Assembly: GCA_025716815.1 (NCBI GenBank)
Contig: JAIXMN010000018.1
Location: 1-64,000 of the forward strand
Direction of reading: 5' to 3'
Source of the DNA: Dichotomocladium elegans
Taxonomy: Eukaryota > Mucoromycota > Mucoromycetes > Mucorales > Lichtheimiaceae
DNA length: 64,000 nucleotides
Shown piece by piece: positions 1 through 64,000 of the stretch. How positions within the stretch are numbered: the stretch's first letter is position 1; every line of letters starts with the position of its first letter. Under the pieces are notes generated by a model that ran no database searches, had not been told where the DNA came from, and saw nothing but the letters and a program-made list of their open reading frames with translations. The position numbers and the translations under genes are program-made.

Positions 1-10825: not shown

Positions 10826-12002
10826 TTATGCGCCGTATCCGCGTATATTTTCGGCGAAGGCCCATTCAGTATCAACGCTATAAGGCTCGGAGACCTCGAC
10901 TCCGCCATCTGTAATCTTGGCTCTTTGGAACTATGTGTTGTCAAGCAGGAAAGATAAGCATTGATCCTCCAAAGGAGCGCTTGCTTTCCCCTTTCTTACC
11001 TTGTTAATCGACCGCGCATCGCGGTAGAATAAGACACGCATACATTCGTTGATGATTTTAATGGCCTCCTCCTCTGTGAGATCGTTCTCTCGCCCTTCAA
11101 CATATTTTCTCAGGATAGGCTGTGCGAGGTGTGCGCCGAACCCTGTGGCGATCGTCGACGATTGGTAAGTAGTGCCACGCAGATCGACGTAGCCCAGAAA
11201 TCTTGGAAATGTCGTTGAGGATCATTGTCGCTTTATCTGCAAGCGTCCCATCTCCCACTCTCCATCTGCCCATTTCTGTAATATTACCTTTCACCCTTGT
11301 GCATACCACCGACAACTAACGAATTCCAGAGAGGATTGAACTTTGATCGTCGGTTATACATAATTCTCCACAAGTATTCATAAATGTGTGGGGCAGCGAG
11401 AATGTGACCATCGTTATGGCAGTGCTCTTTGACCCTATATACACGTATGCATGAGGAAGACGTTCCCGGTTTATAGGTGTAAAAGAGAGATGTGTCCTGT
11501 TACATGATGGAGTCCAACAAGTGTTGAATATACTGGTAGTCTGAAATGTCGCCGGAGCAGCCTACGACCGTGAATTCGCCGACAGGATGTAATCGTTCAA
11601 CGTCGCGGAATCGAGAAAGCGAACCATACGAGCCTACAGCAATAGAAAACATATGAATATGGAGTTTAAGTATGGTGGCCATTACGTTCTTATTGTTATT
11701 TCGTACCGAGCATGTCTGCAGCCATCATGATACCATCACGGTACTTCAGGGCAATAACCGAGGTACCTGTTACAATGGGCTGCCTAGAGAAAGGTAATTT
11801 GAGTCCATTTTGTGTTTACCGGAGTCTATCCGCTTTCATTAGCCCTAAGGCACAGCTAGTTGCCAACTTACTGAGTGTGAGTTATAGGGCCGTAAGCTGC
11901 TTGTGACAATCCGTCCGGCAGGTTTTTATAAAGAGGAACAGTGTTATATTCGTCGATGTTTTCATTACGGGGTTTTCCCCAGCGCGATGGGAAATGGTCC
12001 AT
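10826..12002 (-). CDS. PRE4: 20S proteasome subunit beta type-7 (yeast Pre4 / human PSMB4)
   Basis: Start at 12002 (MDHFPSRWGKPRN). Exon 1 ends near 11873 (AAYGPITHTQ). Further exons read QPIVTGTSVIALKYRDGI, then GIMMAADMLG at 11790-11705, LGSYGSLSRFRDVERLHP at about 11660-11512, IATGFGAHLAQPILRKYVEG with CMRVLFYRDARSINK at 11160-11003, and KITDGGVEVSEPYSVDTEW to the stop at 10826. These blocks are diagnostic for the non-catalytic beta-7 subunit. Exon joins between 11500 and 11160 were not resolved fully. It is a structural subunit of the inner beta ring of the 20S core. Confidence 0.9.
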
Positions 12003-13017
12003 ATTCAACTGTCAAGAGAGTAACAAAAAAAAAGGGAGAACGATATTACTCTTACGCGTTCTGAGGTGACGTGAATAGGTAATCATTTGAAGCCCAGCTG
12101 GCATGCAGCCAAATGGCTCCCAGCGCTTGCTTCTTCGACCTCGGATTTCTCCGTACCCATTCCCCAACTATATTCATGAGGTCGTGAAGCCTTACGGCGT
12201 CAATAACGAGAAAATTGGCATGATTCCCTAAAAGAAGCGCACAGAAATTCTTTGGTGGGGCAAAAGGATGTCATCAATAGCGGCCTGAAGCCTAGTTTTA
12301 TTTGCATTCCGGAGAAAGGCTACTGCTGATACTGCTATTACTGACAGATTCCTTGCCTCTGATTCACTCGGGAAACATAGACTGAGTTAAGACCTCCATG
12401 GCCACCGTAACTAGTAGAGATTCAGTTACTTGTTCGCGACTATCTTTGTGGGAAGATGCCGAGTTCATCCTGGAGTCAGTGACACAGACGACCGAGAAGG
12501 CAAACCATGATGCAACGCCTATATTCCTCAAACTAAGAAGAAAGAATATACCTGTTTGTGGAAGAGCGCGCACCTGATTTGACCTTGGAGATTCATTTAT
12601 TCCATTTACCAGCATCGATCATGCTGGTTGTTAAACAGACGTTTATGACAGTTGAACAGGTATCGATCAGGACCTTTTCCGATTCGACTAAACTTGTCTC
12701 ACATATAGAGAAATGTCATGACTGATGCTTTATGAGAGGTGCTTAGGAAGGGTGTGAATAAAGACGAATAAAAAGAGTGTGGGTCTCTGATGCTTTTCTC
12801 TTGGGTAGGCTTCCAATTCACAATATGATATCATCTGAGTGTAGATCTCTATTGTTGAACTACGATAAAACAACTGATGGTCCTGATATCCATGTTTTCG
12901 ATCTTTCATTCCAAAAGGGGGGCAAGACAAGTGTCTCGGCCATTATTGAATCTCTTTACAAAATAAAACCCATTTGTTTGTTTGTTTGTCTGGCTTTTTT
13001 CCCCTTCCTATCTCACC
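12003..13017. other. Intergenic region, no confident gene
   Basis: This is the divergent spacer between PRE4(-) and the F-box gene(+). One 83-residue minus-strand frame at 12364-12615 is present but has no recognisable motif or supporting splice context. The last 60 bases have a pyrimidine-rich leader (repeated TTTG) just before the F-box start. Confidence 0.5.
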
Positions 13018-14561
13018 ATGACAGATCTCCGCTCTCCGCTCGACCAGCTGTATGCCTGGGGTGCCATCCCTCAAGATCAAGCCCAGCGCGATATCGACAA
13101 TATGGTGGCGCAAGACCACCAGAAAACAATAGCAGAACTGGCCAACACTTGTCATCAGCAGTATTGGATCAACGAAAGTGTCCCATTAAAGGCCATTACA
13201 GCCCCATTCTTTGATGCTAGGCGTCGCACGTCTGTGCCATTGGAGGTCTTCTTGTTGATCCTCCACAACCTGCCTTTTCCGTCACTCATTCGTTGTTTGC
13301 GTGTCAGCAATTCCTGGCGATCCGTTATCCTACGATCGGCCGAACTATGGAAAAATATTGTCTTTGAGAAAGACGATATTATTCCTGAGTCAGTCGGATC
13401 CTATTGTGTCCAACAGTTCCTCGACAGGGCTCAGCGGGAAGTGGAGTATCTTAAGATACATTCTGTTGCAATGATAGAGAGTCTTTGCAAGACCCTGCAA
13501 CGCGTTCATCATTTGGGTAAGCCTATTCTCACTCTTCGTCCCGCTGTATATTTCATTTCTCTACAACTGTTTCTTATGCAAGTGAATGGATCATTTTGGA
13601 AGATTTATCACATGCATCACTGAATCATCTGAGCATTGTCCAGCTTCAGCGTGCGGCATGGAGCATGAGGCTTTGTATTCTTGATATCGAGGGTTCAAAC
13701 GTACCGGTGCAAACTGCCATTCTCCTTGCTTGTCAGGTCCCATCGCTCCGGTCTCTGAACGTCAAGGGCTGCTTTTTCACGGGGGAGTTCACGACGGTCG
13801 ACCACGTCACACCACAACTCGGAGAAGCAGCCCATCTGACACTGCAAGGAAATCTGGATGCTGCTCGGCCGTCTGGGCTAATCAGGCTCGATATGTCCGG
13901 AATGCACCGGTCGACGATTTACGCCCTCCTATGGATCTTGTACAGATGTCCACAGCTCCAGCACATTTATGCTTACGACTGCGGCGTCACATTCCAGGCG
14001 TTCTACAGAGCATTGCTCATCTATAGCCCCGAGCTCCGTTCTCTCTATTACAGTCCTGGGCCGGAATCGTCCATCATGTTGTCGCCACATCTCGGATGGC
14101 ACCAGACATGGCACCCGACAGAATTAAAACGCAATCACCCTGTTGAGTGCATCTATTTGTACAACACACATGTCCATCCGGACTTCATTGCCTACATGAT
14201 TGACATAACGTATAGAACCCTTCGGGAGCTCCATTTTGTCAAGTCGTGGTTCATGCACAACCAGACTCTCAGGCATCTGGCCCATCGATGCCCGCCACGC
14301 CTGGAAAAACTGTCCCTCATCCGCAGCACATCCTTCATTGACCCCGAACATCTGTTGGTCCTCCAGGCCCTGCCTTCTCTGCGATGGCTCGATGTTACGG
14401 GCGATCGACAGGCCGTCACTGATACCATCGTGCTTCGCATCGTGAGCGAGCTACCCACATTAACTTATCTCAACGTGCAGAATTGCAAACTCCTGTCGCA
14501 TCGTACGCGCCTGTTTTTGGATGATCTCTGCAAAACAGGTCGACTACAAGCTGATGTTTAA
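13018..14561 (+). CDS. F-box protein with leucine-rich-repeat-like C-terminus
   Basis: I chose the ATG at 13018 (MTDLRSPLDQLYAWG) rather than the in-frame one at 12982, because the upstream stretch is a TTTG-repeat leader. An F-box-like motif lies at about residues 70-115 (VPLEVFLLILHNLPFPSLIR, CLRVSNSWRSVILRSAELWK). One intron interrupts the gene: donor GTAAGC at 13517, with the AG near 13603 keeping the frame (HHL|DLSHASLNHLS). The rest is a series of leucine-rich segments (LRSLNVKGC, LIRLDMSGM, LEKLSLIRST, LRWLDVTGD, LTYLNVQNCK) typical of F-box/LRR proteins. By family it would be a substrate adaptor of an SCF ubiquitin ligase; the substrate is unknown. Confidence 0.8.
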
Positions 14562-14639
14562 ATGATTTTTTTTTTAAAAAAGCTTATAAACCACACCTTT
14601 CTCTCTCTCTTTTCTTCATCATTTACAATCCGCGTATAC

Positions 14640-15873
14640 ATGTTGGATATCAAGATGTCAGATAGGACACAACGCCTTATAGCCGGTGTGAGCATGATCG
14701 CACTTCTTTTTGGAATTCTCGTTCAGTTTGGTGAGTCTGGATTGGTCTTTATGATCATCGCCGTTGAATTGAAGGCGTTCCAGGTAACAGAAAAGCGGAC
14801 GCTTATTAGTTTCATTCGATGTTACGTGTGTGTGTGTTCATGCAATGTGTGTAAAGGAACTTCGGCGAATGCAATTGCTGAATGGTTACGTAAACCCGCC
14901 ACACAAGGACTGGTATGTTAGACGAATGAAAACGGCAGGATTCTATGTGCATGGTTCACCAAAACTGGATGGAACAGGTTCCTTTTCATCACGTGCAGTC
15001 TATGGATCTTGTCTGAGAGTGGACTTGAGCAAGTTCATAGCATGCGCATGGTCGCTCTAGCACTTTATTTATTCTGTACGTACTTGGATTGTGATAATTC
15101 TACTCCTCTCACGTACTCCTTTAGGGCTAGCATCCATGCTTCATTCGTGGCCAACATCAGATACACTACTACTGGCCCAGTTTGCCCAGTTCTGCTGGAT
15201 TCATGTAGCAGTATTCTTGACAGCCATCCAAATGTACTTTAGCATCAGTACCATCATGCGTTTCGGAGCAGAATGGTATGTATGATGGTGTTATGGCCTT
15301 ATGTGTATGTGTGTATGATAAGGGTCCTGGAAGATCGATCTTCTTACACCTTGTCGGATTCGACATAGGTTTCTCCTCCCCACTTGCTTGGTTATCATTA
15401 ACGATATTGCGGCTTACGCTGTTGGCCGACATGTTGGCCGCACACCTCTCTATCGACTTAGCCCGGGTAAGACTGTCGAAGGGTTTGTGAGCGCAGCGCT
15501 GCTCACAATGACTGCCAGCCACCATGTAAATATAACTCTTTAGGCATCTTATACCATCGCTGTATATCTTTTATTTGATACTTTTATTTATCTTGTAGCT
15601 GACTCGTTGTTTCCCGGTAAAACAAGATAAACGAAAGGAGACAGGGGGTCCTAAGAATGTACATAGGATCACTGGCGAGCCCAAGAGGCAATCGTCTTTG
15701 GGCTTTATGCGTCAGGGATTGCACCGATGGGCGGCTTTCTGGCAAGTGCCATAAAGCGTTCTCTGAAGATCAAGGATTTTGGCACATTTATTCCCGGTCA
15801 TGGCGGCATTGTGGATCGCATGGATTGCCAGTTGTTCATTGGCGTCTTTACCTATCTCTATCTTAATTTGTAG
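14640..15873 (+). CDS. CDS1: Phosphatidate cytidylyltransferase (CDP-diacylglycerol synthase)
   Basis: The gene has several short introns. The N-terminal exon from 14640 (alternative start 14655) gives hydrophobic segments ([32 protein letters not shown]). Later exons read [20 protein letters not shown], then [20 protein letters not shown], then [20 protein letters not shown] with [10 protein letters not shown]. The last exon ends [20 protein letters not shown] followed by DRMD, the CdsA signature with the catalytic Asp/His-rich loop. The enzyme makes CDP-diacylglycerol from phosphatidate and CTP at the ER. The N-terminal cytosolic tail seems shorter than in yeast Cds1; an undetected 5' exon is possible. 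Confidence 0.85.
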
Positions 15874-16067
15874 TTTTAACCTAATTGGGGAGGGGGTGGA
15901 GATCCGAATAGCAGGGGTGAAAAGGAAGACAGAAGATAACAAGCTCTTCGTTTTCTGTATTGCTTGGAAAAAAAAAATTCTGACCCATGTGATAACGACA
16001 CATTTCAAATGGTCTTTGATCTCTCTTATCCCTCACCTCTTGCCCACTCTTTTCCTTTCTTAGACGT

Positions 16068-19000
16068 ATGAGCCATATTCCATCTTCACATCCATCACAG
16101 GATGAGGGAGCGGGATTGCCGGCATCCCTTCAGGCCCTCAATGCGGATGACGATAACAATAACAACAGTACCACCGCCATCACCTTTGCAGATCACCCTT
16201 CCAAGGAGAAACAGCAGCAACATGCCACAATCAAACAGAAGCCCCTTCGACGGATGTCGACTAGCCATAGCAGTATCTCCTTCGACACCCGGTCCGTCCG
16301 CAGCGTGCTGATGAAACGCATGAACCTTGTCAAACGCCGCCGCAAAAAAAAGCTGCGCGAGATGGAGCGGGTCGAGGGCCCGCCTTACCATACCATGGAG
16401 CTCGATACGGTGGCCAAGCTTTTGAAGTCGGATCTTGAAGAAGGTCTGAACGAAAGCGAAATCGAGCAGCGGCGACAGGAATGTGGACACAATGAAATGG
16501 AAGGCGAAGGCGGCGTGAATCCGTTCAAACTGCTGTTAAAGCAATTCTTCAATATTATGGTCCTCATCCTCCTTATTGCCATGGTCAGTGCCCGATCAAT
16601 TTCTTTTGTCAATGCGGTCTGACGCTATCGTTCCCCCCCTATTTATGTGGATGACTCTGTTTTAGATTGTTTCATTTGTATTCAAAGACTGGGTCGAAGC
16701 GGGTGTGATCGGCGTCATCATGCTTCTCAATGCTGGTGTTGGATTTGCACAGGAATTCAAAGCCGAGAAGACAATGGACTCACTTCGCCAGATGGCTTCT
16801 CCTACGAGCCAGGTGGTGCGCAACGGACAGAGCAAAACGGTGCCTACGCGCGAATTGGTTCCGGGTGATATCATTCTGCTCAAGGCAGGTGATGTGGTAG
16901 GCGCAGACAGCCGAGTGATAGAGTAAGTATTCGTTGATCGATGTCACCAGCAGGTTCAATACATTGACTGGCCTAGCGGGCTTGTCAAAACAGATCATTT
17001 AATATGGACGTGGACGAGGCCCTTCTAACAGGCGAATCTGTTCCTGTCAGCAAGGTGTAAGTATGGTACAAAAGAAGTGCAAAACCATAAAAACTCAGGA
17101 TATCGTTTCTTTCCCCCTCCCCCTTCCGCCGCTGCTGTTTAGGTCTGATACGTTGGATGCTGCAGACGTTCCGTTGGGCGACCGCGTGAACATGTGTTAC
17201 TCGAGCACAGTCTTAACCAAGGGCCGTGGTAAGGCCGTGGTTACTGGCATCGGGATGCAGACAGAGATTGGCAAGATCGCACTGCGATTGCTGAGTAGCA
17301 GCGAAGGGAATCGAAAGACACCTCTTCAGAAGTCGCTGGACAGAATGGCTCTCTATCTTTTGGGGATTGCTATCCTGGCCGTCATCATTGTCTTCGCGGT
17401 TGCCAAGTTCCACATTGAGGATTCGCAAATTCTGTACGCTATCTCGACCGCGATATCCGTCATTCCAGAAGCCCTTGTGGCGGTCGTCACGCTGACCCAG
17501 GCTTTTGGCGTGCATGGCATGGCAAAGGCCAATGCCCTGGTTCGCAAAATATCGGCGCTCGAGCTGCTTGGCGCAGTCACCAATGTCTGTTCTGACAAGA
17601 CAGGCACCTTGACGCAATCCAAGATGGTCCTCACGCGCTTTTGGCGCCCAGATGACGGGTTTTACAAAGTCGGCGGTCTTGGTTTCTCGGTGGAGGGCGA
17701 GATTATCAACGAAAGCGCCAAGAGCTTGGTCACGCGTGATACATTTGGACAAGGCTTGACCAACATGGTGCTCGCGGCGGCCCTGTGCAATATGAGCGAA
17801 ATTCACAAGGACAAGGAGACGGGCGAATGGCATAGCGTTGGTGATCCAACCGAGGCAAGTCTTATTTCTCTCTCTTTCGCCTTCCCTGCTTCTCAGAGGG
17901 AAGAAGAATGTGTTGATCTAAATCAGCATCGCATAAATAAAATTACATAGGTGGCCCTCCAAGTATTTGCGCATAAGGCAGGCATGGGAAAGCCGTCGCT
18001 TACCAAGTCCACAGAAGATCATCGATGGACATTGATCGCCGAGTACCCCTTCGATTCAAGCATCAAGCGTATGAGCGTGCTCGCACAATCACCAGATGGA
18101 GGATATTATGCGTTTATCAAGGGTGCTACAGAGCGCGTGCTGCCCACCTGCGTAGGCGCACACATGGCAGATGGCGACCGACCGATGTCTCAAGCCGAGC
18201 TCGAAGCGCTGGCGTTGCCTCAGGTCGAGGAGCTGGCCAAGGGTGGCCTGCGGGTGCTTTCGCTTGCGATGCGCAAGATCAAGTCCGAGGGAGCGGTGAC
18301 ATCCGAGACGTATGAGCGTGAAGCGATCGAGGAGGACATGATTTTCCTTGGCCTAGTCGGCATCTATGACCCACCCCGTGCCGAATCAAAGCATGCCGTC
18401 GGCGAGTGCCACAAGGCGGGCATCACCGTCCACATGCTCACGGGCGACCACATTGCGACAGCGACAGCCATTGCACGCGAGGTGAGCATTGTGCCCGAGG
18501 ATTTTGGGCTAGTGGAGAACAAGTACCCGTCCGATCTGGTCATGGTCGCCACCAAGTTTGATAAGCTCTCAGAGGAAGCCATTGACGCGATGCCGCAACT
18601 GCCTCTTGTCATTGCTCGATGCTCGCCAGACACCAAAGTTAAGATGATCGAGGCGCTTCACCGGCGCAAACGCATCACGGGCATGACGGGCGACGGCGTC
18701 AACGACTCGCCGAGTCTGAAGGAATCCGACATTGGTATTGCAATGGGCCAGAACGGGTCCGACGTGGCCAAGCAGGCGGCAGACATTGTGCTCGTGGATG
18801 ACAATTTTGCGACGATCGTCAAGGCGATCGAGGAGGGCAGACGCGTGTTTGCCAACATATCTCGATTCGTGGTTCACATGGTGTCTGGTAACGTGGCCGA
18901 GGTGGTGCCGTTGCTGATAGGCTTGGCTTTCAAGGACAAGACCGGGACATCTGTGTTCTTGATGACGCCCATCCAGATCTTATTCAACAACATTCTCACG

Positions 19001-19639
19001 TCATCACCGCCGGCCATGAGTCTTGGGCTCGAGCCAGTTCATCCGGACCAGATGTTGGTACCACCGCGATCGACCGACGAAGGCCTGTTTTCACGGTCTA
19101 ACGTTGCCGACCTCATGTTCTACGGTTGGATGATGGGCATTATCTGTTTACTCAACTTTATTGTTGTCGTCTACGGCTATGGCGATGGCAACCTTGGTGA
19201 CAACTGCAATCGTGTGTACAGCGACTCATGCGACATTGTCTTCAGGGCCCGCGGCGCCGTGTTCACAGCGCTCACCATCATGATCCTTTTGCACGGATTT
19301 ACCTGCCGCGATCTTATCAACCCCATCTGGACATGGAAGGCATGGATAAAGCGCAAACAGAACTGGTACCTCATCTATTCGGTCGCCATCTGTTTTGTCT
19401 TGCTCGTCATCGTCCTTTACGTGCCTGTCCTCAACACAGTCGTATTCAAGCACAAGGGGATCACATGGGAGTGGGGCATGGTTGCCGTCTCCTGCATGCT
19501 TTATATGGCCCTTTCCGAGGCATGGAAGTTCGTCAAGCGGCGTCGGTACAGAAAGAAGCAAGCAATCCGCGCCAAGGCGATATCAGCAGAGCGGACAGGA
19601 CAGCTCCAGCCACTCACCCACGGCGAAGACGACGATTGA
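16068..19639 (+). CDS. P-type cation ATPase, ENA-like (type IID Na+/K+ efflux)
   Basis: Five exons, with introns near 16582-16664, 16924-16992, 17057-17141 and 17853-17950. A basic, low-complexity cytosolic N-terminus precedes the cation-ATPase N domain. Then come TM1-2 and the actuator loop (LLTGESVPVSK), the TM4 motif ISVIPEALVAVVTLT, and the phosphorylation site CSDKTGTLTQ. The nucleotide-binding region and TGDGVNDSPSLK hinge follow. The last TM block holds IQILFNNILTSSPPAMSLGL, close to ENA-type pumps. Such pumps use ATP to expel Na+ or K+ across the plasma membrane. Assignment to IID over SERCA/PMR1 rests on the ELLGAVTNVCSDKTG and SSPPAMSLG blocks. The protein ends with a basic tail (KRRRYRKKQ) and THGEDDD. 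Confidence 0.85.
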
Positions 19640-20287
19640 AAAAGGGAAGAAGAAAAAAAATAAACCCCATCGAAACAACGCAATCCAAGAACCAGTTATA
19701 CATTCATCCGCTTCTACATCTCTTTTTCTTAATACTACCTTTTAACTTAACGTATACAAACCGAAACCGTGCTCGCATCCGCCAGCACCAGACTCTTCCA
19801 AATCTTAAAAATCAACCACACTTGTAACCATCAACATAAAAAAAAAAAGTGAGTCATGATAGCAGTTGGTAAGCACAACTGTGTGGTGGGAAGAGGTTGG
19901 GGTATTGTTTGATTGTTGCATAGATGCGCTCAAAGTGATTTATGCGTGGACGCTGCTAAATAATGTTCATCCCTATGTTGTTATTGACATGGGTTCCGCT
20001 TAACGACGGTTAGTGAAAGCAGATGAGGATGTGGAGATTAAAAGTGCTTATATCTGTGTATTTGTTGATTAGATAGCACATGAAACAGCAACCGGTTGCT
20101 TGCTTGCGAGTCGAACTCATGGTAATAGATAATACATATTCCAGATGACATGCTTAGAAGTCTTCATATTCATCTACAGATGGGAGATATTGTCGGAACG
20201 GTTGCGCGGTTTGCGTGTAGAAGATTAATAGATGTTGCATGTGCCCAATCTCCCCCCCCGTCCCAAAGGCCTCACTCCTAAATATGG
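19640..20287. other. Convergent 3' spacer
   Basis: About 650 bases between the 3' ends of the ATPase(+) and the Ugo1-like gene(-). It holds A-rich runs and a short poly-A at about 19838, consistent with 3' UTRs. I see no gene. Confidence 0.6.
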
Positions 20288-21863
20288 TCAAAACTTACCA
20301 TCGACGCCATTGATAGCATGCATGACAAATAAGACTACGTTGGACGTAAATTGCATACCAAATCCTTGATATAAACCACGCAGACCCCAGCCTGTGAACA
20401 TATGGCGACTCTGCTGCTGCTTTTTCTTTCGCCGTCCTCCTTCCTCCTTGACGATCCGGTAACAGGCATCGATGACGCCGCGATACGGCACTGGCCGAAG
20501 TGCGACCACAGGTGAAAACCGTTTTCGGCCAGGTGTGCGTGTTCTGATCTGGCACTGCATGCGCTTGCGGATGGTATCGAGTGGCAAGGTAATGAGGATC
20601 TCGAGGGTGTTGAGGCCGAGCTCGGCAAGACTGTAGAGGAAGGGCGAGTCGTTGGCGGAGATGTGGAAAACCCGATCAATGATGAGTGGGGTTATATTCT
20701 GTAACAGCGGTACGATGGTGTGGTACAAGACCGTTGGCAAGGCGTTGTGATTAAAATACAGACCCCGGAGACCCCCTTCCTCGGCCAAAATTGTGCGCAG
20801 TGCGTCCAGTGGGCCTTTGTATTTCCGGTGGAGTGGCGACCTCGACTGGACAATTAGTCTAGAAAAAAGGTTGATCGGTCATGGCCTTAATCTTGTCACC
20901 CATTTTTTCTTACCGTGTCCGGATCAGTTCGAGTGGACTAAGCAGAAATCCAACAATTAGGTTGCTGCCCACCAGTGTGGCAAGGTTGGGACCGACACGG
21001 TCGAGGTGGACAAGCGGAATTGTGTCGTCGTAAAGATCAAACACATCATTTAGCGTGCCCTCGAGCGTAGGTTGTAAAAAGAGATGCATAATCTCATAAA
21101 ACCAATTGGTACCTTGGCCCTTGAACAGAGACAACCATCCTTCATGGGGCTGCCGCAACAGTTGTCTGATCCCCTGCCACACACCTCCTTCGATGGGTTT
21201 AAGTTGATACTCGGGTCGTGTTACATCATCGTAAACGCTTTTCCGGATTATATAGCCGTTTGCATCTATTGGCATTTTCTGCTTAAATTCGGGATCCTCA
21301 TAGCTCATAGTCGCAGTCGTAGTGGAATTGTAAATGTCGCTCTGCATTGTATCTTGTTCTTCTTCATCGCTTGAACTGTCGTCATCGTATTCCTATGTGC
21401 ATGTCGCCGGCCGGTCAGCACCTGCTCTGTGATTCGCCCCTTCTATAGTCTTGTATACCTCATGCTGCTCATGGTAGGGATCCTCGTCATGACTTGATTG
21501 TTTTCGTGTCTCTGAATCACCAGCAACCACCTCCATATCCTCATGCGGCATGTACTGGACCTGAAGCAAGGTCTTGCTCACTTCAAACGGACAGCTAATC
21601 GCCGTTGTTATGAATTTCAACACGGTAAAGTTGACAAGCTCACGTGCAGCCGCGCGCGAATCAATCAAATCGTAATGTTCATTTGCATAATACGGCACCA
21701 CAGGCCCGCCTGCATTGCCAGTGACGGTACTGGTGTCATTGGTGATAACGGGCGTGTAATTGTCGTTGAACAGGCCCGGAGTGTAATAGGGCCGGAGTCC
21801 ATTGACACCTTTACCAGGAGCAGCTGGAAATGTTGCAAAAGGATGGCTTTGATCGGCTGGCAT
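20288..21863 (-). CDS. Ugo1-like mitochondrial outer-membrane carrier-family protein
   Basis: Three main exons. Exon 1 starts at 21863 (MPADQSHPFATFPAAPGKG) and includes ARELVNFTVLKFITTAISCP and FEVSKTLLQVQYMP. A 66-nt intron (GTATAC to CATAG, about 21461-21396) joins HEQHE to EYDDDSSSDEEEQ, an acidic stretch. The middle exon has WLSLFKGQGTNWFYEIMH and GFLLSPLELIRTR. The last exon has GLRGLYFNHNALPTVLYH, LNTLEILITLPLDTIRKRMQ and LRGLYQGFGMQF. P-x-[DE/EV]-x-x-[KR] segments and the long acidic insertion fit Ugo1-type degenerate mitochondrial carriers. In yeast, Ugo1 links Fzo1 and Mgm1 in mitochondrial fusion. Orthology is inferred from layout and motifs. Confidence 0.75.
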
Positions 21864-22382
21864 AGAGCGTCACTCGTCGAAAAGGAAGTAAATAAATAAA
21901 ATAAATAAATGCTAAAGAGAAAAAAAGGCCCTCTTCTCTTTTCTTCGTTAGGGCCCGCAAATGGAAGGAAAAAATCACACCTCTGAGCATGGTTCATACT
22001 CAACGCGGGCGCGCGCTCTCTCTCTCCCTCTCATTGAAATCCTCGATTATCCTCACGGCCTATCCCCGAGACTTGATACCAGCAAAAATAATAATGCTCG
22101 CATAGAACTTTAACGCTTTGTCATACGCAACAAACATTGATAGGGCGAGCGAGAGAGAAAAGGGTTACGAGGAGGAAAGCAAAAGCAGCTGAATCCGCAA
22201 CGCTTGCGTCACTGCAGTCACTAAAAATCGCTACTGTGTTTTTTTTTTAAACATTCTCGATCCATCACCAAGAAATAAGGCCCGTTTATTCTGGCAAAAC
22301 TCGTTATAAACCTATAGACACCTTAACCTCCTAATCGCCCGCCCCTCAGAAGCCGACACTACTTCATTCGCTTATTTTTGCC
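21864..22382. promoter_or_regulatory. Divergent promoter between the Ugo1-like gene and TMA46
   Basis: About 520 bases separate two divergent starts. It contains a CT-microsatellite (GCGCGCTCTCTCTCTCCC) near 22010 and T-rich and A-rich stretches. No defined factor site can be named by eye. Confidence 0.4.
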
Positions 22383-23648
22383 ATGCCTCCCAAGAAACAG
22401 CAACAGACTAAGAATGACAAGAAGAAGGCTGCCAAGGCCGTGGAAGACAAGACGTTTGGTATGAAGAACAAGAAGAAGTCGGCCAAGGTTCAGCGTTTTG
22501 TCCAGCAGCTGGAGAGTCAAGCGAGACACAATGCGACACAAAACGTAAGGAATGGTGAAGAGATGGTTTCCAAAACAGAGATGGCATAAGAACAACAGAG
22601 GGCCACATCGCACATACACGCACACACACATACAAATACCTATTGTCTGTAGGTCGACAAGGACAAAGCAAAGGCCAAGTTGAATGCCGCAGAACGAAAG
22701 CTGGAAGAGCAACGACGACGAGAGGAGCTAGCTGAACTCTTCAAGCCCGTGCAGACTCCACAGAAGGTGCCGTTCGGAACAGATCCCAAAACAGTCGTGT
22801 GCATGTACTTCAAGCAGGGCCACTGCGAACGCGGCTCCAAGTGCAAATTCTCTCACGATTTGAATATCGAGCGGAAGGTGCAAAAGAAGGATCTCTACAC
22901 GGATTCTCGAGCAGAAGGTAAAAATAGAGACAGAGAGAACCCGCAAGCTGGGGGATTTTTATGCTCACGCGATCGGTGTGCACAATCTACAGATACCATG
23001 GAGAACTGGGATCAGAAAAAACTAGAGGAGGTCGTCCGGAGCAAGGCTGGCAAACAGCCACCGACGGATATTGTGTGCAAGTACTTTTTGGAGGCCATCG
23101 AGACTAGCAAGTATGGCTGGTTCTGGGAATGCCCCAATGGTGGCGTGAACTGTAAATATCGTCACGCATTGCCGCCAGGGTTTGTCCTCAAATCGAAGCA
23201 GCAAAAGGAGAAGGATGCGAAGAAGGAGATATCACTCGAAGAGTTTTTGGATTCAGAGGTTAGCAAGACTCTAGGACAGAAGGAACACGACAGCTAACAA
23301 TGATTATCTATCTAGCGCCATAAATTGGGCCCTAACTTGACGCCAGTGACACTCGAGTCATTTAATGCATGGAAGAAGAGTCGCTTGGAGAAGAAGGACG
23401 CTGAGGATCTGGCTGACCGCAAGGCAAAGGAAACACGCATGAGAGCTGGTCGATCCCAGGGCATGTCTGGAAGAGATCTGTTTGACTTTAACCCATCACT
23501 TGCTGCCGAGGAGGACGACGATGAAGAAGCAATTGATCTCACAATGTACGAGCGTGAGGATAGCGACCAAGACGACGACGAGAATCAAGTCAGCAACGGT
23601 GTTCAAGGTCTGTCACTGCAGAATGGCGCCGTGGAAACCTCCGCCTAA
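22383..23648 (+). CDS. TMA46: CCCH zinc-finger DRG-family regulatory protein (TMA46 / ZC3H15)
   Basis: Four exons. Exon 1 (22383 to about 22543) encodes [19 protein letters not shown], a basic N-terminus. Exon 2 (about 22654-22917) has the first CCCH finger ([19 protein letters not shown]). Exon 3 (about 22995-23256) has a second, longer finger ([20 protein letters not shown], then [20 protein letters not shown]). Exon 4 has [20 protein letters not shown] and an acidic C-terminus with [11 protein letters not shown]. These are the DFRP1 features. In the family the protein binds and stabilises the GTPase DRG1/Rbg1 and associates with ribosomes. Its introns are short. Confidence 0.92.
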
Positions 23649-24276
23649 TCAACAATTCAAAACATCAAAAAAGTCATAAAATAAACTGTACAAAGGAAAA
23701 AAAAGATCATTCATCAGTTAATATTTGGGAACACGACCCAATGAGGGAAGAACATCCGCAGAAACGTTACGTACGCCAGCTTGCATACGACTCCGGATCT
23801 CCTGCAACAACAGCAGCAGCAGCTCCTGCTCCGACAGAAGGGCAGCCCTCCGTTCATGATCCAAGAGCACTCTTTATATGAGTGCGGGATACCGCTTGCT
23901 TAGACGATGAAGAGCAAAAGAAGGCAAAGAATGAGGTAGTGAGTGAGTGTGTATGTGTGTGTCGCCGAGTGCGTGCTACATGCGAAGTCAAAATGGTTCT
24001 GCACAATCTATCCATGCATTCTCTTCTCTCTGTCCCTCTCCCTGCGTCCCAGTAGAGCAAAAAAAAAAAACACCGGATACTCTTGTTGGTAAAGATGATT
24101 GTTTTGTATTAGATCTATTCCTTGTGACGTCTCGGCTGCCGTGCAACGCACTAATAACCCAGCTCGGTTGATTGCACGAGTTCATGTGCGGGAATCCTTT
24201 ATATGTCGTGGCATAGTGCATAATATTCTATACCTCTCTTTCCTTTCTCTTACATCCCTTCCCCACCTCCCCCCGG
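23649..24276. other. Intergenic, promoter side of the RPEL gene
   Basis: Contains a CAG-type short repeat near 23810, GT-rich sequence near 23940 and an A-run at 24060. No gene is supported. Confidence 0.5.
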
Positions 24277-24945
24277 ATGGGTAAGTTCTTTAACACTCAT
24301 TCTCTCCACACACATCAACTGGCTCAACCCCTCTGACCGGAAAACATTTTTATAAACGTATTTCTCGCACTATCCTGCAGCCTCAACAGAAACTAAGCTG
24401 GATAACTTCCTTTCCCACCGTCCTGACGCCCAGGAGCTCGTTGAAAAAAATATCTTGAAAGGTAATGACTTGAAATAAATGTCCATATACCAGGTATATA
24501 AACCACTGTCTTGTTTTTTTTCCACCCTCCTTCTCTTGAACAACAGATCCCAAGGTGGCGCCTGCTCTTCAGCAGCATCTCGAAGATCTCGAGAAGGCCA
24601 GGCTTCAGGATGCACTCCGTCACAAGATAGAGCACCGACCTACGCGTGACGAATTGGTGGAACAACACATCTTGGGTAAAGGAAAGAAAGAGTGTGTGGG
24701 GGATGGCCAAGAAACGGTCGACTCATATTGGGATTCCTGTTTTGATTCTTCTTATGGCAACTAAGAACCCAAGAACGAGGAAGCTTTCAAAAAGGCACAC
24801 GATGTGCTAGAGACCAAGATCAGTGAACGGCCTAACCCAGAGACGTTATTGGAACAGGGGATCTTGACGCGTAAGTTAAAAAGAAAGAGCAAAAGACGAG
24901 AAAGGAGGAGGGAAAAAATTGACAGGCAAGGTCATCGATGGTTAG
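24277..24945 (+). CDS. Small RPEL-repeat protein
   Basis: A four- to five-exon gene. A mini-exon ATG-G at 24277-24280 splices (donor GTAAGT) to a second exon starting after the AG near 24381. Exons 2-4 each end one RPEL-like motif: FLSHRPDAQELVEKNIL, IEHRPTRDELVEQHIL and ISERPNPETLLEQGIL. The R-P-x3-E/L-x5-IL spacing is the RPEL (PF02755) pattern. Animal RPEL proteins bind G-actin, but tiny fungal RPEL proteins are not well characterised. Alternative 3' ends are a 52-nt intron giving a stop at 24945, or read-through to about 24970. The protein is about 110-140 aa. Confidence 0.75.
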
Positions 24946-25146
24946 CCCAAGACATGGCAACGCAAGATTAGCAACTATCCTGGTGACCAACCACAGCAGC
25001 GCACAACTCTCCCCCAAAACGAAATCCAATTTTGCAAATAAAAATTTCTTTATATTTGGCTATGCATACTTTTATTTACAGTACTAAATATCTAAAATTA
25101 TATAAGACCAATTGACAGCAAACACGATCACGGTCGGGAAGGTATA

Positions 25147-25401
25147 TCACTGCGTAACGCATGAGGAGTCGCGCGCAGGTTTACCAACCGGTACTGTCTT
25201 ACGAGGAGCAGTCCACAAAGGGTCACCTTGCACGTACTTGGGTGATGGTGGAGGTGGAGGTGGTGGAGGCGGTGGCGGCGGAGGAGGAGGAGGAGGAGGA
25301 GGAGAAGCGAGAACGACCGGTGTTGTTGGAACGCTAACTGGCTGAACGAGGCAGCTGGGTGGTGCAAAGCCAGGTTGGCTGAAAACAATATTGTTATACA
25401 T
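25147..25401 (-). CDS. Proline-tract ORF (uncertain)
   Basis: An 84-residue frame (MYNNIVFSQPGFAPPSCLVQ start) with about 19 consecutive prolines and a short tail ending SSCVTQ. The proline tract comes from a GGN microsatellite on the plus strand at about 25247-25308. The N-terminal YNN/FSQPGFAPP part has a protein-like composition, but there is no other evidence. It may be a real small Pro-rich protein or a chance frame in a repeat. Confidence 0.35.
   Translation of the reverse strand: MYNNIVFSQPGFAPPSCLVQPVSVPTTPVVLASPPPPPPPPPPPPPPPPPPPSPKYVQGDPLWTAPRKTVPVGKPARDSSCVTQ
25247..25308. repeat. GGN (GGT/GGA/GGC) microsatellite
   Basis: Imperfect GGT, GGA and GGC triplets in tandem; encodes polyproline on the minus strand. 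Confidence 0.9.
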
Positions 25402-25418
25402 GGCGGAAATTGCGTCGG

Positions 25419-25480
25419 CCCCACCTTGCTTGACTGGTCTTTATATAGAGACCAGTCAAGCCGGAGGGCTTAAGGTGGGG
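25419..25480. repeat. Two-tier inverted repeat with a TATATA loop
   Basis: The inner arms CTTGACTGGTCT (25429-25440) and AGACCAGTCAAG (25449-25460) are a perfect 12-bp inverted repeat around the loop TTATATAG. The outer arms CCCCACCTT (25419-25427) and AAGGTGGGG (25472-25480) are also perfectly complementary. It lies just upstream of the proline-tract ORF and about 470 bases from the Fanzor element. Confidence 0.85.
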
Positions 25481-25950
25481 ATGGGGGGGGGGGAATGGCT
25501 TGTGTTCAGGTCGATTGAAAGCCATCGACGCAGCCGATCCCCATCGCCGTGACAGGGCATCGCCTGGTTTTCTAAAACGGGCGGGCTCCTTCCCAGAAGC
25601 GGAATATGAGATTTCTCCAAATCAACTGACTCGGGACGGGCAGATGACCATGTTGTGTCCTCCCCCCATCATGTGAGGTGTAACGGCTCTCTGGGCAATC
25701 CTCTCCGTCAATCGTTCAATATTAGAGAACGATTGTCCACTTGATCGTCTCCATCCCGCGCACCATCTCCCTTTTAATCGAGAGAAGAATAGTCGATGGG
25801 GGTAAAATCACTGAGTTTCAAAGTTCAACGGAGTTCGCTTCCAATGGATGTACTGTGATGCGTATGTGTGCTTGTGTGAGTGAGTACTTTGCCATTTATC
25901 AAGACGTTTGTTTTGTGCGCAAATGAATTAATATGGGTGGGGGAGAAGTG
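25481..25950. other. Intergenic, poly-G followed by unremarkable sequence
   Basis: A run of G lies at about 25482-25492. Beyond it I see no gene or repeat up to the Fanzor element end. Confidence 0.5.
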
Positions 25951-26020
25951 ATACTTTATTTTCCGAAATAAATTTCGTACACGAAATAAAAACAATGGCG
26001 TATCAATAGATAAAAAGATT
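25951..26020. repeat. Terminal inverted repeat, Fanzor element copy 2, right end
   Basis: Right terminus relative to the minus-strand Fanzor gene. ATACTTTATTTTCC and the internal TATCAATAG-AAAAAGATTTCG block pair with the other end at 28672-28729. Confidence 0.75.
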
Positions 26021-26044
26021 TCGCATTCATGGATTAATGTATGT

Positions 26045-26156
26045 TACTCCTTCATCACACCCGTGAACTTGCAACACACCGCTCTTCCAACAGAAGAGGG
26101 CTTACCCTCAAGGGATTGTGGTTATCCTGAGTGTGCCAGCGATAACTGATGCGGAA
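26045..26156 (-). ncRNA. Candidate guide-RNA (omega RNA) scaffold of Fanzor copy 2
   Basis: Read on the minus strand this block parallels the one after the intact Fanzor (42455-42555): CAGTTATCGCTG, then CAGGATAACCACA, a CCC-TTGA-GGG hairpin, a CTCTTC/GAAGAG hairpin, and GGTGTGTTG. The two copies agree far more here than in the element's left arm, and stem changes keep pairing. Position at the 3' side of a TnpB/Fanzor gene is where guide RNAs are encoded. Function is inferred, not shown. Confidence 0.6.
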
Positions 26157-26209
26157 ACTTATTGGTCGGGCCCATGGCCGTCTCGATCGGCCTGAGCGTG
26201 TACGTCGTG

Positions 26210-27972
26210 GCCTTCAACTAGCTTCAGACAATTGTGCAATATTTCCTCTCTGAAATCTTGCTGGGATGGTGCCATCTTCCCGAAGACCACGGCGGATATG
26301 ATGCTTATTAAGAGCCGCCACCAGATCCCGATTCCAAAACCTTGGTTAACGAACGCCCACTGCCTTGCCTGCTGCACAGTTTGATTTGAACATCTCTTGA
26401 AATATCAGTATATTAGAAAATATGCACACCCTGATAGCCTTTCCTACAATAGCAGGCCATGGCAAAGAGTGATTGGGTCGTTGATTTGGGCGTGGATTAG
26501 GCACCGTTTTGAAGGCAATGAGAGACTCATTACCGCAGGTGGGGCAGGGGTTGCTGGTTTTGTACCCATCAATTAAATATACATTGCGGTTTTTCTTCTT
26601 CAACAGCGTCTGAAAGCCTACACCGCGGATAGGCTCGTGGTTATCTGGTATTTGGCGCAGACCAGTTTCCAATCACGAACACGGCCTTACTTTCAAACTT
26701 CGCGTTCATAGAGTCGAGAAGCTTTTCACCAGCTTGATGCTTCTTGTGCAAAATGCGGACAGGCAAAATTTTCGAAATAAAAATCGGGGGTTCGTTGTGG
26801 ATGCTGCGTAGAAGGTCGTGAGAAGCGTGGAGACCTGGTTCTTGGCAGTGAGATATCCCGCGTAGTCGAGTACGGAAATGTGTACGACTTTGGTACTGAA
26901 ATAGATGCTATTCGGCTAACGCCATCCCAGGCCGCTCTGCCTTGACTCGTTCTCTCAACCTGTTGCGGTATCACTTGGCCTCCCGTGTATGATCCTGAAG
27001 CGGTTTTTTATAGCGGAATGTTTGGTGGTTATCGGGTGAAGAGCTCACATGAACGCAATATAACAGGTCCCTTTTGCCAGGATCAACGGCGACCCACTCG
27101 CCTATATGATGTCTTCATTTCGGATTAGCTGTGGATTGGTGTACTCGATATCTTCTTTCTGGACCCCAAATCTCTGTCCAAACCCAGATTGAAGGCCATT
27201 TATTTTCTTGAACACTATTAACACCGACGCTATCGGTATGAATAGCCCACGAAATTGGAGCAGCTCGGACCCCCTGAGGCTTGAAAGCTTTAGACTTCAG
27301 GTTTACAACTCGTCTCCAGCGCTCCATGTTGCTTAGGTGAGATTTTATTTTGCACCCGAGGATTTGGTAGCAGAAGATTTTGGTATCGATCTCCATGTAA
27401 CATGGTGCCCGCGACCGACGAAATGGGAAACAGTTGAAGCCGCTTATCCCATTCTCTTCACAGACGTGAGCGATCTGAAAGAAAGCATCGAAATGTTTAT
27501 CGGGGCGGGACTTGGCGTCGTAGTAGCTACTCTGGTGCTGGAATTGGTAGTTCCGAGAGTGTGAGTTCGAAGCAGGTTGTATGATATCGTATGCTTCCCG
27601 AAGAAAGGCAGGATCGGCAAGTATATCTTTCCTCACAGCACCTCGCCGGGCAGTGGCCAGCTTGAACCGTGTGGCATGTCGTATAATGCTTTCTTATTCA
27701 TGTAGGTAGTATAGATCTTGATGCCTTCGTAAAATGAGCATTGCCGAGAATAAGGAAACACCGGCCATTCATATCCGGATATCTGAAGGTACTCATTCTT
27801 GTGATGACTAATTGACTCTCGGATACGGACAGTTTCATCTTGAGTGCGACGTTCGGTTTTGTTACCCATGTAAAGCCCAACTTCAGAAAAGTATTCCTCC
27901 GTCATGTTTGCTTGGATATTAAACTTTGGATTGTGCGCCGCCTCGTTGATGAAAATGGGTTTGGCAAAGATG
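26210..27972 (-). pseudogene. Fanzor RNA-guided nuclease, broken copy
   Basis: Fragments align in order with the Fanzor at 40241. The first is PIFINEAA to YTTYMN (27972-27700). About 48 codons are then missing and the frame changes at about 27695 (IIRHATRFKLATARRG). The part from ILADPAFLREAYDIIQP to FKPQG continues to 27255. RuvC-I is at about 27100-27070 (VDPGKRDLLYC). HEPIRGVGFQTLLKKK and GYKTSNPCPTCGNES lie at 26660-26540, and FWNRDLVAALN at about 26340-26310. Multiple frameshifts and stops prove inactivation. The first ~63 codons of the other copy are not recognisable. The DE of the DEYKTS block reads DG here, a lost putative catalytic glutamate. Confidence 0.88.
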
Positions 27973-28671
27973 AAGACAAGGGTATATAACTCCTTATTAT
28001 CATCTCATTACTGCGCGTGTGCTACCTCTTTGCTCCGGGGAACCTCAATGGTTTGGTCAGTATTTCAAGAGCAGAAAAACGTGTGCACGGACGCACCCTA
28101 TCTGCTCTACTCATGTGTAATTCCCACGGGAGATCGATTGCTGTAAAAACAATAATATTAACGGCGACTTCCGAGCTATTCTCCCTTTGAACGAGCGGTG
28201 TACAGGCACGACAGGAGATTGCCGAAATTAACATTGTGGTTTTCCGTTTATGCAAAAGGCATGAATGTCCGCGTGTATTTTTTTTTCATGTAGGACAACT
28301 GACGAGTATCCAACCAGAGTTACTACAGCTCCTGGGAAGTATAGAGACATGGTCATGGTTATCATGTTTTCATCAGTGGGTCCAATTCTTTGCCATCTTT
28401 TCATCCGTTGATGCAGCAAGTGCTAGCTCTAGCATTAAGGTGTGGTGATGGTTATATGCCACCGCTACTCTATACCGTTTTCAGAAATTGAAGTCGTATC
28501 ATAACAGTTCAGAAGTGGCAAGTTCACTAAAATAGAAGCGTGTTTTTCCAAGAAGCCTTTACGCGTGATGATAAATCTTTATATCGACCTTATACATTGA
28601 CCAATCGCACCCGTACTTGGTGAGCTGGCTTGGTAAGTCAAAATAAAAAGGGGGTGTTTTCTGTTGACTAA

Positions 28672-28729
28672 CGAAATCTTTTGCCTGTTGATACGACAAT
28701 TTCGAAATCGATTTTGGAAAATAAAGTAT
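28672..28729. repeat. Terminal inverted repeat, Fanzor element copy 2, left end
   Basis: Ends in GGAAAATAAAGTAT; the inner CGAAATCTTTTGCCTGTTGA is the complement-side partner of the block at 26000-26021. Confidence 0.75.
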
Positions 28730-29216
28730 AACAGCGGACATGTCCATGAATAACTACCCTGCATATTTTACCTGTGATCCCTACGTCATTGGTTCAAGAA
28801 GAAATGATCGAATGGATCTGATGACAGGGTCGGCGTCACTAGAGCTCATCATCAGACTTCCCAGCATTGTGCCTGCTTAACTAGAATTTATGGACCCGTA
28901 ACACCGGTGATAACATGAAATAGCAACGGTTCAATAGTGCCATATATCGTCCCTGACCGAATCTGCTGTTATTCATAAATGCTGGAACCGCCAAACCTCT
29001 CCCCCCAATTTCCGGCCCGTGAAATTACCTTGATATTTCCTTACTATGATTGGCTACAGCTGAAAATAACGTACGTTCATTCGTTGACACCGGCGCCCTC
29101 AAATGAAGACCGCCCGAGTGAGGGCGTCCGGATGAGGAGGGGGGGTGGGGTGGAAGTAACTTAATGAAGTATGACCAAGGAACAATGGCGATTCTCTCTC
29201 TTTCTGAATACCAAGG
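28730..29216. other. Intergenic, RPL26 promoter side
   Basis: No gene supported. A short G-run occurs near 29143. The last 200 bases serve as the RPL26 promoter/leader. Confidence 0.5.
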
Positions 29217-30098
29217 ATGAAGTTTTCCGCGGGTAAGATAATCTCTTTATAACCTGGTATCAAAATAGACACGTGTGGATGGATGGATGGATGGATGGAT
29301 GGATGGATGCGAGGCTCGCAGCGTTAGACGATTCAGCTCTCGAGACCCAGTATCATATATACCTGCATACATTACGCCGTGCCATACAGACCTACACACA
29401 TCTTTGATATCCTTCTTCTTTCTCGTTTGACTTGCCTTCGACTAATCGAACGCCATGAATCACTAGACGTCAGCTCTTCTCGCCGTAAGTGCCGCAAGGC
29501 TCATTTCTCTGCCTCCTCGACTGAGCGTCGCAAGATTATGAGCTCGGCCTTGTCCAAGGAGCTTCGCGAAAAGTACAACGTATGACCCTCCTCCCCTCTT
29601 CTCCGAAATCAATATGCAGCGCAATTCAATTGGATCTTGAACAACAGTACTGAATCGAATCCTTTTATAACTTCCAATAGACCCGCTCCATCCCTGTCCG
29701 CCGTGATGACGAGGTCTTGGTTGTCCGTGGCAGCATGAAGGGCCGCGAGGGCAAGGTTGTTCAGGTCTATCGTAAGAAGTGGGTCATCCACATTGATCGC
29801 GTCAACCGCGAGAAGGCCAACGGTAAGAAATTAGGCATCAGTGGCGGTGATGATCAGGATGGTGGGTGGGGGTGTTGGAGTGCTTTGCTTACGATAGATA
29901 AAATGCAGGTGCCACCGTTGCCATCGGTATCCACCCCTCCAACGTTGTCATTACCAAGCTCAAGATCGACAAGAGCCGTCAGGCCATTCTCGACCGCAAG
30001 GATCGTTCCAAGAAGGCCAACGCTATGCAGCAGGTAAACAGGGAAGATAGCACACGCAAGAAATGTTGACAGCTCATCCGCTTGTTGTTGTATAGTAA
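29217..30098 (+). CDS. RPL26: 60S ribosomal protein L26 (uL24)
   Basis: Exons 29217-29232 (MKFSA start), 29467-29579, 29681-29822 and 29909-30033, each bounded by GT-AG. The spliced protein reads [20 protein letters not shown], then [20 protein letters not shown], then [20 protein letters not shown] (KOW motif), and ends [12 protein letters not shown]. This is uL24, at the peptide exit tunnel of the large subunit. The stop is unusual: exon 4 ends CAG|GTAAAC and the next AG (30095) is followed at once by TAA, so the last exon supplies only the stop. Read-through of that intron would add about 11 residues instead. Confidence 0.93.
29276..29309. repeat. GGAT tetranucleotide microsatellite
   Basis: About eight GGAT units inside the first RPL26 intron. 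Confidence 0.95.
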
Positions 30099-30400
30099 AT
30101 GATCTGAATTGTCGAAATAAAGGATGGAAAACACACACAAACACACACATAAGAGAGAGAGAACATAAGAAAGTGATGAGCACTACCGCTGCCGCAGCAG
30201 CATATGACAATCTCTTGATGAACATGGTGGCAGGTGTATCTGAGAAATATACGTCAGAGCAAGGGCTGAAAAACCCGTGGGAGGTTGTTGCTAAGAAGGG
30301 ACGGACTTTTTTTAGTTGGGCAAATAATCCGCATGATTTCCAACTTCGACACTTTCCCTCTATCCCTTTCTCTCTGGTTGTCCTGAGTACATAGTATAGA
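30099..30400. other. RPL26 to choline-transporter spacer
   Basis: Carries a CACACA stretch and a 73-residue open frame (30173-30394, MMSTTAAAAAYDNLL) ending just before the next gene. Its status as gene, leader uORF or chance frame cannot be decided. Confidence 0.35.
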
Positions 30401-32963
30401 ATGGATCGCTCTATCTCTGATTTTGCGAAAGGAGTTTACTCTGCATTAAGAGGAAGCGTAATGCAACACCGCGGAATCCGATCCGCTTATATGCAGATGG
30501 AGCAGGAATCAGACGATGAAGAACAAGGCGGGGATATTGCCCACAGTCTTTTCTATTCCGTCCACCAGCAAGATCCTGGCGAAGAGAGCATTCCATTGAC
30601 CGACTCATATGCCTACTCTGATCGAAGTCAGCTCATGTTTGAGCATGAAGTCAGTGACGATTGCAATGCACACTCGGGACTGCGGGAGTCGGATTATGAA
30701 GAGAGTCTAGTATGTATACTTGTTAGCAGTAACGATTTACGTCACTTGCGTATTAAACAGTAAAATGATAAGAAACCATCGGCGATCTATCTGGAACCAT
30801 CCACGGCAGAGGCAGCAACAATGTCAGACGGAGTTGGACTGATAACCCACCAAAGGACATCCTTATCTGAGTCTCTATTACCGACAGCTTCCGCTGTATG
30901 TTTTTTCTCGAGTCGCGCAGTTCGTCGTTTGCCTACTATGTACAAACCACCTTCTTTTTATTTATTACATTCCAGATTCCGAAGGGTATTACATCCACGA
31001 AGACAGAGCGGAAACTACGTGACCCGTTCTTTGCAGTATTGTACTGTCTCTGCCTGACTGTGTTTGTACTGAGCGGTGTTATCGTTGCCTTATCCACCAA
31101 TGCAAGTAGCATGCTGCTTTGTTATCATTATGCGGTTATTAAGACACTGACGTTATATCATTAGAGCCACGCGCTCGAACGGGGTGCAAGAGGAACCATG
31201 TTCAAGACAATCACGGACTGCGCTAGTAATAGACATCGCGAGCTGCTTAATAATCGATACGCTAAGCTTTCACCATGTAGGTTTAATAGCGGCGATGGTC
31301 AGTATAGCTTTTGTATCCGGCGCAATATGGATATATATTCTCCGCACATTTACAAAGGTATCCGATATGATGGGCATAGTGAGAAGTTTGGAAATACATA
31401 GTTGACATTGTGAACTGGCGGGGGGGGGGCTTCATCACCAGGTGATAGTCTGGGGAACGGTCATTTTCGTTCCTTGTTCTCTTGTTGGCGTTTTCCTTTG
31501 GTCATTGATTGAATCAAGGCGAAGCGATAATCTCGATGGCGGGTAAACGTTTGATTCATGATCCGTCTTCAAAATCATGCGCTAACGTCCTGCCGTCCTA
31601 GTTTGACAGCGCTCTCGTGCATACCGCTTGTCCTGGCTCTTTTGCATGTCAAGATATTACATAGCGGGTATCAGCAGATCAACAAGACAATCGTTGTCCT
31701 GGAAGTGAGTTCATCAGTTATTGGTTTATTCTTTCAATTGGATACTGACGGAACAAGTTGGCATGCGACGTGCTGCGCTATAATCCGGGTATCATCGTGG
31801 TTTCACTGTTCTTGATGGTCGCGTTTATCATCTTTACGGTTATTTGGATGATTCTCTTTACTCGTCTGTGGCTTATGGGCCATTTGCCATCTGATAGTAG
31901 TTCTGGTAAGCCAGCAATAGCTGGGGGGATTAAACATATCAAGCTAACTTTTTTCTTTTTTCATGCAGCTATTGTGTGGATTGTGAACGATAACGTATAT
32001 TTATTGGCCATGTTTTACATATTTATGTATCTCTGGACATCAGCGCTCCTGATCAACATGCAGAGGTAAAGATCGAGGGGAGTGCGTTGGAGAAATGTAT
32101 ACAATATAACACTTGCGATATGCAGATTCACGCTTTCTGCCATCATTGCCCAGTGGTACTTTCATAGACACGAGCCAACAAAGACCAACGCAGAAATGGC
32201 TTGGAGGGTGGGGTTGGCCCGTGCGGCTACGACATCATTGGGTACTATCGCATTGGGAAGTTTAGTCCTATCTGTTGTTCAGGGACTCCAGTATCTTACC
32301 CAGTTTATTCGAAAGGTGTGTGTATGACTCATACCATGATGTATAGCGCAGAAAATTAATCTGGCTCGTTTTGCCCGGGATAATAGCGATTCAAAATGTC
32401 ATGGCCTCTCATGACAGTGATATCGGCTTTTCTGTCATTTCTCGAAGCGATTACCAGCGAGATCAATAATTATACTATCGCTCTTGCAGGAATCACGGGT
32501 GAAGGCTTCTATTCTTCGGCTAGGTCGAGTACTAAGATCTTCCGACGGAATCTACTATCGGGCCTAGTGGGAAGTATGTATTCTTTATATCATGAAAAGT
32601 GCATCCGATTTAATTTCTTTTCTTAGACGTGCTGACGAAGATGATCCTCTATGTCGGATCACTCGTTATCGCATTGTCTTCTGGATTTGGAGTGTATATT
32701 TTTGCGACGCACAATCTGCGTTCACCGTATGGGCTGCTGATCGGTCTCCTGGGATCGATTTTCCCGTTATACATGTCAAAATTTTTTTCATATATCATGA
32801 CCAGCATGTGAGTATTCCGAGGCGATGGTCATGTGACTGCAGTTGCTAACGTCTATTGTGGAATAATAGCGTGGATGCTACGTTCTTGTGCTATGCCATT
32901 GATCTTGATACCGGCACGATCCACATGTCTGCGGCACACGAGGTCTTCTCCAACCTCGATTAA
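30401..32963 (+). CDS. Choline-transporter-like membrane protein (SLC44/CTL, Pns1)
   Basis: A multi-exon gene of about ten short introns starting MDRSISDFAKGVYSALRG. An acidic cytosolic N-terminus is followed by many hydrophobic segments. Diagnostic SLC44 blocks appear late: IIAQWYFHRHEP, LGTIALGSLVLSVVQGLQYL, NNYTIALAGITGEGFYSSAR, NLLSGLVGN, and the C-terminal TFLCYAIDLDTGTIHMS ending VFSNLD at 32963. The DATFLCYAIDLD box is typical of the family C-terminus. SLC44 proteins are multi-pass membrane proteins linked to choline transport in animals; yeast Pns1 has no firm substrate. Exon edges in the 30700-31900 part are approximate. Confidence 0.85.
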
Positions 32964-33597
32964 ATTCTATCTTCGTTCCATATACATAACTTTCTTCCCC
33001 TTCTTGTTTTATAACTTACGCATATATATATATATATATACCTGCGCTTTCCCTTCATATCGATAAATTTCTCCATTTTTTAGTTACGTTACGAGCTGTG
33101 TGCCAAACCGGATGGGGATGGGGTTAGTTGTCGCACCCGCCACCCCCGGTGATTTTGTTATTTTTTCATTCTCCTAGATGACACATCCTGCCTCCGATAT
33201 CTGAGTTACAGACCCAAAAAAAAAAAAAAATGTATTACCCGATAGACCGGGCGCCATTCTCTGATATCAATGTTTCCGTACCTTTTGGATGATCTAAAAA
33301 GACCGTTAGTTTTTCATACCAGAATAGAATACGCCACCTCATTCAAAAGAGAGCAAAATGCACGATATCCGAGGTCTATTTCCATTATTTTAATCTACCT
33401 ATAGTGTTTGACGAAGAGAGAATGTGTGTGCACGAATCCCGCTCTTCAAAAGAAAAAGAAACTGCGAAAACAAAACAAAAAACAAAAAAAAAACAAAATA
33501 GGACCGGTGTAACTCTCTTTTTCCTTTTCTTTCGTTTTTCCTTGTAAACGCTCAATAGAGATACTCTGCCTATAAAGTAAGGAAACGGAAGAGAGCA

Positions 33598-33628
<31 letters not shown>

Positions 33629-33721
33629 GAAAGAGAGAGGAAACAAAAACAGACGCGGACCTTGCATACAACAACAAACGGCTCACCAACTACCAACCCA
33701 CCATCGTGTTTTACAACAGTC
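32964..33721. repeat. Low-complexity spacer upstream of CLU1
   Basis: Contains a TA tract (33016-33040), a 15-base A run near 33216, a purine tract with AAAAC units near 33470-33500 and a GA tract at 33597-33640. No gene is supported; the GA tract lies about 90 bases before the CLU1 start and may be part of its promoter or leader. Confidence 0.8.
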
Positions 33722-36700
33722 ATGGCCGACAAAGTTGAGCAGATCCCGCCGGAGGCGAATGGCCAACCTGAAGAGAGTAAGCATAGGCGAAAACGCGTAT
33801 ATACATGGAACAAGAAGGAGGGGACGGAGTGGAGGAGGAGCTGAACATGCCTCCCTTCTCTCTTATTGTGTGTGCTCAAGCCATTATTGATACAACTCAC
33901 GCTGTCTTAGTGGTTGCCGAAGAAACCTATCAACTGACGATCAAGCTTCCAGCTGGTGAGGGCGAGGGTATTAAAATCATTGTAAGCATAAGAACCGTTA
34001 AAAAAAAAAAGAGGGTTGATAGGGTAGAGTTTATTCAACAAAGTCTTGCATCGTAGGCCAGCCCACGCGAAACTGTCCATGACATCAAGCAGTCGATCAT
34101 GGAGTCACCCGAGACATGCGCACATTCGTGCTTCTTTCTGACATTCAACGGCAGCCGGCTCAACGACTTCTCCGAATTGGGTGAGATCGAGGGAATCGCT
34201 ACAGAGGTCGAGCTGGAGTTGGTCGAAGGTGAGTTGAATGAGGTTGAACCGAAAGCAGAACGAAGGATCTTATATCGGAACTTGTCCTTAGCACCATACA
34301 CTGAACGCGACGTCCGTATCCACATTAATCGTCTCAGGGACTTGCTTGGTGGCCCGTATAAATCGAGTCCCGCATCCGTGGGAATTGATGGGGGCATTTC
34401 TTACTTGACAGCTGTCACTGGTGAAATCGGTAAAGCAAAGGGGGCGGTGGAATTTTATTTTCTTGGGGGGTTACCGTACTCAAAAACGTACGCAAAAAGA
34501 CGAGGAGATCGTGCCCGACAGCGAGGTCAAATTCGAGGACTTGCTATCGAACGAGCCCATCCCTGAGCACGCATTTACTGGCGCGGACCTGCACGCCCGA
34601 TCGCGACTCTCAGAATTTATCCCCACAACATTCCAACGTCTGGCGCCCCAATGTCTCAAGAGCCTGGGGCTATCCGGCTGGAACCCAGTGCCGCACGCGC
34701 GCCGTCTCCAGGGCGACTTGATGTACTTGACCGTCACCACGCTCGAGGGCGAGACGCTCAACATCACTGCGTCCGTCAACGGCTTCTTCGCGAATAACTC
34801 GACTGCTTCGACATTCGACCCATCGCCCAAGCAGAGTAACAAGAAGGTTTTTGCTCACTCACTTATCACCCTCCTCCAGAACCTCTCGAACAAGTTTGCC
34901 ACCCAATTCATCAAGCTTCAGGACTTCATCACCCGTCACCACATGCTCGAGATCCTCCCCGTCGACACCTACTTTCCCGCACACCCCTGGGTCGTCAAGT
35001 CTCCTGAGCATGTCTACGACCCGGCCCGGCCAGCCGCGCCGCTCCTCAACTTTGGTCCTGACGCGGCTGAGTCGATGCGTGACTGGAATGACGAACTCCA
35101 GTCGAATCGCGAACTCCCCAAGACGAACCTTCAGGAGCGCGTCATTCGTGAGCGCATGATCAACAAGGTCCAGGCCGAATTCACCGATGCAGCTATCAAG
35201 GGCGCCATCGCGGTTGTCAACGGCTCTGTGGTGCCATTGAATCCGCTGGAGACGGAGGAGTCGCACATGTACATGTACAACAACATCTTCTTTAGCAAGG
35301 TGAATGATGTCCGTGGCTCCTTCGAGTCCTTGGGCGGCGACGAGGCTGTTCACGTGGCTACCGGCAAGGATCTCGAAGGTGTGAAGATTTTCAACAGCAT
35401 TGATGCTGAAGGTCTTTATACACTTGGCAGTGTGATCGTGGACTACAAGGGTGTGCGTGTGGTCGCGCAGAGCATCGTGCCTGGCATTTTCCGTCGCCAG
35501 GACGAGAACTCAATCACCTATGGCTCGGTGGACAATGGCGTGAAGGTGGCGGCAGATGAGACGTTCCACTCGACCATCAGCAATGAGGTTGCTCGGTCGC
35601 TTCACCTTGCTGAGCATGGCGTCCTGGATGCGGAGGGCAAGGAGTTCAAGCTCTTTACATCGATGGACACCAAGGGTCTGTTGGGCGCTGATGGACGCAG
35701 ATACATGCTCGACTTGTATCGATTAAATCCGGTCGACATCGAGTTCCAGGAAAAAGAGTGCGTCGAGTCAGAGGATAAACCTGCATACCCTCACAAGATG
35801 ACTTTGCTCCGTCCTGAGCTCATCAGTCTCTACTGGGAGCACCGATTCCGGGATTGGGTCAAGAGCAAGACGGAGGAGATTCGAAAGGAACGTGAGGCAA
35901 ACAAACCCAAGAAGGAGGTAGAAGACAAGAAAGCCGAGGAGGGTGACAAGACCAAGGCGTCGAAGGATGATCAGAAGGAGGACTCTGCTGCTAAGGAAGA
36001 GCAAGCAAAGGCAGAAGAAGAAGAAGAGGAGGAGATCAAGATTGATATCACCGAATTTAAGCTCAACTTCAACCCGGATGTCTTCACATTGGCGAAGCTT
36101 GGCGGCGATGCAGAGTCCATCAAGGAACAAGAGGAGACGGTGCGAGAAGCATCGAAGTTCCTGAATGAGGAGGTGATCCCCAGTCTTGTGCTTGATTTTG
36201 CGTCGTACACGATCACTCCCCTCGATGGCGATGCGATGACGAAGGCGATGCACCGCCGCGGTATTAATATGCGCTATCTCGGTAAGATTGTGCACCTGAC
36301 ATCGCTTAGCCAGGACCAGCGTCTGAAGCACATTGAGACCATTGCGCTTCAGGAAATGGTTGTCCGTGCTTCGAAGCGCATTTTGCGGGACTATCTGGCA
36401 CGCTGCTCGGTGCAGGAGATTGCGCCGTGCGTCTCACACTTTTTCAACTGTCTGCTCGGCACCGAACTGAACCCGAAGCCAAAGCCGCACCTGCCCGAGG
36501 GCAAGGTCAGGGACGATTATGCATGGTCCAAGTTGACGCCGCCTGTGCTTCTGTCGATGCTCAAGCGCCAGGTCCTCCTCCGATTCCGCCACAAACTTGA
36601 GGATGACTTTATGAGCAAGATCAAGCCTTTGCCCACTCTTCGCGAGATATGCTTGCGTACGGGTGTCCAGCTCGAAGCACGCGACTACCGGTTCAAGGCG

Positions 36701-38181
36701 TACAGTGCGAATGAGTATGAGGCGATGCAGGCCGAGCAGGCTCGTTTGCGCAAGAGCCAGATTGCGCAGGCGAGCAAGCAAGGCAAAAAGGCCAAGAAGG
36801 CTGCCAAAGAGGAGGTCCTGGTACCCAAATACCGCGTTTCCACGTTTATGCCTGAAGATGTGCAGAATTTGATGCCCACCATCAAACAAGCGACGTCGAG
36901 AGTAAGTTGAAATAGCCTGGACAGACAAGCACATGCGTGCATGTACGCATCACCTTATGAACTCATTTTTTTTATGCTTCATTCAGAGCTCATTTGCAGA
37001 GGAGGCCTTTGAGGCTGGCAAGATGAGCCTGGCCCAAGGCCATCGGCAGCTTGGCTTGGAGCTCTTGCTCGAGTCGCTGACGCTTCATGAGCAAACATAC
37101 GGCTACTTGCATCCCGAGACAAGCAAGTGCTATGCCTACTTGGCGATGATCTACCATCGCAGCGAAGAGCGTGAGGCTGCGCTCGATCTCCAGCGCAAGG
37201 CAGTCATTGCCGCCGAACGCACCACGGGTGTTGACCACCCCGAGACCATCCATCATTATGTAAAGTGGTTTGGAAGGCTGGAAGAAGAGGAAGGGAATAG
37301 AATGACTTTTGGACTGATCGAAGAAAAAAAAAATTAGATCAATCTCGGTCTGTTTGAACATGCCGCTGGCCGTAGAAAGCTGGCGCTTCGCTACCTCAAG
37401 CACGCTCTTTATTACTGGGATATTCTCTATGGTCCTGGCCATCCTGAATCTGCCACTGCTGATGTGAGTATCATGGACAATCGCACACGCATATCGAGGA
37501 TCATTTGGCGTGATACTGATCGGGGAGAGTGGTTTGGCTTTATAGACCAACACCGCGCTTGTGCTCCAAGCTGTCCGCGACTTGCCGATGAGCACCAAGT
37601 TCTTCGAACGTGCATGCGCGACCCAAGAAGATATTCTTGGAAAGGATCATGTTCTTACCGCCACTGGCTACCATGCTCTTGCACGTGCCTACACCTTCCA
37701 GGGTGAATTTACAAAGGCCCTCGAAGCCGAGCGCACTGCCTATGGTGTCTTTGAGAAAAAGGTAAACCGCACTTTCTTTAATAAAAGTAGGACTCTCGTA
37801 ATCATATCAATCTCTTCCCAATAGTTGGGTGCCGAAGATCCTCGAACAAAGGAGAGCGATCTGTGGCTCAAGGAGCTGACCCAGAACGCGGTTTTGACGG
37901 TAAGCGATACTTCACTGCGATGCTATCTGCGTTGGTTAGAGAGAGAAAGACACGGATCTGGTAACAACCATTGTTAGGCAAAGCGCATCCAGCAAGAGGC
38001 TCAGCTTAGCCAAACCCAGGCCCGGTTATCAGGATCTGCCCCTGCAGCAGCAGCAGCAGCAGCAGCCCAAATCCCACGAGGAAATATGCCCATCGATCAA
38101 GTGGTCCAGTACATCAATGGTACTGGCCCTAACGGAAATTCTACCCGAAAAGGCAAGAAGAACCAAAAAAAGAGAAAATAA
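33722..38181 (+). CDS. CLU1: Clustered mitochondria protein (CLU1/CLUH, yeast Tif31)
   Basis: Start at 33722 (MADKVEQIPPEANGQPEE). Short 5' exons carry the ubiquitin-like N-terminus (IIASPRETVHDIKQSIMESP, then SCFFLTFNGSRLNDFSELG) and the CLU-N part (ERDVRIHINRLRDLLGGPYK). The large exon from about 34480 to 36902 holds the CLU domain (RDWNDELQSNRELPKTNLQE, NNIFFSKVNDVRG) and the eIF3/p135-like part with a Lys/Glu-rich insertion. The 3' exons encode TPR units (LLLESLTLHEQTYGYLHPET, ERTTGVDHPETIHHYV, EDILGKDHVLTATGYHALAR). The end is NQKKRK at 38181. CLU proteins bind mRNAs for mitochondrial proteins and keep mitochondria dispersed. A polyalanine CAG tract lies near the end. Confidence 0.95.
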
Positions 38182-38640
38182 ATTCCAAGGAACGTTATCT
38201 TTGCGAGCGTGCACGCATGTCGGCGCAAGCGCGCGAGCGAGAGAAAAAGAATGTGTAATTTTGAGTGAGAACATGTATGTACGACCTTTAGAGATGTATC
38301 TATTTTAAATAAACCGGGATTTGTATCATACAGCATGGTTCAAATGGAGTCTGACAAAGATGTAGGTGTGTCAATGTCGCATGCTCGCAGAAGGATGACT
38401 CTTTATATCGACTTGCTTTATATTCGAATTTGATATCCTCTGTCCCTTTGTAGATTGAACCATCGCACCATACTTGACCGACCATGGGAGACAGGGACAA
38501 AACCGGTACTGGACCCATTGGAAAGGCCCGCAATTTGGCTGCCTTTGGACAGGGCCTTCGCCTTTTTATCTTTGCTTCTGGCGCAGAACACAATCCGTCC
38601 GCCGCCGTTATCCCCATGTAAGGGAATTACTGCTGCATGC
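38182..38640 (-). pseudogene. Transposon-like remnant, related to the Fanzor element left arm
   Basis: Two overlapping minus-strand frames read AEAKIKRRRP and MVGQVWCDGSIYKGTEDIKF. The VWCDGSIYKG part resembles YGCDWSMYKVDIKI in the left arm of Fanzor copy 2 (about 28580-28620). At DNA level ATCGCACC-TACTTG is shared by both. I therefore infer a relic of a related element. The frames are broken and no protein family is recognised. Confidence 0.4.
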
Positions 38641-38749
38641 ACGTAAAATCGACGGGGTAGTTCAGTGTGTCTTTACTCACAAGCAGAAAAGGAAAATCGC
38701 AGCTTATACATGGAAATTGTCACTGACATGAACAGGCTATATTAGCTGG

Positions 38750-38940
38750 ATAGCATAATTTACACTACTACAATCAGGGTTTATACACCATTTTTCAAAA
38801 TCAAAGTCGCACCCTGCCAGTTTTGAAGTCGCAGGATCGCAAAAATACAAATCGCATTTTTGTCCGGAAATCTTTACGCGTGATGACAAAGCAAAAGTCG
38901 CATACATACACGGAAAGATGTCGCAAATCCATCTCATCCT
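38750..38940. repeat. Subterminal GTCGCA-repeat block, shared with the Fanzor element arm
   Basis: Contains several copies of GTCGCA or its complement at intervals of about 20-30 bases and the block TTTACGCGTGATGA. The same block, with similar flanks, occurs at about 28558-28572 in the left arm of Fanzor copy 2. This looks like an arm of the same transposon family without coding sequence. Confidence 0.5.
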
Positions 38941-39395
38941 TATGACTCTTTCTCTTTATAAACTTTTACATTTTGAAATGAGCAATCTATTATTTTACAA
39001 CGATGGCCAAGGTCATGTCGCTGATGAGGAAATGTACTCACTTCAATCCGTTTGTTCTTACACTGAATATCTGTGTAGCATATCGTGCAAAGATAACTCT
39101 GAGTTTACTCTCACACACATTCCCAAGCGAAAGGATACATACATTCGGATGAAAGAAGCGGGGATCAAGGGCAGTTACACAGCATACACTGATCAAGGCA
39201 AGGTCAGATGTTTCAAACTGGTGTTTGAGGAGGTATTGAGTGCATCAGCTGCAGCAAAACAGCTAGGACCCCATGTTGGTTCAGCACAGCGATGGGCATT
39301 ACAGTAAGAAAAGGATCCTGACAGCATTTTAAGAAACGTAGAAGCAGGGGGCCGATCGTGTATTCTCAATGAAGAGCATTTATTGTTCTAGAATG
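38918..39395 (+). pseudogene. Mariner/Tc1-like transposase N-terminal remnant
   Basis: An open frame (38918-39307) ends in a helix-turn-helix-like segment ASAAAKQLGPHVGSAQRWAL. After the stop, the next bases still read in part ILNEEHLLF, the usual GRP-ILNEEH linker of Mucoromycota mariner-type transposases. The upstream part has FTLTHIPKRKDTYIRMKE, also usual before this HTH. The DDE catalytic domain is absent. This is a truncated relic. Confidence 0.6.
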
Positions 39396-39823
39396 CAATT
39401 TTCGCTAAAAATAGCCGTACTCAAAAGAATCCTATATCGAGAAGACTAAGTTTATTCTTGGAAAGAACAAAGAACTATGGGAGTGTCAATGAGCCATTTA
39501 GCCTGGGGATTGTAACTCCGAAGCTGGTTATCAAATGGAATAATGAAGTAATAGCTTTCAGGAGACTCCTGTGTTCTCATTGTAATATTCAGAGAAATTA
39601 TTCATTATGTACCTACACTTTCTGAACGTATGGATAAGGATGACAGCAGTGTCGTGTTTTGTTGTGTTGTAAGAGACTGAGAGAGTACGAAAAGAAGTAC
39701 AATCTTCCTACACTACACAAGTGCCGGATATGTATCGGATTATTCTTGAGATGGTCTCTTGGAATTACTTGTTGGAATTGTTTGGGATTTCATTGTTGAT
39801 TTCAGACCTCCCTCACGTCGATA
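39396..39823. other. Element-island spacer
   Basis: About 430 bases between the transposase relic and the MITE. I see no gene; it may be decayed transposase. Confidence 0.5.
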
Positions 39824-39995
39824 CAGTGGCCGCCCCTTATAGTTATACCCTCGGTTCCAGGAAATCGCATCACTATAATGAATTATCACTATAATGAATT
39901 GGAATAAGCCCTACCTGGCAATTTTGTCCTTCATAAAGTGCATCGCTATAACGAATTATCATTATAATGAATATCACTATAACGAGCGGCCGCTG
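39824..39995. mobile_element. Pogo/Tigger-like MITE, 172 bp, TA target duplication
   Basis: The left end CAGTGGCCGCCCCTTATAGT and the right end, read inverted, CAGCGGCCGCTCGTTATAGT are near-perfect terminal inverted repeats. Both are flanked by TA (39822-39823 and 39996-39997). The interior has palindromic units such as CACTATAATGAATTATC. The CAGTG start and TA duplication are standard for pogo-type Tc1/mariner MITEs. It has no coding capacity. Confidence 0.85.
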
Positions 39996-40240
39996 TAAAA
40001 CCTCATTAAAGAACCCCGTGGGAAAAAGAAAAACACTGTGGAGATGGATCATTGCTGACACTATAAATAGTGATGCTCAAGCAAGCTGTCCCTTTCCATT
40101 ATCCACATACAAAACTAGAGCCCATTCAGCCTACAGAAAATAACACAGCACCACATTTACGGTTGAAAGGTAATACGGCCGCTTTCATACTCGGCTCTGC
40201 GATACTAAGTAATAATATACTCTAGGTCTTCACCCACCAA

Positions 40241-42439
40241 ATGGCCCAACCCCACCGCCCCGTCATTCCCGAAGGCATGCGCACTGGCCACAGCATTGAC
40301 CGCACTGGCCGTATAATTGGGGTGAAATCGTCCATACGGGGCATCGGCTGGCGACAGCAGTACCGTGAACGTCTGTATCAGTTGGTTGACCTTGTCCACA
40401 ACACCACAACACAGGCGTACGCGTTCGCCAAATATATTTTCATCAACGAGGCAGCGCGCGATCCAACTTTTAACATCCAGGAAAACATCACGGAGAAGTT
40501 CTTTTCAGAAGTTTGGCTCTCCATGGTTAACAAAGCCGAACGCCGCACCCAAGGTGAAACTGCCCGCATCCGAGAACTAATTAACCGCCACAAGGATGAG
40601 TACCTTCGGATATCCGGATACGACAGGCCTGCGTTCCCTTATTCCCAGCAATGTTCTTCTTACGAAGGTACCAAGATTTATACTGCTTACGTGAATAATG
40701 TCCACATGCGGTTCGGACAACACCTTCGGCGTGTCATCAATGTCATCCTGAATCTTCGTCAGCGAAAAGCCGACCGCAAGCGAGAGTTAATCGCACAGGG
40801 CCTAAGCCCCGATCAAGTACGCCAGGACCTTTATGAAACCATCACCCGGCATGCCACAGGATTCAAGCTAGCAATTGCCCGTCGAGGTGTTTTGAGGGAA
40901 GACATTAACGCCGAACCTGGATTTCTTCGGGAAGCATACGATATCCTACAACCTGTCTTAAACGCTTACCCCCGAAACCACCAATTCCAACACCAGAGTA
41001 TCTATTACGACGCCAAGGCCAATCCTGTTAAGCATTTCAACGCCTTCTTCCAGCTTGCACGCGTTTGTCAACAGAACGGAATACGCGGATTCAACTGTTT
41101 TCCACTTCGTCGCTCGTGGTCACCATGCTACATGGAGATCGATACGAAAATCCTTTGCTACCATATCCTGGGCTGCAAAATGGAATCCCACACAAGCAAT
41201 ATGGAGTACTGGAGACGTGTTGTAAACCTGAAATCAAGAGCTTTCAAACCCCAAGAATCCGAGCTGCTCCAATTCCGTGGGACTATTCACACTGACGGCG
41301 TCGGTGTTACTGTGTTCAAGAAGACAAATGGCCTTCAATCGGGTTTCGGACAGAGATTTGGCATCCAGAGCGAAGATATCGAATACGTCACCCCACAGAT
41401 ACTCCGGAACGAAGACTATAGAGGACAATGGGTCACCATTGATCCTGGCAGAAGGGACCTGTTGTATTGCGTTCATGAGAACTCGTCACCCGACAACCAC
41501 CAGACCTTCCGATATACAAAGCAACTTCAAGATCATACACGCAAGACCAAACGGTACCGCAGACTCCGAGAACGACTCAAGTTAGAGCGACCCGAGGTCG
41601 CGTTGGCTGAGCAGAATCTATCTCAATTTCAAAGTCATACGCTTTCCGTGTCCAACTACGACGGATACCTCGCCGCCAAGAATCGGGTCTCTGTAGTTCT
41701 CAAGTCTTTCTACGCGACAACCACTACGAACCACCCGAACCCGCAATTTCTTTTTCGAAAACTTCGCCTGTCAGCGTTTTACAAGAAGCAGCAAGCAGAT
41801 GAAAAGCTTCTCGATTCTTTGAATGCGAAGTTTGGCAGTAGATCCGTTTTCGTGATGGGAAATTGGTCTGCGCCGCATACAAGATATCACGAGCCTATCC
41901 GTGGTGTCGGCTTCCGGCGGCTGTTGAAGAAGAACAATTGTAATATTTATTTGGTCGACGAGTACAAGACAAGCAAGTGCTGCCCTGTATGTGACAATGA
42001 AAGCCTTGCTACCTTTAAAATGGTTCCTAATCCACGCCCATATCGACGACCCGACAATCCGCTCACGATCTGCCATGGCCTGCTACGGTATGAAGGACGG
42101 GCATGTTGTGTTATACTTCCAAAAGATTATAATACAGTATTTTGATGTTTCAATAGATGCACAAATCAAAACTGTACAGCAGGCATGGCAGAGGGTGTTT
42201 GTCAACCAAGGTTATGGAACCGGGATCTGGCGGCGGCTCTCAACATGCATCATATCCTCCGGGGTCTTCGGGAAGATGGTATCATCCCAGCAAGGTTCCA
42301 GAGAAGAAATGCTGCACAAGCATCCGCAGCTGGTGGAAGACCACACTCACCTGAACCAGAGCAGCGCAGCGTGAGACCACGACGAGCAAGGCCAGGAAGG
42401 CCACGAGGTGCACGCTCTGGCGGGTCGAGACGACCGTAA
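40241..42439 (+). CDS. Fanzor (TnpB-like RNA-guided endonuclease), near-intact copy 1
   Basis: Exon 1 runs 40241-42087 and exon 2 42211-42439 in the preferred model, 691 aa. A helical/basic N-terminal half is followed by RuvC-I (WVTIDPGRRDLLYC, D401). Next comes HEPIRGVGFRRLLKK (about 550-564), then DEYKTSKCCPVC (E574, first zinc pair) and CHGLL (611-615). After the intron comes LWNRDLAAALNMHHI (RuvC-III, D621). D-E-D with a CPxC ribbon is the Fanzor/TnpB pattern. The C-terminus is Arg/Gly/Pro-rich. Fanzors are guide-RNA-directed DNA nucleases carried by transposons. No internal stop or frame break occurs in exon 1, so it may be active. The zinc ribbon seems to lack a clear second CxxC, the main oddity. 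Confidence 0.9.
42088..42210 (+). other. Predicted intron in Fanzor copy 1
   Basis: Donor GTATGA and acceptor CAACCAAG fuse CHGLL to R-LWNRD in frame. Copy 2 has GT (GTAGGA) and the same AACCAAG acceptor at the equivalent places, with a 107-nt interval; the 16-base difference is not a multiple of three, as expected for an intron. An alternative donor GTGTTA with acceptor CAGCAG keeps extra cysteines (RACC...VCQ) and is also in frame. Confidence 0.6.
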
Positions 42440-42454
42440 CCCCAACCAAGAATT

Positions 42455-42555
42455 TTCCGCGTCAGTTATCGCTGACGCACCCAGGATAACCACAGCCCTT
42501 CGGGGCAAGCCCCCTTCCTTTGGAAGGACGGTGTGTTGTAAGTCAACGGGATTGG
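42455..42555 (+). ncRNA. Candidate guide-RNA (omega RNA) scaffold of Fanzor copy 1
   Basis: Directly after the Fanzor stop. Hairpin 1 is GCGTCAG-TTATCG-CTGACGC (42459-42478). GATAA at 42485-42489 can pair with TTATC of its loop, giving a pseudoknot. Hairpin 2 is GCCC-TTCG-GGGC (42495-42506), a UUCG-type tetraloop. Hairpin 3 is CCTTCC-TTT-GGAAGG (42513-42527). Then comes CGGTGTGTTGTAAGT. The copy 2 block preserves the same order with paired but different stem bases. This is where TnpB-family guide RNAs are encoded. Exact RNA ends and guide length cannot be seen. Confidence 0.65.
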
Positions 42556-42594
42556 AGAAGGCGTAGTGTTTTCTGCAGACTAACAGGGTTTCAT

Positions 42595-42721
42595 CCATGG
42601 ATGCGATATCTTTTTACCTATTGATACGACAAATTTATATAATTCTATGCGACATTCTTCTTGTATTTTGCACGACATTATTTTATCTTGTTTACGAAAT
42701 TTATTTTTGAAAATAAAGTAT
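42595..42721 (+). repeat. Right terminus of the Fanzor element copy 1
   Basis: Shares CATGGATGCGATATCTTTTT and TATTGATACGAC with the end of copy 2, then carries about 60 extra bases with GCGACATT units, and ends ACGAAATTTATTT and AAAATAAAGTAT at 42721. The corresponding left end upstream of 40241 was not found, so this copy may be truncated on the left. Confidence 0.7.
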
Positions 42722-44897
42722 ATGCACATCATTAAATGCAGCGTTCAAGAGGATAAACTTATACCACTCAATGACAACGGTTGTACCTGCTGGATCCGTT
42801 CCTATAGAGCATTAGCTACTTTTTGATGTGCAGATGATTTATAATGGCCTTCCTGTGCTTATTGTTAACATGATGCATAACTATTCATTGGTGTTTTACC
42901 TTTGGTGGTACATAATTGGAATGGAAGGCATAGCCCCGATACATATTCATTCTGCCCGCCAAATGAACACTTCAAAGCAAGTAGACAAATCATCGAATTC
43001 GTCCAACCAGTGTTGTTGCGTAAAATTGATGTAACTGCTTGCCGTGTGTGTGTGTGTGTGTCGTCTGCAACGTCATGACATCCTGTTAATAACTCATCGT
43101 CCGAGGGTCGACATACAATATGATTGCACCTTTCGCGATTGCCAACAAACCTACTGGGAGCCAAGTTGAGCATATGTGAGAGTTCTGAGTCCATACCACC
43201 AAGCAGAATAAAGATCAACTTTGGAAACAGTGATATCAGCTGTGTATCTGCGTCGAACCGTCGGTTCTGATAAAGAATGGAAAGAATAAGAAAAGCATTT
43301 GTATGCAGCAAGCTCTTTTCTCTGCACTTCAACGACCACAAGATCGTCCACATCATTATATACGTAGTCTAGGTATCATTTCTGCAATGAATGCACTCCT
43401 GTAGCCTTCTGATATTTCGAAATCAGACCAAAGACGCATTCGCTTTGCGCTTTCAGATACACATTTTTCGATCTTCGTAGATGGCTTTATTTATCCTCTC
43501 TTTTTCATGCCCGTCCCCGCCATACCCATCCTTTACCGAGAGGTAAGTATCAACAAATGTCCTCATGTAATAGCTCATCGCGCGTCCCCTTTTTGTTTTC
43601 TTAGTTCATGTTCTCAATCCCGGACAAGGCAACGAAGAGCGTTTCCGATACCAACGTCCAGGCTGAACGTATTCACCAAGTAACAGTACTTTGAAGCCTG
43701 ATATGTCTGCTTTCAATAAAAGGAACGAAAAAAAAACCTTTCCCTTCCCTAGACCATTCATGTCCATCAACGACGGCAGTTGCAGGAACACTCCCCCCCC
43801 AACACACACACACACACGCACGCGAAACACTTCTTCTGTCGGCTTAGACGAGTGAGTCTGCAAGGGTCAATGGCAATGGTCAAGGTCAAGATGTTGTCCT
43901 TACGATCTGAAGCTCCCTAGCGATCCAGGGTCATTGTTGGCTCACGAGTACAGTATACTCTTTTTGACTAACTTACTCTTCCTCTTCACTTTTCGTTTAG
44001 GCTTGCTCTTGCCCAGACCTTCCATGAGGAAGCAGATTTCTCGACTGTCCCATATTTATAGGAGTTAGATACGACGACCGATCGCACATGTATAATCTCT
44101 TTGTGATAAGAATGACCATTCTCAACCGTTAGCTCCAAATTCATGCATACTGTAGGATGTACGTAGTGTGCAGATAAGCAAGCACAAATATGACTCTATT
44201 CGAATCAGAATCTATATGATTATTACGTACAGTAATAATCAGCGGTAGCTAGTGTGGACTGGGCCCAATACTTTTTATTTTCAACCAAGTGTGTGATGAT
44301 GGATATCGCTCGATCGGTGTAAATATTTAAGTTTCAATAGAAGCAATTCATGCGTGCATTAAGCCGAATCATTTGTGTGTGCGCCAATACATACGGATGA
44401 AGAGAAAAGCTTGGTAAAGATATCCCTATTACTATGTTTTTACGTAGCGTTAATGACGCTCTCTGCCCCATCAGGCTCGCCTTTAGGGTGCCTTCCCCCA
44501 AGTAATGAAGATTGATATTCGCTCTTCTCCATAGACACAGAAATCAGAACTGCATAGTAAGCATGTGTATTCAACATCAACTTCATTCAATCAACAACAG
44601 TATTCATTCTCTATGTGACCATACCATCCAGCTTCAGAGTCAGTACAACTCTTCTTGCTGTGATTCTCCTGCCTGTCTGATTCAAGTACAGTACGACGAT
44701 CCTAGCCGCTACTACTCATGGCACTGCGCTTGCAGAGACAGCAACGTGCGGCGTTGCCGACTTATCCAGTCTGATCATCCGTCCAACCACGATTATCACA
44801 TATACCAAGGGCGGTACGGAGGAGAGGAAAGATTGTAATGTACAAAACTAGAACAAAAGAGGGGTTTCCCGCTTGTCCTTTTCTTTTTTTTTTTTTT
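42722..44897. other. Mostly non-coding spacer with one weak gene candidate
   Basis: A GTGT microsatellite lies near 43043 and a poly-A/poly-C stretch near 43730-43815. The candidate at 43481-44061 is listed separately. A frame at 44512-44838 lacks motifs, and its AT content and position do not support a gene. An 18-base T run at 44882-44899 abuts the Chs4-like stop codon. Confidence 0.5.
43481..44061 (+). CDS. Possible small multi-exon gene, not recognised
   Basis: Short open segments flanked by good splice signals: ATGGCTTTATTTATCC to GAG with donor GGTAAGTA (about 43541), acceptor TTCTTAG near 43605, a segment FMFSIPDKATKSVSDTNVQA, and a last exon after CGTTTAG (about 44001) reading LALAQTFHEEADFSTVPYL with stop at 44061. 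The internal exon edges are not resolved and no family is recognised. It may be a small real gene; confidence is low because the middle segment contains microsatellites. Confidence 0.3.
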
Positions 44898-47753
44898 TTA
44901 CATGAGGGTACAACGGGTGGATTTGGATGGATGGAAGTCGCGCCGGGTGTCTTGGTGCTGCTGTCGAGTGACGGAATTGGATTGGCGTAGTCGGTGAGCA
45001 GCAGCGGCATGGCCCTTGGCTGCAGCCTGGGTATAGAGCTGTGTTGCGCGGTCATAGTCGCGAAGAACCCCAACGCCACTTTCATAGTACCAGCTGCCAG
45101 CAACAACAAACGAGAGTGAGCATACACCCATACATACACATACACATAGACATACATACCCCAACAGAAACATGGCATCGGGCAGTCCTTGATCAGCAGC
45201 TTTCTGACACCAGCGGAAAGCCGCGTCTTCGTCACGTGGGGTCGCGGCAAGCCATCCTGACACATCGCGTGCCATGCGCTCTGCGTCGGTCAAGGGATCG
45301 TCGGGACCTCTGCAGCCGTGGTTGTAGAGCCTGCTTAGGCCGAGCATAGATTGAGGATAATCTGATTTTTGCGCAGCGATGTCGTAATAAGCAAAGCTTT
45401 TTGCAAGATTCATGGGCGCACCGTAGAGACCGTATTCATAAATAAACGCGATCCGAGTCTGAGCCATGCCCAAGCCCAATTGAGCAGCGCGTTCAAGATA
45501 TTGCAGCGCTGCAGCCTCACCGCCGAATTGATGAATCGTCTCTCTGGATTAATAAAAAAAAATATTGATAATGCAATAACTCGTTGAGAGCTGGTTTCTT
45601 TCTTCCCATCCCCTCCTTTTTCCCCTTGTATAGGTCTTACATGGGAATATCCAGTTTGGGATGGGCACGCGTGAGCGCGAGACCGAGAAAATACGCCGGT
45701 TCGGGACATTGCTCCGTTGCTCGCTCGGCTGCTTGTGCAAGAAGTGTGAGTCCGAGCGGCACGTTGCGGCGTTGGCCCAATTGTCCCATGAGATGAATCC
45801 TGGCGACTCTCTAAAGTTTGCATATAAGTATGTGTATGTGTGTGTGTGTGTGTGTGCCTGCCTGAATGCGGCTCTGTCTGCCAACAGCCATCCTCTCTCT
45901 CTCTCTCTCTCCTCCCAAGCCTTCTTAGGTTCCAAAATAAAAAAAGTGCTTACATAAATTGCTTCCACCACGCCCTTGTCAGCAGCCCTCCGATAGTTTG
46001 ACAGTGCTTGGGCCGTATGGCCAAACTGCTCATCGACTTTGGCCACCTCATACATGGCCTCCGGCACGAGCTCCGCCGCTGCCGCTTTGTAAAATCGGAG
46101 TGCCTTTGTCGAGTTTTTGCCGAAACCGCGAAGACCGTGCTGATGCCACTCCGCCATCATGTACGCCGCCTCTCCGACATTCTGCTTTGCGAGGAGCTTG
46201 ATCCACCGGATTCCTTCGTCTTCTAGCATCTTCTTTTTCCGCCGGTTCTCATCGGATACTGTCCATCGGGCGGGCCGTGCAGTGTCCCCTGGCATAGAAA
46301 GATGTCGATAGTAGTCGCTGTTGCTGCTACTGCTGTTGTTGCTGCTGCCTGCAATAGGTGCAGACAAGATCGAGTCAATGGAAATCCTCGACGCCGATGC
46401 AGTCATCATCCTGCTGCTGGCATCGTCGTCACCATGATCCACCGAGCGTGCGCGGCCATACAGAGGATTGACGTTATAGTACTGCACAAGTGCGCTGAAA
46501 CGATGGGCATTATTATTACCACTGCTGCGGCGTCGTTGATCGTCTTTGACGTCGTAAAGATCCGAAATTTCTAACAAGTATTTTGCATACGTCAGTTGAA
46601 TGACAGGATCGCGGGTCTTTTCAGCCATGCTCCGATAGATCTTGATTGCATCCGGATGATTGGTTAGACTGTACGAAGCCTTCATGTATTTTGAAGGAGC
46701 CGTTCCCGCTGCTGCTGCTGCTGCTGCTGCTGCTACCGTCTTACCTACCACCGGTGTGAATGGCATGAGAGCACCGACACTTGCCCGCGTTGCGGCGGAT
46801 TCAGCAAGTGATGGTGAGTTGTACCCCGTGGAGGCAAAAGCACCTTGCTGTTTTATAGTAGTAGTAGCAGCAGCAGCAGCAGCAACGGGAGGAGGAACGG
46901 CGATTTGAGGATAGGACGGATAGAGAGGTTGCTGGGGCCGACCTCGGGTATTCCGAGGGAGGTTCCGGGCGCGGCGTTTATCTGTGAAAATGAGCGGTTG
47001 CTGGGGAAGGTAAGGTTGCGATGGTGACAGGGGCTGCGCTCGCGGCATTAACACGAGGGAACTATCGTCAGCCGATGATGATGGCCGGCGGGATGCAATG
47101 ATGTTCGCGGTGGTTTGTAGCCTTTCAATCGGCAATTGTTCATTAGTATTATTATCGTCGTCCTGCTGCTCTTCGTACAGGATTTTGGACTGTCGTCTCA
47201 TGAGCTCACCACGATTGCTCACTTTCCATTCTCTCCCGGTACATAGATTGGGTGTTGCTCTTGTGGCTGTAGTTCTCTTCTCGTCGACGTCTGACGGTTG
47301 GCGCATGTCCGGCGATGATTGCGAAGACTCAGTGGGAGGTGGTGTCGTGGGTGGTATATGAAGCGCTGGAACAATTGCTACGGGTGGAGCACAGCATTCG
47401 CTCCGATCATGTTCAACACCATCCTCTTCGGGCAACGTCGTCTTTTCTTCTTGGATGATGGATGAGGGAGCGGGCCGTATCACCTCATATTCGTTATCGT
47501 CATCGTCGTCTGAGCTGCTGCTCGTTTCTGGGTCAGGATTGAGGACGCGAAAAGTCATCTGTTGTTGCATAGGTTTCTCGAGGGTTGATATGTCTGACTC
47601 TTCCTTTGCAGAAGTCTCCTGAGGCATGTTGTAGTTCATGAATCCTCCGCTCGCCGAGGCCCTTGGCTTTGGACGACTGCGATTGCCATGGCCTGTGCGA
47701 TTGCCAGAGAGGAAGAATGAGAATGACTTGCGTGGAGAAGATAACTCGCTCAT
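44898..47753 (-). CDS. Chs4/Skt5-like Sel1-repeat activator of chitin synthase
   Basis: Start at 47753 (MSELSSPRKSFSFFLSG). A long low-complexity N-terminus has Ser/Pro, Asn and Ala tracts. Sel1/TPR-like repeats follow: NHPDAIKIYRSMAEKTRDPV, EGIRWIKLLAKQNVGEAAYM, GKNSTKALRFYKAAAAELVP, and after introns RVARIHLMGQLGQRRNVPLG, GEAAALQYLERAAQLGLGMA and DEDAAFRWCQKAADQGLPDA. The end, STRCTLM, is a CaaX box for farnesylation. Repeat layout plus prenylation motif matches yeast Chs4/Skt5, which activates Chs3 at the membrane. Introns lie near 45953-45817, 45640-45546 and 45157-45100. The stop is followed at once by an A run. Confidence 0.87.
46840..46884. repeat. Trinucleotide CAG/GTA tract within the Chs4-like gene
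   Basis: GTAGTAGTAGCAGCAGCAGC on the plus strand encodes an Ala/Thr tract on the minus strand. A similar CTG tract lies at 46707-46733. Confidence 0.8.
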
Positions 47754-48705
47754 TCCAGTCACTTTTTTATGGAGGGGATTGGACAGGAAATCGTTGAGCC
47801 AGAAAAGAAAAAGAAAAGAAAAGAAAAGAAAGAGGGAGAAAGAGACAGAGACAGAGAGAAAAAGGATGATGTGATAAAAGAAATAAAAACAGGGTCGACG
47901 TTGTTTAGTCAGAAACAAGAGACACAAATTCGGTTAAAGCTGGTGATGCGAGTGCATGGCATGGCGTCTTCCTTTTTCGGATGGGCGAGAGAAGGGGTAG
48001 TCAAGACGCACGGGTAGCAGTGCAAAATACCGAAGGGCTTCCATCTTACAAATGGGGGGGGGCATATGATCCTCTTTTGGCTCATATGGGGGTATGGGCG
48101 AACAGGTATTTCTCATGAGCATCTGCTACGGGTAGAACTTAAAAGAGCGATCCGATGCACTGTCGCCATACTTCATGGACTTTACTTTATCAAATGAGTT
48201 CAATGAGATTCAGGATTACACCTAAAATGACAGGTTTCTATGCGGGATGTTGTTGTGTATTACATGTTGACATCCCAATGAACAAGGTTTAACCATAGCA
48301 ACACAAAAAACTGGGAGATGGGATCGGAGTTCACGGTACGCTCAGTAGCCGCGCTTTTATTATTCTTCCACAAAGAGAAAGAGAGGAATACCATCCGCTC
48401 AACTCATCGGGAACGCACTTTAAAAATGAGGAAAAGAAAAGTCAGGAAAAGCAGCACAATCAACCCACTTTCTTTTTTGCATCCGGAGAACGCGGAAAAG
48501 CAAATAAAACCGTCCTACCACAAAACCCTCCTGTCGAAAGGTCAGAGGATTGCTGTCTTCGTGATATGCTGGGGCGATTTATTCCATGCGGTTGTGCTTC
48601 AATATACGTTTATCGGTCTACTATCTGGCCCATGCATCCATGCCAGAGAGTGAGAGCTGGTAAAAGAGAAAAAGGCGGCGTAAAAGAGCGTACTGACGTC
48701 ACATT
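47754..48705. other. Promoter side of the Chs4-like gene and MFS 3' spacer
   Basis: Contains the AAAAG tandem near 47804-47832 and a G run near 48053. A 111-residue frame at 48318-48653 has no recognisable motif and is not called. Confidence 0.55.
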
Positions 48706-50831
48706 TCATGACCGACGGCGGATCAGCGAATCACTGTCGTCTTCGTTGATCAGAACTTCCTCTTCAACTGGTATAAGCTTCGACAGCTCATAATCTGCTG
48801 GATTCAGCCGCTTGCTGGAAATATAAGTTACTAAGCCCACTAGAGCAAGAGTGGTCCATGATACATGGACTCGGACCTCATAGGGCAACCAAGTGGCGCT
48901 CAGTGCACTTCCCAGAAAAATAAGAAGCGGGTAGATAATAGGTGAGGAGCCCGTTCAAGCAGTTAATAGGTCTGTGATAACCACGTTTCTTCGGCAATTT
49001 TTTTCAACCTACCCAGACCATACAGCGCCACATACTGCCGGACCAAATGCACGCATCGCATTTCCGCAGCCTAAATCAAAATAAATCAGGTATTGCGCAA
49101 TCAAACGAGAAAGGGCGAGAGAGAAAAACAGAGGAAGACATACATTGGGCGAAACCATTGACCGTGCCGAGCGCATCCATGCGCGGGGTCGCATTGTTGA
49201 CGAGGATAGTGCAGCTTGTGAAGCAAATTGAGTGGTAAAACGTCTTGAACGTTGATACGATGAAAATGCCGACCCATACCCAGGTCTTTGTCTCCGTCTC
49301 GCCGTGGAAGTCCGGAATCTCATAAAACCATCGGATGAAACCTTGGAAGAAGTAGAGCGGTATGGCACTAAGGAGTACAAAGCGGTAGAGTCGCAGCACA
49401 CCGTAACGCTTGGTAAGTCCAGGGATAAAGAAGAGTTGAGATATCAATGTGATAACACCGCAATACGCAATGGCTAAGCCGATTTCGTCAGTTCGATAGC
49501 CGAGACCACCGTTCGTTCGCGGGCTGGCCGTCCAAATGGGGAACAACTCTATTTTCCGTATTAGATAGTACCACAAGACAAACCCCTAAATCTAGATATA
49601 CCGTCATAATAGATTGCCTGGAATGAAAACAAGCCGTACGAAATGCTAGCTGCAATGACAGGCGCAGTGATGGATTCTCGGAGTGTTGGAGGTGCTTCTC
49701 GCCCGCTCAGCGTCGGGGTGGGAGAGTGCGTGGACATCACAGTATCTTGTTGCTGTTCATCAAATGTATTATATCTTGCAGAGGTATTCTGAAGTAAGGG
49801 GGTTTTTGTATCTTCCTTCTTGGGCCGCTTCAATGTTTCTTCAAGGAAAAAGCAGCCGAACAGAAAGCTAAATGCGCAGATCAAGGCCGAGAAGAAACAA
49901 GGCAGGAAATACGGGAATTCTAGAAGGAAATCAGTGATCGGATCTCCTTGTTCAAACAGCCCTGGATATTGTTTGACTGGATTCGATAAAAGGCCTGGAT
50001 AAAGAGCGCCAGTTAATATCACATCTAACATGGAATTTCTTCCCGGCCTTTATTTACCTCCCATCATGGGCCCAATGATGCTGCCGAGGCCATACACCAA
50101 AGGTAGATAAGTAAATGCACGGGCACGCTGCCCCTCATCGTTCTCTGCTGTGAGTTCAGACACCATCCCTTTCAGGACGCCTGTGTTCCCGTTCTACAAC
50201 GTCGCTGTAGCTGAATGCAATCTCAATTCTTCTGATAACAAGAATCATCGTACCAATAACCCACAGAGACATCGTGCCAACAGGGCCCAGGCGAGAGATT
50301 TGGAAAGACCGAATAGAAGGATGTTGACCATTGTACCAAACGTTCCCGCCAGGATCACAGGGCGGCGGCCCATTGTGTCGGACAACATTCCCCATGGGAT
50401 GGCTGTCCCACCACACGGGTAAAAGTTAGCATTGTGAATATCCTATTCCGTCTAATTCATCCTTAGACGGAGCTTATACCTGAGACTAGCTGAGCAATGG
50501 CGAAGGATGAAGTGACTAATCCAGCGTAATATCCAATATTCTCTTCGGTTGTGATGTCAAAGTCCCGAATCATCTAAGCAGTATCCAGTCAATCATAGCG
50601 TATTTGTTTGCATGCCATGTCTTATTATTTACAAATATCACAAAGGGTAGAATCACTGTAAAGCTTATCGGTTCCTGGGAAGATACACGGGAGCGCACTT
50701 ATTAGACATTGTGTTTTGCATCGCAGAGTAGATCATGATCTGGATCAATCCTTGATCAAACATACTGAGAATCGACAAGCGCATAGGATCAGTAGCTGTC
50801 GGTACGGGAGTGGCTTCGTTTGTTCCGCCAT
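48706..50831 (-). CDS. MFS transporter (DHA1 / zinc-induced-facilitator-like)
   Basis: Start at 50831 (MAEQTKPLPYRQLLILCACR); seven or more exons. Segments in order: FDITTEENIGYYAGLVTSSF, then GMLSDTMGRRPVILAGTFGT (the D-x-x-GRRP motif between TM2 and TM3), FTYLPLVYGLGSIIGPMMGG, FLEETLKRPKKEDTKTPLLQ, LGYRTDEIGLAIAYCGVITL, and TPRMDALGTVNGFAQ. The last exon gives RVHVSWTTLALVGLVTYISS and the tail INEDDSDSLIRRRS. This is the ZIFL-like layout of the major facilitator superfamily. Substrate is unknown; relatives move protons against metals, organic acids or drugs. Some exon edges are tentative, mainly near 50500-50700. Confidence 0.85.
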
Positions 50832-52202
50832 ATGGACAAGAGGTAGAGGAAGAGAAGGGGAAAAGAGAAGGAGCGAGCAGCAGCAGCAGCAACAACAACG
50901 ACAACAACGAGAGATTAAGACATGGACTAAAAAGGAACGGTGTATTGCGGACTTCGCAGAATCTTTGTAATGTAATACTTCACAACGCATGAGGCTGGGT
51001 GCCAATATCTCTCTCTTTCTCTGGTCTAACTAGACTGCCAGGGCCGGCTTACATGGCACATATCACACGATTCAGATCACGAGACCCGCCTCAGCTTTAT
51101 ATAGTTCGGTTCGTGATCTTTATTATGAAGATTCATAACGGGAGGTTTAATAGCGACAGAAAATGAGTCACCACCGCAGCTGTAATTTCGGGAAAACAAA
51201 AAGATTCATCAGTTCGGAGAACAACAGAACGGTTAGGCCCGGATCAGGATTTACCCTCAGGAGGTCGGGCCCCGTCGCAAAGGGGAGAAGTCTCGTGCGT
51301 GGTCCATGTAACAAAATATGATGCATCTAGTCCTTTGTTCATCTGCCCTGTTACTATTAGAGACCGAGCCTCGGACTTTTGCGTCAGGTATGTGTCCCAA
51401 TTTCACTCCTTTACCGCTTACTACTGTACTCACTAATATAAATCCTTCTCCGTATCGATTAGCTAACGGGCGCACAGCACTCACATCGGAAGGAGTCTAA
51501 TTCTAAACGCTATGGTTATCCTAGATATCCTACAATAGCCAATACGGAAATCAATCTCCCTGAATCCTGCTGGTTTTCTAGAATGCTGCTGTTCGCTCAA
51601 CTACACGTGGGGGTTCATCTTCTGATTAACATATGCACTCTGTTGTACAGCTTTTATTTGAGCATCTATAGGGGAATAAGGCGTCAGGTCAGCGGTGTCT
51701 TTCGGAAGTGCGGCTTTTGCGCATAGCAGATCATCAATGAATGTTGCCGGGAAAACTGAATTATCCATATGGAACATGGATTAGACCGTACTTTAAAGGA
51801 TGAACGACACTTATTCTCCAAGTTTATATACCATGACTAGACCCTGCTCTTTGCCATTCGCAGACAGTCCAATTTCTCACCCCAAATACGGCTTTGGGGG
51901 CATACTTGAAGTGAAGTATAGTTCTGATATTTCCGTAGGAAGAACATGCTTGAGAAGAAGGTTACACAGTGTTATAGTATCTTGGTATTCGAAAATATAC
52001 ATTTTGCCTTGGCCATCTTCCGCTAGTTCGTTTGTTATACGTGATATTTTTTCCATAATGTATATTAACTATCACTAATGGTTGTCTTCATATGAGTTAT
52101 TTCTACAAAGTTACCAAGGAAAAATATTCGAATCATATCCGAGTAGCAATTGCACCCGATATTTCATTAATGCGGATACGCATAAGACACGCTTCGCAAA
52201 TT
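50832..52202. other. Spacer without a supported gene
   Basis: Includes CAG/AAC repeat sequence at 50878-50912, just upstream of the MFS start. A possible two-exon micro-ORF sits at 51319-51500 (MMHLVLCSSALLLLE, donor GTATGT at about 51388, acceptor GATTAG at about 51465, then NGRTALTSEGV). It encodes only about 35 residues and cannot be verified. Confidence 0.4.
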
Positions 52203-53505
52203 TTATTGCTTCGACTTTGCTTGCTGCGCCGCTCGCTCAGTTGCCTTCTGCCTCGCGCGATCGATCAACGGTCCCAATTCATTACGTTCACCAAGGACCC
52301 GTAATAGGTTATAAATCATTGGAACAAAATTGTGCTTGCGCAGCACATTCTCTCTCTGTATACAACAAGATATATCTGAATGAGATTTCTGCTTTCTCCT
52401 CAACTCAGATCAGGTTACTTACATGCCAGCGTTCCCTCTTCTCTCTCTCTAGCTGCAGCTTCTGCTCTAACTCTCGGCGATCTGCGTTTAAACGGCTTCG
52501 CTCTTCCCCGGCATGCTCTGGTAACGAGAGCAATAGGCCATCTACTTCCTCTATCTGCTCCTCGTACAATTCAATCCGGTCTCGTGTCAGTGCCATGAGA
52601 CTGAAATGAAGTTCACTAACGCCATAGCGATCCATGCGACGCATGATCGCCTCATTTGCCTTTTGTAACCAGTTGTCTTCGCTGCATGCACCTGGGGCGT
52701 TAATATATACACATGCATTATTATCAATCAGCAACATCAAGCACCGTTTTGATTTTTTCGGTACCTAAGCGGACAGGGCCTTCGCTGAGACCATCCAATT
52801 CGTAAAGCGCGCCATGTATAGGTAGGTAAGCGATAAAGTGATACACATCGTCATCCTTGCTCGTCCGTGGATCCTGCATTTCATTCACAAAAGGATCCGA
52901 TCGTGCGAAGCTATTGTGTACAGATCGGATCAGATCGCTATTCGAAATCGCGAGTCCCTTCATCTATAAAAACAGAATGGCCTCAGTAAATAAAAGCTAA
53001 CAGCCCGTTCCGGTTTCTTACATCCGGTGAGAATTCGGCAGTGAATTCTTTAAAGTCTTGCAATTCCTTTCCAAGCTCAATATCGTCCCGGTTCAATAAG
53101 ATCGACAAAATAGCCTGTGTAGCGCAGGCGTTATTGATGACTTGGTTGGCGAAAAAGATGTGGTCCGTTGGATATTGATCGCCTTCAGTCGTAGACGCAG
53201 GTTGGGCCCCTTGCCACTTAAAGAGGAAAATAAGACCGAGTACCGGCCTAGCATAGCCATCGTTAGCAAAAGGGAATATGGGAAACAAATAAAAATACTG
53301 TACTTAAGCTGTTCCATAAGCGACTCGTCCAAACTCCACACTTCCTCTACTTGGACACCTCGGACACCCATGCCAGAGATCAACTCCGTGAATACACCTA
53401 TTTATTAGACTATCAGATCCCTTGTTGATCATCCTTACACTTGGTCCAAACCAGAAGCGTACCGGGATCGCTCTCGATCAGGCACCAGTTACCAGCTTCG
53501 GCCAT
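52203..53505 (-). CDS. UCHL5: Ubiquitin C-terminal hydrolase UCHL5 (UCH37)
   Basis: Start at 53505 ([20 protein letters not shown]). Exons read [39 protein letters not shown], then [20 protein letters not shown] with the nucleophile Cys, and [11 protein letters not shown]. Next is the histidine block [20 protein letters not shown]. The C-terminal ULD helices follow ([40 protein letters not shown]) with the end QAKSKQ at 52203. This thiol hydrolase trims ubiquitin on proteasome substrates; in animals it also associates with INO80. It is absent from budding yeast. Confidence 0.95.
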
Positions 53506-54026
53506 TGTAATAGAATGTAAAAGCTAATTGAGGAACAAAAAAGCCAAGTCGCTGTACTAATTAGCTCTTGATGCAAATAATTTCAAAACCATTATGCAGA
53601 AAGAGAATAAATCCTTATCTACTAGCCTTTTCGTCAAGAATAAAGGAGCGTACGTAACCCGTAAAATGCATTGGTGGGAACCTGTCGTTCATCCAATAAA
53701 CTCTCGTCTGGGTATAAAAAAGTTGACAGGCATTAGGTATCTTACCGAAGCGTCGTGGCAGTATTTGGCCGAGACAGGCCTTTATTTTACGTGGGATGAC
53801 ACGCCCAGCGCATCCTATGCTGGATCTCTACGTTTGATCGTCTACGGGTTCCATCCAGCCTTTTATGTGGAAGAAACCTCCCAAGTCGACTGGATAAACC
53901 CAAGACAGCTGTGATTCTGTACCGCGGCCGCGAATTTTTCGCGAAATCAAACGCGCGACACTTAATAAGCGCCCAATTTTTTAAACTCTCGTTCATTAAC
54001 GGGACCGGTTTGATACGTGCTTTCTC
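53506..54026. other. Divergent spacer UCHL5/POL3 with an unexplained frame
   Basis: A 106-residue plus-strand frame (53594-53914) has no recognisable motif. Otherwise the interval acts as a divergent promoter. Confidence 0.4.
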
Positions 54027-57000
54027 ATGCTCGAAGATATTGAAATGAGCGATGTCAATGATGCCCATATCGATGTTAGCCCTGCTCAGGAGCTTCCCTA
54101 TAAGAAACGCAAGATCACACATCAACCCGCGACACTTGCAAAACAGGAATCGAGTTTCGAAGAAGAGCTTAAAGATATGCAATATCAAAGTACGTCGTTA
54201 TTTCCTTCGATCGGTCGCTCGTAATTAATATTTCATGTCATAGGCCAGGGAGAAAAGATAACGTGGAGTCGTCCTGCTGCAAAAGCGCTTGATCCAGCTA
54301 AAGACACATTGAGTACGTACCATTCCACAGTGAAATCACTTGAGGGAATGCTAACTGCGGACCATTGAACAATTGATAGTCTTTATGCAAATTGAAGCAG
54401 ACGATGTCATGGACTACAATACCCGTCGACCGGTTATTCGCCTCTTTGGTATCACAAAGGTGGGTCTTGTATCTCTTGCCCGTGTCTCTCTCACTTTTGT
54501 TACTGCGTGCCACTATTCCCCAGTCGGAGGGTCCCTGTTTCTGACCAGATCCGTCGCATTCTAGTCTCAAAATAGCGTTCTATGCGAAGTGACCGGGTTC
54601 CTACCCTACTTTTACTTTCCGGCGCCTCCAGGTCTGCGGAGGGAACATAAGGGAGCTCTGAAGGCGATGTTATCGGTAAGTAAAGATCCATTCTGTAGAC
54701 CGATGCGGATGATCTAAACAAGGATCGGCTCTTGTTCCATAGTCAGTTACCCATTATCCCTCAGTCCACGACGTCGAGATTGTTAAGAAGCAGAATTTGT
54801 ACGGCTATAGTGGTGATGAGCTTAGCGATTATGTCAAAGTGACACTATATGACCACAAGGACATGGGCAAAGTCAGAGGGAAAGTCGAAACCGGCTTTAA
54901 TCTTCCCGGATTTGATCGTACCATCTCCTCAGGTATTTTCTTCGAGAGCAATTTGGCACTTTTGTTGCGATTCATGATCGACTGCAAGGTAACGGAAGAT
55001 GATGTTGAGGAGGTACAGAAAGAGTCGAGCGAGACGCTCATAGTGCAATGTTTGAAACAATAAGGTTACTGGGTCGAACTGGATCGAGCTTCCTGCAGGC
55101 AAATATGCCATGAAGGAAATCAAGAAATCACATGCTCAATATGAAGTCACCGTCTCGTATGTATCATAGCGATCCAGAAAGATGCCGATGCGCCAGAGCT
55201 CATATACGTACATATGTCATTAGATACGAGGACTTTATCAGCCACGCACCAGAAGGCGAATGGTCGGACATTGCACCCTTACGTATCTTAAGCTTTGATA
55301 TCGAATGCGCCGGACGAAAAGGTGTGTTCCCAGAGCCTGAGGTCGATCCGGTTATCCAGATTGCTTCGATTGTCAAGGTTCATGGTAAGCCAAATAATCA
55401 CATCCACGGTGCGATGCAAAGATTCTGAATGACCTTTTTCGTTTTCAGGTGAAGCAAACCCTTTCATTCGCACTGTATTCACCTTAAAAGAATGTGCGTC
55501 TATTGTCGGAACGGATGTTCAATCATTTCACACGGAGCAAGATATGTTGGAAGCATGGCAACGTTTTATAATCCAAGTACGCAAAACAGCTACTCACATA
55601 AGCACTCTCGGATACTGAAATATGTTTTAAAGGTGGATCCTGATGTCGTGATCGGCTATAACACTACAAACTTCGATATTCCTTATCTGCTTGACCGGGC
55701 TAAACACCTGGGCGTGTCCACCTTCCCTTATCTAGGCAGAATCAAAGGTGCCCAAAAATCCGATATTTGATAGCAATAACCTAACGGTCTGTATAGAAAC
55801 CCAGACCGAGGCCAAGGATACCTTTTTCTCCTCTAAAGCGTACGGCACTCGCGAAAGCAAAAACATCATCATGGACGGACGTCTACAACTGGATCTTCTC
55901 CAAGCTATTCAGCGTGACCACAAACTGCGATCTTATACCCTCAATGCAGTCAGTGCAGAGTTTCTGAGTAAGATGATAAAGCACATCGCTTTTTTGTTGA
56001 ACGATACTTATTGATTCTTTTTTAAAAAAATATAGACGAGCAAAAGGAGGATGTTCACCATTCGATCATTACAGAGCTCTTCAATGGCACAGCTGAAAAC
56101 AGACGTCGCCTTGCTGTCTATTGCTTGAAGGTTTGTTGGAACCGGACATTGTCTAAATGAAGTTATCTACGGTGTTAACATTAAGTGCAATTAGGATGCT
56201 TACCTGCCTTTGCGATTGATGGATAAATTAATGATTCTCGTCAATACGACGGAAATGGCTAGAGTCACTGGTGTACCTTTCAACTATGTCCTCACACGTG
56301 GTCAGCAAATCAAGGTTATCTCTCAGCTATATCGGCGCGCAGCCGAACGCGATTTGATCATTCCCGTCGTTAAATCAGAAGGTAAAGTTTTGGCCAGAGA
56401 AAGACGTCAATATGTAATTGTTGTTTTATTCCCAAACTAGTGACTGATCAAGCCTATGAGGGCGCCACCGTCATTGAGCCTGAGAGGGGGTATTACAAGA
56501 AACCAATCGCTACTCTCGATTTTACTTCACTGTACCCATCTATTATGCAAGCGCACAACCTCTGCTATACGACATTACTGGACCGATCCATGATCACGAA
56601 ATATGGTTTGGTCAAGGATGTTGATTATATTGTAACACCCAATAACGGTGAGATCTTACACATAATATTCTACCATAACTTCTACTTACAAGGCTTCAGA
56701 TCTATTTGTTACCGCTAAGAAGCGGAAGGGTCTGCTTCCTGAAATTCTGTCAGAGTTGCTGGCTGCACGTAAACGAGCAAAAGCCGACCTAAAAAAGGAG
56801 ACAGACCCCTTCCGTCGTGCCGTCTTGGATGGTCGACAATTGGCGTTGAAGGCAAGTGGCTTCCCCGCTTTTTCAGCTGGAGATAACTGACCACCGTATT
56901 CGACCCTCAATAGATTAGTGCCAACTCAGTATATGGCTTTACAGGCGCAACCATTGGAAAATTACCATGCTTGCAAATTTCGTCAAGTGTCACTGCTTAT

Positions 57001-58480
57001 GGTCGTGAAATGATCCTGAAGACTCGTACGGTATGTTCTTTTGCCACAGAAGGATGATCCAATATTAATATCGGTAGCAGCTTGTCGAAGAAAAATACAA
57101 AAATGCTCATGTCATTTATGGCGACACCGATTCTGTCATGATTAACTTCGGTGTTGACAGTCTAGAGGAAGCGATGAATTTAGGTTTGTACATCATTTTC
57201 CTAACAGGAGGATCGTGTCACTAACCAACCGATAGGCAGAGAAGCGGCAGCATTTGTGACTCAACACTTTGTTCGTCCCATTAACCTTGACTTTGAAAAA
57301 GTTTACTTCCCATATTTGCTTATTAGCAAGAAACGATATGCGGGTCTGTACTGGTCACGACTTGACAAATATGATAAGCTGGACGCGAAGGGTATTGAGG
57401 TATAGTCTCGGATTGTCAAATAGATGAATACCGGCTAACTAGGATGATTTTTGCTGTGTAGACTGTACGACGAGACAATTGCCGTCTGGTGTCTAATGTA
57501 ATTCAACAAAGTCTTGACAAACTTTTAATTGAACGTGATGCAGAGGGTGCACAAGAGTAAGTGTTGCAGAAGAGACGATAGTTACATAGGATGTTCTTTA
57601 TTCAAAAGCCAAATCACAGTTACGTTAAGAAAACGATCGCCATGTTGCGTCAAGACAAGATTGATCTCTCGCAGCTTGTCATCACAAAGGCTCTGAGTAA
57701 ACAAGACTACAGTGCCAAGCAAGCACATGTGGAATTGGCTGAACGTATGCGTAAACGAGATGCAGGCTCAGCTCCAGGCCTAGGAGACCGTGTTGCGTAC
57801 GTGATTATCAAGGCTGGCAAAAATACGCCAGCATATGAGCGTGCGGAGGATCCGCTTTACGTACTGGAGCACAATATACCTATTGACACAACTTATTACC
57901 TCGAGAACCAACTATCAAAGCCGCTTCAACGCATTTTCGAGCCTATCCTAGGCGACAAGGTGGAACAACTTTGTATGTTTGGGAACCAAAAGGAATAATT
58001 ACATTGTCGACGATTCGCTTACTGACCGCTCTTTTCCACTAGTGCACGGTGCTCACACACGGACTGTTAGTATTGCGACCCCGTCGAGCGGTGGTATCAT
58101 GAAATTTGCCATCAAGACCACAACCTGTCTGGGATGCAAGGCACCACTGAAGAAGACCGACCATCCTGCTGTGTGCATTCAGTGTAAAACAAAACTGCCG
58201 ATGATCCATTTACAGCAGGTAAGGACTATTGCTTGGTGTCGATGATGTGACACAAAATAATTGATGATTTGACCTCTATACACCTTAGATGAAATTATTA
58301 CGAGATGCCGAAGTCATCTATTCTCGTCTCTGGACACAATGCCAGCGGTGTCAAGAATCGCTTCATCAGGATGTAATCTGCTCCAACAATGATTGCCCGA
58401 TCTTTTACATGCGTAAAAAGGCACAGAAGGATGCGAACGAAGCAGTAGATAAAGTCAATCGGTGCAGTATCGAATGGTGA
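54027..58480 (+). CDS. POL3: DNA polymerase delta catalytic subunit
   Basis: A many-exon gene starting [17 protein letters not shown]. Exonuclease motifs: [12 protein letters not shown] (Exo I), [12 protein letters not shown] (Exo II), [15 protein letters not shown] (Exo III). Polymerase motifs: [17 protein letters not shown] (A), [13 protein letters not shown] (B), and [14 protein letters not shown] (C, with the two metal-binding aspartates). The C-terminus has CysA ([15 protein letters not shown]) and CysB ([19 protein letters not shown]), the latter for the iron-sulfur cluster that holds the accessory subunits. The last codons give CSIEW at 58480. It is the main lagging-strand replicative polymerase with PCNA. 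The proofreading acidic residues are all present. Confidence 0.96.
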
Positions 58481-58656
58481 TTACGAGACGAAAGATTAGC
58501 GACATGAAATAAAGAAAAGGAATACAGATCCATCCATAGTAGCATTTATTTTGAATGATTACATAAGCAACTCACCCTGGTGTAGTTTGAGCCCCGCGCC
58601 CAGGCATAAGCTGCATTATTAATTTCCCCATTCAACATACAATTTCATTTCACAAC

Positions 58657-59373
58657 ATGACCGATTCCGAGCATGTGGGTTCCTATAATCATGAGGATCT
58701 TGATCCTGTTGAGCTGCCGATACACAGGAAAGGCCTCTCAAGGCCAGTCACGTTCGTACGGAGCACTGAAAAAACGCATTCACTTTCAATACCCAAATCG
58801 ACGAATCCGACAAGTGGTGATCATATTGCTGATCTATACAAGTCCATCATCTCTGGGTCGTCACCATCGCCATCACCGTCACCAGCAGCATCGGCATCAG
58901 GATCACTAGTAGCAGACGAAGCGATGATAACCCATTCATCTGATTCCTCATCGCATCGGCCGTACTGCGACGATTGCCAGAAAACGATCGCCGAAGATAC
59001 GATGCGTGCGCATGTCCGTACGATGGCGCACATGGTCTGTGCCGATTATCTGCAGTCGGTTGACTTCTTAACGCTCAATAAAAGCAATGTCGGGTTCCGC
59101 ATGCTGCAGTCGCAAGGCTGGGAATATGAGCAAGGATTGGGAGCCACGGGCGAAGGGCGGCGGCACCCTGTAGCGACGGTCTTGAAGAAAGACAGATCGG
59201 GCCTTGGCCACAAGAAGGAATCCAAACGAGTCACACATGCATGGGAGGACACCGAAAAGCAGGTCAAAAAGGAGTTGCCCCGGCCTCCATCAGGAAAGGA
59301 TATGGCACGGTCAGCGCGTCTCGAAAGTAGAAAACGAGTGGCCATGCTACGCTATATGAAGGACAACGAGTAG
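58657..59373 (+). CDS. G-patch protein with a C2H2-like motif (GPANK1-like)
   Basis: A single 238-residue frame without introns. It has a disordered Ser/Pro-rich N-terminal half, then a YCDDCQ...MRAHVRTMAHM zinc-like motif, then a G-patch (VGFRMLQSQGWEYEQGLGAT and GEGRRHPVATVLKKDRSGLG). The C-terminus is Lys-rich and ends RKRVAMLRYMKDNE. G-patch proteins often bind and stimulate DEAH helicases in RNA work. The layout of zinc motif plus G-patch matches GPANK1-like proteins without ankyrin repeats being visible. The gene starts 176 bases after POL3. Confidence 0.85.
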   Translation: MTDSEHVGSYNHEDLDPVELPIHRKGLSRPVTFVRSTEKTHSLSIPKSTNPTSGDHIADLYKSIISGSSPSPSPSPAASASGSLVADEAMITHSSDSSSHRPYCDDCQKTIAEDTMRAHVRTMAHMVCADYLQSVDFLTLNKSNVGFRMLQSQGWEYEQGLGATGEGRRHPVATVLKKDRSGLGHKKESKRVTHAWEDTEKQVKKELPRPPSGKDMARSARLESRKRVAMLRYMKDNE

Positions 59374-59411
59374 TTTTAGAACTTGCGCAGCATATTCGCC
59401 AATCGTCATGT

Positions 59412-59432
59412 CTATATATATATATATATATA
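59412..59432. repeat. TA dinucleotide microsatellite
   Basis: About ten TA units downstream of the G-patch gene. Confidence 0.9.
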
Positions 59433-59669
59433 GATGTATACTTTTGTCGCTCGCTCGCTCTCTCATACTTCCCCTGCAAAATGTACATTACCCTTACACA
59501 TCTGCATAGTTGGCGCGTATACCTATATTGTTGTTATTTGCATGCACCTATTCAATGGGATGGATGGCATGGCGGACTTCATAACTTGTGCTAAATATTC
59601 ATCGGATACAGCGGGCAAAAAACATTACAAGCAAAGCAAGATGTACATTAAGTGATAGGTAATTTTTCT

Positions 59670-61294
59670 CTAATCCTCTTCTAATTCAATCTCTTCCACC
59701 TGGAAGCTTTCTCCCAGCATTTCGTCCCTGTCATCGGTCGGCATGTCAAACGTCTCAATGGTAGACATGCGCTTCGGATCCGCCTCCACTTCGACTTCAT
59801 CCTCCGAAACCTGCTCCTCAACAAATCCGCTTTCGTTCTCGACCCGTTTCTTCAAAAACTCTTCAATCGCTTGGTAATACCCAGGCTGAATGCAGGTATC
59901 ATTATGCATGCCAGCCTTTAGCTTGACAAAGTCCTTTGGTTTGCGTGTGCTGCAGAGTTCATAGAGTTTCTGCATATGTGATGGCGGGATAAGTTCATCG
60001 CGTTGCCCAGAGAGGAAGAGGACCGGGGTCTTGGCAATTCGTTGGATGTTGACTTCGGACGGCCATTGCTGATGGCATAGGAACGTCACATAACGCAGGA
60101 TAGGCATCACATGGGGCACAAGCTTGGGCTAACGCAGCAAAGGCAAAAAGAAGGGGGGGTCAAATTTTAGAACCCAACTTCGGTTTTGTGTTAATCTCGT
60201 CAGTCTCCGCCATGTTACCAAACTCAGGAACGTGTTTTCAACGATCAAGCCCGAGAAGGCCTCCTCGTTGTGGGACACAATATCAATCGCCACCGCGCCA
60301 CCGATCGACTGACCATATGCAACCAAACGGGTGTTCTTGAGCACCGGGTGGGATTGGACGTATTCGAGCAGGGTCTAGGAAAACATATGTCAGCCATATG
60401 CATCCTATGCACAGAAAAGAAAAACGCCTTGTCGCTCGCCTCCCCCTTGGTTTTTACCTGGGCGTCAATCTGGATGCCTTTCTCGTTCGCCTTGCCTTCG
60501 CTGAGTCCGTAGCTTTTTTTTTTATAACTTCCGTCAGTCTCCGCATATTAATAAGTCCCGTCCATTCTCCTCCATTTTCTTTTTATACCCTCTGTAAGAC
60601 AACATGACCACGTTACAGTTCATTTTCTGGTAAAAAATTCGGGCGATCGGAAGCCGATGACCCTGCAGGGACAAAGGGATTTGTGGGAGGGGGAAAGGGG
60701 AAAGGGAAAGAGAGGAAGAGAAGGGCGGATCAGCACACACACACATGTCAGCGGTGGATGTTAGCCTTTTACCATATTGCCTGCATTTGCCTAAAAAAAA
60801 AAAGAGGGAGATAGTTCCATGGCGCGGTAAGACAAATGGGCACCGCACGACAAGAGAAGCCCTGCACCCCCAGCTCTCATACACATATTTGCTTAGGCTT
60901 CGTTACTTACATGGAAATAAAGAATAGTCGTCGCTGCCCTGGCCTCGTCCTCGTTGGGCTGAAGCATTGTGTATGTGTGCAGCTTCACTTTGTCCTTCGT
61001 CGTAAGGGTTGTCTCGGTGTATTCCATGCCATAGTCCGAGGGCTTGGCTACCTACAAGAGGACATGGCCAGGCTTAGCACGGGAAAGCAGATCCGAAACT
61101 TAAAAGACAAAGATTGATGGATCAAAATGTACTTGTGTTCTTGATCCCTCAGGGAATGAAGCCGGGTAGATCATCTCGCACTGGTATATGTACAACAGAA
61201 CGGCACCCGTTAAGCCAGCTAAGCCGGTGATCGAGAGCAGGTAAGAGACCCAGCCAGGGACATTAATTGGCAGCACTGCATTGTCTGTCATCAT
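59670..61294 (-). CDS. Alpha/beta hydrolase, ABHD13/Bem46 family
   Basis: Start at 61294 (MMTDNAVLPINVPGWVSYLL; the second Met, at 61291, is equally possible). One N-terminal TM helix (YLLSITGLAGLTGAVLLYI) is followed by IYPASFPEGSRTQV. After introns come GHRLPIARIFYQKMNCNVVM, LSYRGYG, and RLVAYGQSIGGAVAID with the nucleophile Ser. FLSGQRDELIPPSHMQ supplies the Asp loop and AGMHNDTC the His. The C-terminus is acidic. Bem46-type hydrolases are ER or plasma-membrane proteins of unsettled substrate. The internal exon order fits the family. Introns include 60122-60180 and 60360-60505 approximately. Confidence 0.9.
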
Positions 61295-61536
61295 GATCGA
61301 CAGGCCTTTGTAGGTTGAAAAAAAGAAATTGAAAGAGAGAAAGGGAAAAAAAAAGAAGAAACCAAAAGAGGACCGTATTGAACCGCAGGATTTAATGCCG
61401 TTGAGAGGCTAGCTACACACTTCAAAGAGCGCAGCAAGCGGATGCGTAATGCAAAATAAGAAGGGGATATGTGGGTGTGGTGCGTGCGTGGTCAGGGTAA
61501 CGTAATGTGTACGAATCCACGAGGGTGATCTTCGTG

Positions 61537-62931
61537 CTACCGCATTAATCCTTTCTTGATACCAGCCAACTGCTGCATGTTGAAGATCATCTGAAGCCGC
61601 TTCATTACCATAGGATCATAGATATTGTGCGCGAGGCAGAGTCGCTCTGCCAAAATGCTGCTATCGTCATACATCTTAATAGACACTTGATCTTTGATCG
61701 TCGGTCCGAGGTTGACTTCCAGTTTGGCCACGACAGGGTTGGAGAAGGTTGGTAACGGGGTTATGCCAGGTGGAGGTTTTGCACCCCTAGCATTCGGGTA
61801 TGCGGGGTTGGTATGACCGGCAAGTCCGGGAGGAGAGACAACGTGCTGATACTGCGGCAAACAGGGTTGGCTTGTGTGACATGTCATGCGCTCAGTTTCC
61901 TGGAAATGCTGCAATCCTTGACCGTTCATCATCGCGCCCTCAGCCGTGTGCCTATTTCGGGTGGGATTGGCGAAGGTTGTATTATGTGACTCGCCATAGC
62001 GACAATCATTTTGATTATAGCCCATGCCAGGAGGGCCGCATGCTGCTACAGGAACACAGATATTCGGATCATAGTCTGTACTGTTGGAGTTGCACGTCGC
62101 TCGATGGTTATAGCGCTTCTTATTGTCGCTGTTCGCATCTTCGGGATCGTACATTGTCCTATTCATGCTCATTGCTTCCGAAATTCGCTGCTGTGATGAC
62201 ATTGACTCGCTTACCGCAGTTGGTCCCATGCCATTTGGCCATGGCTGCGTATTTGCGGGTCGTGGGAGGGGCTTTGCCTTGTTTGTTGTCATGTTCGCAG
62301 TGGATGATCCAGTCACTTGCTGTTGTTTTGGCTTGTCCCAGAATGGCTCTGATATGAGGGTACCCTGAGACCAGGCGTTGTTTTGCTTTGCTGCGAGACG
62401 CGACGGTCTAGACGGGTTTTGGTCCGTCAGCGGGCTGTTGCCATTCGTGAAAGCCGCAGAACTGGAGCGAGCTGGCGCGTGACCAAGTTGCTGTGTTGCC
62501 TTTGCTGGTGTCTCTGGAGATTCTGAGGTATTGCGACGTGAGAACGAAGGGGTAAGCGATGGTGTGGATATGGCCTTGGTGTACTGCAAGTTCGATCGTT
62601 GACTGGAAGTAGCCTTTGGCTGTTGCATATATTTGGAATTAGCCTTGTGGTGCGCATTGCGATTTGTAGTATTGGCGTCCTTTGCATTAGGCTTATTTTG
62701 CTGTTTCTTTGCAGGATTGGGAAGCTTATAGCGCTGTCGTAAGATCGCTTCCTCGTCTACTGGTTTAAAGTTGGTGCCAGCGCGATGTAGATTCCCGGAT
62801 CCAAGGCCGTCATTCCGATCTTTGAAGTTGTGATCTATCAGGGTATGCCAAGCACCCACTGCCAATTCTCCACAGACATCACCGCTCGTGTCCGCATTGC
62901 AATCGTCATTATTTTCAGTATCCCAAGTCAT
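61537..62931 (-). CDS. Low-complexity protein, not recognised
   Basis: I chose the ATG at 62931 (MTWDTENNDDCNADTSG). The longer upstream frame reaches 63237, but it would overlap the first exon of the divergent NEMF gene and has no coding feel. The protein (464 aa) is rich in Asn, Gln, Thr and Pro, with a short C-terminal block of more ordered character (PVVAKLEVNLGPTIKDQVSI, LAHNIYDPMVMKRLQMIFNM). No domain is recognised. The start of its frame is uncertain. Confidence 0.6.
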   Translation of the reverse strand: MTWDTENNDDCNADTSGDVCGELAVGAWHTLIDHNFKDRNDGLGSGNLHRAGTNFKPVDEEAILRQRYKLPNPAKKQQNKPNAKDANTTNRNAHHKANSKYMQQPKATSSQRSNLQYTKAISTPSLTPSFSRRNTSESPETPAKATQQLGHAPARSSSAAFTNGNSPLTDQNPSRPSRLAAKQNNAWSQGTLISEPFWDKPKQQQVTGSSTANMTTNKAKPLPRPANTQPWPNGMGPTAVSESMSSQQRISEAMSMNRTMYDPEDANSDNKKRYNHRATCNSNSTDYDPNICVPVAACGPPGMGYNQNDCRYGESHNTTFANPTRNRHTAEGAMMNGQGLQHFQETERMTCHTSQPCLPQYQHVVSPPGLAGHTNPAYPNARGAKPPPGITPLPTFSNPVVAKLEVNLGPTIKDQVSIKMYDDSSILAERLCLAHNIYDPMVMKRLQMIFNMQQLAGIKKGLMR

Positions 62932-63091
62932 GTTGAGGAAAAAGCACGCGCACAATGAAAGGGGCTTCCACTCAAAGTTCGTGTATGTGCCAAGGCAGAA
63001 AACAGCGGGAATTTCGTGATCTGAAATATCTCGTCTTTTTCTGGAGTAGCAACGGCCTTGCTTCCCCTCTTTGGATTCAGTTTTGGGAATT
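62932..63091. promoter_or_regulatory. Compact divergent promoter
   Basis: Only 160 bases between the minus-strand start at 62931 and the NEMF start at 63092. It must hold both initiation regions; no named motif is obvious. Confidence 0.5.
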
Positions 63092-64000
63092 ATGAAGCAA
63101 CGATTCAATGCCCTTGACATTCGTGCTACTGTCATCAATTTTCGGGAGCGGTAATGATACTGTCGTCGTACGCTTTCAGCAAGCTGCGTATAACTAATTA
63201 GACAACCTAGGCTCATTGGTCTTCGGCTCCAAAACATCTACGATGTCGACTCAAAAACATTCCTCCTCAAGTTTGCAAAGGTCAGCCTGTCTTCGATCTT
63301 TCAGATCGTGTATTTTTCCCCGAGCATTGGTTGGCTTTGACTGACACAGTGAATACAGCCGGATGACAAGGAACTTGTTCTAATCGAGTCGGGTACACGT
63401 CTGCACAGCACTCAGTTTAGTCGAGAGAAGCAGATAACCCCTTCGATGTTCTGCGCAAAGGCATGTATTCCACCCAGGTTTGAGCAGCATCGAGAAACTT
63501 TCACTAACCTACTAATGTCTCTCTATTAGCTTCGAAAATATTTTCGCACACGACGGCTTACGAACGTCCGACAGGTGGGCGTTGACCGCATTGTCGACTT
63601 TGAATTTGCTGCAGGCGACAAGAGTTTCGAGTATCATATCATTGCAGAGTTTTACGCACAGGTTAAGTCTCGAACCTTGCTATTGCAGCCTCTTCGGGGT
63701 GTACGCATGGCTGCATGGGTGACTTAATTTGGATGTGTAGGGTAACATTATCTTAACCGACGAGAGCTACAAGATCCTGGCAATTCTCCGAGTTGTCAAT
63801 TCGGATGACGTTAAGATGGCCGTAGGCGAAACCTATAAAATCGAGAATGCGCTTCCTGACTTCCAGAAGCTGGACGCAGAGAAATTGCAAGCCGCATTGC
63901 GCAAGGCAGGGCCAAAAGATACTCTAAAAAAGGTCCTTAATATGGCCTCAGGTTAGTCTGGAGCACAGAAACAAGATATAGATTCCGAGAACTGGGAGAA
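63092..64000 (+). CDS. RQC2: Ribosome quality control factor NEMF/Rqc2 (Tae2), 5' part
   Basis: Start at 63092 (MKQRFNALDIRATVINFRER); exon 1 ends at 63150 and exon 2 begins at 63211. The spliced reading is LIGLRLQNIYDVDSKTFLLK, then PDDKELVLIESGTRLH, TPSMFCAKLRKYFRTRRL, VRQVGVDRIVDFEFAAGDKS and GNIILTDESYKILAILRVVN. These are the N-terminal NFACT-N blocks of NEMF/Tae2. It binds 60S with stalled peptidyl-tRNA and adds CAT tails. The frame continues past the window end (last visible donor GTTAGT near 63953). Confidence 0.93.

Follow-up and report, generated by a model that had tools for sequence, protein, structure and literature searches.

Intron-like signals between a Fanzor1 omegaRNA scaffold and the right end of its transposon suggest a splice-assembled guide RNA in Dichotomocladium elegans

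In known Fanzors, the guide begins where the transposon terminates on its right side. All three Fanzor1 RNAs of solved structure form seven pairs in SL1, the first stem-loop of the RNA, and for PpFz1 of Parasitella parasitica the TAM is ATN and the segment C50-C58 is named as guide, which places the guide start at about nucleotide 50 (available excerpt of PMC11423790). In the RNA of SpuFz1 from Spizellomyces punctatus, U5-C6-C7 precede SL1, C6 pairs with G20, and U16, G17, U18, C19, G20 and G22 touch the protein (available excerpt of PMC10432273).

The window analysed here, a stretch of 64,000 nucleotides of the Dichotomocladium elegans contig JAIXMN010000018.1, contains two Fanzor1 transposons, of which copy 1 has an intact gene (Table 1). 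Judged from its sequence, the copy 1 protein is a Fanzor1 nuclease: it aligns to solved Fanzor1s including the DPG motif (DPGRRDLLYC), its closest solved relatives are PpFz1 (E 8e-120) and SpuFz1 (E 1e-43), and its zinc ribbon (CPVC..CTNQNC) is complete once a coding intron (42088-42156, donor GTATGA) is removed, which restores both RCTNQNC of the ribbon and the motif NRDLAAALNM. The best protein matches, at 43-48%, are from Mucor, Syncephalis and Rhizopus. A Pfam scan of the 634-aa reading frame of the window returned no family, but PF26935 is precomputed on nearly all of 113 relatives.

Table 1. Features of the two Fanzor1 elements, in window positions
Feature	Position	Strand	Remark
Fanzor1 transposon copy 1, 3,933 bp	38786..42718	+	left CACCATTTTTCAAAATC, right ...GAAAATAAAG
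Left TA target-site duplication	38784..38785	.	almost every one of 34 rows has TATA here (TATA in search string)
Fanzor1 coding sequence, 709 aa	exons 40241-42087 + 42157-42439	+	
omegaRNA scaffold (predicted first exon)	42455..42537	+	
TCC ahead of SL1	42456..42458	+	equivalent to SpuFz1 U5 C6 C7
Stem-loop 1, GCGTCAG-TTATCG-CTGACGC	42459..42478	+	7 bp, loop UUAUCG
GGATAACC	42484-42491	+	copy 1
GGATA	42484..42488	+	claimed pseudoknot partner, or 5' strand of stem 2 base
Stem-loop 2, GCCC-TTCG-GGGC	42495..42506	+	cUUCGg loop; variants in families B, D, W2
Stem-loop 3, CCTTCC-TTT-GGAAGG	42513..42527	+	inserted hairpin, found in family A and in W2 relatives
Putative spliceosomal intron, 181 nt	42538..42718	+	inner part and end of right terminus
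GTAAGT, putative 5' splice site	42538..42543	+	
TTTTCTG and branch-point-like GACTAAC	42569..42584	+	
AG, putative 3' splice site	42717..42718	+	last base pair of element
Right TA target-site duplication	42719..42720	.	last two scaffold nucleotides if spliced as proposed
Predicted guide, host flank	42721..42736	+	about 15 nt, length borrowed from other Fanzor1 RNAs
Fanzor element copy 2, decayed	25954..28726	-	5' end in reverse: GTAAGTC..GACTAAC..AAAG

Both a TA duplication and terminal inverted repeats, features of Tc1/mariner-like elements, are present. Copies aligned at many unrelated sites share the same ends, and these give the limits of copy 1, whose exact boundary we assigned at the C/G adjoining TA; the terminus falls on the AAAG ending at 42718, with the TA duplication behind it, and not at 42721 as an earlier note on this DNA had placed it. 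Each of the 63 tabulated loci has TA immediately after the terminal AG, TA having been part of the search string, and right ends placed by BLAST likewise read AAAGTA. The terminal motif is AAAG in 59 of the 63 loci (ATAG in two, TAAG and GAAG in one each), and the 20-nt stretch after TA is distinct in 62 of them. Almost all of the 34 left flanks compared terminate in ATA (two of them secondary matches, and the search string itself included TATA), which fits the PpFz1 TAM ATN. In 30 copies that retain both ends, no target-site duplication exceeded TA in length, and no relative was found in viral contigs. AATAAA, a polyadenylation signal, stands at the right end of most copies (42712-42717 in the window).

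The host genome (39.4 Mb) holds at least 79 Fanzor protein matches, 70 of 863 candidates having been scored. Our sample of loci comprised 60 around Fanzor protein matches and 20 further short stretches, in which several families of element (A to E and W2) were distinguished. One locus (L065), about 1.2 kb long, keeps both ends of the element and has lost most of the gene; another (L054) carries a tandem pair of different scaffolds, one of family B and one of family C, and AAAG-TA closes each of the two; and two Fanzor1 copies of 49-52% identity (L052, L061) are without a scaffold of the type described below in the 3' stretch examined. At the 5' end of copy 1, a 129-aa reading frame (38918-39307, ending ..AAKQLGPHVGSAQRWALQ) looks helix-turn-helix-like by eye and gave no Pfam match; it is perhaps a transposase remnant. 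About 170 bp of repeated CACTATAATGAATTATC units (39824-39994) occur in many family-A copies and are missing from others (for example L020, L022 and L058), so this stretch looks like an insertion nested within the Fanzor element. By eye, the left end of copy 2 (28600-28730), read in reverse, resembles a family-E right end: part of stem 2, GTAAGTC, GACTAAC and a terminal AAAG are all there, which gives the impression that scaffold-like sequence was once present at both ends.

A structured region lies directly 3' of the Fanzor gene, 15 nt separating the stop codon (ending at 42439) from its start. In copy 2 the equivalent block is on the minus strand at about 26160-26060, and the stretch common to the two copies spans 133 nt at 75% identity. 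The conserved non-coding block that had been described beside both Fanzor copies is borne out, all its named features being present, including the cUUCGg tetraloop on hairpin 2 of copy 1. It recurs much more often than chance would allow: a genome search with TCCG-6N-TTATYR-10..16N-GGATA gave 113+95 = 208 matches, at least two of the listed ones being chance matches without a hairpin (by eye), and the reversed-pattern control has 0+0. These scaffold matches (208, a few of them by chance) outnumber the 79 Fanzor matches, both counts being incomplete. The block gave no Rfam match at gathering scores. Numbering its TCC as 5-7 makes the SL1 loop U15 U16 A17 U18 C19 G20, in the register of the SpuFz1 contacts (U16-N-U18-C19-G20; available excerpt of PMC10432273), and by analogy the loop is probably protein-bound, as in SpuFz1. 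Because this register and the seven-pair SL1 match the SpuFz1 and PpFz1 RNAs, identification of the block as the omegaRNA scaffold of a Fanzor1 transposon is strongly supported; the proposal of a guide-RNA scaffold beside Fanzor thus stands, with SL1 covariation and PpFz1 as closest solved relative adding to the register match.

Selection on RNA structure had been argued from the arms of hairpin 3, said to differ between the copies and yet to stay complementary (CCTTCC/GGAAGG versus CTCTTC/GAAGAG). Complementarity does hold in both copies, but the arms so compared are one base out of register; aligned base for base, they differ by a single genuine two-sided change, in which C-G has become T-A, besides a newly gained pair and a wobble, and hairpin 3 is absent from family B. 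It is SL1 that covaries between families. In the decayed copy 2, two of the seven SL1 pairs are broken (C-A, A-C), a point that the earlier note passes over. Among the matches listed, 75 distinct sequences, chosen via TCCG plus loop or GGATA and never via pairing, form on average 5.96 of 7 SL1 pairs, against a mean of 4.71 (maximum 5.07 in 500 trials) when arms are swapped between sequences. All seven pairs form in 35 of the 75, six in 19, five in 11, four in 4, three in 5 and two in 1, so that at least six form in 54, and the middle pair (pair 4) occurs as all six standard types (A-U, C-G, U-G, G-C, U-A, G-U). The 31 distinct rows from the search that left the loop free have a mean of 5.87 against 5.10 arm-swapped (maximum 5.52), while an earlier, selected subset of 56 sequences gave 6.21 against 4.84, somewhat better than the full 75. 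In a MAFFT alignment of nine SL1 sequences of four kinds, 95.2% of cells are paired and the covariation score was reached in 4 of 500 shuffles; two of the seven pairs have two-sided changes, a number matched in 233 of 500 shuffles. On these sequence comparisons, SL1 is stronger evidence for a conserved RNA structure than hairpin 3.

The earlier note had also paired the SL1 loop TTATC with a downstream GATAA in a pseudoknot. Both motifs are kept in the two copies, but the more distant family B retains only TATC/GATA (GGATACC), and no compensatory change is seen between the SL1 loop and GATA. A TnpB-type pseudoknotted scaffold joining loop and GATAA would be compatible with every other reading considered here and would account for the retention of GATA/TATC in families A, B and W2, all found via Fanzor and unselected for the motif; we nevertheless consider it improbable, given the missing compensatory change and the loop variants TTACC and TCATA that occur alongside an unchanged GGATA (in a search that required GGATA). 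The SpuFz1 RNA is without a pseudoknot according to a published figure legend, and Fanzor1 RNAs are predicted without one (available excerpt of PMC10711439). The two pattern searches on which the GGATA assignment draws both had it as a requirement, and families D and E came from them. When GGATA was not required, an SL1 search gave 282 matches (5 in the control); four of them, read at sequence level, comprise one with GGATAA, one with GGACA and two without GGATA in 35 nt, the last two still having a pairable SL1 and a TTATCG loop. These two (G000:C1:17668 and C1:53945) may belong to a further guide-RNA family, and in the first SL1 continues straight into ATGCGACAA, a terminal-repeat motif. Conservation of loop and GATA could be explained otherwise, either by protein contact of the loop as in SpuFz1 or by pairing of the UA in GATA with the UA of the target duplication. 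The pseudoknot is thus unproven and unneeded, and we do not regard it as supported.

Scaffold and right end are 181 nt apart in copy 1 (42537 to 42718) and 77 to 182 nt apart among copies, so that in the DNA the scaffold does not run continuously to the right end. As the inner right end of the transposon parts the scaffold from the flank, we propose that it is removed as an intron. An RNA reaching past the terminus, which the earlier note expected, would therefore be either spliced or endowed with a scaffold of about 265 nt. The second of these, a long unspliced omegaRNA that runs through the terminal repeat into the flank with the repeat looped out or folded, agrees with published Fanzor1 guide RNAs, in which both TIR and TSD are included and the 3' part extends some 15 nt beyond the TSD (available excerpt of PMC10711439), and with the GtFz1 RNA, as long as 150 nt (available excerpt of PMC11423790). 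It is nonetheless unlikely in our estimation, since the stretch differs so much in length among copies while bearing splice-like constraints, and SpuFz1 and PpFz1 have stem-loop 2 alone between SL1 and guide (available excerpt of PMC11423790). Folding of 35 scaffolds (11 chosen and 24 of 33 search rows) made the spliced RNA on average 0.5 kcal/mol weaker than the unspliced, with family A folding better unspliced; UA was the best of the 16 dinucleotides that could complete stem 2 in 11 of the 35. The spliced form of family B would read UACC-UUCG-GG joined to UA, in which a perfect UUCG loop closes a stem of four pairs, and that of family D would pair UAACUC with GAGU joined to UA at six of six positions.

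The signals expected of an intron are found at both borders of the stretch. With the donor not required in the search, GTAAGT is exact in 51 of 54 family-A copies, the others having GTAAGC, GTAGGT and GCAAGT (an earlier tally of 47/50 had required a donor-like string), and it occurs in 10 of 14 loci fetched likewise without requiring a donor, the remaining four reading GTAACT twice (one duplicated locus), GTTAGT and GTAAAT. For comparison, host introns were delimited by eye from reading frames: a clear donor was present in four of seven stretches (eEF1A, CLU and two in a P-type ATPase), in each case GTAAGT, and CLU2, CLU3 and ATP2 could not be placed. The eEF1A intron has TTACTAAT ahead of TAG, and the placed host introns end in TAG or CAG; the putative acceptor of the element is AAAG.

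Conservation just past stem 2 is also what a fixed internal guide would give, that is, an element-encoded guide at about 42541-42565, identical in all copies. The SpuFz1 and PpFz1 geometry indeed puts the guide directly past stem 2, and the sequence is conserved in family-A copies; its 77 genome matches at no more than 3 mismatches (reversed control 1) are, however, mostly like element 3' ends, and four of them, all with 3 mismatches, are unlike element copies (only matches inside fetched loci were read as letters). No host target is evident among the 77 and every copy would share one guide, so we set this candidate aside as very improbable.

Past the branch point, no dinucleotide is as strongly depleted as AG. 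Eight tails, one for each kind (single ones from families A, B, C and D, two from family E, and two from copy 2, whose 5' end was reversed for this purpose), contain 2 AGs where 28.1 are expected, both sitting directly after the branch point; in the same tails GA is in excess (47), GT is next lowest (0.51), and CT, the reverse complement of AG, stands somewhat low as well (0.61). Upstream of the branch point AG is normal (14 against 14.2 expected, five families), as it is in the other non-coding DNA of the family-A element (58 against 58.1), and in the left end of copy 1, read outward, it is mildly low (8 against 12.1). The full set of 15 stretches, of which seven lie outside the eight tails (including L075 and L050, with 2 AGs each), has 8 AGs against about 55 expected, with single-stretch chances of 0.005 to 0.12; as the stretches are homologous and have internal repeats, the expected AGs are not independent and these statistics overstate independence. 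An intact donor and right end were needed for the count, which excluded L070, L076, L077, L078 and L080. In 47 of 50 family-A copies there is no AG from 4 nt past the branch point to the terminal AG, the exceptions (L048, L050, L066) having one each; extra AGs outside family A occur in L069, L072, L073 and L075. With its host-like donor, its branch point and its exclusion of AG before the terminal AG, 42538-42718 thus resembles a spliceosomal intron.

Some features sit less easily with splicing to the terminal AG. The branch point lies about 135 nt ahead of the acceptor in family A. Such a distance is long for a fungal intron. An AG directly after the branch point in families A and D could yield a 49-nt intron, and L071 likewise has an AG there, immediately beyond the limits of the tail that was counted. 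Intron signals close to a stop codon may arise incidentally, and GTAAGTC with an AG-free tail is also found in the 5' terminal repeat of copy 2, where the motif may be retained for the transposase. These last two points would fit a 3'-UTR intron of the ordinary sort or some signal of the transposon end unconnected with the guide, the scaffold RNA then arising by a separate route; we judge it a slender prospect, since in the families tabulated the element terminates exactly at the acceptor and the structured scaffold exactly at the donor.

Taking these lines together, we think it moderately probable that the scaffold is joined to a flank-derived guide by spliceosomal removal of 42538-42718. The fuller reading, in which the right terminal repeat is an intron, exon 1 the scaffold and exon 2 the target-site duplication with the host guide, so that the host spliceosome builds the guide RNA, we hold to be just probable. 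Transcription would start with Fanzor and continue across the right terminus into the host flank, splicing would connect the GTAAGT donor that borders the scaffold with the terminal AAAG of the element, using GACTAAC as branch point, and the mature RNA would consist of scaffold, UA from the target duplication, and guide. The scaffold would offer UCC, a 7-bp SL1 with a protein-held UUAUCG loop, a short linker, stem 2 and an extra family hairpin. With host DNA directly past the right end as guide, the nuclease of each copy would be aimed at its own empty site; once the element had been excised, Fanzor would cut that site and repair would bring the element back. Such restoration of an excised element by cutting and repair has reportedly been proposed for TnpB.

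If the proposed splice is correct, the transposon reconciles the long right terminal repeat of its transposase with the scaffold-guide contact of its nuclease: the repeat would be spliced out here, whereas published Fanzor1 RNAs include it. RNA-guided homing of a eukaryotic transposon would then be tied to host RNA processing, and we know of no earlier guide RNA assembled by the spliceosome. A Fanzor omegaRNA is itself of a known kind, and it is the splice-assembled form that is probably new; our search of the available literature for a spliced Fanzor guide RNA found no paper, and absence from print is not established.

Among described systems, PpFz1 (PDB 9cf0-9cf3) is the closest solved protein; it shares the 7-bp SL1, and its 4-bp SL2 is as in family B here (available excerpt of PMC11423790). 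It differs by an FRI insertion of about 100 aa, which is an alignment gap in the protein of the window. SpuFz1 resembles the locus in having UCC followed by SL1 and a TAM containing TA, and the surplus of scaffolds has a counterpart in the 42 Fanzor and 134 ghost loci of S. punctatus, but the 75-nt SpuFz1 scaffold is unbroken through a 30-nt inverted repeat to the guide, where 181 nt intervene here (available excerpt of PMC10432273). In the reRNAs of SfAV and viral Fanzor1s, the TSD likewise lies within the scaffold and a guide of about 15 nt follows it, but the TIR belongs to the RNA scaffold, and the available part of that text contains neither "intron" nor "splic" (PMC10711439). IStrons, which combine a group I intron with an IS element, similarly show a mobile element taking part in RNA splicing; they rely on a self-splicing group I intron, whereas the signals found here are spliceosomal and concern the right end only (available excerpt of PMC4227781).
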